From Thioalkalivibrio sp. ALE31 (GTDB lineage Bacteria; Pseudomonadota; Gammaproteobacteria; Ectothiorhodospirales; Ectothiorhodospiraceae), in the NCBI RefSeq assembly GCF_000377405.1, contig NZ_KB905022.1, positions 248,001 through 312,000 on the forward strand: a stretch of 64,000 nucleotides of DNA, read 5' to 3'. The notes under the pieces were generated by a model. It saw only the letters and a list, made by a program, of their open reading frames with translations, was not told the origin of the DNA and did no database searches. Numbering within the stretch: position 1 is the first letter of the stretch; every line of letters begins with the position of its first letter. A program made the translations under genes and the position numbers. Of the stretch, positions 1 to 64,000 are shown one piece after another.

Positions 1-1476
1 CTCGAAGGCCAGGTGATCCCGGGCGAGACCATCTTCCTGCTGTATGACACCTACGGCTTCCCGGTGGACCTGACCGGCGATATCGCCCGCGAGCGTGGCC
101 TGGAACTGGACATGGCGGGCTTCGAGTCCGCGATGGCCGACCAGCGCGCCCGGGCCCGCGCCGCCAGCCACTTCTCCATGGACGACGGCGGCCTGCCGCA
201 GGTCGATCTCGAGACCACATTCTCCGGTTACGAGACCGTCGACGACGAGGGTCGCGTGGTCGCGCTGTACCAGAACGGCGAGCCGGTCGAACGACTCGAG
301 GTCGGGGCCGAGGGCCTGGTGGTACTGGACCGCACGCCGTTCTACGGCGAGTCCGGCGGCCAGGTGGGCGATGTCGGCACGCTCAGTGGCTCCGGGGTGC
401 GCTTCCAGGTCGCTGATACCCGCAAGCAGGGCGCGGCGCACATCCATGTCGGCCAGGTCCGCGCCGGCACGCTGGAGGTCGGCCAGACGCTACAGGCCGC
501 GGTCGAAGGCCCGCGCCGCGAGAACATCCGTCGCCATCACTCGGCGACCCACCTGCTGCACAAGGCCCTGCGCGACCAGTTGGGCGACCACGTCCAGCAG
601 AAAGGTTCGCTGGTGGACCCGGAGCGCCTGCGCTTCGACTTCACCCACATGGAGCCGCTGACCGACGAGCAGCTGCGTGCCATCGAGGCCCAGGTGAACG
701 CCGAGATCCTGGCCAACGAGGCCACCGATACCCGCGTGATGGACATCGAGTCGGCGATGGAGTCCGGCGCGGTCGCGCTGTTCGGCGAGAAGTACGGCGA
801 TCAGGTCCGGGTGCTGAAGATTGGCACCTCCGTGGAGCTGTGCGGCGGCACGCATGTGGATCGTACCGGCGATATCGGCTTGTTCCGCATCACCTCCGAG
901 GGCGGGGTGGCGGCCGGTATTCGCCGTATCGAGGCGGTGGCCGGCGAGGTGGCGCTGCGCTGGGTCGACCAGCAGCTCGGGTACCTGGATGCGATCGCCG
1001 ATCGCCTGCGCGCCGGTCGTGGCGAGGCGGCCGACAAGGTCGCCCAGTTGCAGGAGCGCTCGCGCGAACTGGAAAAGCAGATCGAACAGCTCAAGGGCAA
1101 GTTGGCCAGCCAGGCCGGCAGCGATCTGGCCTCGCAGGCGCAGGAGGTCGGCGGCGTGCAGGTGCTGGCCGCGAAGGTCGAAGGCGTGGAGCCCAAGGCC
1201 CTGCGCGACATGGTCGACCAGCTCAAGCAGAAACTCGGCAAGGCGGTCGTGGTCCTGGGTACCGCCACCGGCGAGGGCAAGGTCAGCCTGGTGGCGGGCG
1301 TCACCAAGGCCGAGACCGGCCAGTTCAAGGCCGGCGACCTGGTCGGTCATGTCGCCGCGCAGGTGGACGGCAAGGGCGGTGGCCGCCCGGACATGGCGAT
1401 GGCCGGAGGCCAGAGCCCGGACAAGCTGGAGGCCGCGCTGGCCTCGGTCGCCGACTGGGTACGCGAACGCGCCTGA
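1..1476 (+). CDS. alaS: Alanyl-tRNA synthetase, 3' part (5' end outside window)
   Basis: Charges tRNA-Ala with alanine in the cytoplasm. The reading frame is open from base 1, and about 491 residues remain of a family that is usually about 870, so only the end of the catalytic part, the editing domain and the C-terminal domain are present. The editing site is visible as HHSATHLLHKAL followed by CGGTH (bases about 841-855), which together form the Zn-binding His/His/Cys/His set. A coiled-coil segment (residues about 345-375 of the fragment) leads into a C-Ala/DHHA1 domain ending in a GGGRPDMAMAGG motif. The order alaS-lysC-csrA-tRNA-Ser is common in gammaproteobacteria. Confidence 0.97.
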   Translation, partial: LEGQVIPGETIFLLYDTYGFPVDLTGDIARERGLELDMAGFESAMADQRARARAASHFSMDDGGLPQVDLETTFSGYETVDDEGRVVALYQNGEPVERLEVGAEGLVVLDRTPFYGESGGQVGDVGTLSGSGVRFQVADTRKQGAAHIHVGQVRAGTLEVGQTLQAAVEGPRRENIRRHHSATHLLHKALRDQLGDHVQQKGSLVDPERLRFDFTHMEPLTDEQLRAIEAQVNAEILANEATDTRVMDIESAMESGAVALFGEKYGDQVRVLKIGTSVELCGGTHVDRTGDIGLFRITSEGGVAAGIRRIEAVAGEVALRWVDQQLGYLDAIADRLRAGRGEAADKVAQLQERSRELEKQIEQLKGKLASQAGSDLASQAQEVGGVQVLAAKVEGVEPKALRDMVDQLKQKLGKAVVVLGTATGEGKVSLVAGVTKAETGQFKAGDLVGHVAAQVDGKGGGRPDMAMAGGQSPDKLEAALASVADWVRERA

Positions 1477-1496
1477 TCGGCCACGAGTCTGCGCAG

Positions 1497-1702
1497 CCGT
1501 CATCGCGAGGCGCGCAGCGCCGCGGCGATCTCCAGGGGTTGCCCCGGCGCTGGAAGGCGGGTGGTTCCGGTGGTTTCGGACGGCGGTTGCCGCGGCCCCT
1601 GACGGGGCCTCGCAACGACGGTGGTCTTTTCATCGCGAGGCGCGCAGCGCCGCGGCGATCTCCGGGGGATCGCGCCGCCGCTGACGGGCCTCGCAACGAC
1701 GG
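1497..1702. repeat. Two tandem palindromic repeats, CATCGCGAGG family
   Basis: The same 33-base block starts at 1501 and again at 1631. Each unit opens with a GTCATCGCGAGG-like end and closes with CCTCGCAACGACGG, so each is bounded by imperfect inverted repeats. This fills the 327-bp gap between alaS and lysC. Related ends occur at 24311-24358 and 25436-25545, so this is a dispersed REP/MITE-like family. I see no coding potential here. Confidence 0.8.
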
Positions 1703-1803
1703 ATATTTTGTTGTCTAATGGTGGCCTTTTAAGTAAACGCTAATGGATGGGGTGCGCCCCGTCCGGACGGCCGCAAGGGCCGGGCACGGAACGGAATCTT
1801 GAA

Positions 1804-3048
1804 ATGGCGTTGCTGGTACTCAAATTTGGCGGCACCTCGGTGGGCTCGCCCGAACGCATCCAGGCGGTCGCGGAACGCGCCCTGAAACTGCGCGAGGAAG
1901 GGCACCAGCTGGTGATCGTGGTCTCCGCGATGAGCGGCGAGACCGATCGTCTGCTGGGGCTCGCCCACGCGCTGAACCCGCGGGCGGATGGCCGCGAGCT
2001 GGACGTGCTGCTGTCCACCGGCGAGCAGGTCACCATCGCGCTGCTGGCGATTGCGCTGGAGGCGCGCGGCTGCGACGCGCGCTCCTACACCGGCGCGCAG
2101 GTGACCATCCGCACCGACAGCGCGCATAACAAGGCGCGCATCCGCAGCATCGACGATGCCCGCGTGCGGGGCGACCTGGACGCCGGGCGCGTGGTGGTTG
2201 TGGCCGGTTTCCAGGGCGTGGACGAACACGGTGCGATCACCACCCTGGGCCGGGGGGGCTCGGATACCACGGCGGTCGCGCTGGCCGCGGCGCTCAAGGC
2301 CGACGAGTGCCGCATCTACACGGATGTCGACGGCGTCTACACCACCGATCCGCGCCTGGTCCCGAATGCCCGCCGGTTGCACAGCATCACCTTCGAGGAG
2401 ATGCTGGAGATGGCAAGCCTCGGTTCCAAGGTGCTGCAGATCCGGGCGGTGGAATTCGCCGGCAAGTACAACGTCCCGTTACGAGTGCTGTCCTCGTTCG
2501 AGGAAGGACCGGGGACCCTGATTACCACGGAGGAGGATGCGCAGGTGGAACAGGCGCTGGTTGCGGGTATCGCGTTCAATCAGAACGAGGCCCAGCTGAC
2601 GATTCAGGGCGTCCCCGATCAGCCGGGGGTCGCGCATCGCATCCTCGGCCCGATCGCGGAGGCCAATATCGAGGTGGACATGATCGTGCAGAACGTGGGC
2701 GCGGATCAGACCACCGACTTCACCTTTACGGTTCATCGCAACGACTACGACAAGGCCCTCGAGATCCTGCAGGCGGCGGCCAGGGACCTCAACGCCCGCG
2801 AGGTCGCCGGCGACACCCACATCGTCAAGATCTCCGTGGTGGGCGTCGGCATGCGCTCGCACGCCGGCATCGCCAGCAAGATGTTCGAGGCCCTGTCGCG
2901 CGAAACCATCAACATCCGGATGATCTCCACCTCGGAAATCAAGATCTCCGTGGTGGTGGATGAGAAGTACCTCGAACTTGCGGTACGTGCATTGCACGAT
3001 GCATTTGAACTCGAACACGACCCAGCCGGTCAACAGGAGGACGGTTAA
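1804..3048 (+). CDS. lysC: Aspartate kinase
   Basis: Phosphorylates aspartate, the first step towards lysine, threonine and methionine. The N-terminus has the kinase motif KFGGTSVG, the middle has [12 protein letters not shown], and the C-terminal 170 residues contain two ACT-type regulatory domains, typical of feedback-inhibited enzymes of about 410 residues (414 here). The frame stays open upstream to 1747, but ATG 1804 is chosen because homologues begin directly with M-x-L-L-V-x-K-F-G-G. The Shine-Dalgarno upstream is weak. It is followed after 68 bp by csrA. Confidence 0.96.
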
Positions 3049-3116
3049 GGATGACAGACCGTAAAACGGTTACCGGACGACCGACTCCGTCCGACACAGG
3101 CACTGCGGAGAAGAGC

Positions 3117-3374
3117 ATGCTCATTTTGACTCGACGTGTGGGCGAGACCCTCATGATCGGCGAGGATGTGTCCGTCACCGTCCTGGGGGTCAAGGGCAAT
3201 CAGGTCCGCATCGGCATCAACGCGCCCCAGGACGTCGCGGTCCATCGCGAGGAGATCTTTCAGCGCATCCAGCGCGAATCGAACGTCGCCGGCGGTGACG
3301 GCGGCGGGGAGAACTCCGGTGGCGGTGGTAGTACCGGGGCCGGGGGTGTGGCCGCAGGCGCACGCGACGACTGA
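3117..3374 (+). CDS. csrA: Carbon storage regulator CsrA
   Basis: RNA-binding post-transcriptional regulator that binds GGA motifs in mRNA leaders. The protein starts [15 protein letters not shown] and carries the [15 protein letters not shown] and VHREEI cores. ATG 3117 is used because it begins the canonical fold; a GGAG lies about 8 bases upstream. The protein is 85 residues against the usual 60-65: the extra 25 residues are an unusual Gly/Ser-rich tail ending GARDD. It sits between lysC and tRNA-Ser, as in Pseudomonas rsmA, and is followed by a terminator. Confidence 0.95.
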
Positions 3375-3395
3375 ACCCTCGGCAGGCAATGTCAG

Positions 3396-3428
3396 GGCCC
3401 GGAGGCGGATCACCGCCTGCGGGCCTTT
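3396..3428 (+). terminator. Rho-independent terminator after csrA
   Basis: GGCCCG-G-AGGCGG, loop ATCA, then CCGCCT-G-CGGGCC, followed by TTTC. It ends the lysC-csrA transcript before tRNA-Ser. Confidence 0.85.
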
Positions 3429-3467
3429 CATTTGGCCGCCCAAGAACGTATCCTGTGCCGCGTTTCC

Positions 3468-3558
3468 GGAGAGTTGGCCGAGCGGTCGAAGGCGCTCCCC
3501 TGCTAAGGGAGTATGGGTCAAAAGCCCATCGAGGGTTCGAATCCCTCACTCTCCGCCA
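3468..3558 (+). tRNA. tRNA-Ser (GCU)
   Basis: Class II tRNA of 91 nt including encoded CCA. The acceptor stem GGAGAGT pairs with ACTCTCC (3548-3554), with discriminator G. The anticodon arm is CTCCC-CTGCTAA-GGGAG, giving anticodon GCU. A long variable arm and a GGTTCGAATCC T-arm are present. The last 14 bases (3545-3558) are the attachment site of the downstream element and remain intact. Confidence 0.97.
3545..3558 (+). other. attL, 14-bp repeat inside the tRNA-Ser 3' end
   Basis: CTCACTCTCCGCCA forms the 3' acceptor strand plus CCA of tRNA-Ser and is repeated exactly at 12399-12412. Confidence 0.88.
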
Positions 3559-3676
3559 CCTATTCAATAAAATCAGTGAGTTAGGGTCGAATATAAGACC
3601 CGTCCCCTCACTGACCCCCTTATTTGCGATGCTCTTGCGTTTCCCTTTCTCGCCAGCGACGAAAGGAGAAAACGCT

Positions 3677-3871
3677 ATGCTTCAGCACAACCAATCAGTA
3701 CACCGCTGCCAGGCGGCCACCACGCACGGCACCCGCTGCCGGAACACCGGCACCCAGTGGGTCGCACTGGATCACGATACCGAATCCCTGCTGTGCCCGG
3801 AGCACCAGCGCCATGCCCGCGAAGGCCGGGTGCGAGTTCTCCAGTCGCAGCCCCGGGAGGTGTTCGCATGA
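3677..3871 (+). CDS. Small Cys/His-rich protein, probable zinc binder
   Basis: 64 residues. A cysteine pattern R-C-x8-C-R-N in the first third and L-C-P-E-H later resembles small phage/plasmid zinc-binding proteins of the CQATTKSGTRC type (DUF5763-like); the family name is inference. ATG 3677 is preceded by AAAGGAGAA. It overlaps the next gene by ATGA, so the two are translationally coupled. It is the first gene after the tRNA and is transcribed in the direction opposite to most of the element. Confidence 0.75.
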   Translation: MLQHNQSVHRCQAATTHGTRCRNTGTQWVALDHDTESLLCPEHQRHAREGRVRVLQSQPREVFA

Positions 3872-4311
3872 ATGCCTCGGAGCCCATGAACGAAGCGGCA
3901 GCCGCCACGGACTGGAACCGGGAGGTCTCGAAGCGCATCCAGCGCTTGCAGACCATCGAACGGTTCTGCGGGCACATCGCGGAAGGCGGCGTCGACGATG
4001 ACCAGTTCCTGTATTGGTGGGCCGAAAACGAGATTCGGGCTGGGCGGGAGTTCCTGGACCGCCTCTATCGCGAGTTCGGTGCGCGGGAAAAGGGAAACCC
4101 TGGCTCGGAGCAGGTGCTGAAGGAACTGGACAAGCGCACCCTTCGCCTTCAGACGGTCAGCGAGGCGGCCAGCCTACTGGTGGACTCCAACGAAGCGCCG
4201 CCGGCGGTCTGGTTCTGGATTAGCAAGGAAACCGCCGCAGCGGAAGCACTGGTGGGCCGCTTGTGGGAAGCGTGCCGGCAAGCGTCAGGATTGAAGCCAG
4301 TTACCGTGTGA
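3868..4311 (+). CDS. Hypothetical protein, element-encoded
   Basis: 147 residues, largely helical and charged, with repeated Trp residues (DQFLYWWAENE, PAVWFWISKET). I recognise no domain. ATG 3868 overlaps the stop of the preceding small gene and follows GGGAGG. A strong terminator lies 18 bases after the stop. Cargo or regulatory function is unknown. Confidence 0.75.
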   Translation: MNASEPMNEAAAATDWNREVSKRIQRLQTIERFCGHIAEGGVDDDQFLYWWAENEIRAGREFLDRLYREFGAREKGNPGSEQVLKELDKRTLRLQTVSEAASLLVDSNEAPPAVWFWISKETAAAEALVGRLWEACRQASGLKPVTV

Positions 4312-4329
4312 GGCCCGGCGGGAGAAAGG

Positions 4330-4361
4330 CCCCGGTGGTTTGGAAACTGCCGGGGTCTTTT
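4330..4361 (+). terminator. Rho-independent terminator
   Basis: CCCCGG stem with an inner GTTT-GG-AAAC helix, closing CCGGGG, followed by TCTTTT. It ends the two-gene plus-strand operon and separates it from the converging minus-strand genes. Confidence 0.88.
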
Positions 4362-4379
4362 CGCTGCAACGTGTGTTCG

Positions 4380-4580
4380 TTACCGACGATCCAGGGCTTT
4401 GGCGATTTTATCGACGAGTACCGTTGCCCCTTCCTTTACCATCAAGGTTTCGCCCGCGCCCACCAGAAATACTTCGGTCTGTTTTTCCCCCGGTTGGTCG
4501 TAGCCGCGAAGCGCTGCAACACGATCCGCCCGAATGAAAATGGGATCCTGCCCGGTTATCGACTTGCTTTCGATGAACAT
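4380..4580 (-). CDS. Small protein resembling FlbD-like phage proteins
   Basis: 66 residues beginning MFIESKSITGQDPIFIRADRV and ending VLVDKIAKALDRR. The pattern (short strand, residues binding an N-D/R-A-D motif, then 'VKEGATVLVDKI') resembles the small all-beta FlbD-like fold frequent in phage and plasmid genomes; this is a weak similarity. AAGGA lies 8 bases upstream of the start on the minus strand. It is the last gene of the element's minus-strand block. Confidence 0.6.
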   Translation of the reverse strand: MFIESKSITGQDPIFIRADRVAALRGYDQPGEKQTEVFLVGAGETLMVKEGATVLVDKIAKALDRR

Positions 4581-4723
4581 CGGTTTTTCCTTGTTGAAAA
4601 GTTAGGGCCGGTTTCTCCCCGGGGACCGGCGGCCCCTTGGAGTGCGTCAGTGGTCGCACTCGGGAGGATCAGCGCAACGTGGGGAGGAAGCCAGAAAAGC
4701 CCAAGCCGCGCTGAATTCCTTGG

Positions 4724-5281
4724 TTACTTCAGCGCCACCGCCTGCTCGCCCGAGCAATGGCCGGTCCGTTCAATCTCTCTCGCGACCCGTTGCACCCACC
4801 GCCAATGGCCCGCAAGCAATTCGCTTGCGTGTTGCCAGGCGCTGGTCAGGGCTTCGGCCCTGTCCGGGTATCCGAAGCTCACGAACGCCGCTGCGTTCTT
4901 CATGTCGGGTTCACCTGCTAGCGCTTGCCACCAATCCGAGTCGCGATCAGCGACCCCATGCAGGCGCGTTTCGGCCGCATAGCCGGCGCAGAACATCGCG
5001 GCCCATTGCAGGCATTGACGCTCGAAACACATAGACACGTTGCCGCTCTCTCTGTGCAGCGGGTCCAGGGTGCCCGGGGCGCTGGCCGGTTGTCCGGTTG
5101 CGTCCAGGCGCGTCACCGCCCCGCCGGTGCCGCACGGGGCAAGCCGCGCGTCCAAGCGAGCGGGCGTCAGACCAAATGCCAGCCATGCGACCAGGTGCCC
5201 GGCCTCATGGGTAGCAATGGTCCGGCGGTCCCGGGGATACCGGGGCCACGTCGCACTGCGGGTTGCCTCGTTACAGTTCAT
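4724..5281 (-). CDS. M41-like HEAGH protein (stand-alone peptidase-like)
   Basis: 185 residues with HEAGHLVAWLAFG at residues 25-37. HEAGH is the zinc-binding motif of FtsH-type M41 peptidases, where it is followed by further acidic ligands; here later acidic segments (ETRLHGVADRDSDWW) could supply the third ligand. No AAA domain is present, so if active it would be a stand-alone peptidase. The start overlaps the end of the coiled-coil gene by 11 bp, placing it in the capsid operon. A role in capsid maturation is possible but purely inferred from position; it could also be inactive. Confidence 0.7.
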   Translation of the reverse strand: MNCNEATRSATWPRYPRDRRTIATHEAGHLVAWLAFGLTPARLDARLAPCGTGGAVTRLDATGQPASAPGTLDPLHRESGNVSMCFERQCLQWAAMFCAGYAAETRLHGVADRDSDWWQALAGEPDMKNAAAFVSFGYPDRAEALTSAWQHASELLAGHWRWVQRVAREIERTGHCSGEQAVALK

Positions 5282-5702
5282 CGCCCGCGCGCTCCAGCGT
5301 CTCGGAGTGCGGCCGCTGAATGGGAAGGTCTCCCAGGTCCTGCGGCGGCTCCTGGTGGGCCGTGGCGAGTAGCTGCGGTGTCAGTCCCGCTTCAAGCGTG
5401 GCGAGGCCACCGCTGGCCTGGACGCAATGCCGATACCGCACGAAGGGCTTGATCGCCTCGGGCAGGGTTTGCTCGACTTCGGCGGCCATGCCCTTCCAGT
5501 AGGCGGCGTGCGCATCGGTTGCCGCTTCGAGCGCGGCCTCGACTTCGGTTTCCAGTCGTTCGGCCTCGACACGCCAGCGCGTCACGTCCTCGGGGCGGTG
5601 GTCACTACGGGCCGCCTTCAGCTTGTCGAGGGCGCTCTCGAGTTGCCGCTCAACCTTGGCGAGGCGCTTCATGGCGGCGTTGTAATCCCTGACGCTCATC
5701 AT
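5271..5702 (-). CDS. Coiled-coil protein next to the capsid gene
   Basis: 143 residues. Residues 8-75 form a strongly predicted helix/coiled coil rich in Glu, Lys, Arg and Ala (KRLAKVERQLESALDKLKAA). The start overlaps the capsid stop by ATGA, so the two are probably co-translated. Small helical proteins beside capsid genes are often scaffolds or head-decoration proteins; that role is only a guess from position. Confidence 0.72.
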   Translation of the reverse strand: MMSVRDYNAAMKRLAKVERQLESALDKLKAARSDHRPEDVTRWRVEAERLETEVEAALEAATDAHAAYWKGMAAEVEQTLPEAIKPFVRYRHCVQASGGLATLEAGLTPQLLATAHQEPPQDLGDLPIQRPHSETLERAGDEL

Positions 5703-6754
5703 GCACCCCCGCGAATGGCACCCAGCCGGCCCATGGGGACCACGCCGATATCCGCGCGAACGGTGAACGGGGTCCCGTCCATGGTGGTGTCATTGCGCGC
5801 CGGGGATACGTCGGTGGGGCGCTGCCCTTCGCTCGACTCCAGGAACAGGCGACCGACGACCGGGGCCACGGCCGGGCTTGCCAGAAGATACCAGCGGCCA
5901 GATGCGAGCCACGGCGCACCGATCACCTGAATATCCGCGCCAATGTCGTGGATCAGCTTCAGGGACGTGTATTCCAGATCGGCGGCCACGATCAGGAAGG
6001 CCGGGCGCAGGTTGGCAACGTTCTTCGAGGGCGTCGGCTGGTTGCGCATGGCGGCCATCGCAGCGCCCAGGCTGGAGGCATCCAGGGGATCGCCCACCAC
6101 GTTGCCATGCGCGGTGTGAAACATCGGCTCGCCATCACCCAGGGCCGGATTATCCTCGAGCATCGAATAGACCAGCTTCCCTTCGGTGCGGCCGGTGGCG
6201 GCGCCCAGGTTGCCGAACACGCTGGCCACCAGGTCCACGTCATCATTGATGATCGCCTCGCGCGATACCAGGATCTTGCGGCCGTAGGTGTGGAGTTGCG
6301 CATGCAACCCACCGGAGACCGTCACCACGTCGCCTTGCTTGAACTCCGCGCCTTCGGGTGTCCGTGGCAGATCGTCCAGAACATCCGCGTGCGGGAACTC
6401 CGCAGGCAGGAAGTTCTTCATCGGCACGGGCGCGGTGAAGGCCCGGTGTTCAGCAGCCTGCTGGTCGTACCGCAGGCCGGTCACGGTGGCAATGGCCTTG
6501 CCCAGGGCGAACCCGAAGGCGTTGGATTTCAGGCCGGCGGCCAGCGCCTTGCGGCGGTCATCGCCCAAGGGGCGGTTCTGCTCGAGGCCCTGCACCAGGG
6601 CATAGTCCTCGGCAAGATCCCGCAGCTTGACGTCCTCGCGCGCCATACGCTCCGCGACCGGGTGCGGCCGTTTCGGGGCCAGACCGGCGCGAATGGCGAT
6701 CCAGTCGGGCAAGGCGTCCAGCGCGTCGTTAATCCAAGGGGTTTTGTTCGACAT
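5699..6754 (-). CDS. Phage major capsid-type protein (HK97-fold / Mu gpT-like)
   Basis: 351 residues. The region from about residue 100 (AFTAPVPMKNFLPAEF) through SREAIINDDVDLVASVFGNLGAATGRTEGKL and MFHTAHGNVVGDPLDASSLGAA to WYLLASP matches the C-terminal capsid half of prohead protease-capsid fusion proteins and Mu-like major head subunits. The usual N-terminal protease domain is absent. It is the only recognisable virion gene in the element, with the coiled-coil and HEAGH genes overlapping downstream. The family call is from remembered sequence patterns; a structural search should confirm the fold. Confidence 0.8.
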   Translation of the reverse strand: MSNKTPWINDALDALPDWIAIRAGLAPKRPHPVAERMAREDVKLRDLAEDYALVQGLEQNRPLGDDRRKALAAGLKSNAFGFALGKAIATVTGLRYDQQAAEHRAFTAPVPMKNFLPAEFPHADVLDDLPRTPEGAEFKQGDVVTVSGGLHAQLHTYGRKILVSREAIINDDVDLVASVFGNLGAATGRTEGKLVYSMLEDNPALGDGEPMFHTAHGNVVGDPLDASSLGAAMAAMRNQPTPSKNVANLRPAFLIVAADLEYTSLKLIHDIGADIQVIGAPWLASGRWYLLASPAVAPVVGRLFLESSEGQRPTDVSPARNDTTMDGTPFTVRADIGVVPMGRLGAIRGGA

Positions 6755-6770
6755 GGTAGGCTCCGGCTAT

Positions 6771-6794
6771 GGGTATACGAAATACGATATACCC
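6771..6794. promoter_or_regulatory. Palindrome upstream of the capsid operon (operator candidate)
   Basis: GGGTATA, 10 bases, TATACCC: a perfect 7-bp inverted repeat 17 bp upstream of the minus-strand capsid start and within the only 68-bp gap of this block. The spacing and position fit a repressor or activator binding site, or a site recognised by the master phage. Confidence 0.5.
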
Positions 6795-6822
6795 GGAGCA
6801 TTGAAACGGCGCCGCCAATTTT

Positions 6823-7236
6823 TCAGTAGCCGCGCGTGGCCAGATCGTAGATGCGCCGCTGCGATCGCACTGTGGGGGCGCCCGACCGCAGTACATCGAA
6901 CAGGGCGCGGCGGTACGGCCCCAGGTCGGTGCCGTCCGTATTTCGCACGCGTGGCCAGGTGCTTGCCTCAAACCGCTTCAGGTCCCGCGCGAGACGCCCG
7001 GCACGATCCCAGGCAGACAGTTCCGAATCCGGATCCAGGATCATGGCCGCTTGCTTTAGGGCGCGATTGCGCACGCGTAGAAGGTCCGTGCCGGTCAGGT
7101 GCAGGGCATTCTCGAGGGCATCCCCATCCAGGTAGCGCCGTAAGCCGGTGCGCAGCCAACGGGCCGCCTCGGGCGGCATCTCGCCCGATTCAGTCTCAAG
7201 GGCGCGCACCGCCTGCTGTAGCAGCTCAAGACTCAC
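6823..7236 (-). CDS. Hypothetical protein, element-encoded
   Basis: About 137 residues from a GTG at 7236 (VSLELLQQAVRALETESGEM), which overlaps the stop of the upstream gene by 11 bp and follows AAGG. The frame is open further to an ATG at 7311, which would give 162 residues. It is helical and Arg/Leu-rich (EAARWLRTGLRRYLDG). I recognise no family. It lies between the terminase-small-like gene and the capsid gene. Confidence 0.7.
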   Translation of the reverse strand: MSLELLQQAVRALETESGEMPPEAARWLRTGLRRYLDGDALENALHLTGTDLLRVRNRALKQAAMILDPDSELSAWDRAGRLARDLKRFEASTWPRVRNTDGTDLGPYRRALFDVLRSGAPTVRSQRRIYDLATRGY

Positions 7237-7984
7237 TCGCGCACCCTTGGCCCGCTGGAGGCGATTGGGCAGCGGAATCCCCTTCCCCCTTTTCCGGTTC
7301 CACGGGAACATCCCCGATAACCAGGGCGGCGGCGTCGGACTCGAACGGTTCCGGGGTCAGGTCCAGGTCGCTGATATCCAGGGAAGTGCCGTCCTCAAGA
7401 TCGGTGCCATCGTCCGGAGCGCCCGCAGCGGCCCCGGCCGCTTCGGCCGCCGCCTCTTGTGCCTCCAGCGCTGCGGCCAGGGCATCCATGTAGAGCTCGT
7501 CCAGTTCGGCACGGATCGCGCCCGGGGCCTCCAGTTCCACCAGGTGCTCCAGGCGAGTGACTACCGCATCCATAAAGCGATCCCCGGCCGCCTCTAGCAT
7601 CGCCACATTCGCCTCGGCTTCGTCCGCCCGAGCGGCGGCGCGTTCGGCTCGGTCTTCGGCCGCTTCGGCACGTTCCAGGGCCTCCCGGAGTTCACTTCGC
7701 AGCCCCGCCATGTCATCCATGACGGGTTTCAGCAGCGTGGCGCGCAGGCGGGCCGGGTCGCCATGCTGTAGCACCCGCTCGGTGGCCTTCACCGGATCCA
7801 GGCGGCCGGACGGGTCCAGCAGCACGCGGCCCTCCTTGACCCACCGGGATACCGTCTGCCGGGAGACGTTCAGCATCCGGGCGAACTGCGCAGGCCGAAC
7901 GCGGACGCCAAGGTCCGGCTCTGGCAAAAGTGACAGGTCCGCCCCGTGGCCATCTTCGGCGGTGGTTTCGTCTTCGGTTGTCAT
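7226..7984 (-). CDS. HTH protein resembling phage small terminase (Nu1-like)
   Basis: 252 residues. Residues about 28-75 contain a helix-turn-helix (AQFARMLNVSRQTVSRWVKEG) followed by LDPVKATERVLQHGDPARLRA, the arrangement seen in Nu1/terminase small subunit DNA-binding domains. The middle is an Ala/Glu-rich coiled coil and the C-terminus is acidic and low-complexity. A small terminase without a large one would fit a satellite that redirects a helper phage's packaging motor. It could equally be a transcriptional regulator. Its 5' end borders the hairpin/iteron region. Confidence 0.7.
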   Translation of the reverse strand: MTTEDETTAEDGHGADLSLLPEPDLGVRVRPAQFARMLNVSRQTVSRWVKEGRVLLDPSGRLDPVKATERVLQHGDPARLRATLLKPVMDDMAGLRSELREALERAEAAEDRAERAAARADEAEANVAMLEAAGDRFMDAVVTRLEHLVELEAPGAIRAELDELYMDALAAALEAQEAAAEAAGAAAGAPDDGTDLEDGTSLDISDLDLTPEPFESDAAALVIGDVPVEPEKGEGDSAAQSPPAGQGCASES

Positions 7985-8089
7985 GGTGTAACCCGATTGG
8001 TTGCCTTTATTCCAAGCCCGCTAACTAGCGAAAGATCGCGCCTCTCTGCACCCGTACCTCTGCACTTGCCAGAAGGACCCGCGCCGCCC

Positions 8090-8350
8090 TGGTTTGTCCG
8101 ATCTAGAGCGTCCGAACCGACCGAAACCGTCCGATTCCGTCCGCTCGGGTTTACCTGTCCGGGTGTCCGTCCGTCCGGTGTGTCTTTAGACACCGGACGG
8201 ACGGACACCGGGCACCCACCATTGGGGCTTCGGGCAAGGCTGGTTCGGGTCCCCTGGTGAAAGGAGCAAGACCCCGAAACCCCGGTGCGGAGTGAAGTCA
8301 CCCCGAACAGCGGGTGTCCGTCCGCAGTCACATGCGCCCCGCGCCGGACG
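8090..8350. other. Candidate replication origin: GTCCG iterons and large hairpin
   Basis: Non-coding gap between the HTH gene and the RepA-like helicase gene. It holds at least eight GTCCG/CGGAC pentamers, several spaced 4-10 bp apart (about 8097-8178), a perfect 20-bp inverted repeat with an 8-base spacer at 8162-8209, and a further TCACATG...CATGTGA repeat near 8327-8357. Directly repeated short motifs plus hairpin beside a helicase gene is the usual layout of a plasmid or P4-like origin. The assignment is inference. Confidence 0.6.
8162..8209. repeat. Perfect 20-bp inverted repeat
   Basis: Arms 8162-8181 and 8190-8209 are exactly complementary and contain three overlapping GTCCG units each. 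The centre can also form an alternative short hairpin (GTGTCT-TT-AGACAC at 8180-8193). There is no T-tract, so it is not a simple terminator. Confidence 0.93.
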
Positions 8351-8351
8351 G

Positions 8352-9425
8352 TCATGTGAGCCACACATGCAGCTCATTCGTCTCAATGTGGCCGTCCCGC
8401 TTCAGCGCTGTGCGCACCTCGTACCAGCGGTTCCTCGGCATCAGCTCGGGCACGCAGGCCGCGCGCCAATCGTCCAGCAGCACCCGCACGGCATCAGGCT
8501 CACGGCCTGCCGCTTCGATATTGGCGCGCTGCTTTGCATCAAGCTCTCGGAGCACCTGAAGGGCCTTGCGCTGATTGGCCCCAAGCGCGGGCGTGGAGTG
8601 GGCAGGGTCGACGTCGCTGGGATCCAGAACCACCGAGGTCACCGCTGAACCGTCGGCCATCTGTAGACCGGGAAGATCAACCTCCCGCAGTCGCAGTCCA
8701 ACAGGATCAGGAAGGGGTGCATCCTTCATCTTCTGCGCCCGCAATTCGATCTGGCCGCCTTCATGCAGGCACAGGCGGTACTCGGCATCCAGCGCACCTT
8801 TGAGCGCCATGGCGCCCCGGTGCCGGGTCTTGTCCCCGTGGCCTGTGTGATGCACCAGCAAGAGCGTGCATTGGTAGCGCTGGATCAGTTCGTCGCACGC
8901 GGCAATGAAGCGGCCCATGTCCATGGTGCTGTTCTCATCGCCGGGTCCGAAGTTACGGGCCACGGTGTCGACCACGATCATGGCCGGGGCCCCGGTGCTA
9001 GCGACCAGTTCGTCAATGCTCGCCATCAGCTCCTGTACCTTCTCAGCATCACCAAGGGGCACGGGGCCGGTGGTGACTGCCAACGGCACATCGTCCAGCA
9101 CAATCTCCTGGTCATGGGCGATTGCATGGATACGGCGCGCGAAGCCTCCGTGCCCTTCGCCCGCGACGTAGATCACGGGCCCGGATTTCTCGACCGCGTG
9201 ACCACACCACGACCCGCCGATTGCAACAGCAAAAGCCCACGCGAGGGCGCAGAAGGTTTTGCCGGCACCAGGATCACCGAAGATCAGGGCCAGCGTGCCG
9301 GCTTCCAGAACATCGCCTATCAGGTATTCGGGTGAGCGGGCTTCGAGGTCTTTGGCCAGGACCAGGCGCACGGCACGGGAAGCCGGGGCTTCAGGGACCG
9401 GCACAGGAATGGTTGGCGCACTCAT
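8352..9425 (-). CDS. RepA-like hexameric helicase (AAA ATPase)
   Basis: 357 residues. Walker A GDPGAGKT at residues 50-57, Walker B-type PAMIVVDTVA near 147, and LLLVHHTGHGD with the sensor histidine: the RecA-like core of RSF1010 RepA/phage-satellite helicases that unwind an origin. The C-terminus carries a probable winged-helix region. It starts with ATG overlapping the upstream 150-aa gene (ATGA) and ends directly against the hairpin/iteron region, consistent with initiating element replication. No primase domain is visible. Confidence 0.85.
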   Translation of the reverse strand: MSAPTIPVPVPEAPASRAVRLVLAKDLEARSPEYLIGDVLEAGTLALIFGDPGAGKTFCALAWAFAVAIGGSWCGHAVEKSGPVIYVAGEGHGGFARRIHAIAHDQEIVLDDVPLAVTTGPVPLGDAEKVQELMASIDELVASTGAPAMIVVDTVARNFGPGDENSTMDMGRFIAACDELIQRYQCTLLLVHHTGHGDKTRHRGAMALKGALDAEYRLCLHEGGQIELRAQKMKDAPLPDPVGLRLREVDLPGLQMADGSAVTSVVLDPSDVDPAHSTPALGANQRKALQVLRELDAKQRANIEAAGREPDAVRVLLDDWRAACVPELMPRNRWYEVRTALKRDGHIETNELHVWLT

Positions 9426-9874
9426 GCACGCACCGCCTCGAACAGGGTGCCATCCTGTCCCAGGACCCGACGCACGCCGTCGCGCATCAGGGCTTCCACC
9501 AGCGCCCGCAGGAACGCCCCGTCAACGTCACCGACACGGACCAGAAGCACCGGGTCGTGGCCCGCAATGCCCCGCCAGTCCATTGCGGTGGGGTCATCGT
9601 CTACAGGAGCGACCACCACCAGTTGCGTCGACTCGGGCCCGTTCCAGGTATAACCGTTGCCATTGATCCTTTCGTGAGCCCACCGCCAGGCAGCCGGACC
9701 CGTCACCACCCAAACGGTGGCGTTCGGGTCACGCAGTCGAGCGGCTTGCCGCTTCGCGTAGGGCGGTAGCCGGCGGCCTCGGGTGCTATAATCGTTAGCG
9801 AGCGCACCCCTGTGCTCATCCCCCGCGCCCCGCGCCGTCCCACCGGCCGGGGCGTTTCTGTTGGCGGCAACCAT
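9422..9874 (-). CDS. Hypothetical protein of integrated elements
   Basis: 150 residues. It contains RRLPPYAKRQAARL followed by VWVVTGPAAWRWA, a combination I associate with small proteins between AlpA and helicase genes in tRNA-integrated elements; the function is unknown. It overlaps alpA upstream and the helicase downstream by a few bases, so all three form one operon. Confidence 0.78.
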   Translation of the reverse strand: MVAANRNAPAGGTARGAGDEHRGALANDYSTRGRRLPPYAKRQAARLRDPNATVWVVTGPAAWRWAHERINGNGYTWNGPESTQLVVVAPVDDDPTAMDWRGIAGHDPVLLVRVGDVDGAFLRALVEALMRDGVRRVLGQDGTLFEAVRA

Positions 9875-10065
9875 CAGACGCTCTCCCGGGCGCGATCAGC
9901 TTCCCAGGCTTGCAGGTCTTCAAGTCGCCAGCGGGTACAGCGCGGACCCAGCCGTATCGGCTGTGGGAACCCCCGGGAGTGAATCCAGTACCACGGGGTC
10001 TTGGGGTGGATGTTGTACCGGCGAGCGAGGTCGCGTTCCGAAAGGAATTGAGTCTGGTCGGCCAT
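9874..10065 (-). CDS. AlpA-like DNA-binding regulator/excisionase
   Basis: 63 residues: FLSERDLARRYNIHPKTPWYWI is a MerR-type winged helix-turn-helix and SRGFPQPIRLG...RWRLEDLQAWEADR is the wing typical of AlpA regulators, which control integrase expression and excision of P4-like elements. GAGG precedes the ATG. It heads the alpA-150aa-helicase operon, and a palindrome sits just upstream. Confidence 0.88.
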   Translation of the reverse strand: MADQTQFLSERDLARRYNIHPKTPWYWIHSRGFPQPIRLGPRCTRWRLEDLQAWEADRARESV

Positions 10066-10075
10066 CTGTGTACCT

Positions 10076-10095
10076 CGTCACGTTGTGTTGTGACG
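10076..10095. promoter_or_regulatory. Palindrome upstream of alpA-like gene (operator candidate)
   Basis: CGTCAC, 8 bases, GTGACG: a perfect 6-bp inverted repeat 10 bp upstream of the minus-strand start. The position would let a bound protein block transcription or translation of the operon. Confidence 0.5.
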
Positions 10096-10187
10096 GGTAC
10101 ATTCGCGGTTGCGGGCGGGGCTTGTCGGGGACGGTTGTACTGGAATTCGGAGGGTGAAATATCCCCCCTCGGTCTTGAGTTGCAACG

Positions 10188-11063
10188 TTACCGGGCCGCC
10201 AGGAACCGGGACCATTTGGGATCGTTGCCTTCGGCCTGGTCACGCAGATAGTGCCGGGCCTTCTTGATCGTGTCAGGCGTGTAATCGATCGGTTCTGCGA
10301 CCAAGCGCAGTAGAGTTGCCATGTCTGTGTCATCAAGGCGGAAGGCCTTGAGGGGTGCGGTCCGCGGGTCAGCATCGGATTCAAGGGGGAGATGGCGACC
10401 CGCTTGCCGAAACTGCGCATGCCAGAGGATGCGCAGGAGTCGTCGAGGGCCGCGGTATCCTTCTGCGCTCGCGCGCATATCCGGATGGTCGGGTTCCGGA
10501 AAGGTCTCTGTGAAGCGGTCGGCCAAGCCCTGAAGCACTTCAGAGAGGGCGGGCCAGTATTTCCAATCGTACCTGTGGTCCAGGTGTTCAATGGGGGGCA
10601 GCGTGTGAGCTTCCGCGAGAAAGCGGGTTTGTGGGTCCGAATGAGTCAAACCGGCCATCAACCAATCCCAAGGGTTGCCGGCGGAGTTCACTGAAATCCC
10701 GTGCTCCGCGGCGACGGCATCGCGCTGTTCGATGAGGTTTGCCACTTCCCTCAGCTTCAACTCTATAGCTTGTTCGATATGTTCTACCTCCGCGGCCGCA
10801 TTCTCAGTTGCCTCGATCTCCCTCCGGTTTGCCAACCCCATCGGCACCAGAATTCCGTCCAGCAGGAATATCTGCCGATGAAAGGGCGGGGGAATCCCCT
10901 TCGCGAGGTTCGCGAACACGCGGACCATATCCGGGCGGTTACGGTCGGCCCGCATCTTCCGTGCGATGGCCCGCTCGCTCTTGAAGCTCGCGTGTTTCGT
11001 GACTTCCTCCAGCATCGGCCAGCCCCACTGTGCGGCGCGCTCCATGTCGGTCCGAGCGTTCAT
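10188..11063 (-). CDS. Hypothetical protein co-transcribed with the integrase
   Basis: 291 residues from ATG 11063, which overlaps the integrase stop by ATGA. It is a soluble, helical protein; residues about 85-115 (ATENAAAEVEHIEQAIELKLREVANLIEQ) form a coiled coil, and there are several Trp-rich segments. I know no named family. Translational coupling to the integrase suggests a role in integration, excision or maintenance, by position only. Confidence 0.78.
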   Translation of the reverse strand: MNARTDMERAAQWGWPMLEEVTKHASFKSERAIARKMRADRNRPDMVRVFANLAKGIPPPFHRQIFLLDGILVPMGLANRREIEATENAAAEVEHIEQAIELKLREVANLIEQRDAVAAEHGISVNSAGNPWDWLMAGLTHSDPQTRFLAEAHTLPPIEHLDHRYDWKYWPALSEVLQGLADRFTETFPEPDHPDMRASAEGYRGPRRLLRILWHAQFRQAGRHLPLESDADPRTAPLKAFRLDDTDMATLLRLVAEPIDYTPDTIKKARHYLRDQAEGNDPKWSRFLAAR

Positions 11064-12271
11064 GCGCCACCCCCGGCCGCGAATTCGGCCCATTCCTGCA
11101 TCAGCGCGCGGCGCTTCTCGAGCAGGTCTCCGCGGCGGTATGCGCGCTCCACCGCGTTGGGGATGACGTGGGCGAGAGCCATCTCGCAAACTTCGTTTGG
11201 GTAGCTGGTAGCTTCGGCGGCCCAGTCCCTGAAGGTTGAGCGGAAGCCGTGGGGTGTCGCGTCGACCTGCATGCGGCGCATCAGCGCGGAAAGGGCCATG
11301 TCCGAAAGGGGGCCGCCCTTCAGTGCTGGGAACACATACGGCGTCCCCTCCATGTGGGACAGGTGTTCGAGCAGGGCCAGAGCGTGTTCGGACAGGGGAA
11401 CAACGTGTTCCTTGCCCGCCTTCATCCGTTCCCCCGGCACAGTCCAGGTGCCGGCGGCGATGTCGATTTCATCCCACACAGCCCCGCGAACTTCACCGGA
11501 GCGGGCGGCCGTCAGAATCGTGAACTCCAGGGCTCGGGCGGCAGTGCCGCCGCGATCCCGCAGGGCGGCCATGAAGGCCGGGAGTTCCGGCCACGGAAGC
11601 GCCCGATGGTGTTTCACCTTCTTCAGCTTCGAGGGGGCGGGTAAGATAGCGTCCAGGTTGCCACGCCAACGGGCCGGGTTCTCACCCCGTCGATACCCGG
11701 ATACGGTTGCATAGTCGAGCACCTTCTCGATGCGGCCGCGTAGCCGGCTCGCGGTCTCGGGTTTCTCCCGCCAGATCGGTTCGAGCACCTGGAGGACGTG
11801 GGGGAGCTCCACGGTGTCGACTGGCAGCGGCCCCAGGGTCGGGGATGCGTAAGTGGCGAGAGTGGATTTCCACTGCGCAGCATGCTTCGCGTTCCGGAAT
11901 TCGGCGGCCTTCGAGGCTAGATAGCGCCCCGCGCATTCGTCGAATGTCAGCGCTTTGGCGTTGGCGACCAGAAGGGCGTTCTGACGTTCCTGTCGCTCAG
12001 CCAGCGGGTCGCGACCTTCTCGAATCGCCTGGCGCATTTCGCTGGCGACCTCGCGGGCGCGAGCCAGGCCTACTTCGGGGTATGCCCCTATACCGATTTC
12101 CCGCGGCCGGCCGGCGATGCGGGCCCGGAGCAGCCAGTACTTGCGGCCGGTCTCGGTGATGCGAAGTCGCAGCCCGGCGACCCCGCCCACGGAGTGTTCC
12201 CCGCGTCGGGTCAGCCGGCGAACGGCCAGCGCTGTTTTCTCCTCCGCCAAACGTGGCATCCCCCTATCCAT
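11060..12271 (-). CDS. int: P4-type tyrosine recombinase (integrase)
   Basis: 403 residues with the DUF4102-like N-terminal arm-binding domain (LRLRITETGRKYWLLRAR) and a C-terminal catalytic domain. Catalytic residues visible: R257 (TAARSGEVRG), H341 and R344 (HGFRSTFRDWA), H368 (MALAHVI) and nucleophile Y378 (ERAYRRGD). Two in-frame ATGs (12271, 12259) are possible; the second has AGGGGG directly upstream. It is the likely agent of insertion into tRNA-Ser. It lies about 130 bp from attR and is transcribed inward. Confidence 0.95.
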   Translation of the reverse strand: MDRGMPRLAEEKTALAVRRLTRRGEHSVGGVAGLRLRITETGRKYWLLRARIAGRPREIGIGAYPEVGLARAREVASEMRQAIREGRDPLAERQERQNALLVANAKALTFDECAGRYLASKAAEFRNAKHAAQWKSTLATYASPTLGPLPVDTVELPHVLQVLEPIWREKPETASRLRGRIEKVLDYATVSGYRRGENPARWRGNLDAILPAPSKLKKVKHHRALPWPELPAFMAALRDRGGTAARALEFTILTAARSGEVRGAVWDEIDIAAGTWTVPGERMKAGKEHVVPLSEHALALLEHLSHMEGTPYVFPALKGGPLSDMALSALMRRMQVDATPHGFRSTFRDWAAEATSYPNEVCEMALAHVIPNAVERAYRRGDLLEKRRALMQEWAEFAAGGGA

Positions 12272-12398
12272 CCCCTCATATTGCTTGCAATTCTACACTA
12301 CGGGAGACTACACTAAACGACAAGGGAAATGCAGGAGAACAGCAGGAACAGGGGTTTAAGTGGTATTCGAGGGTAGTCAGGAGTTGCGCAGGCGCGGA

Positions 12399-12412
12399 CT
12401 CACTCTCCGCCA
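12399..12412 (+). other. attR, 14-bp repeat of the tRNA-Ser 3' end
   Basis: Exact copy of CTCACTCTCCGCCA from the tRNA-Ser acceptor end. It marks the right boundary of the integrated element, upstream of the integrase gene. Confidence 0.88.
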
Positions 12413-12646
12413 AATCCTGTGAAGGGGCCCAAGTGGCTCCTTTCGCACGTCTGGCCCCAGCATTTCCGGGATTCGAACCCGAGATATGAGAACGATGGTT
12501 CGACCATTGGCGCCCTGCGGGGCCAGCACGCCGGAGGGCGGGCGGCGGAGCCGGCCGTCACCCCCTTACTCTCTATATTCCCCGGCGACGAGGTCCGCGC
12601 GGCGCTGTTCGCATTTCGACTGCGGGGGTATCCCTTCGGTCCGGGT
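12413..12646. other. Non-coding gap right of attR
   Basis: No gene is supported. An isolated T-arm-like segment (GGGATTCGAACCCG at about 12468-12481) is present but no complete tRNA can be folded around it, so it may be a leftover of an older tRNA-targeted insertion. Confidence 0.5.
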
Positions 12647-14320
12647 TCAGGAGGGGGCGGGGCGGCCGAGATCGAGGCGGGGCCAGTCGCGCGGCAGGGA
12701 TTCCGGGGCGTGGGTCACGAGCAGGCACTGGCGCTGGTTCAGCCACGGGCCGATGCGGGACAGTACGCGCTCGAGGGTCCTCGGGTCGAGGCCGGCGAAG
12801 GGTTCATCGAGCAGGACGACGGGACGGTCCTGAAGGAGGATCGCCGCCAGGGCGAGCCGGCGCCGCTGGCCGCCGGAGAGGTACGAGCCAGCTTCGCCGA
12901 TGCGGTAGTCCAGGCCTTCTTCCGTGCCACGCACGGCATCCGCCAGATCCACCTGCTCCAGAGCCTCCCACAGGGCCGCATCGCTGAGATGTGTGTGACG
13001 CGGCTCCAGGATGTCGCGGAGGGAGGTGTCCGGCAGTTGCAGCCCCTGAGGCAGGTAGCTGAGATGGCGGTACCGGGTGTCGGCCGAGATTCGATCGAGA
13101 TCGTCGCCGCCAAGCGCGATGCGCCCGGTCAGGGGCGGCAGTTCGCCGGCGAGGGTGTCCAGAAGCGTGCTCTTGCCGCGCCCGCTGGTCCCGCTGATCA
13201 CCAGTGGACGGCCACGCGCGGGGGCGAGGTCCAGGGGGCCGAGCAGCGGGCGTTCGCGGTGAAAGCCGATGGTCAGGCCGTGGGCCTGCAGCACGGGGGC
13301 GTGGTCGGCAGGGGCCGGGCGTGCGGCCCCTGCCGGGGCCTGCCCGGCTGCTTCGAGATGCTGCACGCGCCCGGCGGCCTTCAGGCTCTCGCCGGCACGC
13401 CACCACGCCCCGGGCAGGCTGCCGAGGACCTCGCCCAATCCCAGGGTCATCAGCGGCAGCAGTACCGCCACAGGCGCGCTCAGGGTCCCGTCGCGGTACC
13501 AGCCCAGGGCGAGAACCAGCATCAGCAGCGCGGATGCGCCGACCACGGCCTGCACGGCCTGTTCGGACCCGACGCCGAACGCCTCCTGGGCGCGTTGCTG
13601 GCGCGCGTAGGTCGCGTTCTCGCGGCGCAGCGAGGCCTCGTGTCCGCGCGCGCGGTCGTAGGCCAGAAGCTCGGCCAGGCCGCCAATGTAGTCGAACAGC
13701 CCGATGCGTTCGCGCGCCCGGGCCTGCACCAGCGCGTGGCTGCGGCGCTGCCCGGCCAGTGCAAGCAGCGCGGAGACGGCAAGTGTTGCAAGACCGGAGA
13801 CGGCGAGCACGGCCGCGGCGGGCCAGGGCGCCAGCCAAATGGCGATGACCAGCGTGACCACGAGGCTGATGGCCGCGGCGACCATCGGTCCGACCACCCG
13901 CAGGGGCATCCCATCGAGGGTGTCGATGTCGCTGGTCAGGCGGGTCTGCAGGTCGCCACTGCGGTAGGCGCGAACGCGTGCCATGGGCAGTGCGGCGAGC
14001 CCGCGGAAGCTGTGGCCGCGCAGATCGGCCAGGCTGCGCAGCACCGCCTCGTGACTGACCAGACGCTCGAAATAGCGTGCCAGGGTGCGGCTGATCGCGG
14101 CGGTACGGATGCCACCGGACGGTACGTAGAGGTCCAGGGTGGCCAGAAGTCCCGCGCCGGCCAGCGCGGTCGCGGTGATAAACCAGCCGGACAGCGCCAG
14201 CAGGGCGATCCCGGCGATCCAGGTCAATGCCAGCAGGCCCCAGGCGCCCCAGTACCAGACGCGGCGCCGGCGGAAGACGCGGTGCAGAAAAGCGAGGTTG
14301 GCGCGGGTTTCGTCACGCAT
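12647..14320 (-). CDS. cydC: ABC transporter CydC, thiol exporter for bd oxidase assembly
   Basis: 557 residues: an N-terminal membrane domain of six helices and a nucleotide-binding domain with Walker A GTSGRGKST, signature YLSGGQRRRLALA and Walker B PVVLLDEPFAGLD. With CydD it forms a heterodimer exporting cysteine/glutathione, needed for cytochrome bd maturation. ATG 14320 overlaps the cydD stop by 8 bp. It is the last gene of the sqr-cydD-cydC operon. I see no T-rich terminator after it. Confidence 0.92.
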   Translation of the reverse strand: MRDETRANLAFLHRVFRRRRVWYWGAWGLLALTWIAGIALLALSGWFITATALAGAGLLATLDLYVPSGGIRTAAISRTLARYFERLVSHEAVLRSLADLRGHSFRGLAALPMARVRAYRSGDLQTRLTSDIDTLDGMPLRVVGPMVAAAISLVVTLVIAIWLAPWPAAAVLAVSGLATLAVSALLALAGQRRSHALVQARARERIGLFDYIGGLAELLAYDRARGHEASLRRENATYARQQRAQEAFGVGSEQAVQAVVGASALLMLVLALGWYRDGTLSAPVAVLLPLMTLGLGEVLGSLPGAWWRAGESLKAAGRVQHLEAAGQAPAGAARPAPADHAPVLQAHGLTIGFHRERPLLGPLDLAPARGRPLVISGTSGRGKSTLLDTLAGELPPLTGRIALGGDDLDRISADTRYRHLSYLPQGLQLPDTSLRDILEPRHTHLSDAALWEALEQVDLADAVRGTEEGLDYRIGEAGSYLSGGQRRRLALAAILLQDRPVVLLDEPFAGLDPRTLERVLSRIGPWLNQRQCLLVTHAPESLPRDWPRLDLGRPAPS

Positions 14321-16031
14321 GGGGTGTCTCCGGCGTGACCGGCGCCAGCTCCAGCTGTTGCGGGCAGCGCCGGTGGATGGCGGCATGATGGCTCGCGATC
14401 ACCAGCGTCAGGCCACGGGTGTCGGCCAGCCGGAACAGCGTGTCCAGGAGTGCCTCTTCGGTCTTCACGTCGAGCGCGCTGGTCGGTTCGTCGAGCAGCC
14501 AGAGGCGGTGCCCGGAGAGCAGTGCGCGCGCGACGGCGACCCGCTGGGCCTGGCCGCCGGAGAGGCCGTGCCGGGCCTCGCCGATGGCGGTGTCCAGGCC
14601 GTCGGGGAGCTCGGGCGCGTCGAGGGGTAACCCGGCCTGTTCCAGTGCCGTGGCCATCTCGGCATCGGGGATCATTGCATGGCGGGCCAGCTGCAGGTTT
14701 TCGCGCAGGCTACCGTGGAACAGATGGGCATCCTGGTCGATCCAGGCGAAATGGCGGGCCCGGGCATGGCGTTGAATGCGGCCCTCGGTGGGGGGCAGAA
14801 AGCCGGCACATACCGCCAGAAGGGTGGATTTTCCGCTGCCACTGGGGCCGGTCAGTGCGAGATGCGCCCCCGCTTGAATCTCGAGGTCGAGATGCTTGAG
14901 GACCGGTGTGCGCTGACCCGGGTAGTGCACCATCACATCCTCGAGTTTCAGCAAGGGGTCGGTCTCGTCCCCGCCGGTGACCTCGGTGACCGCGGCTGAA
15001 GCCTCGGCCCCGTTGGGCGAAGCAAGCGCGGGAGCGAGGCTCTCGGCGGCGGCCAGCGCACCGGCGCGGTCATGGTAGCTCTGGGCGAACTGGCGCAGGG
15101 GCAGGAAATACTCCGGCGCCAGCAGCAGGATGAACAACCCGGTGAACAGGGTGATGTCCCCGGCCGGGCCATAGTCGATGGCGCCGAACAGGGCGAAGCC
15201 GATGTAGATCGCGACCATGCCGATCGCGACCGCGCTGAAGAACTCCATGATCGCCGAGGACAGGAATGCGACCCGGAGGGTGCGCATGGTCAGGCGGCGT
15301 TGCTGGTGGCTGCGCTCGACGACCTCGATCTCGGTGGCCGTGATGGCGCGGGCCCGGCGCAGCCAGTCCAGGCTGCGGATGCGGTCGAGGAAGTGCCCCG
15401 CCAGACGGTTGGCCTCCTCTTGCTGACGCCGGTGGATCTGTTCCGCACCCATGCCGACGATCGCCATGAAGGCCGGGATCAGCGGGGCGGCGAGCAGCAA
15501 CAGCAGGGCGGCGAGCCAGTCCAGCCAGAAGGCCGCGGCCAGGATGGCCAGTGGCGTCAGGATGACCGCCTGGCGGGCCGGCAGGTAACGCGCATAGTAG
15601 CCGGTCAGGTCATCCACCCGCGTCTGGAACTGCTCCGCCCAGGCGCCCGCGGTCGTCTGTCCGGCCAGGCGCGCGGGTCCGGCATGCCGGACCTGTTGCA
15701 GGAGATCGGTGCGCAGCTGCTGCTTGACCGCAAAGGCGAGGCGGTGTCCCGCCAGGTCGCGCAGGGCCTGGGCGGCATAGCGCAGACCGAGCAAGGCGAG
15801 GCCGCCCAGCAGGATGCCCGGCAGGTACGGGGGGTCGGCGGCGAACAGCGTGCCGTGCACCGCCCAGGCCACGAGCCCCGCCAGCGCAATGGTCGCCAGC
15901 GTGGCCACCAGCGTGCTGGCGGCACTGAGCACCAGCCAGTGGCGGTGTGGCCGTTGCCGTGCGCGCAGCCATGGCCCCGGCGCGGCACGGTGGTCCGGCG
16001 GCGGGGCGCCTGTTTCGCCCGGTTGCGGCAT
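14313..16031 (-). CDS. cydD: ABC transporter CydD, partner of CydC
   Basis: 572 residues with membrane helices in the first 330 residues and an ATPase domain: Walker A GPSGSGKST, signature GLSGGQAQRVAVARALL, Walker B LWLLDEPTSALD. It begins only 4 bp after the sqr stop, so sqr, cydD and cydC form one transcript. The operon link to a bd oxidase reading the other way supports the CydDC assignment over other exporters. Confidence 0.92.
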   Translation of the reverse strand: MPQPGETGAPPPDHRAAPGPWLRARQRPHRHWLVLSAASTLVATLATIALAGLVAWAVHGTLFAADPPYLPGILLGGLALLGLRYAAQALRDLAGHRLAFAVKQQLRTDLLQQVRHAGPARLAGQTTAGAWAEQFQTRVDDLTGYYARYLPARQAVILTPLAILAAAFWLDWLAALLLLLAAPLIPAFMAIVGMGAEQIHRRQQEEANRLAGHFLDRIRSLDWLRRARAITATEIEVVERSHQQRRLTMRTLRVAFLSSAIMEFFSAVAIGMVAIYIGFALFGAIDYGPAGDITLFTGLFILLLAPEYFLPLRQFAQSYHDRAGALAAAESLAPALASPNGAEASAAVTEVTGGDETDPLLKLEDVMVHYPGQRTPVLKHLDLEIQAGAHLALTGPSGSGKSTLLAVCAGFLPPTEGRIQRHARARHFAWIDQDAHLFHGSLRENLQLARHAMIPDAEMATALEQAGLPLDAPELPDGLDTAIGEARHGLSGGQAQRVAVARALLSGHRLWLLDEPTSALDVKTEEALLDTLFRLADTRGLTLVIASHHAAIHRRCPQQLELAPVTPETPHA

Positions 16032-16034
16032 TGA

Positions 16035-17420
16035 CTAGCGCAGGTAGCGCCCGCGCAGCATGTTGAAGTACAGCGGCTTAATCATATGCACCTTCAGGCG
16101 CCACCACATCCAGCTGGGTTCCCCCTGGTCGAGGAAGCTGAAGGTCGGCACCTCCTGCAGGGTGTAATCGAATTCCACCAGCGCGGCCTTGCCCACTTCG
16201 GTGATCAGCGGGCAGGAGGTGTAGCCGTCGAACTGCCGCGACGGTTCGCGATCCTGGATCACGTCCACCAGGTTGTCCGGCATCACCGCGCCATGCGAGC
16301 GCACGGTGGAGGCGGTCTTGCCGATCGCGGTCGCGACGACGTCGCCGGCGCCGAAGATGTTCGGGTAATCCGTATGCTGCAGCGTGCGGTCATCCACCGC
16401 CAGCCAGCCTCCGGCCGCCAGGGGACCGTCCTCCACCGCCAGCCCGGCGTCACGCACAAAGTCGTGCGCGCGCATCGGCGGGGTCACGTGGAGATAGTCG
16501 TAGTCCACCGTCTCGCGCCCGCCGTCGCGGGTCTCGAACTGGGCCTGGCGGGCGTCGACATCCACCGCCACCAGGGCACCTCCGTCATTCACGCTCACGC
16601 CGCGTTCCGCATACAGGTCGCGCACCATGCGGTCAAAGCGCTGCACGCTGAACAGGGTGTCCGACCCCGTGTGATAGTGGAAATCGGCCCCGGCGCGCTG
16701 ACCGGCCGAGCGCAGCAGGTCATCGGCGATGAAGGTCGCCTTGATCGGCGCCCCGGCACACTTGATCGGCGTATTGGGGATGGTAAACCGCGCCACCCCG
16801 CCGTTCTCGCCGAACGCATGGATCTGTTCGTAGGCATCACGCGCGGCCTCGGCGCTGGCATACAGGCTGGTCAGGCCGGGACGCCCGATATCCTCGCGGC
16901 GCAACCCTTCGATGGCTTCAAAGTCCAGGTGCAGCCCGGTGGCGACCACCAGGAAGTCGTAGTCCAGCCGGTCGCCGTCGGTCGTCTCGACCCGTTGCGA
17001 TTCGGGATCGATGGCCGCCACCGCGGAGCGCACCCAGTCGACGCCGCGCGGGATATAGCGTTCATTGCGGCGCTGGACCTCGCCCACGGAATAAACGCCC
17101 GCGGCCACCAGGGTCCAGCCGGGCTGGTAATGATGGATCTCGCTGGGCTCGACGATGGTGATGCGTGCGCCGTCAAGCAGGTCGCGCAGGCGGGCGGCCA
17201 TGGTCATGCCGGCGGCCCCGCCACCGAGCACCACGATGCGCGCCTGGCTGGAGACCGCCGCGCGGGCCGGGGCGGCCTGCACGCCAGTCGCCGACACCAG
17301 GCCGGCGGCACCGGCGATCTTCAGGAAATCGCGCCGGGACAGTCCTCGCAAGGTCTCCCGGGCCTGCCGGGCCAGGGCCTGGTCAATCTCGGGGTGCTTC
17401 GGGTCTTCGGGCTGATGCAT
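16035..17420 (-). CDS. sqr: Sulfide:quinone oxidoreductase, type II, Tat-type leader
   Basis: Oxidises sulfide and passes electrons to quinone. 461 residues from ATG 17420, preceded by GGAGAGAG. The N-terminus has a twin-arginine-like leader (LSRRDFLKIAGAAGL) not usual in mitochondrial SQOR. A FAD-binding GGGAAGM motif follows. NTPIKCAGAPIKA and GYTSCPLITE contain the two redox cysteines of human-type SQR, and the amphipathic C-terminus (KPLYFNMLRGRYLR) resembles the membrane-binding end. It is first in the sqr-cydDC operon and is driven from the divergent control region. Confidence 0.9.
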   Translation of the reverse strand: MHQPEDPKHPEIDQALARQARETLRGLSRRDFLKIAGAAGLVSATGVQAAPARAAVSSQARIVVLGGGAAGMTMAARLRDLLDGARITIVEPSEIHHYQPGWTLVAAGVYSVGEVQRRNERYIPRGVDWVRSAVAAIDPESQRVETTDGDRLDYDFLVVATGLHLDFEAIEGLRREDIGRPGLTSLYASAEAARDAYEQIHAFGENGGVARFTIPNTPIKCAGAPIKATFIADDLLRSAGQRAGADFHYHTGSDTLFSVQRFDRMVRDLYAERGVSVNDGGALVAVDVDARQAQFETRDGGRETVDYDYLHVTPPMRAHDFVRDAGLAVEDGPLAAGGWLAVDDRTLQHTDYPNIFGAGDVVATAIGKTASTVRSHGAVMPDNLVDVIQDREPSRQFDGYTSCPLITEVGKAALVEFDYTLQEVPTFSFLDQGEPSWMWWRLKVHMIKPLYFNMLRGRYLR

Positions 17421-17515
17421 GGCTCTCTCCGCGTATCCGTCTGCCGCTCCGGGGACCGGGCGGGCCAGTTCTGAGGGTCGCGCCGTCTGCCGGGCGCTTC
17501 GTGTGACGGAATGCT

Positions 17516-17531
17516 TACAAGTTGCATGCCA
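17516..17531 (-). promoter_or_regulatory. Sigma-54-like promoter for sqr-cydDC
   Basis: On the minus strand TGGCAT-GCAAC-TTGTA matches the -24/-12 layout TGGCAC-N5-TTGCW with the correct spacing; the -12 GC is GT. It lies about 95 bp upstream of the sqr start. The facing promoter at 17720 has the same deviation. Confidence 0.68.
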
Positions 17532-17584
17532 ACACCGGCAGACCGCCCCGTCGGGGCCTGGGCGCCCGTGCTGGCGGTGACGGC

Positions 17585-17631
17585 CTGCCATAAATGGCAG
17601 TCCCCTGTAGCCCGGCTGCCAAAAATGGCAG
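17585..17631. promoter_or_regulatory. Two palindromic activator sites between the divergent promoters
   Basis: CTGCCA-TAAA-TGGCAG at 17585-17600 and CTGCCA-AAAA-TGGCAG at 17616-17631: identical 6-bp arms, identical 4-bp spacers in length, centres 31 bp apart (three helical turns). Such paired sites are typical upstream activating sequences of sigma-54 enhancer-binding proteins. A degenerate third copy (TGCCA-ACAC-CGGCAG, 17527-17541) overlaps the sqr-side promoter. Confidence 0.8.
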
Positions 17632-17719
17632 AACCGGGGCGGCGTTGGCGGGCGTTGGCCAGGCGCCAAGACACGGACCAGTCGCCTGCAGCGCGCCGCC
17701 GGGGTCCGGACCGGAACTC

Positions 17720-17735
17720 TGGCACGGTACTTGTT
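17720..17735 (+). promoter_or_regulatory. Sigma-54-like promoter for cydAB
   Basis: TGGCAC-GGTAC-TTGTT: a perfect -24 box and a near-consensus -12 box (GT for GC) at the correct spacing, 54 bp upstream of the cydA start and about 97 bp from the nearer palindrome centre. Confidence 0.75.
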
Positions 17736-17788
17736 AGGGGTTCATCGATACGTCATCCCGGCGTGCCCCTGATAACGGAGGAAAGGCC

Positions 17789-19195
17789 ATGGAGCTCGAC
17801 CCCATACTACTCTCGCGAATCCAGTTCGCGTTCGTGGTTTCGTTTCACGCGATCTTCCCGGTGTTCACGATCGGGCTGGCTTCGTTTATCGCGTTTCTGG
17901 AATTTCGCGCCTGGAAGACCGGTGACACGATCTATACCCAGATCTCGAAGTTCTGGATCAAGATCTTCGCGGTGGTCTTCGGTATGGGCGTGGTCTCCGG
18001 CCTGGTGATGTCGTTCCAGTTCGGAACCAACTGGAGTGCGTTCTCCTATGCCACGGCCAATTTCCTCGGGCCGGTGCTGTCCTACGAGGTGCTCACCGCA
18101 TTCTTCCTGGAGGCGGCGTTCCTGGGCGTGCTGCTGTTCGGGCGTGACCGGGTGCCGCAGGGCGTGCACCTGTTCTCGGCCCTGATGGTCGCGCTGGGCA
18201 CCTTCATCTCGTCGTTCTGGATCCTGGTGGCCAACAGCTGGATGCAGACACCGGTCGGCTTCGAGCTGCAGGACGGGGTGTTCCATGTCACGTCCTGGAT
18301 CACGGCGATCTTCAACCCGAGTTTCTGGCCGCGCTTCTTCCACATGGGGCTGGCCTCTCTGCTTACCGCCGGCTTCGTGGTCGCCGGGGTCTCCGCCTGG
18401 TACCTGCTGCGCCAGCGCGACGTGGTGATGAACCGCAAGGCCCTGGGCACCACCATGTGGGTGCTGCTGTTCGCGGCACCGGCGCAGCTGGTGGTCGGTG
18501 ATATCCACGGCCTCAACACCTTCGAGCATCAGCCGACCAAGGTGGCGGCGATGGAAGGCGTGTGGGAGACCGAGCGCGGGGCGCCGCTGCTCTTGTTCGC
18601 GATCCCGGACTCGGCCAACGAGACCAATCACTTCGAGATCGGTATCCCGAAGATGGCGAGCTTCATCCTCACCCACGAGATGGACGGGGAAGTGCCTGGC
18701 CTGCTGGAGGTTCCGGCCGAGGAACGTCCGCCGGTGGGCATCACCTTCTGGTCGTTCCGCGTGATGGTGGCGATTGGCATGGTGATGATCCTGTTCGCGC
18801 TGGCGGGTGCCTGGCTGCGCTTCCGCCGCCGGATGTATGCCTCGCCGCTGTTCCTCAAGGGGCTGGCCTGGATGATCCCGGCGCCGTTCCTGGCGGTGGT
18901 CGCGGGCTGGTTCGTGACCGAGACCGGGCGCGCGCCCTGGCTGGTCTACGGCGTGATGAATCATGCCGAGGGCATTACCCCGGCCCTGACCGGTGGCATG
19001 GCCCTGTTCACCCTGATCGGCTATGTGGCGGTCTACGCGGCGGTGTTCACCGGGGGCGTCTACTACCTGGTGCGCATCGTGCGTCAGGGCCCGGAACCGG
19101 CCGATGCCGTGCATGCGCCGGCGCACGCCAAGCGTCCGCTGTCGGCCGCTGACACCTTCGTCGATGACGCCGCGGTCAGCGGTGCAAGGAGCTAA
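17789..19195 (+). CDS. cydA: Cytochrome bd-type quinol oxidase subunit I
   Basis: 468 residues, about nine membrane helices, short Q-loop (CIO-like). Haem ligand candidates: His20 (SFHAIFP) and the His of FFHMGLAS. Glu residues of the proton path appear in SYEVLTAFFLEAAFLG, and quinol-site residues in HQPTKVAAMEG. The signature usually written GRQPW is GRAPW here, an uncommon Gln-to-Ala change. Start ATG 17789 follows CGGAGGAAAGG. It transfers electrons from quinol to oxygen; bd oxidases tolerate sulfide, matching the divergent sqr. Confidence 0.95.
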   Translation: MELDPILLSRIQFAFVVSFHAIFPVFTIGLASFIAFLEFRAWKTGDTIYTQISKFWIKIFAVVFGMGVVSGLVMSFQFGTNWSAFSYATANFLGPVLSYEVLTAFFLEAAFLGVLLFGRDRVPQGVHLFSALMVALGTFISSFWILVANSWMQTPVGFELQDGVFHVTSWITAIFNPSFWPRFFHMGLASLLTAGFVVAGVSAWYLLRQRDVVMNRKALGTTMWVLLFAAPAQLVVGDIHGLNTFEHQPTKVAAMEGVWETERGAPLLLFAIPDSANETNHFEIGIPKMASFILTHEMDGEVPGLLEVPAEERPPVGITFWSFRVMVAIGMVMILFALAGAWLRFRRRMYASPLFLKGLAWMIPAPFLAVVAGWFVTETGRAPWLVYGVMNHAEGITPALTGGMALFTLIGYVAVYAAVFTGGVYYLVRIVRQGPEPADAVHAPAHAKRPLSAADTFVDDAAVSGARS

Positions 19196-19198
19196 GTG

Positions 19199-20203
19199 AT
19201 GGAAACCACGATCGATATCACGCTGATCTGGGTCGTCATCATTGCCGTGGGCGTGATCGCCTACGTGCTGATGGACGGGTTCGACCTCGGGGTGGGGATC
19301 CTCTTCCCCTTCGCCCCGGGGGAGACCTCGCGCGACGTGATGATGAACTCCGTCGCCCCGGTGTGGGACGGCAACGAGACCTGGCTGATCCTCGGCGGCG
19401 CGGGCCTGCTGGCCGCCTTCCCGCTGGTGTACTCGGTGTTCCTGCCGGCGCTTTATATCGGGGTCTTCCTGATGCTGGCGGGGCTGATCTTCCGCGGCGT
19501 GGCCTTCGAGTTCCGCTTCAAGGCGCACCGCTCCAAGGGCCTGTGGAACGCCGCCTTCGCGGTCGGCTCGGCGGTGGCGGCCTTCGCCCAGGGCGCGGTA
19601 GTGGGTGCCTATATCCAGGGCTTCGAGATGGACGGCTTCAGCTTCGCCGGCGGTCCGCTCGACTGGCTGACGCCGTTCACCGTCCTCACCGGCATCGGGC
19701 TGCTGGCGGGCTATGCCCTGCTGGGCGCGACCTGGCTGATTGTGAAGACCGAGGGTGATACCCAGGCCTTTGCCTATCGGGTGGCGCCCTGGATGCTGGC
19801 GGTCGTGCTGCTGGTGTTCGGCGCGGTGAGCCTGATTACCCCGTTCATCGACCCGAAGGTGATGGAGCGCTGGATGGGGACCTGGCAGTACCTCTGGGTG
19901 CTCCCGGCGCTGGCGCTGTTCTCCGCCTGGGTCCTGATCCGCGCGGTGCGCCGGCGAGATGAAGGGATCCCGTTCGTCGCCACGATTGCCCTGTTCATCA
20001 CCACCTACCTGGGACTGCTGGTGAGCAAGTGGCCGTACGTGGTGCCGCCGGACTACACCTTCTGGGATGCCGCCTCCTCGCCGGATGCGCAGCTGTTCAT
20101 TCTGGTGGGGGCGTTGTTCGTGATCCCGATCATCCTGGGCTACACCGCCTGGACCTACTGGGTCTTCCGCGGAAAGGTGACCCCGGAGACCGGGTATCAC
20201 TAG
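19199..20203 (+). CDS. cydB: Cytochrome bd-type quinol oxidase subunit II
   Basis: 334 residues, eight or more membrane helices, with the family motifs [10 protein letters not shown] near the N-terminus and [19 protein letters not shown] 19199 is chosen over the GTG one codon earlier because AAGGAG is better spaced. It starts 3 bp after the cydA stop. No small CydX-like gene follows in the 145-bp gap before the regulator. Confidence 0.95.
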
Positions 20204-20348
20204 GCGGGAGCGTCCGGCGCGTGCCACAGGGCCGTTCGGGAATGCGCGAGTCCGCCATTCAGGACACCCATCCTCGCGGCTGCAGGGAGCCGGCAGCGGG
20301 GCAGGGTCCGGATGGCGGGCCGTCAGGTCACCAGTAAGGGGTGATGCC

Positions 20349-21830
20349 ATGGTGTTGAACATCGCTCGGTTGAACGTGTCTATGGGACAGCGTGACGGCG
20401 TCGGTCCCGGCGTCGGATACGCCTTCCAGGACCCCTTGTTGCGAGGCGACGTGACCAGCATCCCGAAGAAGGAGTCGGCACCCCTGGACCCCCACGTGGG
20501 GACCCTGCGCCAGGTGCTGGAGGTATTTCGTGAACCGGCCATCCTGCTGTCCCCGGATTATCGGATCCTGGCGGCCAATGGCGCCTACCAGCGCATCTAC
20601 GGGACTGATCGCGATGGCTCCGGTCGCACCTGCTTCGAGGCCTCCCATGGCTTCCGCCGCCCCTGCGACGAGGCGGGGGAGTCCTGCCCCCTGCGGGCCG
20701 CGCTGGGCAGTGGCCACCGCGAACGCGTGCTGCACGTGCATCACACCGAGGCCGGGCGCGAGCACGTGGACGTCGAGTTGCTGCCGATCCGGGATGCTGA
20801 CGGGGAGATCCGTTACCTGATCGAACGCCTGCATCACCTGCCGGTGTCTGCGCCACAGGCGGGCAGCGGCGGGCTGGTCGGTCGCTCCAGGGCCTTCAAT
20901 GCCATGCTGGGGATGATCAGCCGGGTGGCGCCGAGTAATGCGTCGGCCCTCCTGCTTGGCGAGTCCGGCACGGGCAAGGAACTCATCGCCCGCGCGATTC
21001 ACGAGGCGAGTCCGCGGCACAAGTCGCCGTTCGTGCCCGTGGAATGTTCGGGGCTGACCGAAACCCTGTTCGAAAGCGAGCTGTTCGGCCACGAGCGCGG
21101 TGCCTTTACCGGCGCCGCGTCGGCCAAGGCCGGGCTGGTCGAGGCGTCAGCCGGGGGCACCCTGTTCCTGGACGAGGTGGGGGATATCCCGCTGAGCCAG
21201 CAGGTCAAGCTGCTGCGGCTGCTGGAGACCCATGCCTATCGCCGGGTCGGAGGCGTCGAGTCGCGGCGGGCGGATTTCCGCCTGGTCTGCGCGACCCACC
21301 GCGACCTCGAGTCCATGGTGCGTGCCGGCGAGTTTCGCGAGGACCTCTACTACCGCATCAACACCTTTCCGATCGAGGTGCCCCCGCTGCGCGAGCGGGT
21401 GGAGGACATCCCGTTGCTGCTGGAGGCCCTTGGCGAGCGCCTGGATCTGGTCGTGCCACCGCGCCTGGAAGACGAGACGCTGAGAGTTCTCGAGCAGTAT
21501 TCCTTCCCCGGCAATGTGCGCGAGCTGCGCAACATCCTCGAGCGCGCGGCCTTGCTGGCAGACGGCGAGGCGATCCGTCCGGAACACCTGCCGGACCGCG
21601 TGCGGCAAGGCGGTCCGTCCCCGGTCGGGGCCAGGACTGGCGGACTGGAAGGGTTGCTGCACCCGCAGTCACTGCGCCCGCTGGACGAGATCGAGCGCGA
21701 GTACCTGCGGCACGCGGCTGCGGTGTACCCCGGGGACCGCCGTGCGCTGGCAAGGACCCTCGGGATCAGCGAGCGCAGCCTGTACCGCCGTCTGAGCCAG
21801 CTGGAGGGCGACGCCGACGAGCAAGACTGA
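20349..21830 (+). CDS. Sigma-54-dependent activator with Cys-rich PAS domain
   Basis: 493 residues. N-terminal PAS domain (about 55-140) containing Cys-x10-Cys-x6-Cys ([12 protein letters not shown]...ESC), a plausible redox, metal or sulfur sensor. Central AAA domain with [21 protein letters not shown] (the sigma-54 contact loop) and [13 protein letters not shown]-terminal Fis-type HTH ([17 protein letters not shown]). There is no receiver domain, so it senses directly or through a ligand. It lies downstream of cydAB and is the likely reader of the palindromes at 17585-17631; this link is inferred from position. Confidence 0.9.
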
Positions 21831-21833
21831 AAG

Positions 21834-21873
21834 TGCCCGGGCGGGTCGGGTAACGCGTCTCGCCCGGGTTTAA
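21834..21873 (+). terminator. Weak terminator after the activator gene
   Basis: CCCGGGCG ... CGCCCGGG stem (21836-21843 with 21861-21868) followed by TTTAAA; the loop is 17 bases and the T-run is short. Confidence 0.5.
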
Positions 21874-21999
21874 ACGACGTCCGCGTGGGCGGTCGGACGT
21901 CCGGCCACTGCCTGTCACAAGGGACGGGAGTGGTGAGATACCGCCATAAGCATCAGTAAAACACGATATTCCAATACAGCTTAAAGACCGGAGTCTCTG

Positions 22000-22656
22000 A
22001 TGAAAAAGACCGCAATGACCCTCTCCCTGTCCGCCGCCCTACTGGCGACCCCGATGCTGGCCGCTGCCGAGCCCCTTTCGTTTGGCGAGCAACAGACCAT
22101 CCGCTCCATGGCCAGTGCCGGGGTCGGGCAGGCCATCGTCAACCAGATGGGCGCCGGTTCGATGGCCGTGATCAATAATCCGTCACCCATCTGTGGTGCC
22201 CTGGCGGGTGGCCTGGGCGCATCCATGCTCTCGGCCGATCCGCGGGCGGGCTTCCAGATCGCGACGCTGCGCTCCGGCGAGGATGCCGCCGCCGCGGTGC
22301 ATGTGACCGCGGACAAGGACGTGGCCTACCTGGCGCTGGGGGGCGAGCTGGATCGCGATGAGAACGTGGCGCTGGCCCACGCCTACCTGCAGGAGCTCGC
22401 CGCCTCGGAGTGGGACGGCACCCTGGTGCTGCACATCTCCTCGTGGATGCAGAAGCAGGTCCAGGCTGTCGCGGAGGCCGACGAAGCGGTGGCTGACTAT
22501 CTGGAAGGGCTCCGCATGGTGGCGCTCCAGCCCGACCTGGAGGCGGGTCAGGCGGTGATGCTGGGCGTGAACTTCGATGGCGACGGCTTCACGACCGAGG
22601 AGATGGGTCGTCAGGACATGCGTGAAGACCTGGTGGACTTGTTCCGTCGCATGTAG
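22000..22656 (+). CDS. Secreted/periplasmic protein of unknown function
   Basis: 218 residues with a signal peptide (MKKTAMTLSLSAALLATPMLAAAEP). The mature part has an acidic C-terminus, with FDGDGFTTEEM resembling a single calcium-binding loop, though an isolated loop is weak evidence. I do not recognise the family. Upstream lies a moderately AT-rich 170-bp gap that probably holds its promoter. It is a single gene between the activator and the peroxiredoxin. Confidence 0.8.
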   Translation: MKKTAMTLSLSAALLATPMLAAAEPLSFGEQQTIRSMASAGVGQAIVNQMGAGSMAVINNPSPICGALAGGLGASMLSADPRAGFQIATLRSGEDAAAAVHVTADKDVAYLALGGELDRDENVALAHAYLQELAASEWDGTLVLHISSWMQKQVQAVAEADEAVADYLEGLRMVALQPDLEAGQAVMLGVNFDGDGFTTEEMGRQDMREDLVDLFRRM

Positions 22657-22834
22657 GCCCGTGGTCAGCGGGCTGGGGCAGGGGCCGTCTTGCCTGGCCC
22701 GCTTTAGTGAAAAACTATCGTTGCGTTAAGAAATAAGTAATTCACTATATTCGGGTCGACAGATAAAGTAAGACGTACATGGAGGCACGACCCCATGAAC
22801 GACCCGATCAAACTTTCAAAGCAAGGAGTACATC

Positions 22835-23461
22835 ATGGCACTGCGTTTGGGCGATACCGCACCGAATTTCCAGATTGACACCACCAAGGGCAAGATCGAC
22901 TTCCACGAATGGATTGGCGACTCCTGGTGCTTCTTCTTCAGCCACCCGGCCGACTTCACCCCGGTGTGCACCACCGAGATGGGCCGTACCGCGCAGCTGG
23001 CCAAGCAGTTCGCGGACCGCAACACCAAGCCGCTCGGGCTGTCGACCGACACGGTCGAGGAGCACAACAAGTGGATCGAGGACGTCAACGACACCCAGAA
23101 CACCACGCTGGAGTTCCCGATCGTCGCCGACGCCGACAAGAAGATCTCGGAGCTCTACGAGATGATTCACCCGGGCGAGAGCGAGACCGCCGCCGTACGC
23201 TCGGTCTACATCATCGACCCGAACAAGAAGATCCGGCTGATGATGACCTACCCGATGTCGGTGGGCCGCAACTTCGACGAGATCCTGCGCGTGATCGATG
23301 CGCTGCAGACCGGTGACCAGCACGGCATCGCGACGCCGGCCGACTGGACCCCGGGTGCTCGCGTGATCATCCCGCCGACGGTCAGCAACGAAGATGCGCA
23401 GAAGAAGTTCCCGCAGGGCTTCGAGGAGATCCGCTCCTACCTGCGCTACACCCAGGTCTAA
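22835..23461 (+). CDS. 1-Cys peroxiredoxin (Prx6 type)
   Basis: Reduces hydrogen and organic peroxides. 208 residues; peroxidatic Cys45 lies in HPADFTPVCTTE, and no conserved resolving Cys is seen in the C-terminal half (the only other is Cys32). The C-terminal domain FPQGFEEIRSYLRYTQ is typical of the Prx6 group. AAGGAG lies 8 bases before ATG 22835. An AT-rich stretch (22705-22760) upstream probably carries its promoter. A strong terminator follows. Confidence 0.95.
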   Translation: MALRLGDTAPNFQIDTTKGKIDFHEWIGDSWCFFFSHPADFTPVCTTEMGRTAQLAKQFADRNTKPLGLSTDTVEEHNKWIEDVNDTQNTTLEFPIVADADKKISELYEMIHPGESETAAVRSVYIIDPNKKIRLMMTYPMSVGRNFDEILRVIDALQTGDQHGIATPADWTPGARVIIPPTVSNEDAQKKFPQGFEEIRSYLRYTQV

Positions 23462-23516
23462 GCGATCGGGCGACGATCGCACCGGCCGCTAACGCCGGAA
23501 CGCTCTGGAGAGTGGA

Positions 23517-23540
23517 GGGCCCCGCAAAGGGGCCCTTTTT
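23517..23540 (+). terminator. Rho-independent terminator after peroxiredoxin
   Basis: GGGCCCC-GCAAA-GGGGCCC followed by TTTTT. Confidence 0.95.
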
Positions 23541-23698
23541 ATGTTTGGGTACAGCGCCCGCTGAGGTGAATCGCTGGCCTTTTCCGGTGAGCCGGGGCTA
23601 GCCCCAACCCTGCAGGAGCGCGCTCGCGCGCGAAGCCCCCGCCAGCGCCGGTGGCGGGCAACACCTGGCGGCGCCACCCGCTCGGTTGGCGGTGGGGC

Positions 23699-24199
23699 CT
23701 ACCGCCCCAGCCCCGTCAGACGGCTGGGTTCGAGGATCTCGATCCAGTAGCCGTCGAGGTCCTTCACGAAGGCGATGTCCTTCAGGCCGCCCTCGTCCGG
23801 GCGCTTCACGAATTCAACATTGTTCTGGTCGAACCAGCGCACGGCCGCGTCCAGATCCGGGACCGAAAAGCAGATGTGGCCGAAGCCCTGCGGCTCTTCG
23901 TTGCCGTCGTGGTAGTGGAAGCCGGCGTCCTTCTCGGTGCCGTAGTTGTAGGTCAGCTCCAGGATGCCGCGCTGGCTGAACATCCAGCGGGTGGCCTCGC
24001 CGGCGTCCTTCGGCGGCTGCGGTTCGTCCTCGCCGATCTGCGCCAGGAAGTAGAGCGTGAACTCGAACTCCGGGAAATCCAGCGTCTTCACCAGCTGCAT
24101 GCCGAACACGCGCTGGTAGAAGTCCAGCGCCTTCTGCGGATCCTTCACGCGCAGCATGGTGTGGTTGAAGCGAAAGCCGGCCGTGGGATTGTCGCTCAT
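23699..24199 (-). CDS. gloA: Lactoylglutathione lyase (glyoxalase I)
   Basis: Converts the methylglyoxal-glutathione adduct to lactoylglutathione. 166 residues with the two beta-alpha-beta-beta-beta modules of the fold. Metal ligands visible: His13 (FNHTML), Glu in GILELTYNYG, His in FGHICFSVPD and Glu in YWIEILEP. It is a single minus-strand gene, converging on the peroxiredoxin terminator. Confidence 0.95.
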   Translation of the reverse strand: MSDNPTAGFRFNHTMLRVKDPQKALDFYQRVFGMQLVKTLDFPEFEFTLYFLAQIGEDEPQPPKDAGEATRWMFSQRGILELTYNYGTEKDAGFHYHDGNEEPQGFGHICFSVPDLDAAVRWFDQNNVEFVKRPDEGGLKDIAFVKDLDGYWIEILEPSRLTGLGR

Positions 24200-24602
24200 G
24201 GTGCGTCCTTGTAGTCCGTAAGAGGGTACTCCGGAGACTGGAACACGGCGGTGCGGGTTCCCTCAAGTGCCGCCGTCACGTGTTGAGATCGAGCGGTCGG
24301 GAACGCGACTCCCCCGTCACTGCGAGGAGGCGCCGCCGACGCGGCAGTCTGTCGGGTTGCCCCGACGTTGGAGGCTGCGGTGGGAAATCCCGGCGCTTCG
24401 CTGCGGCCGGGATGATGGACCACCAGACCCCGGTCGCATGCCTGGCCGCGCAGGAGCCTGCTTGCAGGCGAAGGGCTTGCGATGGACTCCGGCGCGGGCA
24501 GGGGCTTCGCGGGCGAGCCCGCTCCTACAAGGATCGTCGCCCCGGAAACCGCGCACCGGTAATTCCGGATCTACCGGTCGGGAGCCCGCGTCATCGACCG
24601 GG
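24200..24602. repeat. Repeat-filled gap: CACTGCGAGG unit and a REPIN-like unit
   Basis: 403 bp without a gene. 24311-24358 (CCCCGTCACTGCGAGGAGGC...GGCAGTCTG) is an inverted near-copy of 25499-25545 on the other side of the lipoprotein gene. 24449-24545 opens with CAGGAGCCTGCTTGCAGGCG and closes with CGGGCGAGCCCGCTCCTAC, the paired ends of a REPIN-like hairpin; a second copy is at 26499-26582. Confidence 0.75.
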
Positions 24603-25244
24603 CTACCCGCGGCAGAAGGGCCAGACCTGGTAGAAGCGGCGGCAGCGGAACTCGGATTCGCAGCTCGCCAGCTGGGACTCGTAGCGGTCGGCCCGCTGGG
24701 CGACCTGGCGCGCCGCGGCCCGCACCTGCGGCTTGTTCTGATAACTGCCACGGCTGTAGCCGCCCTGACCCTCGTGGTAGGCAAGGTAGAGGTGCTCCGC
24801 GTTGTGCAGCGGTACGCCGGTCATGCGCTGGGTGCGATCGTTGTACCAGCCGATGAAGTCGGTGGCGTGTTTCATGTGCGTGCGCCGCGCGAAGCGACTG
24901 CCGGCATCCTCCCGGTATTCGCCCCAGACCGGATCCTGCGCCTGGGCGTAGCCCCGCGCGGAGGATGGCCGGCTCCACGGGATGAAGCCCAGCAGCCGCT
25001 CGCGGTCGGGGCGCACGTGGCTGCGGAACGAGGACTCCTGCTGGATGAACGACATCTGCGTGGCGATGGGCGTGCCCCATTCGCGTTCGGAATCACGCGC
25101 GTAGTCGTACCAGCGTGGCTGCTCGCGGAAGATCTCGCAGATATTGCTCTGGTCCTGAGGTGGCGATGGCGCCAGCGTCGCACAGCCCGCCGTGATCACG
25201 GCCAGCGCCAGCAGCAGGCCCGCGCGCAGCCCGTTGAGCGCCAT
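24603..25244 (-). CDS. Lipoprotein with lytic-transglycosylase-like features
   Basis: 213 residues with a lipobox (VITAGCATLAP). The body contains ATQMSFIQQESSFRSHVRP and WSRPSSARGYAQAQDPVWGEY, which look like the SLT family's catalytic ES motif and GYAQ segment, and YLAYHEGQGGY, matching the later active-site region. It probably cleaves peptidoglycan at the outer membrane. ATG 25244 gives a compact signal; the frame is open to 25277. It lies between inverted copies of a CACTGCGAGG repeat. Confidence 0.78.
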   Translation of the reverse strand: MALNGLRAGLLLALAVITAGCATLAPSPPQDQSNICEIFREQPRWYDYARDSEREWGTPIATQMSFIQQESSFRSHVRPDRERLLGFIPWSRPSSARGYAQAQDPVWGEYREDAGSRFARRTHMKHATDFIGWYNDRTQRMTGVPLHNAEHLYLAYHEGQGGYSRGSYQNKPQVRAAARQVAQRADRYESQLASCESEFRCRRFYQVWPFCRG

Positions 25245-25435
25245 GGCCCGCCATTCCTCCTGATCTGCCTTGCCCACCCGAATCTCCCGCTCGGTTCCCC
25301 TAATGGCCGGGAGTATAAAGCACCCGCAACGGGGGCCAAGGGTGCGCCGGCTGACGTGCCCGGTTTCGGAGGCTGCCCCGGCCCCTGCGGGCGCCTCGCA
25401 GTGTCGGGCATACGGGTTCCCGGTTGCTCCACCAT

Positions 25436-25680
25436 CCCGTCATTGCGAGCGCCGCGAAGCAATCGCCCGACGCAGCCCCCGGCGCCGGAATACCCCCAGC
25501 AGACTGCCACGTCGGCTGCGCCTCCTCGCAGTGACGGGGGCGGGGGCGAGCGGGGAGGGAGCTCTGTGGAGGGAGCGGGGGGGTGTGGCAGTGGCGTGTG
25601 GGAGCGGGCTTGCCCGCGAAGCCCCTGCCCCCGTCGGAACTTGGTAAAAGCCATTCGCGGGCAAGCCCGCTCCCACAAAG
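25436..25680. repeat. CATTGCGAG-family unit and REP pair
   Basis: 25436-25545 runs from CCCGTCATTGCGAGCGCC to CCTCGCAGTGACGGGGG. 25591-25680 contains GTGGGAGCGGGCTTGCCCGC and its inverted partner GCGGGCAAGCCCGCTCCCAC, a head-to-head pair that can form one long hairpin. Ends of this type resemble Pseudomonas REPIN ends. Confidence 0.78.
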
Positions 25681-25699
25681 AGCATGGGCGACACTGTTG

Positions 25700-26455
25700 T
25701 TATGCGGCGGTGTTCCAGCCGGGGTCGAGGGGGCTCAGGGCAGTGTCGGTCTGCCACGGGCCGGGTTCGACGGGTTCGTTCGCGATGTCACGGATGCGGG
25801 CGATGAACTCGCGGCGGGGCAGGGTCACGGCCCCCAGGTTGAGAAGATGGGCGGTCTCCATCTGCACATCCACCAGGGGCCAGCCCCAGGCGACCAGGTG
25901 GCGGCTGAGCCAGGCGAGCGCGATCTTGGAGGCGTCGCGCTCGCGCGAGAACATGGACTCGCCGCAGAACAGCCGCCCCACGGCCACGCCGTAGAGCCCG
26001 CCGATCAGGCGCGGGCCGTCCCAGACCTCCACCGAGTGTGCGTGCCCCGTGCGGTGCAGGGCGATGTAGGCCTGCTGCATGCTGGCGGTGATCCACGTCC
26101 CGTCGGCGTAGTCGCGCGGCGCGGCGCAGGCCTCGATCACGGCCTCGAAGGCGCGATCGAAGCTGACCGTGTAGCCACGGTTGCGGATCGCCTTCTTCAG
26201 GCTGCGGTGCAGGCGGAAGTGACCCGGCTCCAGCACCGCGCGCGGGTCCGGGCTCCACCACAGGATCGGCTGCCCGGCCTCGAACCAGGGGAACACGCCG
26301 GAGCGGTAGGCATTGAGCAGACGTGGCACGGACAGATCGCCCCCGGCCGCGAGCAGGCCGTTCGGCTCGGTCAGGGCATGCGCCGGGTCCGGGAACGGGG
26401 CCTCCGGGTGCTCCGGGTCCAGCCAGGGCAGGGTGATCTGCGGGCTGGAGTTCAT
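25700..26455 (-). CDS. aat: Leucyl/phenylalanyl-tRNA-protein transferase
   Basis: N-end rule enzyme that adds Leu/Phe to proteins with N-terminal Arg/Lys, marking them for ClpAP. 251 residues. Family motifs: [59 protein letters not shown] and [17 protein letters not shown] 26455 is preceded by GGAAG. It stands alone between repeat-rich gaps rather than beside clpA or infA. Confidence 0.95.
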
Positions 26456-26496
26456 GGGGCGCTTCCGTGCATGCCCCGAGATTGGAGGCCCGGGTT

Positions 26497-26707
26497 TTGT
26501 AGGAGCCTGCTTGCAGGCGAAGGGCCAGTGGCGGCGCCCCGCGCGGGCAGGGGCTTCGCGGGCGAGCCCGCTCCCACGAAGATCGTCTCTGCGGGGCGAA
26601 CCGGGCCCCGGTTGTATGCCAAGCCTTGTAGGAGCCGAGCCCTCTCGGCGATTGCGGCATTGGCTACGCGCCATCGGCCAGAGGGCTGGCCTCCTACGGG
26701 GGATGGT
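26497..26707. repeat. REPIN-like unit and a second inverted-repeat hairpin
   Basis: 26499-26582 is a near copy of 24449-24545 (GTAGGAGCCTGCTTGCAGGC ... GGGCGAGCCCGCTCCCAC). 26629-26700 is bounded by GTAGGAGCCGAGCCCTC and GAGGGCTGGCCTCCTAC, a second inverted pair. Both lie between aat and the COG3146 gene. Confidence 0.75.
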
Positions 26708-27946
26708 TCAGGCGCGAGGTGCATCGTCGGGTTGGACCTGCCGGTATGGCGAGTGTTCGTGCAGGCGTTCGCAGTGGGCCTGCATCATCTGGGCCTCGCG
26801 TTCGCAGAAGTCGCGCACGGGCTGGTCGAAGCCCTCGGTCAGGATCATGTGGGCGGAGTAGGTGGGCGTGGGCAGGAAGCCGCGCGGGATCTTGTGTTCG
26901 CCCTGGGCGCCGGGCTCGAAGCGGGCCAGTCCTTCGTGGATGCAGAATTCGATGCCCTGGTAGTAGCAGGTCTCGAAGTGCAGGTCGGCCAGCTCCTCGG
27001 TGCAGCCCCAGAAGCGCCCGTACAGGGTGTCGTGGCTGCGGTAGCAAAGGGCCGCGGCGATGGTCTCGTCGTCCCCCGTCTCGCTGGGTCGCCGGGCCTC
27101 GAACAGCACCACCTGATCGCCCAGCGCCGCAGCCGTCTCCACAAAAAAGGCCTCCGACAGCGTCGGGATGCCCATGTGCTTCTCGAAGGTGTCGACGTAG
27201 AAACGGTGGAAGCGCGCCCAGTCCTCGGGCGATCCGGTGGCCCCGGTCAGCGTGCGGAACTCGATGCCGGCCTCATTGACGCGGCGGCGTTCGCGCTTGA
27301 TGTTCTTGCGCTTTTTCGAGCTGAGCGCGGCCAGGAAGTCGTCGAAGCTTGTGTAGTCCGCGTTCGTCCAGTGGTACTGGCAGCCCATGCGCTCGGCCAG
27401 CCCCAGCTCGCGGGTCACGTCCAGATCATCCTGGTTGGGGAACAGGATGTTCACGCCCGAGGCGTTCAGCTCGCGCCCGCGGGTGACCAGGGCGCGCACG
27501 AGCAGGGTGCGCAGGTGATCGAAGTCCGGCGCCTCCGGGTGCACCAGCAGGCGTGGGCCGGTGGCGGGGGTGTAGGGCACGGAGACGACCAGCTTGGGGT
27601 AGTAGTTAAGCCCCTGGCGGTTCCACGCGCTCTCCCAGGCGAAGTCGAACACGAACTCGCCGTAGTTGTTGGTCTTGGCGTAGGCCGGCGCGGCCGCGAC
27701 GAGCTGGTCGTCGCGGAAGATCAGCACATGCTGCGGGAACCAGCCGAACTGGCGCCCCAGGCACTCGTGGCGTTCCAGGCCTTCCAGGAAGGCGTGGCGC
27801 AGGAACGGCTCGGTGCCGCCGGTCAGGGCGTCCCAGGCGGCCGGGTCCACGTCGGCCAGGCCGTCGCGCAGTTCGACACGTTCCGGCGTGTCGCCCGAGT
27901 CGTCCTCCGGCGGGTGCGGTGCCTGGGTATCGCCCTCGGCGCTCAC
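26708..27946 (-). CDS. COG3146-type GNAT-fold acyltransferase (FemAB-like)
   Basis: 412 residues. Family signatures: FLRHAFLEGLE, FDFAWESAWNRQGLNYYPKLV, SSKKRKNIKRERR, FYVDTFEKHMG, LYGRFWGC...LHFETCYYQGIEF and PGAQGEHKIPRGF. Members are predicted N-acyltransferases of unknown substrate. GTG 27946 is used because it lies 5 bp after the trxB stop, and the preceding frame extension would run into trxB. Likely co-transcribed with trxB. Confidence 0.85.
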   Translation of the reverse strand: MSAEGDTQAPHPPEDDSGDTPERVELRDGLADVDPAAWDALTGGTEPFLRHAFLEGLERHECLGRQFGWFPQHVLIFRDDQLVAAAPAYAKTNNYGEFVFDFAWESAWNRQGLNYYPKLVVSVPYTPATGPRLLVHPEAPDFDHLRTLLVRALVTRGRELNASGVNILFPNQDDLDVTRELGLAERMGCQYHWTNADYTSFDDFLAALSSKKRKNIKRERRRVNEAGIEFRTLTGATGSPEDWARFHRFYVDTFEKHMGIPTLSEAFFVETAAALGDQVVLFEARRPSETGDDETIAAALCYRSHDTLYGRFWGCTEELADLHFETCYYQGIEFCIHEGLARFEPGAQGEHKIPRGFLPTPTYSAHMILTEGFDQPVRDFCEREAQMMQAHCERLHEHSPYRQVQPDDAPRA

Positions 27947-27950
27947 GTGA

Positions 27951-29246
<1,296 letters not shown>

Positions 29247-29408
29247 TTATTGGGAGGCCGGACGGCTTTGTCCAACGCGGTCACGGGCACCGGGGGAACG
29301 CCGCGCCGGCGGGAAGGGCGGGACGCATTTGGTTAATCGCGGTCGATAAAACATTTTCATGATCGCGCGGGCCGGATCGCGGCCCGGGCAGTCACTACAT
29401 CGGCGTTT

Positions 29409-29473
29409 GGTGGATAACCCGGGCGCCCCTCCGGGAACGGCGGCAGGACGGGGAATCGCCGTTTTTATCCACA
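29409..29473. promoter_or_regulatory. Two DnaA boxes upstream of nrdA
   Basis: TTATCCACA at 29465-29473 is a perfect DnaA box. GGTGGATAA at 29409-29417 is the same box in the other orientation with one mismatch. In Escherichia coli, DnaA binds such boxes upstream of nrdAB and couples it to replication. Confidence 0.72.
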
Positions 29474-29512
29474 GCTTGCTCACGGGTTGTGCGCGGCTTG
29501 TTCTTTCGCGAA

Positions 29513-29560
29513 CCACTATATCTAGTGGCTATGCAGTTCCGGATCCCCGATCTATAGTAC
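29513..29560. promoter_or_regulatory. Pair of NrdR boxes upstream of nrdA
   Basis: Box 1 CCACTATATCTAGTGG (29513-29528) is almost consensus for NrdR (ACACTATATATAGTGT). Box 2 CCCCGATCTATAGTAC (29545-29560) is weaker but sits 32 bp away, the usual three-turn spacing. Both lie 35-82 bp upstream of the nrdA start, the position at which NrdR represses ribonucleotide reductase genes. Confidence 0.82.
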
Positions 29561-29594
29561 TTCACGTTCGATCCAACACCAGCGCGAGGCCGTC

Positions 29595-32489
29595 ATGAAC
29601 AGCGAACCCTACACCGCCGAAGCCCCCGAGGGCACCCAGTACCCGCCGCAGGCCGAACCGTCGGCCGAGGTCCTGGCGACCAGCCCGGGCCAGCACCAGG
29701 TGATTCGCCGTAACGGCAAGGTCACGGGCTTCGATGCCTCCAAGATCGAGGTGGCGGTGACCAAGGCCTTTCTCGCGGTGGAGGGCGGCAATGCCGCGGC
29801 CAGCCGCCGCATCCACGAGGTGTCCAAGGAAGTGGCCGGGCAGGTGGTGGACAGCCTGTTCCGCCGCGCCGGCACCCAGGGCATGACGGTGCATATCGAG
29901 GATATCCAGGACCAGGTGGAACTGGCCCTGATGCGCGGTGGCCACCACAAGGTCGCGCGGGCCTACGTGATCTATCGCGAGCAGCAGGCGCAGAAGCGCG
30001 CCGCCGAGGCCGCCGAGCAGTCCCCGGAAGAGCAGGAGGCTGCCGCCAGCCTGAACGTGACCCGCGCCGACGGCACCCAGGCCCCGCTGGACGAGGCGCG
30101 CCTGCAGGCGGTCGTCGCCGAGGCCTGTGACGGCATCGAGCACGTGGACGGCCAGAAGATCCTGACCGAGGCGCGCCGCAACCTGTTCGACGGCGTCGCC
30201 GAGAAGGATGTGGCCACCGCGCTGGTGATGGCCGCCCGCGTGATGATCGAGAAGGAGCCGAACTACTCCGAGGTCACCGCGCGGCTGCTGATGGACGCCC
30301 TGCGCCGCGAGGCCCTGAGCTTCGTGCACGGTCGCCCGGAAGAGGCCACCCAGGCGCAGCTGGCCGAGCGCTACGCCGAGTACTTCGGCGCCTACATCCG
30401 CCGCGCCGCCGACCTGGAGCTGGTCGACAGCGAGCTGACCCGCTACGACCTCGACAAGCTGGGCGCGGCGATCAAGCCCGAGCGCGACCTGCAGTTCACC
30501 TACCTGGGCCTGCAGACCCTGTACGACCGCTACTTCATCCATTCTGACGGCACCCGCTTCGAGCTGCCGCAGGCATTCTTCATGCGCGTGGCGATGGGCC
30601 TGGCGATCAACGAGATCGACCGCGAGGCGCGCGCGATCGAGTTCTACAACCTGCTGAGCTCGTTCGACTTCATGAGCTCCACGCCGACGCTGTTCAACTC
30701 CGGCACCCTGCGCCCGCAGCTCTCCAGCTGCTACCTGACCAGCGTCCCGGACGACCTGGACGGCATCTACAGCGCCATCCGCGACAACGCGCTGCTGTCC
30801 AAGTTTGCCGGCGGCCTGGGCAACGACTGGACCCGCGTGCGCGGCATGGGCGCCCACATCAAGGGCACCAACGGCAAGTCGCAGGGCGTGGTCCCGTTCC
30901 TGAAGGTGGCCAACGACACCGCCGTGGCCGTGAACCAGGGCGGCAAGCGCAAGGGTGCGGTGTGCGCCTACCTCGAGACCTGGCACATCGATGTCGAGGA
31001 GTTCATCGAGCTGCGCAAGAACACCGGCGACGACCGCCGCCGCACCCACGACATGAACAGCGCCAACTGGATCCCGGACCTGTTCATGAAGCGCGTGGCC
31101 GAGGACGGCGACTGGACCCTGTTCTCCCCGAACGAGACCCCGGACCTGCACGACCTGGTCGGGGCGGAGTTCGAGAAGCGCTACTGCGAATACGAAGAGA
31201 AGGCCGCGCGCGGCGAGCTGCGCGTGCACAAGACCATGAAGGCCGTGGACCTGTGGCGGAAGATGCTCGGCATGCTGTTCGAGACCGGCCATCCGTGGAT
31301 GACCTTCAAGGACCCGTGCAACCTGCGCAGCCCGCAGCAACACACCGGCGTGGTCCACAGCTCGAACCTGTGCACCGAGATCACCCTGAACACCTCGGAT
31401 GACGAGATCGCGGTGTGCAACCTGGGCTCCATCAACCTGGCCGCGCATATCAACGAGGCCGGCGAGCTGGATCAGGACAAGCTCGAGCAGACCGTGAACA
31501 CGGCCATGCGCATGCTCGACAACGTGATCGACTACAACTACTACTCCGTGCCGCAGGCGCGGCGCTCCAACCTGCGCCACCGCCCGGTCGGGCTGGGGAT
31601 CATGGGTTTCCAGGATGCGCTGTACAAGCTGCGCATGCCGTATGCCTCCGAGGCGGCGGTGGAGTTCGCCGATACCTCCATGGAGGCGGTGTCCTACTAC
31701 GCGATCAAGGCCTCGACCGACCTGGCCGAGGAGCGCGGGCGTTACGAGAGCTTCCCCGGCAGCCTGTGGAGCCAGGGCATCCTGCCGATCGACTCGGTGA
31801 AGAAGCTGGCCGACTCGCGCGGCGAGTACCTGCAGATGGACACCACCCAGCGCCTGGACTGGGACACCCTGCGCAAGCGGGTGAAGAAGATCGGCATGCG
31901 CAACTCCAACACCATGGCGATCGCGCCGACCGCGACCATCTCCAACATCTGTGGCGTGTCGCAGTCGATCGAGCCGACCTACCAGAACCTGTTCGTCAAA
32001 TCGAACCTGTCCGGCGAGTTCACCGTGATCAACCCGTACCTGGTGCGCGATCTGAAAGACCGCGAGCTGTGGGACGAGGTGATGGTCAACGACCTCAAGT
32101 ACTACGACGGCTCCGTGCAGCCGCTGGACCGCGTGCCGGAGGACATCAAGGCCCTGTACGCCACCGCGTTCGAGCTGGACACCCGCTGGCTGGTCGAGGC
32201 CGCCTCGCGCCGGCAGAAGTGGATCGACCAGGCCCAGAGCCTGAACCTCTACATGGCCGAGCCCTCCGGGCCCAAGCTGGACGCCCTGTACAAGCTGGCC
32301 TGGGTGCGCGGGCTGAAGACGACCTACTACCTGCGCTCCATGGGCGCCACCCACGTGGAAAAGAGCACCGTGGCCGACTCCTCGCGCGCCAACAAGCTGA
32401 ACGCCGTCTCCGGCGGCCAGCAGGCGTCCGAGCCGGAAGCGCCCAAGGCGTGCTCCATCCTCGACCCGGACTGCGAGGCCTGCCAGTAA
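29595..32489 (+). CDS. nrdA: Ribonucleotide reductase class Ia, large subunit
   Basis: Makes deoxyribonucleotides from NDPs. 964 residues, longer than Escherichia coli NrdA (761) because the N-terminus holds two ATP-cone allosteric domains (about 35-130 and 152-240) instead of one. Core motifs: STPTLFNSGTLRPQLSSCYL (active-site Cys), NLCTEI (catalytic Cys) and MAIAPTATISNI. The C-terminus DPDCEACQ carries the CxxC reduction arm. nrdB follows after 108 bp. Confidence 0.97.
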   Translation: MNSEPYTAEAPEGTQYPPQAEPSAEVLATSPGQHQVIRRNGKVTGFDASKIEVAVTKAFLAVEGGNAAASRRIHEVSKEVAGQVVDSLFRRAGTQGMTVHIEDIQDQVELALMRGGHHKVARAYVIYREQQAQKRAAEAAEQSPEEQEAAASLNVTRADGTQAPLDEARLQAVVAEACDGIEHVDGQKILTEARRNLFDGVAEKDVATALVMAARVMIEKEPNYSEVTARLLMDALRREALSFVHGRPEEATQAQLAERYAEYFGAYIRRAADLELVDSELTRYDLDKLGAAIKPERDLQFTYLGLQTLYDRYFIHSDGTRFELPQAFFMRVAMGLAINEIDREARAIEFYNLLSSFDFMSSTPTLFNSGTLRPQLSSCYLTSVPDDLDGIYSAIRDNALLSKFAGGLGNDWTRVRGMGAHIKGTNGKSQGVVPFLKVANDTAVAVNQGGKRKGAVCAYLETWHIDVEEFIELRKNTGDDRRRTHDMNSANWIPDLFMKRVAEDGDWTLFSPNETPDLHDLVGAEFEKRYCEYEEKAARGELRVHKTMKAVDLWRKMLGMLFETGHPWMTFKDPCNLRSPQQHTGVVHSSNLCTEITLNTSDDEIAVCNLGSINLAAHINEAGELDQDKLEQTVNTAMRMLDNVIDYNYYSVPQARRSNLRHRPVGLGIMGFQDALYKLRMPYASEAAVEFADTSMEAVSYYAIKASTDLAEERGRYESFPGSLWSQGILPIDSVKKLADSRGEYLQMDTTQRLDWDTLRKRVKKIGMRNSNTMAIAPTATISNICGVSQSIEPTYQNLFVKSNLSGEFTVINPYLVRDLKDRELWDEVMVNDLKYYDGSVQPLDRVPEDIKALYATAFELDTRWLVEAASRRQKWIDQAQSLNLYMAEPSGPKLDALYKLAWVRGLKTTYYLRSMGATHVEKSTVADSSRANKLNAVSGGQQASEPEAPKACSILDPDCEACQ

Positions 32490-32551
32490 GGCGGCCCCAC
32501 TCACGGGCAGCGAATACGCACCACGCACCGATCACAACGCACTGAACAAAA

Positions 32552-32573
32552 GGCCCGGCCACCGCGCCGGGCC
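32552..32573 (+). promoter_or_regulatory. Hairpin between nrdA and nrdB
   Basis: GGCCCGGC-CACCGC-GCCGGGCC: a perfect 8-bp GC stem with no T-tract, about 25 bp before nrdB. It may protect the upstream mRNA end or attenuate read-through. Confidence 0.55.
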
Positions 32574-32597
32574 GCCACCGAAAGAAGAGGGGACACT

Positions 32598-33836
32598 ATG
32601 CTTTCCTGGGACGATCCGATCGCAGCCATCAAAGGCGAAGGCCAGAAAGAACCCGCCGTCCGCCCCGGCATGGGCTTTCAGGAGAACGAAGCCCTGATGA
32701 GCACCGCCGGCGCCGCACCCAGCGTCTCGCCGGAGCCGGAAAACGCCGGCCAGCCGCTGGCCGAGCCGAACGAAGACGCCCTGACTGGCACCGGTCTGGA
32801 AGACCTGGAGATGGGGGCCGAGCGCATTCGCGTCGATGACAAGAAGATCATCAACTGCCACGCGGACCTCAACCAGCTCGTGCCCTTCAAGTACAAGTGG
32901 GCCTGGCAGAAGTACCTGGACGGCTGCGCCAACCACTGGATGCCGCAGGAAATCAACATGAACGCGGACATCGCCCTGTGGAAGGACCCGAATGGTCTGA
33001 CCGAGGACGAGCGCACCATCGTCAAGCGCAACCTGGGCTTCTTCTCCACCGCCGACTCGCTGGTGGCGAACAACCTGGTGCTGGCCGTGTACCGCCACAT
33101 CACCAACCCCGAGTGCCGCCAGTACCTGCTGCGCCAGGCCTTCGAGGAGGCGCTGCACACCCACGCCTACCAGTACTGCGTGGAATCCCTGGGCCTGGAC
33201 GAAGGCGAGATCTTCAACATGTACCGCGAGGTGCCTTCCGTGGCCACCAAGGCCGAGTGGGCGCTGCCGTTCACCAAGCACCTGGCGGACCCGAACTTCC
33301 GCACCGGCACGCCGGAGGCGGACCAGAAGCTGCTGCGTGAACTGATCGCCTTCTACGTCGTGTTCGAGGGCATCTTCTTCTACGTCGGCTTCGTGCAGAT
33401 CCTCTCCATGGGCCGGCGCAACAAGATGACCGGCGTCGCCGAGCAGTTCCAGTACATCCTGCGCGACGAGTCCATGCACATGAACTTCGGCATCGACGTG
33501 ATCAACCAGATCAAGCTCGAGAACCCGCACCTGTGGACCGAAGACTTCAAGAACGAGATGCGCACCCTGATCTCGGATGCCGTCGAGCTGGAGGCGCAGT
33601 ACGCTCGCGACACCATGCCGCGTGGCGTGCTCGGCATGAACGCCCAGATGTTCGAGGAGTACCTGCACTTCATCGCCAACCGCCGCTGTGCGCAGATCGG
33701 CCTGGCCGAGCTGTACCCGGGGGCTGACAACCCGTTCCCGTGGATGAGCGAGGTGCTCGATCTGAAGAAGGAGAAGAACTTCTTTGAGACGCGGGTTACG
33801 GAATATCAGACGGGTGGGGCGTTGAGCTGGGATTGA
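32598..33836 (+). CDS. nrdB: Ribonucleotide reductase class Ia, small subunit
   Basis: Carries the di-iron centre and tyrosyl radical. 412 residues. The metal-radical segment [12 protein letters not shown] shows ExxH followed four residues later by Tyr, the position of the radical tyrosine. Other ligands: Asp in [10 protein letters not shown], Glu in VVFEGIFFY and ESMHMNFG. The first 65 residues are a low-complexity extension. The C-terminus ([12 protein letters not shown]) is the tail that docks on NrdA. GAGGGGAC precedes ATG 32598. Confidence 0.97.
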
Positions 33837-33961
33837 GGCCGAAGGACCGGTTGGACTAGAACGTGCCAGGGATGGTGCTAACCCCCCCCCCCTCTAACAG
33901 GCATCACAACCACGGTAGATTGCCTAAAAAAGCGCTAAGAGTCATGAACGCGCCTGCTTGC

Positions 33962-33990
33962 TTGACATTACCACACTCAGCGTCTACTTT
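33962..33990 (+). promoter_or_regulatory. Sigma-70-type promoter upstream of the retron
   Basis: TTGACA, 17 bp, TACTTT. It lies 285 bp upstream of the reverse transcriptase gene and would transcribe the candidate msr-msd RNA and the three downstream genes. An 11-C homopolymer (33882-33892) lies between nrdB and this promoter. Confidence 0.55.
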
Positions 33991-34084
33991 CTAAATCGCA
34001 GGGGCGCATCGCCTCTTCACCGCAGCCGAGCAGTAACAACGTCGATATCTGGCCCGCTAATCTGAACAACCTAGTGGGCGTCCT

Positions 34085-34265
34085 CGGAGCTATAGAGGGC
34101 TAGAGGGGCGAAGTTCGTACCCTCCTCTCCTCCGACCCGGAGGAGAGATTGACAATAGGTCCGACCATGTGGTGTGTGGTAGTAGTCGGCGTTGAAGTTC
34201 GGCGAAGGTGACACATAGCACTGTACCCTATTGTATGGGTTGGTCGGGCCTATATTTAATCGATA
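34085..34265 (+). ncRNA. Candidate retron msr-msd RNA (boundaries uncertain)
   Basis: AT-rich non-coding stretch directly before the retron reverse transcriptase gene, where the template RNA always lies. It contains a perfect 10-bp hairpin with a 3-base loop (34125-34147, CTCTCCTCCG-ACC-CGGAGGAGAG) of the msr stem type, and a long-range 13-bp inverted repeat (34155-34167 with 34241-34253, one G-U pair) that may be either the a1/a2 duplex or the msd stem. I could not place the branching G or the a1/a2 ends. Confidence 0.6.
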
Positions 34266-34274
34266 CACAGCGTT

Positions 34275-35465
34275 TTGATATTGTACTCCCCTTCAAAACT
34301 TTCTTCAGAATCGGTATCAAGCGCACATAATCTGTGCCAAGCACTCGATATCTCTTGGCATGAACTAGAATCGGCCCGTTCTATGCGGGGCGATGAGCGC
34401 TATACGACAATGCGGCAGCCCAAGTTAAATGGCTCTGATCGCATCGTAAACAATCCTCATTACTTAATTCGAAAAATCCAACGGCGAGTGAACAAGAGGT
34501 TCTTCGCTAACCCCGATTTTATCCGTTGGCCGCGGCATATTTTTGGCTGCATACCAAACTATGTCGATGACGACGGCGAGCTAGTCACTACTGACTACGT
34601 GAGCTGTGCAAGCAAGCATTGCCAGTCGAAGAGTATCCTAAAGATGGATATCTCCGATTTCTTTGGCAATGTTCATCAAGACCACGTCTATAAGGTCTTT
34701 CTGAACTTGTTGAGCTTTCCTGAAGACGTGTCCAAGATTCTCACGGATCTTTGTACTCTCAGGGGCTCTCTTCCCCAGGGCGGCCTCACCTCGAGTTATC
34801 TGGCTTCTCTCTGTTTGCATGATAAAGAGGGGAGCGTCGTTAGGCGTCTAGAGAATAAAGGACTTGTCTATACGAGGTTGGTCGACGACATTACCGTCTC
34901 TTCTCACGTAGCTAATTATAATTTCAGCTATGCCAAGAAGATAATCACGGATATGCTTATCGAAAAAGACCTGCCTATTAACGAAGACAAGACTATTGTC
35001 CAGCGGTTATCTACCGAGCCCCTAACGGTTCATGGGCTCCGTGTTGGTTTCAAGGAGCCCCGTCTGCCTGCCGGAGAGGTAAAACGCATTCGAGCGTCGG
35101 TTCAGAGTATGGAGCAGCTTGCTCGGGAACCGAACTACCGTGTAAGTCACGCGTACCGACGCGATTACAATCGGTGTATGGGGCGCGTAAATAAATTAAG
35201 TCGTGTAGGGCATAAGCAGCATTCGATCTTGGTGAGACGGTTAAAAAGTATCCGGCCCTTGCCATCAAGGGCAGACTTGGATCGGCTGGAGGTTATGGTT
35301 AGTCGCTTAGAAAAGGATCATGCGGAGAAGCGAGCCACTTTCTGGTATTGGAAGCGATATCACAGGGCGCATGAGCGTTTGAATGTCCTGCAACTTATCT
35401 ATATAGCGAAGGCTAAAAAGTTTAGGGAACGACTTAAGAAGGTCAAGCCGCTCTATGACTCGTAA
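34275..35465 (+). CDS. Retron reverse transcriptase, Ec48-like
   Basis: 396 residues as given. Polymerase motifs: KMDISDFF (123-130), GSLPQGGLTS (165-173), active-site RLVDDITVSS with LVDD at 202-205 where most retrons have YADD, and VHG (252-254) at the place of the retron VTG motif. No ATG exists near the conserved N-terminus; a TTG at 34275 or 34281 is the likely start. It overlaps the two-transmembrane gene by 11 bp. The RT makes msDNA from the upstream RNA as part of an anti-phage unit. The base composition is clearly lower in GC than neighbours, indicating transfer. Confidence 0.9.
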   Translation: MILYSPSKLSSESVSSAHNLCQALDISWHELESARSMRGDERYTTMRQPKLNGSDRIVNNPHYLIRKIQRRVNKRFFANPDFIRWPRHIFGCIPNYVDDDGELVTTDYVSCASKHCQSKSILKMDISDFFGNVHQDHVYKVFLNLLSFPEDVSKILTDLCTLRGSLPQGGLTSSYLASLCLHDKEGSVVRRLENKGLVYTRLVDDITVSSHVANYNFSYAKKIITDMLIEKDLPINEDKTIVQRLSTEPLTVHGLRVGFKEPRLPAGEVKRIRASVQSMEQLAREPNYRVSHAYRRDYNRCMGRVNKLSRVGHKQHSILVRRLKSIRPLPSRADLDRLEVMVSRLEKDHAEKRATFWYWKRYHRAHERLNVLQLIYIAKAKKFRERLKKVKPLYDS

Positions 35466-36168
35466 CAATTGGTTTTTTTTTAAAGTTCTGTCTTTTGCTG
35501 TTGTGACAGTGTTGATCGTTGGATTGGGTCTCTCGGCCACGGTGTTTTTTGTGGAAGGGTTTTCGGGTGCGTTTAGTAAGGATCTATGTTTCTCCAATCA
35601 TTGTGTTCAAAACGCGTTTGATATCTATAGTGCCTCGGTAGACCTAATTAGAGGGATGCTCTCCATTGTGGTGGCGACTGCGATGGTCGGTGGTATAGGG
35701 GTGGCGCTTCAAAGTTACATTAACAACGCACAGTCAAATGCTTTGAGTAATCATCTATCGCATATTTCAGTGTTTCAGAGTTTTCTGGCCCAAGAGATCG
35801 AGAAAAGGCCGCTTGTCGAACTCAGCTCAGTAGACATATTCAAGTGGTATAATCGCATATTTGAAGAGTCTCGCGAGGGCTCTACTAAGCTGTCGAGGGG
35901 GTATGTGGAACGGATCAAGGAAATTAATCGTGCGATTCTGGAATCTAATAAACTGACCTCGAACACATCGAGTGAGAAATTTAGGTATGTAGAGCATCAG
36001 AGTAGACTGATTGGGGTTCTGGAAGAGCTTGGGGTAAGGATGTCTCGTGCGCCGCGTAACGAGTTCTATGAGGTAGAAAGCCAAGTCTTGTCGTTGGTTG
36101 TCTGCGTGAATCGAGAGTTCTGCTATTCGAGAGAGGTCCCCGAGATCATGGAAAGGCGATATCTTTAG
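35455..36168 (+). CDS. Retron effector, two-transmembrane (Ec48 type)
   Basis: 237 residues. Two hydrophobic helices at about 10-32 (FKVLSFAVVTVLIVGLGLSA) and 64-84 (LIRGMLSIVVATAMVGGIGV) followed by a long helical cytosolic domain. The gene overlaps the RT gene and has the architecture of the Ec48 retron effector, an abortive-infection membrane protein that in Escherichia coli is released when RecBCD is inhibited. Family membership is inferred from topology, size and position. Confidence 0.82.
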   Translation: MTRNNWFFFKVLSFAVVTVLIVGLGLSATVFFVEGFSGAFSKDLCFSNHCVQNAFDIYSASVDLIRGMLSIVVATAMVGGIGVALQSYINNAQSNALSNHLSHISVFQSFLAQEIEKRPLVELSSVDIFKWYNRIFEESREGSTKLSRGYVERIKEINRAILESNKLTSNTSSEKFRYVEHQSRLIGVLEELGVRMSRAPRNEFYEVESQVLSLVVCVNREFCYSREVPEIMERRYL

Positions 36169-36200
36169 AGCCAGAAATATAAATATACGAAATAGTGAGC

Positions 36201-36230
36201 AACAAGAACAGGACGCCCATGATTTCTTGG
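36201..36230 (+). repeat. RAYT-associated REP copy
   Basis: CAAGAA...CCCATGATTTCTTG with perfect 6-bp inverted ends (CAAGAA/TTCTTG). Same family as the copies at 37195, 37281, 37487, 37633, 37735, 38871 and 42931. Confidence 0.8.
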
Positions 36231-36362
36231 GTAAGTTGGAATGGCCAAGGCGCTCGGAGGGGAAGGCGATCTGGGTTCTCGGACAACTGTTGGGGGTTCG
36301 CAGTCTCAGTCTTAGGGTTTGGGTCCAATAAGGGTGGATGCGGTTTCTTTATGGAGAGAATG

Positions 36363-37139
36363 ATGAGTGCATGGAGCCATTTAGCAATAGAAATCGAAAG
36401 TGCCATCAACTCTGGGATCGCTGAGTGTTATCCCTATGCGTGGGAAGAGAACCACATTACGCACGCCATGTTGGGAGGGATCCGGTCCGCTGTTCGCGGT
36501 CGAAAATTGGTTCATGGACGGGAGGCTGTGTCCGTAGAGTTTGAGACTTACAAGCTGGATGGGCGGTACGAGAAGAATTTTGGCGATATTGTGTTTTTGG
36601 TAAATATTGTTCGAAAAGGGCAGAAACCAATTCTCGGAGCAGCCTTTGTGGAAGCTAAGCGCCGTTCGCTGAACGGGCTTAGATATCCAGAAATTAGAGT
36701 TCAGCAGGCGCGTCGTATACTTAAGGTTGCGCCTCGAGCATTCTACGTGCTTTATGACTACGACTTCACGACTCGCTTTGTTAGTCAAGAAGGGTTTGAT
36801 CCGTGGGGCATCAATGATCGCCGAGTTTTGAAAGGGCGCACGGGGTTCGCGCCCGTCGCGAAGGTATTGTGTACCCCGATAAATGCCGCTTTGGCGAATT
36901 CCTATAAGGACGTTCGGTTGTACAATCAGGCACTTCCGTTTACTACGCAGCTCATGACGCGATATCTATGTGGTTTGGATCTTGAGTATGGAAATGATGC
37001 ATTGGCGGTAGCGGCAGGGTGGCGAGAGAATAAGGGTCTTCCCAAGCAGATAGTCCGAATAGATGTATGTGAGGATGGCGAAGAAGTTGAGGCATCCTCG
37101 ATTCCGGTGAACGTCGAGCTGTATCGTAGAGGCGAATAA
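36363..37139 (+). CDS. Predicted PD-(D/E)XK nuclease-like protein, third gene of the retron island
   Basis: 258 residues from ATG 36363, 6 bases after GGAG; ATGs at 36351 and 36360 are alternatives. The frame runs further upstream into a REP and is not used. EKNFGDIVFLVNIV followed 11 residues later by GAAFVEAKRR is the D...ExK arrangement of the restriction-endonuclease fold, with a helix carrying Q (VQQARRIL) after it. It is AT-rich like the retron genes and transcribed the same way after 194 bp. It may be an independent defence gene or an accessory of the retron. Confidence 0.68.
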   Translation: MSAWSHLAIEIESAINSGIAECYPYAWEENHITHAMLGGIRSAVRGRKLVHGREAVSVEFETYKLDGRYEKNFGDIVFLVNIVRKGQKPILGAAFVEAKRRSLNGLRYPEIRVQQARRILKVAPRAFYVLYDYDFTTRFVSQEGFDPWGINDRRVLKGRTGFAPVAKVLCTPINAALANSYKDVRLYNQALPFTTQLMTRYLCGLDLEYGNDALAVAAGWRENKGLPKQIVRIDVCEDGEEVEASSIPVNVELYRRGE

Positions 37140-37194
37140 CGGGGTCGGACCTATGTAACCGTATGATTCGCTTGCTAAAGAGTTTAGATTTAGA

Positions 37195-37305
37195 GAAGAA
37201 GAGGACACCCATGATTCTTGTCTTCGTCAAGCCTGTGGCGGGCGACCGGCCGCTGTCTCTCAGTTGGGTTTCTGAGGAGGGAAGAAGGGGACACCCATAA
37301 TCTCA
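37195..37305 (+). repeat. Two RAYT-associated REP copies
   Basis: 37195-37220 (GAAGAAGAGGACACCCATGA then TTCTTG) and a diverged copy at 37281-37305 (GAAGAAGGGGACACCCATAA). These lie between the nuclease-like gene and the RAYT locus. Confidence 0.78.
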
Positions 37306-37333
37306 TCTCCCGGCTGTCCCGGTGCGGAAGCTC

Positions 37334-37486
37334 TCAGTCCAGAAAGATGCGGTGGTCCGGCGGCGGGCCGTCCTGAAAGGCCTGCTGGTTGGCGTATTCG
37401 CGCATCTTCTGTCCAAGGTAGGTCTCCTGATCCAGTTCGCGCAGCTGGCGCGGGTAGTTTTCGGTGAGTTCGAACCAGCGCTGCAC
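37334..37486 (-). pseudogene. 3' fragment of a protein gene cut by a REP copy
   Basis: Fifty codons open on the minus strand read VQRWFELTENYPRQLRELDQ ... GPPPDHRIFLD then stop. The amino-acid composition and GC pattern look coding, unlike the surrounding repeats, and the frame ends exactly where REP copy 37487 begins. The parent family is not recognised. Confidence 0.5.
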
Positions 37487-37822
37487 GAAGAAGAGGACAC
37501 CCATGTTTTCTTGACGGTCTGAGGCGGGCTGTCTAGGTTTGTGGGGAGTGCATGGACCAGGGAGGGTCCGGAGATGACGCGAGCCAGGAAGGAGCTCGTC
37601 TCGGTCGAGACGACGCCGTATTACCGCATGCCGAAGAAGAGGACACCCATGATTTCTTGACGGTCTGAGGCGGGCTGTCTAGGGTTCAGGGGGAGTGCAT
37701 GGACCAGGGAGGGTCCGGTGATGACGCGCATGCCGAAGAAGAGGACACCCATGATTTCTTGACGGTCTGAGGCGGGCTGTCTAGGTTTGTGGGGGAGTGC
37801 ATGGACCAAGGAGGGTCCGGAG
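37487..37822 (+). repeat. Tandem REP plus RAYT 5'-end duplications
   Basis: Three REPs (37487, 37633, 37735) are each followed by the same leader (GACGGTCTGAGGCGGGCTGT ... GGACCAGGGAGGGTCCGG) and a start of the transposase gene. Unit 1 (37487-37628) retains about 20 transposase codons (MTRARKELVSVETTPYY) before breaking into the next REP. Unit 2 (37633-37734) keeps only MTR. Unit 3 continues into the full gene. The period is 146 then 102 bp. Confidence 0.9.
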
Positions 37823-38848
37823 ATGACGCGAGCCAGGAAGGAGCTCGTCTCGGTCGAGACGACGCCGTATTACCACTGCATTTGTCGTTGTGTTCGCCGC
37901 GCGTTCCTGTGTGGCGAGGATTCCTATTCGGGTAAGAACTACGAGCACCGGCGCGGCTGGGTGCTGGAGCGTCTGCGTGAGCTGCAGGGCGTGTTCGCGG
38001 TGGACGTGTGTGCGTATGCAGTGATGTCGAACCACTATCACCTGGTGGTGCGGCTGGATGCGGATCGCGCGGCGGCATGGAGCGAAGGCGAGGTGATGGA
38101 ACGCTGGGCGCGGCTGTTCTCGTTGCCGGTGTTGGTAGCCCGCTATCGGGAGGGGCAGACGAAGACGGTGGCGGAGCGCGAGCGGGCGCAGTTGCAGATT
38201 GCCGAGTGGCGGGGTCGGCTGCAGGACCTGTCCTGGTTCATGCGCAGCCTGAATGAACACCTGGCGCGGCGGGCGAATGCGGAGGATGGCTGCAAGGGCC
38301 GCTTCTGGGAAGGCCGCTACAAGAGCCAGGCGCTGCTGGACGATGCGGCCGTGCTGACTTGTATGAGCTATGTGGATCTGAACCCGGTGCGCGCCGGAAT
38401 GGCGGATACGCCCGAGGCCTCCGATTTCACCTCGATCCAGCAGCGTATCCGGGCGTTGGCCCGGGAGGGCCAGGGTCATGAAGGGCCGGCGTGTGAAGGC
38501 GACGAGCCTCGCCTGACCGTATTGGGCCCGGAAGGCGACGATCCGCATGGCAACGCGGTGGCCTTTACCACGGAGGACTACCTGGAACTGGTGGACTGGA
38601 CCGGTCGCGCGATCCGCGAGGACAAGCGGGGGGCCATCCCGGAATCCATTCCGCCGATCCTGGAACGTCTAGGGATCGATCCAGTGCATTTCCTGCGGCA
38701 TGTCGGAAGGGGACAGAGGTCGCACCATGTAGCGGCCCTGGGGCACGTGGAGCGTTTTCGCGAGGCGGTGAGGCAGCTCGGCCGTCGCAGCATCAAGGGT
38801 GTGGGGATATCGGTTCGGATGTTTCTGGCGCCGGCCGGTTGTCGTTGA
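37823..38848 (+). CDS. REP-associated tyrosine transposase (RAYT, Y1/TnpA_REP)
   Basis: 341 residues. HUH nuclease motif in SNHYHLVVRL, and the family block ARRANAEDGCKGRFWEGRYK ... CMSYVDLNPVRAGMA with the nucleophile-region Tyr. A C-terminal extension of about 100 residues follows. ATG 37823 is preceded by GGAGGGTCC within the repeated leader. RAYTs are single-copy domesticated-like transposases that mobilise REP sequences in trans; the REPs flank it on both sides. Confidence 0.93.
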   Translation: MTRARKELVSVETTPYYHCICRCVRRAFLCGEDSYSGKNYEHRRGWVLERLRELQGVFAVDVCAYAVMSNHYHLVVRLDADRAAAWSEGEVMERWARLFSLPVLVARYREGQTKTVAERERAQLQIAEWRGRLQDLSWFMRSLNEHLARRANAEDGCKGRFWEGRYKSQALLDDAAVLTCMSYVDLNPVRAGMADTPEASDFTSIQQRIRALAREGQGHEGPACEGDEPRLTVLGPEGDDPHGNAVAFTTEDYLELVDWTGRAIREDKRGAIPESIPPILERLGIDPVHFLRHVGRGQRSHHVAALGHVERFREAVRQLGRRSIKGVGISVRMFLAPAGCR

Positions 38849-38870
38849 ACCAGCCCGGTTTCAGGGGACC

Positions 38871-38897
38871 GAAGAAAGGGACAGCCATGATTTCTTG
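38871..38897 (+). repeat. RAYT-associated REP copy, downstream
   Basis: GAAGAAAGGGACAGCCATGA then TTTCTTG, 22 bp after the RAYT stop. RAYT genes are usually flanked on both sides by their REPs. Confidence 0.8.
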
Positions 38898-38991
38898 CGA
38901 CAGACGATGGAGACAGCCTGGATTGATGCGATGTGGCTTCGTGGGTCGGTGCGCCCATAGCGCCGGCGCCCGGGGGCGCCGGCGCATTGAG

Positions 38992-39306
38992 TTAGAACAG
39001 GCCGCAGGCGGGTCCGGTGCGTGCCGAGCGGACGTTGCGGAGGTCCGGATGGGCCCGCAGGTCATCCATCATCTGGCTGTACAGGCCGTCCGGGACGTCG
39101 CGCGCGAAGGTGATATCGACGGTGCCATTGCGGCGCATGTTGTAGGCGGTGAAGGCATCCGCCTCGTAGTCGAACAGGATCTGGGCGAGCGCATCTTCGG
39201 AAGCGAGTGCTTCCGGTGTGTTCGGCTGGGAGGTGGATGCGCAGCCGCTAACGGCGAGCGGAAGCGAGATCAGGAACAGCAGGGCAAGGGTGAAGCGGAT
39301 GTTCAT
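38992..39306 (-). CDS. Small lipoprotein of unknown function
   Basis: 104 residues with lipobox LAVSGCASTSQ after a standard signal (MNIRFTLALLFLISLPLAVS). The mature part is acidic and ends RSARTGPACGLF. AAGGAG lies 8 bases upstream of ATG 39306. The open frame extends to 39525 but without a signal-compatible start. No family recognised; probably an outer-membrane or periplasmic anchor protein. Confidence 0.78.
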   Translation of the reverse strand: MNIRFTLALLFLISLPLAVSGCASTSQPNTPEALASEDALAQILFDYEADAFTAYNMRRNGTVDITFARDVPDGLYSQMMDDLRAHPDLRNVRSARTGPACGLF

Positions 39307-39497
39307 GGCGGTGTCTCCTTGATGGGAGCGACAGGAATGCTCCCCGGACCATGGCGTTCGGTGTCCACTGACTCGTAGCGGCAGGCCCACGGGCTTTTTA
39401 CAAGCATATGTTAAAACCAGAAGAAAACAAGGGTAGGGGGTTGGGGCATGGGACTTGGGGTCGCGTGAATGGAACCCGCTGTGGTCCGCCTTTGGCG

Positions 39498-40526
39498 TCA
39501 TCTGGCACTTGGTTCGGGTGTCCACTCGTTCGCATAGCGGGGCAGGGTCTTGCGGAAGACCTTACAGGAGCCGGATTCCAGTTCGCCGCGGTTGCACAGG
39601 TTGTTGATTCGAGTGAATCCGATGGCATCCATTAGGAGTGCGGATTCGAGTGTAGAACGATCTGAGTTGGCCCAGGCCTGAAGCAATTGAACACCGTTTT
39701 CATCGAACTCCCAGTGGCGAGCGATGGCAACAGAGACGCTGCGTGTCAGTCCCTCGAACTCGCCGATGAAGCCACGGGAGAGGGTGGATGCGCTGAGTGT
39801 TTGTAGTTCCCGCAGAAGAACCATGAGTCCGCTGCTATGTGCCAGGGCGGATAGATAGAGTGCGAATCCTTCGCACCCTCCGCCTAAATGCTGGGCACCA
39901 ATTTTGACATTCATGGCCGTTTGCAGCGTTTCTGGCCAGATTTTCTGGATCCCCGCTGGGCTCAGACGATTGTCCCTTTCGAACTGGGCTATGGGGCTTA
40001 CGATGGCCGCTGCGACTGCTTCCCTCATGCGCTGATTGCCGAGGATCGTAACGGCCTGTTCGATGCTCAAAATCTCAGACCGGGTTGGGCGTACGGACGG
40101 GCTATTGACGACCTTGAGCATGTTTCCGGACAGAACCGGATCGCTTTCCAGCATTTTCGCGATCTCTTTTGACCGGTATTGCTCGGGGTCGCGCAGCGTG
40201 GCCATGAGCCGGGGTGCGATTCGGGGAAGCCGCGGCACTTTGGCACTGAATGAGGTGGCATTCTCCATAAGCCGGTCGCGGAGGCCACGCAGCCAGGCTC
40301 GTTCTTCCGGGGAGGGCTCGTCCCGGGAATCGAGCCCTATTTCGAATAGGCCCGCACAGTAGCGCGAGGAGAGCTCTCGTTCCGAGAGAAGCTGCTCCAT
40401 GCCGTCGTGTTCTTGTTCCCGAGGGCTGTTGGCGAATTCTTTGTTGGATGGAGGCGGTTCGCTGGGTGGCAGATGTTTGTTGTCGCCCACGCGACTGAAC
40501 CATCGGCGAAGGCGAGAGAGCATCAT
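39498..40526 (-). CDS. HDOD-domain protein
   Basis: 342 residues. Residues about 90-300 match an HDOD domain: LPRIAPRLMATLRDPEQYRSKEIAKMLESDPVLSGNMLKVVNSPSV, then SIEQAVTILGNQRMREAV. HDOD proteins are non-catalytic relatives of HD phosphohydrolases involved in signalling. The first 45 residues are basic then Pro/Ser-rich. The 190-bp gap downstream, towards the lipoprotein gene, holds nothing I recognise. Confidence 0.85.
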   Translation of the reverse strand: MMLSRLRRWFSRVGDNKHLPPSEPPPSNKEFANSPREQEHDGMEQLLSERELSSRYCAGLFEIGLDSRDEPSPEERAWLRGLRDRLMENATSFSAKVPRLPRIAPRLMATLRDPEQYRSKEIAKMLESDPVLSGNMLKVVNSPSVRPTRSEILSIEQAVTILGNQRMREAVAAAIVSPIAQFERDNRLSPAGIQKIWPETLQTAMNVKIGAQHLGGGCEGFALYLSALAHSSGLMVLLRELQTLSASTLSRGFIGEFEGLTRSVSVAIARHWEFDENGVQLLQAWANSDRSTLESALLMDAIGFTRINNLCNRGELESGSCKVFRKTLPRYANEWTPEPSAR

Positions 40527-40714
40527 GGCGGATAGCCGTCCTCGAGTACGGTATATGGCTAGTGGCAGCCGGCGCTGGCTGGCAGCCGCGAGCCCCAGAC
40601 TGGCGTGTACGGGATAGATCTCAGGTTACTTGCTGGCACAGACCCGATTGAGCGTTTGGCGGCACGAGCGTGAGGCCGACGTTAGGGAGTCACATGGTTT
40701 GTGCGTTCGGTGAG

Positions 40715-41203
40715 TCAATCCCCGCCATGTGTCATATTCCGGAACGCAAACACAGAGCTGGCGATGATCACCGCGATGGCGAGGCCGTAGTAGAGCGTTT
40801 CCAGTGATGCGCCAACCTCCACTGCCTGCTCCAGAAAAAGCACAACCAGGATCACGATCGCGACCTGAATGATGGTCACTTTGAGGTCGTGGAAATGTCG
40901 GATCTCCAACACGGAGAGCAAGCTGCTTTTGCTGCCGGAATCCGGCTTGATGAACAGCCGAAACAGGCCAACCGCGATGATCTGGAAAGTCACAGCGATG
41001 AGCAGCATGTCGAGGACCTTCAGGAACCTCACCGCCAGGCTCTTGCCCTCATCGACCGAGCTGGGTACCTGCTGGACAAAATCGACCACGATATTGAACA
41101 CGATGTATACGTTGGCGGCATACAGCAGGAGAGCCGCGATGGTGCTGACCACGACCGTCACCAGTACCAGCAGCCGGCTGGTGGTGAACATTCTTTCGAT
41201 CAT
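40715..41203 (-). CDS. YqhA-family (UPF0114) membrane protein
   Basis: 162 residues with three to four membrane helices (RLLVLVTVVVSTIAALLLYA, LDMLLIAVTFQIIAVGLFRL, VAIVILVVLFLEQAV, LAIAVIIASSVFAF) and the family block LEIRHFHDLKVTIIQV. Function unknown. ATG 41203 is preceded by GGAG at 10 bases. The open frame runs on upstream but loses similarity. Confidence 0.85.
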   Translation of the reverse strand: MIERMFTTSRLLVLVTVVVSTIAALLLYAANVYIVFNIVVDFVQQVPSSVDEGKSLAVRFLKVLDMLLIAVTFQIIAVGLFRLFIKPDSGSKSSLLSVLEIRHFHDLKVTIIQVAIVILVVLFLEQAVEVGASLETLYYGLAIAVIIASSVFAFRNMTHGGD

Positions 41204-41274
41204 TCGTGCATGACTCCATGGCGGGTAGTGGCGATCCGGAGAATGGAATATGAGGCGGACCGGCGGATATTGAT

Positions 41275-42744
41275 CTATCGAGTGTGGGCCAGCTGGTTCC
41301 GGACGATACTGCCGCCCTTCATGATCAGTTGCAGGTGGTCGGCGGGAGCATCCAGCCAGTCCAGGCCGGCTGCCGGGTCGGCATCGATCACGAGCAGGTC
41401 GGCCAGGGCCCCTTCGGCGATGACGCCGAGGCGGCCGGGGTAGGGGGCACGGTCGCCGGACAGGGCGAGCAGTTGGCCGGCCGCGCCGGTGGCCATGTGC
41501 AGGGCCTCCAGCGGGGACATGAAGCGGGTCAGCTTGGCGAGCTGGCGGCCCTGGCTGGCGGCGCCCTCGGGGCTGAACAGGATGTCGGTGCCGAAGGCCA
41601 TGGGCACGCCGTACTGGCGGCCCAGTTCGAAGGCGCGCTCGGTGCCCGCGCTCACCTGGAGCTGCTTGGCCCGGGAGACGGGGTCCGTCTTCGGGTTGGC
41701 GTCCTCGTCGTCCAGGAAGGGCTGGATGCTCCACCACACGTTGGCATCCGCCATCATGCGCACCGTCTCCTCGTCGGCGAGCTGGCCGTGCTCGATGGAG
41801 CGCACCCCGGCGCGGATCGCGCGCTGGATGCCCTGCGGCGTGTAGACATGGGCGCATACGTAGGTGCCCCAGTCGGCGGCGGCGCGCACGGCGGCGCGCA
41901 TCTCCTCTTCCAGGTACTGGGCGGTGTCCAGCGGGTCGTAGAGGCTGGAGACGCCGCCCCCGGCCATGATCTTGATCTGGCTGGCGCCTTGCATCAGCTG
42001 TTCCCGGGTGCGGCGCAGCACCTCGTCCACGCCATCGGCGATCGCAGCGACACCGCTGCTCTCGATGTAATTCGGCGGGGTGCTCGGCATGCGTGGCAAC
42101 TCGTGGCGCTGGCGAAAATCGCCGTGCCCGGAGGTCTGGGAGATCATCGCGCCGCAGGGGAAGATGCGCGGGCCGGCCACCGCGCCGCGGTCGATGGCCA
42201 TCTTCAGGCCGAAGGCCGGGCCGCCGAGATCGCGCACAGTGGTGAAGCCGCGCATCAGGGTCGCGCCGGCCTCGCGCCCGGCCATCAGGTGCAGGAATCC
42301 GATGTCCGCGGTCATGGCGGTCATCTGGCTAACCCCGACCAGCGTGCTGTGCCAGTGGGCGTCGATCAGGCCGGGGATGACCGCGCGCCCGCCGCAGTCG
42401 ATTATGCGTGCGGCGGTCGGGCCCTCGCCGCGCCGGGGCAGCGCGGCGATGCGGCCGTCCTCGATCAGGATGTCCACGTCCTCGCGCATCTCGAGGGTCT
42501 CGCCGTCGAACAGTCGCAGGTGGGTGAGTAGCAGCGGTTGCCCGGGTTCACCGGCCTTGACCTCGCGCGGGGCGAGGCCGAAGCCCGCGAACATGCCCAG
42601 CACGGCGGCGGCACCGCCGAGGAACTGGCGCCGGTTCAGGTCGGCCTCGATGCGCCGGAGGGCCGCCTGGGTATGGGCCGCGCCACAGTGGCAGGGGTTG
42701 ATGCCGGCGTTCGCGCCGTGCGGTGCACAACAGGCCATGCCCAT
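41275..42744 (-). CDS. Amidohydrolase, Tat-type leader (imidazolonepropionase/prolidase-like)
   Basis: 489 residues from ATG 42744 (AGGAG 10 bases upstream); an ATG at 42777 is possible. N-terminal NRRQFLGGAAAVLG resembles a twin-arginine leader, preceded by an unusual Cys/His cluster (CCAPH...PCHCG). Metal ligands of the amidohydrolase barrel: DAHWH, Lys in QIKIMAGGG, CAHVYTP, SIEHGQL and FGTDILF. Homologues hydrolyse cyclic amides or dipeptides; the substrate is not predictable here. Confidence 0.87.
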   Translation of the reverse strand: MGMACCAPHGANAGINPCHCGAAHTQAALRRIEADLNRRQFLGGAAAVLGMFAGFGLAPREVKAGEPGQPLLLTHLRLFDGETLEMREDVDILIEDGRIAALPRRGEGPTAARIIDCGGRAVIPGLIDAHWHSTLVGVSQMTAMTADIGFLHLMAGREAGATLMRGFTTVRDLGGPAFGLKMAIDRGAVAGPRIFPCGAMISQTSGHGDFRQRHELPRMPSTPPNYIESSGVAAIADGVDEVLRRTREQLMQGASQIKIMAGGGVSSLYDPLDTAQYLEEEMRAAVRAAADWGTYVCAHVYTPQGIQRAIRAGVRSIEHGQLADEETVRMMADANVWWSIQPFLDDEDANPKTDPVSRAKQLQVSAGTERAFELGRQYGVPMAFGTDILFSPEGAASQGRQLAKLTRFMSPLEALHMATGAAGQLLALSGDRAPYPGRLGVIAEGALADLLVIDADPAAGLDWLDAPADHLQLIMKGGSIVRNQLAHTR

Positions 42745-42930
42745 GACGGTGAGGCTCCTGGTTAACGCACGCGACATCGGGATGCGGCGCCGCGTGGTTC
42801 GGGACGCGCCCCGACGCCCGTGCGGGTGCCGGAATCCCGGCCGCTGCCGATCGCGAGCGATAGCCGGGGCTAGGCTTGCAGCATACCCAAGATCTGGCGC
42901 GCGTCTACTGGCCTGACCGGGGCGCTGGCG

Positions 42931-42957
42931 AAAAGATAAGGACACCCATGATCTTCC
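42931..42957 (+). repeat. Diverged RAYT-associated REP copy
   Basis: AAAAGATAAGGACACCCATG then ATCTTCC. It supplies AAGGA and the ATG of the zinc-ribbon gene that follows. Confidence 0.65.
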
Positions 42958-43088
42958 CAGGCCAAGCCTGCTCGAAGTGCGGCAGCGCCATGGTGAAGCG
43001 CAAGGCCCGTCGGGGCTCCAACATGGGGCAGGAGTTCTGGGGGTGCACGCAGTATCCCAGCTGCCGCGGGACGAGGGCAGTCCAGTAG
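42948..43088 (+). CDS. Tiny topoisomerase-type zinc-ribbon protein
   Basis: 46 residues: CSKCGSAMVKRKARRG ... GQEFWGCTQYPSCRGTR is a complete C4 zinc finger of the DNA topoisomerase I C-terminal type (Cys-x2-Cys ... Cys-x4-Cys). It stands alone with no topoisomerase core. The start ATG and its AAGGA lie inside a REP copy, so expression may be a by-product of REP insertion next to a topA-like fragment. It could be a functional small DNA-binding protein or a remnant. Confidence 0.7.
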   Translation: MIFPGQACSKCGSAMVKRKARRGSNMGQEFWGCTQYPSCRGTRAVQ

Positions 43089-43123
43089 GCGGTGACCGGG
43101 CGAGAAGGTGCCCCTGTCGCAGG

Positions 43124-44242
43124 TCAGTTGTCCCGCCGAGCCAACAGGTTGGTTACGGCACGGATGAGCTGCCACTGGCCCACCAGGCCCACGCCTCGCG
43201 CATCGATGTGGGAGAAGCCGTCGATCAGATGCAGGTCGGTCTCGCCGACTGCATGGGCGAGGCGCTCGCTTTCGGTGTGGGGAATCATGTTGTCGTCGCG
43301 GCCGTGGATCAGGAGCGCCCCGCTGGAAAGGTGCGCGAGGTCCCGGTGGGCCAGGGATAGCATGTCGATGGCCTCCTGTGCGCTTTCAGGTAGGTCTTCG
43401 AGGAGCGCTGGCACGCGTTCCTGGTCATCGTTCCGGATTAACGCCAATAGGCTTCGCCCCTCTTCGCCGAGACCGGCGGCCAGTTCGTCGATCGGGGCCT
43501 CGGGATCGTGCATGCGCCGCCAGGCAATTTCGTCGAGGATCTCGCGGTCTGCGGGGGCATTAAGCATGTGCAGATTGCCGCGCAGGAATAGCCACTTCGC
43601 CAGTGGATCGGGAGTCCTGGTCATCCAGCGGTCTGACCCGGGCTCCTGGAAGGCCCCGGTCGTGGCGAAGGTGATGACGTTCTTCGTGTCGTAGTAGCCG
43701 CCGACCCCGACCAGGAAGTCGATGCTGGCTTCTCCCTGTGGCGTTAGCGTCGCGAGCGCGGCCAGGCCCACGGCGTGAGAGATTGCCGCGACCCCGACGT
43801 CCTGGTGATCCGGGGCGCGCTCTGCCTCCAGGCGGGACAACAGGGCAGCGGCATCCGCGATGGCGGCGGCATCCTGGGTGCGGATCCTCAGGGCTTTCGT
43901 GCCCTCCAGATCGGGGACCAGCACCAGGAAGCGTGCCCGGGCCAGTGTATTGGCGAGTTGTACCAGGCGGGGGTCGTCCTTGCCCTCTGGCGTAAAGCCC
44001 GGCACAAGGACAATACGGGCGCCGACATCCTGCCGGGGATGGTAGAGGTCGGCTTCGATGGCCCCTTCGCTCGTCGTGACTGCAAGCGTTTCGCGCGCGG
44101 GTTCCGGGGTGCGGTCCTTTAGCGCGCTCGGTCCGTCACCGGCCTCGATGTCCTGGAGCACCCGCATGGCCTCCCAGTTTTGCACTCCGATGTAGCTGGC
44201 AAGCATCACAACGCCCAGCAACACGGCAGCGATGCGAAGCAC
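43124..44242 (-). CDS. Membrane-anchored alpha/beta hydrolase
   Basis: 372 residues. One N-terminal helix (LRIAAVLLGVVMLASYIGV) anchors it. Fold elements: ARIVLVPGFTPEG, FLVLVPDLEG, LLIHGRDDNMIPH and GFSHIDARG (Asp/His of the triad). The nucleophile elbow reads AAISHAVG, so GxSxG is A-x-S-x-A, a deviation. It starts with GTG overlapping the stop of the GGDEF remnant. The substrate is unknown. Confidence 0.82.
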   Translation of the reverse strand: MLRIAAVLLGVVMLASYIGVQNWEAMRVLQDIEAGDGPSALKDRTPEPARETLAVTTSEGAIEADLYHPRQDVGARIVLVPGFTPEGKDDPRLVQLANTLARARFLVLVPDLEGTKALRIRTQDAAAIADAAALLSRLEAERAPDHQDVGVAAISHAVGLAALATLTPQGEASIDFLVGVGGYYDTKNVITFATTGAFQEPGSDRWMTRTPDPLAKWLFLRGNLHMLNAPADREILDEIAWRRMHDPEAPIDELAAGLGEEGRSLLALIRNDDQERVPALLEDLPESAQEAIDMLSLAHRDLAHLSSGALLIHGRDDNMIPHTESERLAHAVGETDLHLIDGFSHIDARGVGLVGQWQLIRAVTNLLARRDN

Positions 44243-44400
44243 TAGTCCTGACCTTCTGGGGGTTCTGGTTCACTCATTTGGAAGACGACTCGGTTCCACC
44301 CGGCGTTTTTGGCTTGATACAAAGCGGCATCGGCTTGACGGATGAGGGCGTCCGGATCAAACCGGCGACCGGCTGAAGGGGCCATGCCAAGCCATTGGAA
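44242..44400 (-). pseudogene. 3' remnant of a GGDEF (diguanylate cyclase) gene
   Basis: The last about 50 codons read GMAPSAGRRFDPDALIRQAD then AALYQAKNAGWNRVVF, the final helix and strand of a GGDEF domain. The catalytic GGDEF loop is missing and no start fits. The break lies at about 44400 where the plus-strand region upstream of the binding-protein operon begins. The overlap with the hydrolase start suggests the two were once an operon. Confidence 0.8.
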
Positions 44401-44687
44401 GGGGCTTGCACGTTGAGGCTCGAAACTGGTGGACAGCAGGGGTGGAGTGCACTTCATTTTCAACGTGTTATGTCGCACAGCATGGCAACGGACCCGAATC
44501 AGGTTTGGCTTCCATGCAGTCTGCCATTAACGGAACATCGAATGTCCCGTCTGCCACGCGCAGACACTGAAGGCAAGATGAAGTAGGAAGGTGGATCCCG
44601 ACGCGCAGGCGAGTAGATTTCGGTGTGCAGCCCAGTACAATCCGGAGCTTGAGTGTTGTAGTCCTGACTAGCCCGCGAAGGAGACCA

Positions 44688-45287
44688 ATGTTTCGTATCC
44701 GGGAAAGTCAGGATCGGCGAGATGCGGCTGATTCACGCCATGGGTCCGGTCCCTCCGGATGCCTGACAGGAAAGGGAGCGCCCATCATCTGTCCTGCTAA
44801 CCGTAATCTTCCCTCTGCGGGATCTGCTGGTGAGTGCGTCCCTGCGCGACGCGGCGCGCTTCGGCTGTTCATCGCGCTTTGGGTGGGTGCCGCTTTCGGC
44901 ATCACAGGTCTGTCGAAGGCGGATGATGAAGCGGTATTCGTGGTCGCCCATCCAGGCGTGTCGACCCAGACCCTGACCCGCGACACGACCCGGGCCTTGT
45001 TTGGCATGCGCCAGCGCAGCTGGCCGGACGGCGAGATCGCGCGCGTGTTCGTGCTGGGGGACAACGACCCCGTACATGTGCGCTTTGCGAAGGAAGAGCT
45101 CGGGGTCTTCCCCCATCAATTACGCCTTGCGTGGGACCGAGCGGTATTTTCCGGCACCGGCCAGGCACCCCGTCGAGTGGGATCTCTGTCGGAGATGCAT
45201 GAGCGTGTGGGCACCACGCCCGGCGCGATTGGCTACCTCACAAAGGAGTACCTGGATGAGCGTATCCAAGTCATCGAGATGGAATAA
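44688..45287 (+). CDS. PstS-like periplasmic binding protein
   Basis: 199 residues. An internal signal-like segment (LRLFIALWVGAAFGITGLSKA) follows a long 60-residue leader. The body (FVVAHPGVSTQTLTRDTTRALF ... RSWPDG, then VHVRFAKEELG and TPGAIGYLT) matches small phosphate-ABC-type substrate-binding proteins that often accompany signalling genes. AAGGAG lies 6 bases upstream of ATG 44688. It overlaps the next gene by 32 bp. Confidence 0.8.
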   Translation: MFRIRESQDRRDAADSRHGSGPSGCLTGKGAPIICPANRNLPSAGSAGECVPARRGALRLFIALWVGAAFGITGLSKADDEAVFVVAHPGVSTQTLTRDTTRALFGMRQRSWPDGEIARVFVLGDNDPVHVRFAKEELGVFPHQLRLAWDRAVFSGTGQAPRRVGSLSEMHERVGTTPGAIGYLTKEYLDERIQVIEME

Positions 45288-46476
45288 GGTGCGGCCTGCC
45301 CTGGGCGGGACCCTGTTACTGATTGCGTCATCGGCAGCCGGCCCGGCGATGGCCGACGAGGGTGCGCTGGGGACCTTGCAGTTGCACGGGTTTCTCAGTC
45401 AGGGCTGGGTGACGACGGACTACAACAACTTTTTCGGATCCAGCAGCGACGGCAGCGGCAGCTTCGACTTCACGGAGCTTGGGGTTAACGCCTCCCTGCG
45501 GCCCCGTGAAGACTTGCTGCTCTCGGCGCAAGTGCTCAGCCGGCGTGCCGGGGAGATCGGGGATGATGGCCGGCCGAAACTGGATCATGGTTTGATCGAT
45601 TACCAGGCGCTATCCGGGCCCGAGCGAACGGTGGGTGTGCAGCTAGGGCGAGTGAAGAATCCTTTCGGCCTCTACAATCAAACCCGCGATATGCCCTTTA
45701 CCCGGCCGGGCATCCTTCTGCCTCAATCCATCTATTTCGATCGTGCCCGTTCGCTGGCGCTGGCCTCCGACGGTGGCAAGGCCTATTTCGAGGAGCGGAT
45801 AGGCGATGCCGGGCTCCTGCGCGGCGAGGTCGGTTTCGGACGGCCTCAGGCCGATGACGATCTACAGGGGGCGCTGCGACTGGATAACGTCCCGGGTTCT
45901 ATCGAGCCGCGTAACTCGACGATCGCGCAGCTGCTCTACGAGCACGATGGTGGCCGTGTGGTCGCTGGGTTGAGTGCTGCTCAGGTCAAGGCACGCTTTG
46001 AGCGCGATGGTGGGCCCGACGGGCAGTTTGCATTCGAGCCCTGGATTCTTTCCCTCCAGTACAACCAGCCCTTGTGGAGCCTGACCGGTGAATATGCGCT
46101 GCGTCATTCCAGCATGGAGGGACTAAGCGACCTCGGGGCCGATTTCGATATCACCGGGGAGAGTTGGTATCTGCAGTACTCGCGTCGCTTCAGTGATGAC
46201 TGGGAATGGTTGATTCGTTACGACAGCCTGGTGGTCGATCGCAGTGACCGTTCCGGACGTGGCTTTGCAGCCGCTACTGGCCTGCCGGCACATGCGCGCT
46301 ACGCCGAAGACTGGACCGTTGGCTTGCGCTGGCATCCGCACCCGCAGGTCATGCTGGGGGCGGAGTATCACCACATCGAAGGTACGGGCTGGTTGCCATC
46401 CGGTGACAATCCCGACCCATCCGAGACCCGGAAGCGCTGGAACATGCTGATGTTGCAGCTCTCCCTGCGTTTTTGA
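45256..46476 (+). CDS. Outer-membrane porin-like beta-barrel
   Basis: 406 residues with a signal peptide (LGGTLLLIASSAAGPAMADE) and alternating aromatic/hydrophobic strands ending in the C-terminal Phe (MLMLQLSLRF) typical of outer-membrane barrels. AAGGAG upstream of ATG 45256 lies within the preceding gene, so translation is coupled. With the binding protein before and the GGDEF/EAL protein after it, it forms a three-gene operon that may couple solute sensing to c-di-GMP. Confidence 0.82.
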   Translation: MSVSKSSRWNKVRPALGGTLLLIASSAAGPAMADEGALGTLQLHGFLSQGWVTTDYNNFFGSSSDGSGSFDFTELGVNASLRPREDLLLSAQVLSRRAGEIGDDGRPKLDHGLIDYQALSGPERTVGVQLGRVKNPFGLYNQTRDMPFTRPGILLPQSIYFDRARSLALASDGGKAYFEERIGDAGLLRGEVGFGRPQADDDLQGALRLDNVPGSIEPRNSTIAQLLYEHDGGRVVAGLSAAQVKARFERDGGPDGQFAFEPWILSLQYNQPLWSLTGEYALRHSSMEGLSDLGADFDITGESWYLQYSRRFSDDWEWLIRYDSLVVDRSDRSGRGFAAATGLPAHARYAEDWTVGLRWHPHPQVMLGAEYHHIEGTGWLPSGDNPDPSETRKRWNMLMLQLSLRF

Positions 46477-46511
46477 AACCGGCCGGAACGCAATAGAACG
46501 GGCACCTGGGG

Positions 46512-49331
46512 ATGACGAAGCCACACACATCGCATTCGCGCATCCGGGTGGGACTCACGGGGCGGCTTATTGTGCTGACCAGTCTGGTGCTGGTCGGTCT
46601 GGTAGCGCTGATTACCACGCTGGGCCATGACATCCTGGAAAGCCAGTTCCAGCAGGAGCGCGAGGACAGTCACGCCCGTGAGCAACGCGAGATGCGGCTG
46701 GCGCTGGAACGTGCCGAGGACAGCCTGCAGCAATTGGCAGCCGTGGTGGCGGCGGCGCCGGGCTTGTCCCGTGCGCTCGAGCAGCGAGACAAGATACTGG
46801 CCGATCAGGTGTTGGCGACCCAATGGCCCACGTTGGAACTGGACGCCGGAGTGGCGCAGGTCCGGGTCTATCTCGAATCGGGGCGTCTGCTCTCCAGCCG
46901 AGGTGACGACGACAGCCTGACGCCCGGGCTCGTCGAAGATTGGCTGGATCGGGTCCGCGACACAGAGCGGCCTCACAGCGATCTGCGCTGTGCAGCCGAC
47001 TGTCTTATCCACAGTCTGGTACCGGTGCTGGTGGATGGGGAAATGGCGGGGACTGTGCTGGTTTCCCGGTCTCTGGCCGATCTCACCCAACAGGTCCGTA
47101 ACGTGTCCGGCAGTGAGGTTGCCCTGTTATTGCGCAGCGCAGGGCAGCCCGAAACGGGGGATATGCTCCGTCAGGTGCCGGAATGGGGCGGGCATCTCCT
47201 GGCGATCACCCGGATCGAACAGACGTTGCCGACCCTGCGCGCCATGGCCGAGGAGGTGGCGTGGTCCTCGCTGTCTCGGGATCCAGTGACGTTCAAGGAT
47301 GGATCGCGGGTTCTGGAGGTCCAGGCGCTCCCGCTTGCGGGCCATGGCGGCACGGATACCGATGTTGAGGGGTACTTGCTGTCCCTCTCGGATATCACCT
47401 CTCAGGTCGATGCCATCCGGGAGCACACCCGTAACCTGTTCCTCGCCGGGATGACCGGTTGGGTGATCGCGGAGGCCATCGTGTTGCTGATCGTCTGGCC
47501 ACCGATGCGGCGCCTGTATCGACTGGCTGAGGTGTTGCCGGGGCTGGCCAGCGGTGGCTTCGCGCGAACCCGGGAGGTGATTCCGGAACCGCGCCGGCGG
47601 TTTCAGGACGAGATTGATGAACTGGAGACCACGACCCTGGATCTGGCCGATCAGCTGGAGACCCTGGAGGGCACGGTGCAGAACCGGGATCAGCAGCTGG
47701 CGGCGCAGATCCAGGCACTGGCGCGCGAGCGCGATTTCATCGGTAGCCTTCTGGACACGGCACGGGTGTTTATCATCAGCCAGGATTCGGACGGGCGGAT
47801 CACCCTGGTCAATGAATACACGACGACCGTGCTTGAGCATTCCGAGGAGGACTTGATCGGCCGGACGTTTGACGAGGTCTTGCCCATCGGATCTGCCGTC
47901 CTGGATGGAGATGTCCAGCAGGGGGAGGAAGAACGTTCGTTGCGCACGCCCGGTGGTGAGGAACGGGTGGTCGTTTGGTACCACGCGCCGCTTCCCGGGG
48001 ATGAGCCGGGCCGGATCTCCGTGGGGCTGGACATCAGCGAACGCAAGGCCGCCGAGGCTCGACTGACCTGGCTGGCCCAGCGCGATCCGCTCACCGAACT
48101 CTACAATCGCCGCTACTTCCATGAGGCGCTGGATCAGGCCCTGGCCAAGGGTGCCCATGGCGCCGTCCTGTTGATGGACCTGGATCAGTTCCGGGATGTG
48201 AACGAGCTACGGGGCTACCACGCCGGGGACGAGTTGCTGCGCCGAGTGGGCCATACCCTGTACGAGTATCTGGGATACCGCGGCGTAATCGCGCGCCTGG
48301 GCGGTGACGAGTTCGCCCTGTTGCTGGAGGGCGCGAGCGACGATCAGGCCATGTACGTGGCGCAGTACGTGGTGAAGCTGCTGGAGGATGTGGATCTCGC
48401 CATCGGTGAGCAGCGCCATCGAGTGTCGGCCAGCATCGGTATTGCCCGTTTCCCGGAGCACGGCGCTACGCCCGCTGACCTGATGGCAAGCGCCGATGTG
48501 GCGATGTATCAGGCGAAAGAGGGAGGGCCTCAACGCTGGCACATGCTGCACGCGGTGGAAGACGTCAGGGATGAACTGGAGCAGCGGGTCTACTGGGTGG
48601 ACCAGTTGCACAAGGCGCTGAAGACCAACACTTTTGAGCTGATGGTTCAGCCCATAGTGCGCCTGAGTGACCGCAGCGTGCGTCACTATGAGGTGCTGCT
48701 GCGTATGCACGGTGGTGAAGGCGAGTTACTGATGCCGGGACGTTTTATCCCCTTTGCCGAGCGCAGTGGTCAGATCGTGCAGCTGGATCGTTGGGTGCTG
48801 CGCGCGGCGCTGCAGTTGTTGGGCAGGATTCAGGACGAAGACATCAGTCTGGCCGTGAACCTCTCCGGGCAGTCATTGCATGACGACTACCTTACGGATT
48901 ACCTGGCCGAGGAGTTGCGCGCCAGTGGTGCCAACCCACGGCAACTCATCCTGGAAGTGACCGAGACCGCAGCCGTCAGCGACTTTTCCACGGCACGGGG
49001 TGTGCTGACCGGCATACGCGCGCTTGGATGCCGCGCGGCACTGGATGACTTTGGGGTGGGGTTCAGCAGTTTCCACTACCTGGGCCAGCTGCCAGTGGAC
49101 TACATCAAGATCGACGGAAGCTTTACTCGTAGACTCGTGGATGACCATGAAAGTCGGGTCATTGTCCGGGCGATCGCAGATCTTGCGGTTGGCCTTGGCA
49201 AGGAGGCGATCGCTGAATTCGTTGATCAGGAGGCGATTATTCCCATTTTGCAGGACTACCGGGTTGCCCTTGGACAGGGCTACCACCTGGGCCAGCCGGT
49301 GCCTGCGTCGGAAGTGTTCGGAGACCTCTGA
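46512..49331 (+). CDS. Membrane GGDEF-EAL c-di-GMP protein with PAS domain
   Basis: 939 residues: two membrane helices (about 17-38 and 308-328) enclose a periplasmic sensor domain, then a coiled coil, a PAS domain (about 410-515), GGDEF and EAL. GGDEF is intact (ARLGGDEFALLL); the upstream inhibitory RxxD site is not seen. In EAL the first motif is EVL (YEVLLRM), while the ExT segment (EVTET), DDFG, KID and the later Glu are kept, so both making and cleaving c-di-GMP remain possible. It follows the porin by 35 bp. Confidence 0.93.
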   Translation: MTKPHTSHSRIRVGLTGRLIVLTSLVLVGLVALITTLGHDILESQFQQEREDSHAREQREMRLALERAEDSLQQLAAVVAAAPGLSRALEQRDKILADQVLATQWPTLELDAGVAQVRVYLESGRLLSSRGDDDSLTPGLVEDWLDRVRDTERPHSDLRCAADCLIHSLVPVLVDGEMAGTVLVSRSLADLTQQVRNVSGSEVALLLRSAGQPETGDMLRQVPEWGGHLLAITRIEQTLPTLRAMAEEVAWSSLSRDPVTFKDGSRVLEVQALPLAGHGGTDTDVEGYLLSLSDITSQVDAIREHTRNLFLAGMTGWVIAEAIVLLIVWPPMRRLYRLAEVLPGLASGGFARTREVIPEPRRRFQDEIDELETTTLDLADQLETLEGTVQNRDQQLAAQIQALARERDFIGSLLDTARVFIISQDSDGRITLVNEYTTTVLEHSEEDLIGRTFDEVLPIGSAVLDGDVQQGEEERSLRTPGGEERVVVWYHAPLPGDEPGRISVGLDISERKAAEARLTWLAQRDPLTELYNRRYFHEALDQALAKGAHGAVLLMDLDQFRDVNELRGYHAGDELLRRVGHTLYEYLGYRGVIARLGGDEFALLLEGASDDQAMYVAQYVVKLLEDVDLAIGEQRHRVSASIGIARFPEHGATPADLMASADVAMYQAKEGGPQRWHMLHAVEDVRDELEQRVYWVDQLHKALKTNTFELMVQPIVRLSDRSVRHYEVLLRMHGGEGELLMPGRFIPFAERSGQIVQLDRWVLRAALQLLGRIQDEDISLAVNLSGQSLHDDYLTDYLAEELRASGANPRQLILEVTETAAVSDFSTARGVLTGIRALGCRAALDDFGVGFSSFHYLGQLPVDYIKIDGSFTRRLVDDHESRVIVRAIADLAVGLGKEAIAEFVDQEAIIPILQDYRVALGQGYHLGQPVPASEVFGDL

Positions 49332-49371
49332 AGACGAGCACCGAGTCACCACCATAAAGAGGACACGCACT

Positions 49372-50154
49372 ATGAGTTCTGCGGATGCAGGTGTGTGTCG
49401 TTGGAGGGGGATGCGGGGTCTCGCGAACAGTCGAAAATGCAAGGATGTGCTGGCGGAGCGGTCGGGCGCGGGCGCGTTTTGGCCTGGACACGGCCGCTCG
49501 GTTCGGCGCGTCGCGCCCCGGTTGGCTGCGGGTGTGGTGGTCACGTTGGCCGTGATCAGTGGTTGCACGCCGTGGGGGGAGGAAGAGCATCCGTCCGGGT
49601 ACGGCGAGGCGTCCGTGCTGGCGCCGCTCGACATCCGTGAGGCGTCTGTTCGGACGGCGGAGGGTGCCACGCTCCTTGGCATTGAAAACCTGCCCGGCGA
49701 TCTCCAGGTGGACGCGCAGAACGCCTTCGGTGCGACAACGCGATTCCGGGAGGCCAGGGCATCCCCGGACGATGCCTGGGTAGCGGTGGTCACCAGCGGT
49801 GCGGCCCACATCGCCGGCTGGCTGGTGCGGGCGGACAGCGGCGCGGCGAGCCCGGCGGCGTTTCAGTACGGGGGCCGCGTCACGATCGGGCCCTGGAGCG
49901 ACGATGGGCGCCATGTGGTGTTCGCGCAGGAAGGACCTGCAGGGAACCGTACCCTGACGGTCGTGGATCGCGAATCGCTGGGCGACTCGGTGGAAGCGAA
50001 TGCGATCCCGGTGCGTGTTGAGCACCACGGGGAGCTGGATCCGGAGGCGCAACGCTACGAGGCGCTGGGCTGGGTGGAGGGAACTCTTCGGTTCCGCCTC
50101 GGCGACGAACCATGGGTGTTTGATCCGGCCTCGGGGGCGGTGGAAGCGGGGTAG
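49372..50154 (+). CDS. Lipoprotein of unknown function
   Basis: About 260 residues. A membrane-type segment (RLAAGVVVTLAVISGC) gives a lipobox-like LAVISGC after a long basic leader; a start nearer to it is possible. The mature part alternates strands with Trp and Gly (DDAWVAVVTSGAAHIAGWLV), and could be a beta-propeller fragment. The region before its ATG (AAAGAGGACACGCACTATG) resembles the REP. It follows the GGDEF-EAL gene by 40 bp. Confidence 0.68.
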   Translation: MSSADAGVCRWRGMRGLANSRKCKDVLAERSGAGAFWPGHGRSVRRVAPRLAAGVVVTLAVISGCTPWGEEEHPSGYGEASVLAPLDIREASVRTAEGATLLGIENLPGDLQVDAQNAFGATTRFREARASPDDAWVAVVTSGAAHIAGWLVRADSGAASPAAFQYGGRVTIGPWSDDGRHVVFAQEGPAGNRTLTVVDRESLGDSVEANAIPVRVEHHGELDPEAQRYEALGWVEGTLRFRLGDEPWVFDPASGAVEAG

Positions 50155-50190
50155 TGCCAGGCCGAATGGACAGGTTGCCTCGAGCTCTGG

Positions 50191-50865
50191 TTACTCGCCG
50201 CGGGCCGGCAGGGAGGCGTAGTAGGCCGCGAGTGCCGCCATTTCTTCCTCTTCCAGTTCGCTCACGATGCCCTGCATCAAGCCGGCAAGGGACGTCTCGC
50301 GCGCGCCGTGGACATAGGCCTGGAGCTGTGCCATCAGATAGCGGGGCGGGTGGCCGGCCAGCGGCGGCAGGCTGGGGTTCCGTTCGCGTCCTTCGTCCCC
50401 ATGGCAGGAGGCGCAGGACTGGACGTTGCGTTCCGGCAATCCTGCAAGGGCAATCTCGCGCCCTCGTTCCGCCAGATCGCCCGGCACGTCATGCGGGCCG
50501 CCCGCCGGTTCCATCTCCGCGTAGTGCCGGCTGATCGCTTCGATCTCTTCGTCGTTCAGGTGCTGGGCGATCCGCGCCATGGTGGCGTTCGGGCGCAGGC
50601 CGTCCCGGTAGGCCTCCATCTGCTCCACCAGGTATTGCTCCGGCAGCCCCGCCAGGCGCGGGAACGGCGGCTGCGACTGGCCCTGACCCTGTTCGCCATG
50701 GCACTGGATGCAGGCGGTCGCCCCGCGGTCGTTGCCTTCCTGGGCAATGCGTGCACCGAGGTCCTCGTCCCCGCTGGCACTGGCCGTCGGCAGACCCAAC
50801 GATGCCGCGGTCAGTGCGAGCCAGGCGACTGCGCCGAGGGGTTGGTGGAGGCGTGCCACGCGCAT
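50191..50865 (-). CDS. Dihaem cytochrome c4
   Basis: Electron carrier in the periplasm feeding terminal oxidases. 224 residues with a signal peptide (GAVAWLALTAASLGLPTASA) and two haem sites CIQCH and CASCH, each followed by the c4-type pattern PFPRLAGLPEQYL / SLPPLAGHPPRYL; axial Met residues lie further on (NATMARIA and GLMQGIV). It starts 14 bp after the HIT gene stop, so they probably share a transcript. Confidence 0.93.
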   Translation of the reverse strand: MRVARLHQPLGAVAWLALTAASLGLPTASASGDEDLGARIAQEGNDRGATACIQCHGEQGQGQSQPPFPRLAGLPEQYLVEQMEAYRDGLRPNATMARIAQHLNDEEIEAISRHYAEMEPAGGPHDVPGDLAERGREIALAGLPERNVQSCASCHGDEGRERNPSLPPLAGHPPRYLMAQLQAYVHGARETSLAGLMQGIVSELEEEEMAALAAYYASLPARGE

Positions 50866-50879
50866 GGCATTGGCGTTGT

Positions 50880-51419
50880 TCAGGCCGTGTCGGTGCGTAC
50901 GCCCGGGTGGGCATGGCGGTGGTAGTTCGCGCGATCCGGGATGACGTTGCGGATGCCGCCGCGAGGGTCTTCGACGTCGCCCGCGTAGCGCGGCAGCAGG
51001 ATCACGTGCAGGTGGTCGATGCTGCGCCCGGCCATGCGGCCGTCGTTGTTGCCGACGGTATAGGCATCGGGCGGATTGCCCAGGAAGGGCAGGTCCAGGA
51101 CGTTGTCGATGTGGTCCTTGGGGCGCTCGCGCAGGTCTTCGCGGACGCGCATGTTGCGGTACAGCTTTTCCAGGTCCGTGGCTTCGATGACCCGGCGCAC
51201 GCCGTGAAGCGCGTCGAAGTAGTCCGCCTGTTCGGTGTCGTCGAGGTCGAACAGGGAGACCACGTGGCGCCGGGGAATGACGAGTGCGTGCCCGGGGTTG
51301 ACCGGATTGGTGTCGAACAGGGCGACGAACGAGCGGTTCTCGTAGATCAGCGGGTCGGCCAGGCCGGCGGATACCCGGCAGAAGTAGCAGTTCGGGGTGA
51401 CTGGTTGGGCACTGGTCAT
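50880..51419 (-). CDS. HIT-family protein
   Basis: 179 residues. Cys pair CYFC at the N-terminus, NPGHALVIPRRHVVSL, and the active-site segment SIDHLHVILLPRYAGD. The histidine triad is reduced to HLHV followed by hydrophobics, as in several HIT subfamilies that hydrolyse or bind nucleotides. Located upstream of cytochrome c4 on the same strand. Confidence 0.87.
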   Translation of the reverse strand: MTSAQPVTPNCYFCRVSAGLADPLIYENRSFVALFDTNPVNPGHALVIPRRHVVSLFDLDDTEQADYFDALHGVRRVIEATDLEKLYRNMRVREDLRERPKDHIDNVLDLPFLGNPPDAYTVGNNDGRMAGRSIDHLHVILLPRYAGDVEDPRGGIRNVIPDRANYHRHAHPGVRTDTA

Positions 51420-51928
51420 GGGAAGGCCTGCGAGTAGGGGCTTGCGTCAGTTGGAAAGTGGCGGATTTTACGCGACTTCCACGCTTGCGTGCCCGCGTCC
51501 CTGTATGCGGCGAATCGGATACGCGGTGTGGCCGCGGGACGAATCGGGCCCGGTCGTGCGCGAGCAACGCTCTTTGTGAACGGTAATGTCGACGCAGGTT
51601 CCGAAAACCCTGATGGCTGCATGGCTTGACGGCCGGGATCGCACCACGTAAGTTCCCTAGCATTGTAAGGGGTTTTTGCGGTCCGGTCACTGAGTGATCT
51701 CCCGGCCGACCCACCATCCCCCGATACGTTTGTCGAGGCTGTACGCCCGCGCCAGCGGCCGCCGCGCGCCTCGACGACCGGTCGCGCGCAGGCACGACCG
51801 GGCTGCACAAACCGGATGTCCGGGCCTGACCCGGGCGGTGGCGTCGCGCCTGGCGCGTTCTTCTTGAACGTCGCGGGTGCCCGCTGCGCCGGAGGAGTTT
51901 GTGTCACGACGTATCGAAGGGGGAGCTC
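51420..51928. other. Long non-coding gap between HIT gene and hppA
   Basis: About 509 bp holding the divergent promoters of the HIT-cytochrome c4 and hppA transcripts. I see no convincing gene, terminator or repeat here; the hppA ribosome site (AAGGGGGAG) is at its right end. Confidence 0.6.
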
Positions 51929-53986
51929 ATGTCCATGCCACTTTCCGGCCTCGTGTTTGCGCTGCTGTGCGGCGTTGTCGCGCTGGTCTACGGTCTGTTG
52001 TCCATCCGCTGGGTACTTTCGCGATCGGAGGGTACCGACGAGATGCGGCGGATCGCCCGCGCGATCCAGGAAGGCGCCTCGGCCTACATGAAGCGGCAGT
52101 ACACGACCATTGCAGTGGTCGGGGTGGTGCTGTTCGTAGGGCTGTGGCTGGTGATCGGCATCGGCTCCGCGGTCGGGTTTCTGATCGGTGCCGTGCTTTC
52201 CGGGGCCGCCGGGTTCATTGGCATGCATGTGGCGGTGCGCGCCAATGTGCGCACGGCGGCGGCTGCGAAGTCGAGCCTGGAGGCGGCGATGGATGTGGCC
52301 TTCCGCGGGGGCGCGGTGACCGGCCTGCTGGTGGTCGGGCTCGGGCTGCTGGGGGTGGCGGGCTATTTCGCCGTGCTCTGGTGGCTGACACCGGAGGGGG
52401 GCGATGTGGGACTTTCGCCCCTGGTCGGGCTGGCCCTGGGCGGTTCGCTGATCTCCATCTTTGCCCGTGTGGGCGGTGGCATCTTCACCAAGGGCGCGGA
52501 TGTCGGGGCGGACCTGGTGGGCAAGGTCGAGGCCGGTATTCCGGAGGATGACCCGCGGAACCCGGCGGTGATCGCCGACAACGTGGGCGACAACGTGGGC
52601 GACTGCGCCGGGATGGCCGCGGACCTGTTCGAGACCTATGCAGTGACCATCATCGCGACGATGATCCTGGGCACGCTGCTGATTCCCGAGCTGGGGCTGA
52701 TGGCCGCGGTGTATCCGCTGGTGCTGGGCGGCGGCGCGATCCTGGCCTCGATCGTCGGTACCTTCGTGGTCAAGGCGCGCGAGGGTTCCGAGATTATCCG
52801 GGGGCTCTACAAGGGGCTAATCGTCTCGGGGGGGCTGGCTGCCGTGGCATTCCTGCCCATTACCCTGGTGCTGGTTCCGGATACCGCGCTGGCCAACAAC
52901 ATGGGCATCGAGAGCGGGGCCGCGCTGCGCCTGTACGGGGCGGCACTGGTGGGGCTGGTCCTGACCGGCGTCATTATGGTGGCGACGGACTACTACACCT
53001 CCACGGTCTTCCGGCCGGTTCGCCATCTGGCCGAGGCCTCCACGACCGGTCACGCGACCAACATCATCGCCGGGCTGGCGCTGTCGATGAAGGCGACCGC
53101 CGCGCCGGTGCTGGCGGTGTGCGCCGCCATCCTGGTGGCCTATGCCTTTGGCGGGCTCTACGGCATCGCGATCGCCGCGACCACGATGCTGTCGATGACC
53201 GGGATCATCGTGGCGATGGATGCCTACGGTCCGATCACGGACAACGCCGGTGGCATCGCGGAGATGGCCGACTTGCCCTCCGAGGTTCGGGATACCACCG
53301 ATGCGCTGGATTCGGTGGGCAACACCACGAAGGCCGTGACCAAGGGCTATGCCATCGGCTCGGCGGGCCTGGCGGCACTGGTGCTGTTTGCCGACTACAC
53401 CCACGAGCTGGTGCATTACACCGGGGGTGGGCACAACTTCGAGCTGAGCAATCCGAACGTGATCGTGGGCCTGTTTATCGGCGGCCTGATCCCGTACCTG
53501 TTTGCGTCGATGACCATGGAGTCGGTCGGCCGCGCGGCCTCCGGCATCGTGAACGAGGTGCGGCGCCAGTTCCGCGAGATCAGCGGGATCATGGAGGGCA
53601 CCACGAAGCCGGACTACACTCGAGCCGTGGATATGCTCACCAGCGCGGCCATCCGCGAAATGATCGTGCCCTCGCTGCTGCCGGTGCTGGTCCCCGTTCT
53701 GGTCGGCGTGTTCCTGGGTACCGAGGCCCTCGGGGGGCTGCTGATCGGGACGATCGTGACCGGGCTGTTCGTGGCGATCTCGCAGACCGCGGGCGGCGGC
53801 GCCTGGGACAACGCGAAGAAGTACATCGAGGACGGGCATCACGGGGGCAAGGGGTCGGAAGCGCACCATGCCGCAGTGACCGGCGACACGGTCGGTGACC
53901 CCTACAAGGACACCTCGGGGCCCGCGATCAACCCGCTCATCAAGGTGCTGAACATCATGGCGCTGCTGCTCGTGCCCGTTCTGTAG
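51929..53986 (+). CDS. hppA: Membrane H+-translocating pyrophosphatase
   Basis: Hydrolyses pyrophosphate and pumps protons. 685 residues, about 16 membrane helices. Catalytic loop [20 protein letters not shown] and [20 protein letters not shown]. The [10 protein letters not shown] segment has Lys and Thr at the positions that make the enzyme K+-independent. ATG 51929 follows AAGGGGGAGC. It may recycle pyrophosphate from biosynthesis, useful to energy-limited autotrophs. Confidence 0.97.
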
Positions 53987-54012
53987 GGCCCCGAACCGGA
54001 AGGAGAATCGAC

Positions 54013-54222
54013 ATGCCGAGAATCCGCGTACAAATGGCCCCGGATCTGGAGTTCAACATGGAACTCGACGTCGAGGGCGTCGACTGTGACAGCCGCGACT
54101 GGGACGTCCAGCAGCACAAGGCCGAGATCTACGCCGAGTTCGAGCGGCGGCTGAAGGCGGCCTTCCCCGAGGGGGTGAAGATCCACACCTTCGAGTACGG
54201 CCTGGCCTGCAAGCCAGGCTGA
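54013..54222 (+). CDS. Small conserved-type protein downstream of hppA
   Basis: 69 residues, beginning MPRIRVQMAPDLEFNMELDV and ending YGLACKPG, with a central WDVQQHKAEIYAEFERRL helix. AAGGAG precedes the ATG by 8 bases and the gap to hppA is 26 bp, so it is probably in the hppA operon. I do not know the family. Confidence 0.72.
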   Translation: MPRIRVQMAPDLEFNMELDVEGVDCDSRDWDVQQHKAEIYAEFERRLKAAFPEGVKIHTFEYGLACKPG

Positions 54223-54302
54223 CCGGGTGGGAGGGCACGCGCGCCTGCGTGTCCTCCCGCTGCGCTGCGCAAGCGTGAACCTCGGGGCGGGCGGCCGATG
54301 GC

Positions 54303-54488
54303 GGGCAGGCGGTGGAATGCGGCTGGCTGAAGGACAAGTTCGGCCTGTCCTGGCAGATCGTGCCCGCGGTGCAGGACGAGCTGATGCAGCCGGGTGACCC
54401 CGAGGCGCTGGCCCGGGTCACGCAGGCATTCCTGCAGATGAAGAAGTTCGACATCGCGGCGCTCGTTCGCGCGTACGAAGGTCGGTGA
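54303..54488 (+). pseudogene. 3' remnant of a PhnB-like (VOC) gene
   Basis: Sixty-one codons read [20 protein letters not shown] then [19 protein letters not shown] and [14 protein letters not shown], the end of PhnB/3-demethylubiquinone methyltransferase-like VOC proteins (usually about 140-160 residues). No start or N-terminal half is present. It stops 2 bp before the SRPBCC gene, which probably inherited its transcript. Confidence 0.8.
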
Positions 54489-54489
54489 C

Positions 54490-54954
54490 GTGGACGTCCG
54501 CGGGCCGCACCTGGCCGAGGTGGTCCATCTGACGACCTCGATCGCGCGAGCGCCCGAGGACGTGTACGCCTTCGCGTGCGACCCGAGAAACCTGCCGCTA
54601 TGGGCGGCGGGGCTGGCGCGTTCAAGCGTGCGGCAGGCGGGGGATGCGTGGGTCGTCAACGGCCCCGTGGGCACGGTCACGCTGCGGTTTGCCCCGGCCA
54701 ACCCGTTCGGGGTGCTGGATCATGAGGTCGAGCTGCCCACCGGCGCGGTGATCCACAACCCCATGCGCGTGCTGCCGAACGGAGCGGGCAGCGAGTTCGT
54801 GTTCAGCCTGTTCCGCCAGCCGGGGACGACGGACGAGCAGTTCCGGGCCGATCGCCGCGCGGTGGAAGACGATCTGAAATGTCTGAAGCGGTTGCTGGAA
54901 GAGCGCCGAGATCCCCCTGGCCGGGATGTACCCGGTGAGCACGCCAGCCGTTGA
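54490..54954 (+). CDS. SRPBCC-family protein
   Basis: 154 residues. TTSIARAPEDVYAFACDPRNLPLWAAGLA is the opening strand-helix of polyketide cyclase/SRPBCC proteins, followed by the curved sheet and a long C-terminal helix (DEQFRADRRAVEDDLKCLKRLLE). It probably binds a hydrophobic ligand; the substrate is unknown. It starts directly after the PhnB-like remnant. Confidence 0.8.
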   Translation: MDVRGPHLAEVVHLTTSIARAPEDVYAFACDPRNLPLWAAGLARSSVRQAGDAWVVNGPVGTVTLRFAPANPFGVLDHEVELPTGAVIHNPMRVLPNGAGSEFVFSLFRQPGTTDEQFRADRRAVEDDLKCLKRLLEERRDPPGRDVPGEHASR

Positions 54955-54977
54955 GGCGTTCGCGACCGGGGCCCGGT

Positions 54978-55451
54978 CTACCGGTGCACCGCGGTGTTCT
55001 GGCCGAACCGGATCTGCCAGCCGTGGTGTTCGTCGTGTTCGAGCAGGAAGCTCATGTGGGTGTGCAGTTCCCCGTCGCCGTGGTCCGGCAGGCCCTCGGG
55101 CATGGATTCGATCCCGGAGACCCGGAACCGGGCCTCGGCGAAGGCGGTGTCTTCACTCAGCAGGGTGATGTCCTGGACGTCCACATCCAGGGAGGTGCCG
55201 ACAAAGGGGCCCTGCAGAAGCTCCGTATGCCGCCGGGCATTGCCGGCGCGGTTCTCGAAGCGCGTGCCGACCAGATTGACCACTCCAGAATCCTCTGCAT
55301 AGTCGCGCGCCCAGGCCTCGCCGTCCCCGGCCTCCCAGGCGGCCGCCTTGGCCTCCAGGATCTGCTGGATCGTGTCCTCGGCTGCCCAGGCAGGGGATGC
55401 CATTACGGCGGCGAGTGGCAGGGCGGCGAGAAGAAGCGGCTTGGCGAACAT
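54978..55451 (-). CDS. Secreted DUF4440/SnoaL-like protein
   Basis: 157 residues with a signal peptide (MFAKPLLLAALPLAAVMASPAWA). The mature domain (ILEAKAAAWEAGDGEAWARDY ... GVVNLVGTRFENRAGN ... EARFRVSGIES ... HHGWQIRFGQNT) is the cone-shaped NTF2/DUF4440 fold. The role, probably ligand binding or hydrolysis in the periplasm, is not predictable. It converges with the SRPBCC gene. Confidence 0.82.
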   Translation of the reverse strand: MFAKPLLLAALPLAAVMASPAWAAEDTIQQILEAKAAAWEAGDGEAWARDYAEDSGVVNLVGTRFENRAGNARRHTELLQGPFVGTSLDVDVQDITLLSEDTAFAEARFRVSGIESMPEGLPDHGDGELHTHMSFLLEHDEHHGWQIRFGQNTAVHR

Positions 55452-55552
55452 GCGGTCTCCGGGGTGTGGGGTTCCGCCCCCCGGTGTACAGGAGTGTGGC
55501 CGGCGACGCCAGCCCCGAGCCACGGGGCCACGGCGCAGGCGCCGGACGGGCG

Positions 55553-57085
55553 CTACCAGGCGAGGGCGAGCAGGCCCGCGCCGACGCACACCACGATGAC
55601 CGGGACGATGGTCTCGCGGATCACCTGACCCTCGCGGGCCTGCAGCCCGGCGGCCCCGGCCGCCATGGCGATGTTGTGCAGCGAGATCATGTTGCCCACC
55701 CCGGCACCGATCAGTTGCAGAGCCAGCACGGTCGGAATCGCCATGCCCAGGGCGTCGGCGGTATCGGCCTGGAGTTGCGCGAACAACAGGTTGGAGACGG
55801 TGGCGCTGCCGGTCATGAACGAGCCCAGGGCGCCGATAAAGGCGCTGAACATCACGAATGTGTCGCCCAGGATCTCCGCCAGCCCCTGGCCCAGGACCTG
55901 TGGCATCGACGGCAGGCCGGCCGCGTTGTGGCCGGAGGTCAGCAGGAGCTGGGTGAGGGCGATGATAAAGGCCAGCACGATCGCGGCGACGCGCAGCTTG
56001 GTCCAGGTGGCGGCGACGGCCTGGGCCAGCGTGGGGCGGCTCACGCGGAACAGCACCAGGGCGGTGAGCAGGGCAAGACCAAAGTAGAAATACGGGGTGT
56101 ACAGCGGGGTCAGGCTCTGGCCGAGTTCGATCTCCCGAAACGCCCCGGGCGACCAGCGCACGGACTGCAGGGCCTCGCGCAGGGGCATGATGGTCCGCGA
56201 CGCGATCAGCGCAGTGGCCATTACCGCGAAGGGGACGAAGGCCAGCAGGACGCGTCCGACCGGGGCCTGCTCGACTTCCTCCCGTCGCTCGTGGCCGGGC
56301 AGCAGGAAGCCGCGATGGGCCGCCAGGGCGATGATCGCCATGGCCGCCACGCCCCCGATGATGGACGGCAGCTCCGGCCCCACCAGCCAGGCGACCAGCA
56401 GGTACGGAATGCCGAAGGCCAGGGCCGATAGCACGGCGAACGGCACGAATGCGCGGAAGCGCCCGCGTTCCTCGCCCAGGGTGGCAACCCAGACCATGAA
56501 GAGCGTGACAAACGGTGCCAGGGCGGTGTGGATCACGGCCGTCTGCAGCACCGCGGAGCGGGTGGTTTCCGCATCCAGGCCGAGGCCGGCGAAGCCGATG
56601 ATCACGGGGGTGCCGGCCGCACCGAACGGGACGGCGGTGCTGTTGCCGATCAGGGCGATGGCGACCGCCTTCAGCGGCCGCATCCCGAAGTAGACCAGTA
56701 GCGGGGCGGCCAGCACCGCGGGGGTGCCAAAACCGGCGATGCCCTCGACGAAGCTGACCAGCCCCCAGCCGAGGAGCATGGCCAGTACCCGGTGATCGCG
56801 CGAGACGCTGGCGATCACCGACTGGATCGCGCTCATGTGCCCCGTACCGATCATCACGTTCAGCACCAGCAGCGCCAGTACGATGATCAGCAGGACCTCC
56901 ACGAACACGACCGCGGCGTCCAGCAGACTGGCCACCAGCACGGGGCCCGATACCTCCCAGACCAGGACGGCCAGCACGAGTGTGGCGAGATAGGCGAGCG
57001 GCGCGGCCTCGAAGGCCGGGCGGCGCAACGGCACCAGCCATGCGAACAGCAGCAGGAAGGGCACCAGCGTAAGCCAGAACAGCAC
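55553..57085 (-). CDS. L-lactate permease-family transporter
   Basis: 510 residues, about 12 membrane helices. Family motifs: FVEGIAGFGTPAVLAAPLLV, GNSTAVPFGAAGTPV and GSFMTGSATVSNLLFAQLQ, then IGAGVGNMISLHNIAMA. Members carry L-lactate or glycolate with protons. There is no lactate dehydrogenase gene nearby, so the substrate is uncertain. A 374-bp gap lies beyond its start. Confidence 0.87.
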   Translation of the reverse strand: MLFWLTLVPFLLLFAWLVPLRRPAFEAAPLAYLATLVLAVLVWEVSGPVLVASLLDAAVVFVEVLLIIVLALLVLNVMIGTGHMSAIQSVIASVSRDHRVLAMLLGWGLVSFVEGIAGFGTPAVLAAPLLVYFGMRPLKAVAIALIGNSTAVPFGAAGTPVIIGFAGLGLDAETTRSAVLQTAVIHTALAPFVTLFMVWVATLGEERGRFRAFVPFAVLSALAFGIPYLLVAWLVGPELPSIIGGVAAMAIIALAAHRGFLLPGHERREEVEQAPVGRVLLAFVPFAVMATALIASRTIMPLREALQSVRWSPGAFREIELGQSLTPLYTPYFYFGLALLTALVLFRVSRPTLAQAVAATWTKLRVAAIVLAFIIALTQLLLTSGHNAAGLPSMPQVLGQGLAEILGDTFVMFSAFIGALGSFMTGSATVSNLLFAQLQADTADALGMAIPTVLALQLIGAGVGNMISLHNIAMAAGAAGLQAREGQVIRETIVPVIVVCVGAGLLALAW

Positions 57086-57418
57086 GATCGCTTCTCCCGC
57101 GCGACGCGAATGGGATCATGCTACCCCGTCGCCGAGCGCGCATACACATCGGTGCGGTCGGATCGCTATAGAACAGGCACGCGAACCTGCACAGACAAAG
57201 GGATATCCGTCATCGGTCACACCGCTTGGAGAACCGGTGGAAATCGTTCGGAGGGGATGCGAGGGGGCGGAGGAAGGTGTTCGGCTCCGGGCCACCAGGA
57301 CTTGCGTCGGCTCGGGAAAGCCCATGGCGCGTGCCATGGGCAGGAAGGTTCAGGGGGTAAAGGGGATACCCCCGCTGGTTCGATGACCCCGGGCATCGCT
57401 CCCCGGGGAGCAGGCAGT
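57086..57418. other. Non-coding gap upstream of the permease
   Basis: About 330 bp with the presumed promoter of the permease gene on its left side. I find no supported gene or named regulatory motif. Confidence 0.5.
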
Positions 57419-57445
57419 ACAGGCCGGCCGAAGGGGCCGGCCTGT
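57419..57445. terminator. Perfect GC hairpin downstream of the acidic protein gene
   Basis: ACAGGCCGGCC-GAAGG-GGCCGGCCTGT, an 11-bp perfect stem 14 bp beyond the stop of the minus-strand gene. There is no T-run on either side, so termination strength is doubtful. Confidence 0.55.
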
Positions 57446-57459
57446 CGACGGACCTGGTT

Positions 57460-57807
57460 TCAGTCTTCTTCCTCCTCGGTGTCATTCCCCAGGTCGATGC
57501 CACCTTCGGCTTCGGCATCGGTTTCGGCTTCGGCGCCGTCATCACCCATCCGGGTGTCCGCGCCGGCACCTGCGCCCATATCGCCTTCGGCACCCGGGGC
57601 CCGACCGTCACCGGTCGCACCGCCGGCCGCGCCACCGGAGGCCTCGGACCCCCGTTCGGAGCCGCCGGCCATTCCGCCACTGGCCTCGGCTCCGGTTTCG
57701 GCCGCTCCTTCTGCCGACCCGCAAGGGGGTAACACTGATCCATGTACACGCTCGCGCTCGAGTCGCTTTTGCGTGCGAACAAGGCGCGGTGACTGCCGTG
57801 CAGTCAT
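57460..57807 (-). CDS. Possible small acidic low-complexity protein
   Basis: About 115 residues from ATG 57807 (MTARQSPRLVRTQKRLE). A Gly/Ala/Glu-rich middle (EASGGMAGGSERGSEASGG) leads to a strongly acidic end (GIDLGNDTEEEED). Composition alone cannot prove it is coding; support is the purine-rich acidic codons and the hairpin after the stop. It may be an extreme-pH-adapted secreted or nucleic-acid-mimic protein, or not a gene. Confidence 0.4.
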   Translation of the reverse strand: MTARQSPRLVRTQKRLERERVHGSVLPPCGSAEGAAETGAEASGGMAGGSERGSEASGGAAGGATGDGRAPGAEGDMGAGAGADTRMGDDGAEAETDAEAEGGIDLGNDTEEEED

Positions 57808-58026
57808 TCTGCACAAGGGAACCGCAACGCCGTGCGCGCGCGCATTTTTGATCAACAACGGGCGGCCGGGCACCTTCGTTGATTAAGTTGTGGGGCTGGT
57901 GCCCCGGGTTCCCCGATTCTGCGTTGCGCCTCGAATCAATTAGAAACGGGCGGGTAGAACCACTACCCGCGGCATGCCGCGCCTTGCATCGGAAAACCTG
58001 GGGGCCAACGCGAGCGTGCAGATTGA

Positions 58027-58683
58027 TCAGTGTTTGCCAAGGCCGCGCAGCTTTCTTCGGGCCTTATCGCGCCAGTTGGCGGCCAGGGCCTCGCAGTCCG
58101 CGAGCTGCTCCAGGGGCGTGCGCTGGTTGTGCTGGTAGACCGCCGCCATGGCGGCGGCGATGCTGAGGGTGTCGGGCAGGCGTTCAAGCCGTTCGATGGT
58201 GTCGCCCACGCCGAGGGTGCCCGGTTGCAGCACGCGGTAGAACCAGCCACAGCGGCCGGTGTCCTGGACCTCGCGGGCCAGGCCCGGGATGTCGAAGCGT
58301 ACGTCGAGTTTCCAGCACGGCGTACGGGGCTGGCTGACCTGCACCCGGGCGGTACCGATGCGGTAGATATCGCCGATGTGGACGTTGCGCTCGTCCATGC
58401 CGTGGCTGGCGAGGTTCTCGCCAAAGCCGGAGGCGACGAAGCGGGCGGCGTGAGCCGGGTACTGCGCCTGCCGACCGTCGTACCGGTCCAGGCTGTAATG
58501 GAGCAGGGCGCGTTCCGGTCCGCCGTGGTTGTCCGGGTCCGCCTGCTCGTCACCGTCCAGGCCCAGGGGCCCCACCGCGAGCGGGCCGGCCACCGGCTGC
58601 TTGTCGATGGCGCTGGCGCGGCCTCGGGCGTAGTCGGGGGCCGCGCGGCCGGTGTAGAGGCCGATGAGTCGGTTGGCGGTCAT
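58027..58683 (-). CDS. MOSC-domain protein (YiiM-like)
   Basis: 218 residues. ADPDNHGGPERALLHYSLDRYDGR, FGENLASHGMDERNVHIGDIYRIGTARVQVSQPRTPCWKLD is the MOSC core with the conserved Cys (TPCWK) that binds molybdenum cofactor sulfur, and the C-terminal helical part follows. YiiM-type proteins reduce N-hydroxylated purines. ATG 58683 is preferred to the longer frame because similarity starts at RLIGLYTGR. Confidence 0.88.
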   Translation of the reverse strand: MTANRLIGLYTGRAAPDYARGRASAIDKQPVAGPLAVGPLGLDGDEQADPDNHGGPERALLHYSLDRYDGRQAQYPAHAARFVASGFGENLASHGMDERNVHIGDIYRIGTARVQVSQPRTPCWKLDVRFDIPGLAREVQDTGRCGWFYRVLQPGTLGVGDTIERLERLPDTLSIAAAMAAVYQHNQRTPLEQLADCEALAANWRDKARRKLRGLGKH

Positions 58684-58755
58684 ACGGGTGCGGTCCCGGG
58701 CTTGCGCATGGTCTCGACGATACAACAGGTCCGCGTCCGCGTGACGCCGGCTCGC

Positions 58756-58899
58756 TCAGCGCCCGGCCAGATAGAGCAGCCGCGCGATGAAGGCGATACC
58801 CAGGATGATCCAGCCAATGGGGTAGGGCAGGATGCCGGAGAAGAACGCGGTCAGGCTGGCGACGAGCAGGGCGCCGATGATAAGCAGGGGGATATCCAT
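58756..58899 (-). CDS. Two-helix small membrane protein
   Basis: 47 residues, almost entirely two hydrophobic helices (PLLIIGALLVASLTAFFSGI and IGWIILGIAFIARLLYLAG). No clear ribosome site is seen. It is likely a genuine small membrane protein because hydrophobicity is regular and the frame is closed by stops. It diverges from the site-2 protease gene. Confidence 0.6.
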   Translation of the reverse strand: MDIPLLIIGALLVASLTAFFSGILPYPIGWIILGIAFIARLLYLAGR

Positions 58900-59036
58900 G
58901 GCATTGAGAGCGATCCCGGCGGCGGATGTTCCGCAAGCCCCGTGCCTCCCGACAGCCAAGTGCTCCGCGCCATAATACGGACCACGCCGGTACCGCTCAT
59001 GGTATCGGGGAGCCTGGCGCCGCAAGGAGTTGCTGC

Positions 59037-60164
59037 ATGTTCAAGACCGTCCTGATCCTTGGCCATATCCGCGGGATTCGTATCCAGCTCCACATCAGCT
59101 GGGTATTCATCCTGATCCTGCTGGTGGCCAGCATGAGCACGGGCTTTCACCACCAGTATCCGGAGTGGAGCCTGGCCATGGCGGCCGGCACGGCGCTGGT
59201 GACGGCCCTGCTGTTCTTTGCGTCCATCCTGGCGCATGAACTGGGGCACAGCATCGTCGCGCTGCGGCGCGGGGTACCGGTGGAGTCCATCACGCTGTTC
59301 ATCTTCGGCGGCGTGGCGCAGATGGAGCGGGATCCGGAGCGGGCCGAGGACGAGTTCTGGATCGCCATTGCCGGGCCCGCGGTGAGCGTGGCACTGGCGC
59401 TCGGTTTCGCCGCGCTCGCGCAGGCCACCGCGGGCGGGTACGAGCCGATCCCGGTGGCCCTGGGCTGGCTCGCGCTGATCAACCTGATCGTGGCGATCTT
59501 CAACCTGATCCCCGGGTTCCCGCTGGATGGCGGGCGGGTGTTCCGCGCGGTGATCTGGAAGCTCACGGGTGATGCGCGCCGCGCCACCGAGGCAGCCGTT
59601 TGGGGCGGGCGTGTGGTGGCGTTCCTGCTGTTCGGCTTCGCCTTCTGGAACCTGGTGGTGATCGGCAACCTGATCGGTGGGCTGTGGATGATGCTGATTG
59701 CCTGGTTCCTGCTGACCATGGCCGAGGGCCAGGGCCGAATGTTCGATATGCGGGAACGCCTGGCCGATGTGCGCGCGCGGGACCTGGCCAGCCCGGATCC
59801 GCCCTGCGTGCGCCCGGAGACCACCATCGACGACTGGATTCACCACGATGTGCTGCCGGGCGGGCGCCGGGCCTTTCTGGTGGGTACGCCGGAGCGGGTG
59901 CAGGGCCTGGTGAGCCTCAGCGACAGCCGCAAGCTGCCGCGCGAGCAGTGGGCCGCGCGCCGGGTCGACGAGATCATGACCCCGGTGGAGTCGCTGAGCC
60001 GGGTGGCGCCAGACACGAAGGCCGAGGCGATCCTGCGCATGATGAGCGAGCGCAACCTCAACCAGATCCCGGTGATGGAGGCCTCCGGGCGCGCGATCGG
60101 CTGGATCGAACGCCAGCAACTGCTGCGCACCATCGAGATCCACATGGATCTGCAGCGGCCATAG
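59037..60164 (+). CDS. Site-2 protease (M50) with CBS domains
   Basis: 375 residues. Zinc motif HELGH within ASILAHELGHSIVALRR and the second ligand in FPLDGGRVFRAV, flanked by about six membrane helices; the C-terminal 150 residues hold a CBS pair (DDWIHHDVLPGGRRAFLV ... VDEIMTPVESLSRV ... QIPVMEASGRAIGWI). It cleaves membrane proteins within the bilayer, probably in response to nucleotides bound by the CBS pair. AAGGAG lies 8 bases upstream of ATG 59037. Confidence 0.94.
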   Translation: MFKTVLILGHIRGIRIQLHISWVFILILLVASMSTGFHHQYPEWSLAMAAGTALVTALLFFASILAHELGHSIVALRRGVPVESITLFIFGGVAQMERDPERAEDEFWIAIAGPAVSVALALGFAALAQATAGGYEPIPVALGWLALINLIVAIFNLIPGFPLDGGRVFRAVIWKLTGDARRATEAAVWGGRVVAFLLFGFAFWNLVVIGNLIGGLWMMLIAWFLLTMAEGQGRMFDMRERLADVRARDLASPDPPCVRPETTIDDWIHHDVLPGGRRAFLVGTPERVQGLVSLSDSRKLPREQWAARRVDEIMTPVESLSRVAPDTKAEAILRMMSERNLNQIPVMEASGRAIGWIERQQLLRTIEIHMDLQRP

Positions 60165-60319
60165 GCGGGTCGTTCAGGGTGGCGGCGAGCGGGGCTTTTC
60201 GGGCGTACGTCGGTCGCGATGCTGGCAAAGCCCCGGTTGGTTCCGTCGGTCCGTCGTTCCGTCGTTACGCCAGGCCTGAACGGGCCGGCCGAGACCGCTC
60301 GCGGTTGGCGTGGCTTCCG

Positions 60320-61387
60320 TCAGTCGGTGGCGGGGCGGGCGCGCCACTGGTCGAGGATGTCGAGGATCGGGTCGATGGCGGGGGGCTCGTCCGTCAGCGG
60401 GCCGGGGACCAGCAGCCCCCGGTGCGAGGCCTCAAGAATCAGGGGCTCCGGGTGTCCCTCCAGGCTCAGTGACTCCAGCGGTACGACGCCGTCGCCCAGT
60501 TCCTCGTCGGTCTGCTCCCACCATTCGCTGATGCGTCCAGCCACCGCCTCCAGATCGATCTGCTCGTCCAGCGCGGCGAGGCTCTCGCGCATGGCGGGGG
60601 TGGGTTCGGGGAGCTTGCCACCGATGATGCGGACCGGGATCGCCTCGGGCCAGGGACGCGCATTCAGTTCGGCCAGGAAGGGGCTGTCGGGACGCAGGTC
60701 GATCTTGGCGGCGCCGGTGCCGTCGCGCAGTCCGGCGAACAGCGAGAAGCGCTGCTCCTGGAGGTCGGCCAGCCACTCGCGCACCTCCAGCCAGACCCGC
60801 AGCCGTGCCCATTCGGAGCCGTGGTTGGGGGTGGCGACGAGGATGACACCGGCCACTGGTCGCCCCCCGACCCGGGGCGGCTTGCCCTCGGGGTGCCGGT
60901 AGCGCGTCACGAAATCGCGGATCACCAGGCCCCCCATGCTGTGACCGATCAGGATCAGCGGGGCCTCGCCCTCGAGTTGCCCCCAGTGTTCCGCCAGGAG
61001 GTCCGTGCTGTGGTCGATGGCCTGGTCGTTGGGGTAGCGGAACTCCCAGCCGTTGAGGCCGGCTTCGTCCAGCGCCGGCGCGAGCGTATCCCAGATATCG
61101 CCAGGCTCGTCCAGCCCGTGCAGGAGCAAGACGTCCGGCGGGTGGTCCTCGGCGAAGCGCTCGGATCGGGGAATGAATCCGAGCAGCTCGTCGGGAAGCT
61201 CCATGGCCTCCGGAAACCACTCGCTCAGGCGGTCCTGCACCTCCACGCGCAGTTCGCGCTCCTGCTCGGGATTGTGTTCGGCCCAGCCGACCCAGATTGT
61301 CAGCGCGAGCAGGGGCAGGCCCACCAGGATCAGGAAGGCCGTGAGGCGCTGGCGGCGCCGGGACGAATCGGGACGGGGGGCGTTCAT
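60320..61387 (-). CDS. Membrane-anchored lipase/esterase-like alpha/beta hydrolase
   Basis: 355 residues. One N-terminal helix (LTAFLILVGLPLLALTIWVG), then the hydrolase: VLLLHGLDEPGDIW, nucleophile ILIGHSMGGLVIR, acid and His near DGVVPLESLS and EASHRGLL. VATPNHGSEWA is typical of PGAP1/lipase-like enzymes. Probably faces the periplasm. The 155-bp gap downstream of its stop holds GTCCGTCGTTC-type short direct repeats. Confidence 0.85.
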   Translation of the reverse strand: MNAPRPDSSRRRQRLTAFLILVGLPLLALTIWVGWAEHNPEQERELRVEVQDRLSEWFPEAMELPDELLGFIPRSERFAEDHPPDVLLLHGLDEPGDIWDTLAPALDEAGLNGWEFRYPNDQAIDHSTDLLAEHWGQLEGEAPLILIGHSMGGLVIRDFVTRYRHPEGKPPRVGGRPVAGVILVATPNHGSEWARLRVWLEVREWLADLQEQRFSLFAGLRDGTGAAKIDLRPDSPFLAELNARPWPEAIPVRIIGGKLPEPTPAMRESLAALDEQIDLEAVAGRISEWWEQTDEELGDGVVPLESLSLEGHPEPLILEASHRGLLVPGPLTDEPPAIDPILDILDQWRARPATD

Positions 61388-61499
61388 GTGTTCACCATCG
61401 GACAAGCGGGCCTGCGCGGCAAGGGGTGTCGCGGGGTATGGACCGGAGGGTTTTCCACCCTGTGTATCATGACGGGACACCCGTTATGGATCACTGGTT

Positions 61500-62195
61500 A
61501 TGCGCCGCGTGTACCTGCTCCCCTGGCTCCTTCTGCCCTTCCTGCTGACGGCCTGCGCGGGACTGGACGTACGCGATTTCGGGCTGGATGGGGGCGGGGG
61601 TGATCGAGCCGAAGAGGCGATCCGCGAGGCCCTGCGCGTCGGGACCGAGCGCACGGTGGAACGCACCGGCCGCGAGGACGGCTACTGGGGGAACGCGCTG
61701 ATCCGCATCGGCTTGCCACAGGAGCTGGAGCAGGCCGGGGATGTGCTGCGCCGCGTCGGGTTCGCGCGCGAAGTGGAGGACCTGGAGCGGCGCATGAACC
61801 GGGCGGCGGAGTCCGCGGCACGGGAGGCGGTGCCGGTGTTTGTCGACGCGATCCGCGGGATGCGTCCCGAAGACGTTCAGGGCGTGCTGCGGGGCGCCGA
61901 TGATGCCGCCACGCAGTACCTGCGCGGGGCGTCGGAGTCCACCCTGCGCGAGCGCTACATGCCCATTGTCCGGGAGCAGATGGAGCGGGCGGATGTGTAT
62001 CGCGTGTACCAGCCGCTGCGGGATGCGGCGGGACGCATTCCCGGCCTGGAGGCGCTGGACGTGGATCTGGACCGCTACGTGACCGATCACGCCCTGGACG
62101 GGTTGTTCACCATCCTGGCCGATGAGGAGCGCCGTATCCGCGAGGACCCGGCGGCACGCACCACCCAGTTGCTGCGGGAGTACTTCGGTCAGTAG
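61500..62195 (+). CDS. DUF4197-type lipoprotein
   Basis: 231 residues with lipobox LLTACAGL. The body (EEAIREALRVGTERTVER ... NALIRIGLPQELEQA ... AVPVFVDAIRGM ... GVLRGADDAATQYLRG) is all-helical and matches DUF4197, whose function is unknown. Its end overlaps the convergent EAL gene by 7 bp. Confidence 0.87.
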   Translation: MRRVYLLPWLLLPFLLTACAGLDVRDFGLDGGGGDRAEEAIREALRVGTERTVERTGREDGYWGNALIRIGLPQELEQAGDVLRRVGFAREVEDLERRMNRAAESAAREAVPVFVDAIRGMRPEDVQGVLRGADDAATQYLRGASESTLRERYMPIVREQMERADVYRVYQPLRDAAGRIPGLEALDVDLDRYVTDHALDGLFTILADEERRIREDPAARTTQLLREYFGQ

Positions 62196-63418
62196 TGAAC
62201 CGCGTGGAGCGCCCCGGTGCGGGGTTCGTCGGAGAGCAGCAGCGCCGGGATCTCCTTGGCCAGTAGCGGGCGGGCGAAGTAGTAGCCCTGGACGCAGTCG
62301 AATCGCAGTTGGCGGCCGATCTCCAGTTGCTCCCGGGTCTCCACCCCTTCGGCGATCGTGCGCAGACCCAGGGAGTCGGCCAGCAGGACGATGCCCCGCG
62401 ACAGGTCCCGAGCGGAAGTATCCAGACCCAGTCCGGAGATGAGCTGGCGGTCGATCTTGAGGATGTCGATGGGGAAGCGATTGAGGTAGGCGAGGGATGA
62501 ATAGCCGGTTCCGAAGTCGTCGATGGCCAGCGGGACACCCAGCGACTTGAACTGGTGCAGGGTGTCGGTGGCATTGTCCATGGCCAGCACGGTTTCCGTC
62601 AGTTCGATGTGGAGCAGCTCCGGCGGGAGTTGATGCCGCTCTAGCGCGGCCGCGACGTGGGCCGCCATTTCGGGTCGCACGATGTCGTGCGCCGAGAGAT
62701 TGATCGCGACGTACCAGGGTGGGTGGCCATGCTCGGTGGCCTGGGCCCTCCATTCAGCGGCCTGGCGGCAGCCCTCGTTCAGCACCCGGTCGCTGATGTC
62801 GTGGATCAGCGAGGAGTCCTCCGCTACATCCAGAAAGTCGGCGGGGGCGAGTTCACCGCGAATGGGGTGCTGCCAGCGGATCAGAGCCTCGACGCCGACG
62901 TGGCGTTCCAGTTCCAGGGAGTAGATCGGCTGGTAGCGCAGGAAGAACTCGTTGTGCCGAAGCCCGCGTCGGATATCGAATTCCTGGCGCATCCGCCGCA
63001 ATTCCTCGGTGACCGGATGCAACGCCGGGATGACCAGCCAGGCCATCAGTTGTCCGATGCCGATGAAGAAGCCGGTGCGCGTCAGCCAGCGCTCGGTCTC
63101 CTGGGCGGTGCCGGCCGCGACATCCACCGGCGTCAGGGGGCCGGCCAGCACGCCGGCGACCAGGGCCACGACCAGCGCGGTGCTGGCGCCGAAGCGCGCT
63201 GCGGCGAACAGGATGGGAACGTAATAGAAATGCGGGACGATACTGTCGGCCCCGCCCGCGGTGTAGACGATCAGCCAGGAAAGGATCAGCCCACCGAGGA
63301 TCAGCGCACTCGCGGTGACAAACGACATGCCGACCCAGGCGCGCAGGGTCGTGCGGGCGAGGTGGTCGGAATACCGAAGGCCGCCGGCTGAGGGGGGAGC
63401 CGATTCGAACCTGGACAT
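62189..63418 (-). CDS. Membrane-bound EAL-domain phosphodiesterase
   Basis: 409 residues. Four N-terminal membrane helices (about 25-135) form a MASE-like sensor, followed by an EAL domain with all catalytic motifs: GVEALIRW, NLSAHDI, ELTET, IDDFGTGYSSLAYL, ILKID and AEGVET. No GGDEF domain. It is predicted to hydrolyse c-di-GMP, opposing the GGDEF-containing protein at 46512. Confidence 0.93.
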   Translation of the reverse strand: MSRFESAPPSAGGLRYSDHLARTTLRAWVGMSFVTASALILGGLILSWLIVYTAGGADSIVPHFYYVPILFAAARFGASTALVVALVAGVLAGPLTPVDVAAGTAQETERWLTRTGFFIGIGQLMAWLVIPALHPVTEELRRMRQEFDIRRGLRHNEFFLRYQPIYSLELERHVGVEALIRWQHPIRGELAPADFLDVAEDSSLIHDISDRVLNEGCRQAAEWRAQATEHGHPPWYVAINLSAHDIVRPEMAAHVAAALERHQLPPELLHIELTETVLAMDNATDTLHQFKSLGVPLAIDDFGTGYSSLAYLNRFPIDILKIDRQLISGLGLDTSARDLSRGIVLLADSLGLRTIAEGVETREQLEIGRQLRFDCVQGYYFARPLLAKEIPALLLSDEPRTGALHAVHY

Positions 63419-63655
63419 CGCGCACTTCCTTTGGCCGATCCCGGGCCGGTTGCTGCAGTGCGGGCCGCCTCATTGCGGGGCGCGGCTCTCGGCCGCGATC
63501 CGGAATGTACGAGATCGCGACCTATTTCCCGAGTGTAGTCCATGCGCGGGAAAACGCCGGCCGGCGTCCGCCATGGCCCGGGCCTGTTGCCGGCTGGGTC
63601 GCGCGGGGATCCGGGTGTCCGGTGCGGGTCGGGCGCCCGCACCGGATTTGACGGG

Positions 63656-64000
63656 CTAGTCGCAGGCGGTGGCGGCGGCCGGGAGGTTGCCGCGCACGCA
63701 GGTGCTGATCTCGGGCGGGTTCTCGTTGATGCGCAGGCGGACGAAGCGGCCGTCGATCTCGCCCGCGGCGTTGGTCGGGTAATGGTCGCCCATGTGCATG
63801 CCGGCCCCGTGCAGGACCCAGTAGTTGAGCATGTGCGCCTCGCCGTGGGGCTGTTCCAGGTAGACCAGGGTGGCGCCGTGGGCCATCTCGGTCACGATCA
63901 GCCGCCGGATCCGCTCGCCGGCCTCGAATTCGACATAACCCAGCGCATGGCTGCTGACATGGCCGCCGCGCATACCCTGCATCTCGGGGGTGTGATTGGT
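63656..64000 (-). CDS. Hypothetical protein, 5' end outside window
   Basis: 115 codons remain, open to the window edge on the minus strand. The fragment begins TNHTPEMQGMRGGHVSS and includes GATLVYLEQPHGEAHMLNYWVLHGAGMHMGDHYPTN, rich in His, Met and Tyr. I do not recognise a family; residues are compatible with a metal- or haem-binding domain, but this is speculation. Confidence 0.65.
   Translation of the reverse strand, partial: TNHTPEMQGMRGGHVSSHALGYVEFEAGERIRRLIVTEMAHGATLVYLEQPHGEAHMLNYWVLHGAGMHMGDHYPTNAAGEIDGRFVRLRINENPPEISTCVRGNLPAAATACD

Follow-up and report, generated by a model that had tools for sequence, protein, structure and literature searches.

In the window analysed here, a stretch of 64,000 nucleotides from Thioalkalivibrio sp. 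ALE31, a gene for sulfide:quinone oxidoreductase (SQR) followed by cydD and cydC faces away from cydA, cydB and an activator gene, and a spacer of 368 bp separates the sqr start codon (17420, minus strand) from that of cydA (17789, plus strand). This arrangement raises the question of whether sulfide oxidation and respiration through cytochrome bd are placed under a single switch and, if so, which regulator and which signal would operate it. We propose, with a probability of roughly 0.8, that the two operons share an enhancer in this spacer, from which a FisR-type activator encoded downstream of cydB would drive two divergent sigma-54 promoters, and that SQR, cytochrome bd and CydDC would thereby be raised together on polysulfide or persulfide. 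The features of the locus are collected in Table 1.

Table 1. Genes, dyads and promoter-like boxes of the sqr–cydA locus, in window coordinates.
Feature	Position	Strand	Sequence	Remarks
cydC, CydDC exporter subunit	12647..14386	-		NCBIfam TIGR02868, 335.8 bits (cut-off 329.05); start codon uncertain
cydD	14313..16031	-		NCBIfam TIGR02857, 481.8 bits (cut-off 435)
sqr, sulfide:quinone oxidoreductase	16035..17420	-		near mitochondrial type; first gene of sqr-cydD-cydC
left sigma-54-type promoter, for sqr-cydDC	17517..17531	-	TGGCATGCAACTTGT	-12 = TTGT; predicted start ~17505
third, degenerate dyad copy	17526..17541		ATGCCAACACCGGCAG	2 mismatches; probably not functional
dyad 1, likely FisR operator	17585..17600		CTGCCATAAATGGCAG	exact match; conserved; enriched upstream of FisR homologues
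dyad 2, likely FisR operator	17616..17631		CTGCCAAAAATGGCAG	exact match; conserved; enriched upstream of FisR homologues
right sigma-54-type promoter, for cydAB and probably fisR	17720..17734	+	TGGCACGGTACTTGT	predicted start ~17746
cydA, cytochrome bd subunit I, short (468 aa)	17789..19195	+		Pfam Cyt_bd_oxida_I, 543 bits
cydB	19196..20203	+		Pfam Cyt_bd_oxida_II, 322 bits
fisR-like sigma-54 activator gene	20349..21830	+		PAS_4 with C95, C106 and C113; AAA+ with GAFTGA; Fis-type HTH

Both subunits of a cytochrome bd oxidase, CydA and CydB, are present as judged from their Pfam matches, and the genome encodes one CydA and, above the family cut-off, one heme-copper oxidase subunit I. CydDC, encoded after sqr, is a maturation factor of cytochrome bd. 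The SQR aligns with human mitochondrial SQR (E ~7e-85), including both cysteine stretches, KCAGAP and YTSCPL, and mitochondrial SQR is also its closest solved structure; we take the enzyme to be type II-like. Its N-terminus carries the twin-arginine motif SRRDFLK with a TAT_signal match, and the motif recurs in seven of the eight relatives' SQRs, the eighth (L134) being an over-extended ORF. The SQRs of L034, L049, L052, L070 and L080 also start with twin-arginine-like stretches (SRRDFLK or RRRWLQ). Such N-termini suggest export, with sulfide oxidation on the periplasmic side.

The surroundings of the locus include a phage-type integrase gene just beyond cydC (11060–12271, minus strand), and the locus may thus adjoin a mobile segment; the sole tRNA of the window lies at 3468–3558. 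Downstream of fisR are an ORF without Pfam or NCBIfam match (22000–22656, plus strand), kept in L131–L135, and a peroxiredoxin gene with a 1-Cys C-terminal domain (22835–23461, plus strand), kept in L131–L136. No dyad within three mismatches lies before either of them.

Within the spacer, the two CTGCCA-N4-TGGCAG dyads claimed in the earlier note were recovered as exact matches whose starts are 31 bp apart, and the 16-mer has no further exact copy anywhere in the 2.77-Mb genome. If one mismatch is allowed, 15 dyad places are found genome-wide, versus 19 for a reversed-pattern control; near-copies are no commoner than the control and therefore only the exact pair stands out. The pair is flanked by two outward-facing boxes which, as had likewise been claimed, have identical spacing and the same deviation, TTGT, at -12; the distance from dyad 2 is 85 bp to the left box and 89 bp to the right one. 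Sigma-54 promoters have the -24/-12 consensus TGGCAY-N5-TTGCW with fixed spacing. In both boxes the -24 element and the spacing match this consensus, and the -12 element reads TTGT versus TTGC. The same TTGT is found in 5 of 20 box-like matches of the genome, both boxes of the spacer included, and the genome encodes one RpoN. Two more sigma-54-like boxes lie elsewhere in the window, at 50865–50880 (plus strand, TTGTT at -12) and at 53339–53354 (minus strand, TTGGT).

The third, degenerate copy of the dyad that was said to overlap the left promoter is present, but it is not conserved. It carries little weight because the window has 11 matches at up to two mismatches, against 4.56 expected by chance. 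The left sigma-54-type box takes in its left half, and outside the box 1 of its 10 positions is invariant in the seven closest genomes; at two mismatches it is listed in the window and L131–L133 and unlisted in L134–L138. On these grounds we rejected it as a conserved element. Scans for other types of site returned little. No FNR-type box was found at up to two mismatches in 17421–17788, and FNR/ANR control of the spacer was rejected on this basis; the sole IHF site match in the spacer is one with two mismatches at 17774, and no sigma-70 match was found in 17300–22800.

Comparison with relatives sets these elements apart from their surroundings. Nine of 30 genomes of the genus, our own included, have fisR beside cydAB and sqr on the far side of the spacer; in seven of the nine sqr is followed by cydDC, which was not found beside it in L137 and L138. 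All nine carry both dyads, 30–31 bp apart and with 0–3 mismatches (the second dyad of L136, with a 3-base spacer, is visible in the alignment and absent from the motif listing), so that the palindromes are indeed present in close relatives that keep the locus. Both boxes are also found in all nine; in seven genomes the -12 of either box reads TTGT, and the other two have TTGA (right) and CTGT (left). When the seven closest genomes (the window and L131–L136) were aligned, invariance was seen at 20 of 24 positions in the half-sites and at 25 of 30 in the boxes (13 of 15 left, 12 of 15 right), compared with none of the eight positions in the dyad spacers and 55 of 292 in the rest of the spacer.

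The activator has PAS_4, Sigma54_activat and HTH_8 domains above the Pfam cut-offs, and its translation contains GAFTGA. We rejected NorR, the NO-responsive sigma-54 activator, as its identity: the NCBIfam NorR model scores 272 bits with a cut-off of 476, and Pfam lists no GAF domain in the protein, with PAS_4 found instead. By sequence the activator is FisR-like. Its gene adjoins sulfide-oxidation genes, sqr starting 2.9 kb from fisR in an arrangement kept in nine genus members, and the protein has a C-x10-C-x6-C pattern formed by C95, C106 and C113. All three cysteines are found in 102 of 103 aligned sequences, the window included, and the exception (L008) has CSC. The third cysteine also belongs to FisR of Cupriavidus pinatubonensis, and it is found in the homologue from C. 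metallidurans (L161), which is 52% identical to the window activator over residues 53–485. The C95–C106 distance of 11 residues equals that of C53–C64 in Cupriavidus FisR, a pair which, according to the available part of PMC8614764, forms a tetrasulfide. FisR of A. baumannii works without conserved cysteines, as stated in the accessible text of PMC7315123; the cysteine pair thus does not define all FisR proteins, nor do all of them work by the cysteine mechanism.

The distribution of the dyad connects it with FisR. When the regions upstream of 102 FisR homologues were scanned de novo for all half-sites of six bases at spacers of 0–14, CTGCCA-N4 ranked first with 12 loci; the runners-up, CTGCCA-N14 and the shifted frame TGCCAT-N2, reached six loci each, and the best unrelated motif four. 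The dyad was then counted, with a spacer of 3 or 4, in a first set of loci chosen by likeness to the window FisR (79 of 80 genome-contig loci, those with at least 250 bp upstream), with 119 permuted half-sites and 780 random windows as controls; FisR homologues are mutually related, so that neither loci nor genomes are independent in these counts. The exact dyad was found in 17 of 79 loci; each of the 119 permutations scored 0, as did the 780 random windows. With one mismatch allowed the count was 30 of 79 (permutation maximum 3; random 2 of 780) and at up to two mismatches 57 of 79 (permutation maximum 12; random 68 of 780), which leaves 22 of 79 homologues without even a two-mismatch dyad. 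A second draw of 370 genomes of the class contained a FisR match at E ≤1e-115 in 35; exclusion of G000 and G023 left 33, and removal of four duplicates of the first set left 29 new loci. In these, exact dyads and dyads with up to one and up to two mismatches numbered 2, 6 and 14, versus permutation maxima of 0, 2 and 4. The enrichment repeats in the second set and is clearly weaker there than in the first. Because the exact dyad lies upstream of 17 of 79 FisR homologues and no permuted half-site does so, CTGCCA-N4-TGGCAG is likely the FisR operator. A survey of 47 family genomes gave 24 places with the exact 16-mer, eight of them within 3 kb of fisR (two each in G000 and G023, one each in G013, G014, G025 and G040); the other 16 are close to the count of a control pattern (15).

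Sigma-54 boxes are directed away from fisR in 54 of 80 loci of the first set and toward it in 3, and in the second set the counts are 13 and 0 of 29. The distance from dyad to box in 39 pairs is 82–88 bp in 18 and 104–110 bp in eight, near whole helical turns. At -12, the 39 dyad-paired boxes of the first set have TTGA (23), TTGC (11), TTGG (4) or CTGA (1), and 10 of 13 boxes of the second set have TTGC; these variants, mostly TTGA and then TTGC, led us to reject GT at -12 as a general mark of FisR promoters. A strict dyad-plus-box search of 369 genomes of the class, with an allowed gap of 40–70, returned a single match, the left promoter of our own genome. Taken together, the enrichment of the dyad upstream of FisR homologues and the footprints of its halves and of the boxes support the proposal of the earlier note that one activator, encoded next to cydB, uses the paired dyads to act on both sigma-54 promoters.

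FisR control of cydAB does not seem to hold everywhere, as 11 sister species with cydAB away from fisR have no sigma-54 box before cydA and, among them all, a single weak dyad match. Across the 30 genomes of the genus, with fisR called at E <1e-140 and relatedness left uncorrected, 20 have both fisR and cydA, two fisR only, one cydA only and seven neither; the two fisR-only genomes are 77% (G027) and 58% (G031) complete, and among the 23 genomes that are at least 90% complete the respective numbers are 16, 0, 1 and 6. In 12 of the 21 cydA genomes, cydAB lies far from fisR, on another contig or in a genome without fisR. The cydA upstream regions of 11 of these were compared (G034, with a partial gene, was left out); ten of the 11 carry fisR, and G038 does not. 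No sigma-54 box was found within 500 bp upstream of cydA in any of the 11 (216 bp only in L204), and the single dyad match in these regions has two mismatches and lies at -378 in L202, which leaves FisR control of cydAB located away from fisR unsupported. In L200–L210 a stretch resembling GCGAATCGTTTGCAA is conserved upstream of cydA and might be a Fur-type site.

A dyad-like site is located near the start of fisR itself in 13 of 14 further loci of the family (12 of the genus and 2 of another; L144 is without it). It has one mismatch in 11 cases and two in L140 and L141; in seven of the 14 loci it lies 26 bp before the fisR start, and in L148, L150 and L152 it is found inside an over-extended ORF start. 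This position fits autoregulation. Since the dyad occurs near fisR starts but is all but absent before distant cydA genes, the operator is, on this comparison, one that tracks FisR and not cydAB as such, and the bd link was gained or lost within the genus. In the nine intact loci the palindrome goes with sqr, cydAB and the activator gene; the fisR–cydAB link is not universal in the genus. At the 11 loci of cluster c7, which belong to other species of the genus and include L141 and L145, fisR adjoins an RNA ligase gene (RNA_ligase and Lig_C, by Pfam on L141 and L145); of ten gene picks near fisR in the sister loci, three were given families.

Linkage of fisR to cytochrome bd extends beyond this genus. 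In 38 of 80 homologues, a count in which neighbours on some short contigs could be missed, cydA is divergent from fisR and less than 3.5 kb away, and in a looser scan a dyad lies between the two genes in 31 of the 38, and 30 have a box less than 300 bp from cydA. The same divergent arrangement is found in 10 of 29 loci of the second set and on two Pseudoalteromonas plasmids. In Ottowia thiooxydans (L049), one strand facing fisR carries cydA, cydB, sqr, a small ORF, a persulfide-dioxygenase-like metallo-beta-lactamase gene, whose product has ETHE1 among its PDB matches, and a globin gene; in C. metallidurans, CTGCCAACTTGGCAG and TGGCACGGGTTTTGA lie beside fisR, on the side of the SQR match. The CydA proteins of fisR loci fall into two subtypes, short (13 rows) and long (36 rows). 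On a quick FisR tree with 33 of 100 inner branches open, the distribution of CydA type needs four changes, three of them forced by well-supported branches, and the close relatives L058 and L070, joined at a support of 88, differ in type. As CydA type varies among close FisR relatives, it seems that the bd enzyme was replaced and the regulator kept. The FisR homologues L029, L041, L067, L069, L072 and L075 adjoin Rieske, persulfide-dioxygenase-like or CcoG/FixG-like genes, which were assigned by cluster with Pfam or NCBIfam run on single members; neighbours came from greedy ORF calling, which includes some antisense ORFs and covers all loci except L066. Such neighbours indicate that other respiratory parts may also be FisR targets.

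From the observed sites, their conservation, the gene linkage and the architecture of the protein we infer binding, inducer, co-expression and physiology as follows. Sulfide oxidation would give rise to polysulfide or persulfide, which, by homology, would modify the PAS cysteines of FisR. Bound to the two dyads, whose distance is about three helical turns, FisR would remodel RNA polymerase–sigma54 at both promoters by looping, and SQR, cytochrome bd and the CydDC exporter would be raised together. Electrons from sulfide would then enter the quinone pool via SQR and leave it through a sulfide-tolerant bd oxidase, bypassing the sulfide-sensitive heme-copper oxidase. In addition, fisR is probably co-transcribed from the cydA promoter, with positive feedback as the likely result, because the cydB–fisR gap is short (145 bp in the window, 22–25 bp in L134–L136) and, in the window, free of terminator-like and sigma-70-like matches. 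A separate FisR site before fisR was rejected for the window, as this gap contains no dyad at up to two mismatches and a single three-mismatch match at 20290. Comparison of genomes gives good support to the type of regulator, the operator and the two promoters, and the inducer and the physiology would follow from homology. Of the Sqr-to-bd bypass under sulfide that was proposed earlier, the shared switch is supported by comparison, but the signal is likely sulfane sulfur (polysulfide or persulfide), the inducer of FisR, rather than sulfide as such.

Could the dyads instead bind another regulator, encoded elsewhere, with FisR acting on other sites or on one operon only? The 22 of 79 FisR loci without a dyad at up to two mismatches would agree with this. 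However, the dyad precedes FisR genes whatever faces them, be it cydA, the persulfide-dioxygenase-like metallo-beta-lactamase gene of L069 or others, it all but disappears before cydA when cydAB lies away from fisR, and exact copies in our own genome are confined to the sqr–cydA spacer; we regard this explanation as quite improbable. It appears very unlikely that a chance or inactive sequence accounts for one sigma-54 box or for both, and that unseen promoters transcribe the operons while the dyads repress them. The TTGT in place of TTGC at -12 of both boxes is consistent with such an arrangement, and the sister-species site 26 bp before the fisR start (7 of 14 loci) would fit repression of fisR. 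Yet both boxes are recognisable in nine of nine genomes and 25 of their 30 positions are invariant in seven, boxes are directed away from fisR in 54 loci versus 3, 28 of the 39 boxes paired with a dyad have a -12 other than TTGC (though no more than 3 of 13 do so in the second set), and the interval 17300–22800 has no sigma-70 match.

A real switch might also respond to a signal that is not derived from sulfide, such as low oxygen, NO, CO or cyanide, with sqr merely carried along. According to the literature available in part, bd oxidases protect against several poisons; many homologues with fisR facing cydAB have no match to the window SQR among the listed neighbours, and the A. baumannii FisR is described in the accessible text of PMC7315123 as lacking the sensing cysteines. 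Against this, all nine members of the genus that keep the locus have sqr immediately opposite, on the other side of the spacer, genes for SQR or persulfide-dioxygenase-like proteins also adjoin FisR homologues, 102 of 103 sequences have the sulfane-sulfur cysteines, and 17421–17788 has no FNR-type box within two mismatches. We consider a signal of this kind unlikely and favour activation of both operons by FisR in response to sulfane sulfur.

Parts of this arrangement are familiar from other systems. In the hyc–hyp intergenic region of E. coli, FhlA acts from one activator region on two divergent sigma-54 promoters; the window shares this layout and differs in that the FhlA system concerns formate and hydrogenase and has another sensor and operator. 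FisR of Cupriavidus pinatubonensis is reportedly a sigma-54 activator of sulfide-oxidising genes, as Li et al. are said to have described in Mol Microbiol in 2017. Like it, the window FisR is a sigma-54 activator beside sulfide oxidation whose PAS cysteines keep the 11-residue tetrasulfide distance, and the C. metallidurans homologue has the same dyad, with a 3-base spacer, and a box on the side of its SQR match. Unlike Cupriavidus FisR, for which the title names sulfide-oxidising genes, the window FisR is predicted to target cydAB and cydDC as well, its two operons share one enhancer, and its gene follows cydB and does not face the target.

For A. baumannii, the available text of Walsh et al. 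2020 (PMC7315123) describes a FisR-dependent pdo-sqr operon and a rise of cydAB with sulfide, and its authors predict a link between SQR and CydAB through the quinone pool. Unlike the window FisR, that protein lacks the sensing cysteines, and in this text cydAB is reported as sulfide-induced, not as FisR-dependent; sulfide is also said there to induce cytochrome bd in several bacteria. Local regulators have been described for bd oxidases that show sulfide phenotypes, namely the GbsR-type CydE (PMC6096048) and a MarR-family regulator (PMC11837568). As far as the accessible parts of these papers go, both resemble the window activator in being dedicated to a sulfide-protective bd oxidase and differ from it in belonging to other families, not to the sigma-54 activators. 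A point mutation upstream of cydA2B2 raises its expression in Cupriavidus necator (PMC10164946), and FisR is unmentioned in the available part of that paper. We found no FisR–cydAB link in the accessible parts of PMC12316311, PMC5744179, PMC5328954, PMC12170894, PMC8148161 and PMC9495516. The open-access literature, as far as its available text goes, yielded neither FisR tied to a cydAB promoter nor CTGCCA-N4-TGGCAG as FisR operator, both of which could be in subscription papers such as Li 2017, nor a sigma-54 sulfur sensor named as inducer of cytochrome bd.

With modest confidence, we lean towards FisR being more than a regulator of sulfide detoxification, namely a widespread respiratory switch of Beta- and Gammaproteobacteria that would select cytochrome bd as terminal oxidase when sulfane sulfur rises, with CTGCCA-N3/4-TGGCAG marking its regulon and short and long CydA swapped underneath. 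For our bacterium and some of its relatives, the locus suggests that a poison-resistant oxidase is switched on together with sulfide oxidation; if true, electron entry (SQR), electron exit (bd) and bd maturation (CydDC) would be built from one signal in a sulfur oxidiser. A defined operator and a linked activator make sulfide induction of bd directly testable, and would make FisR regulons readable from sequence. Set beside the known systems, FisR itself is familiar, and what appears to be new is a FisR switch with a regulon that extends to terminal-oxidase choice.
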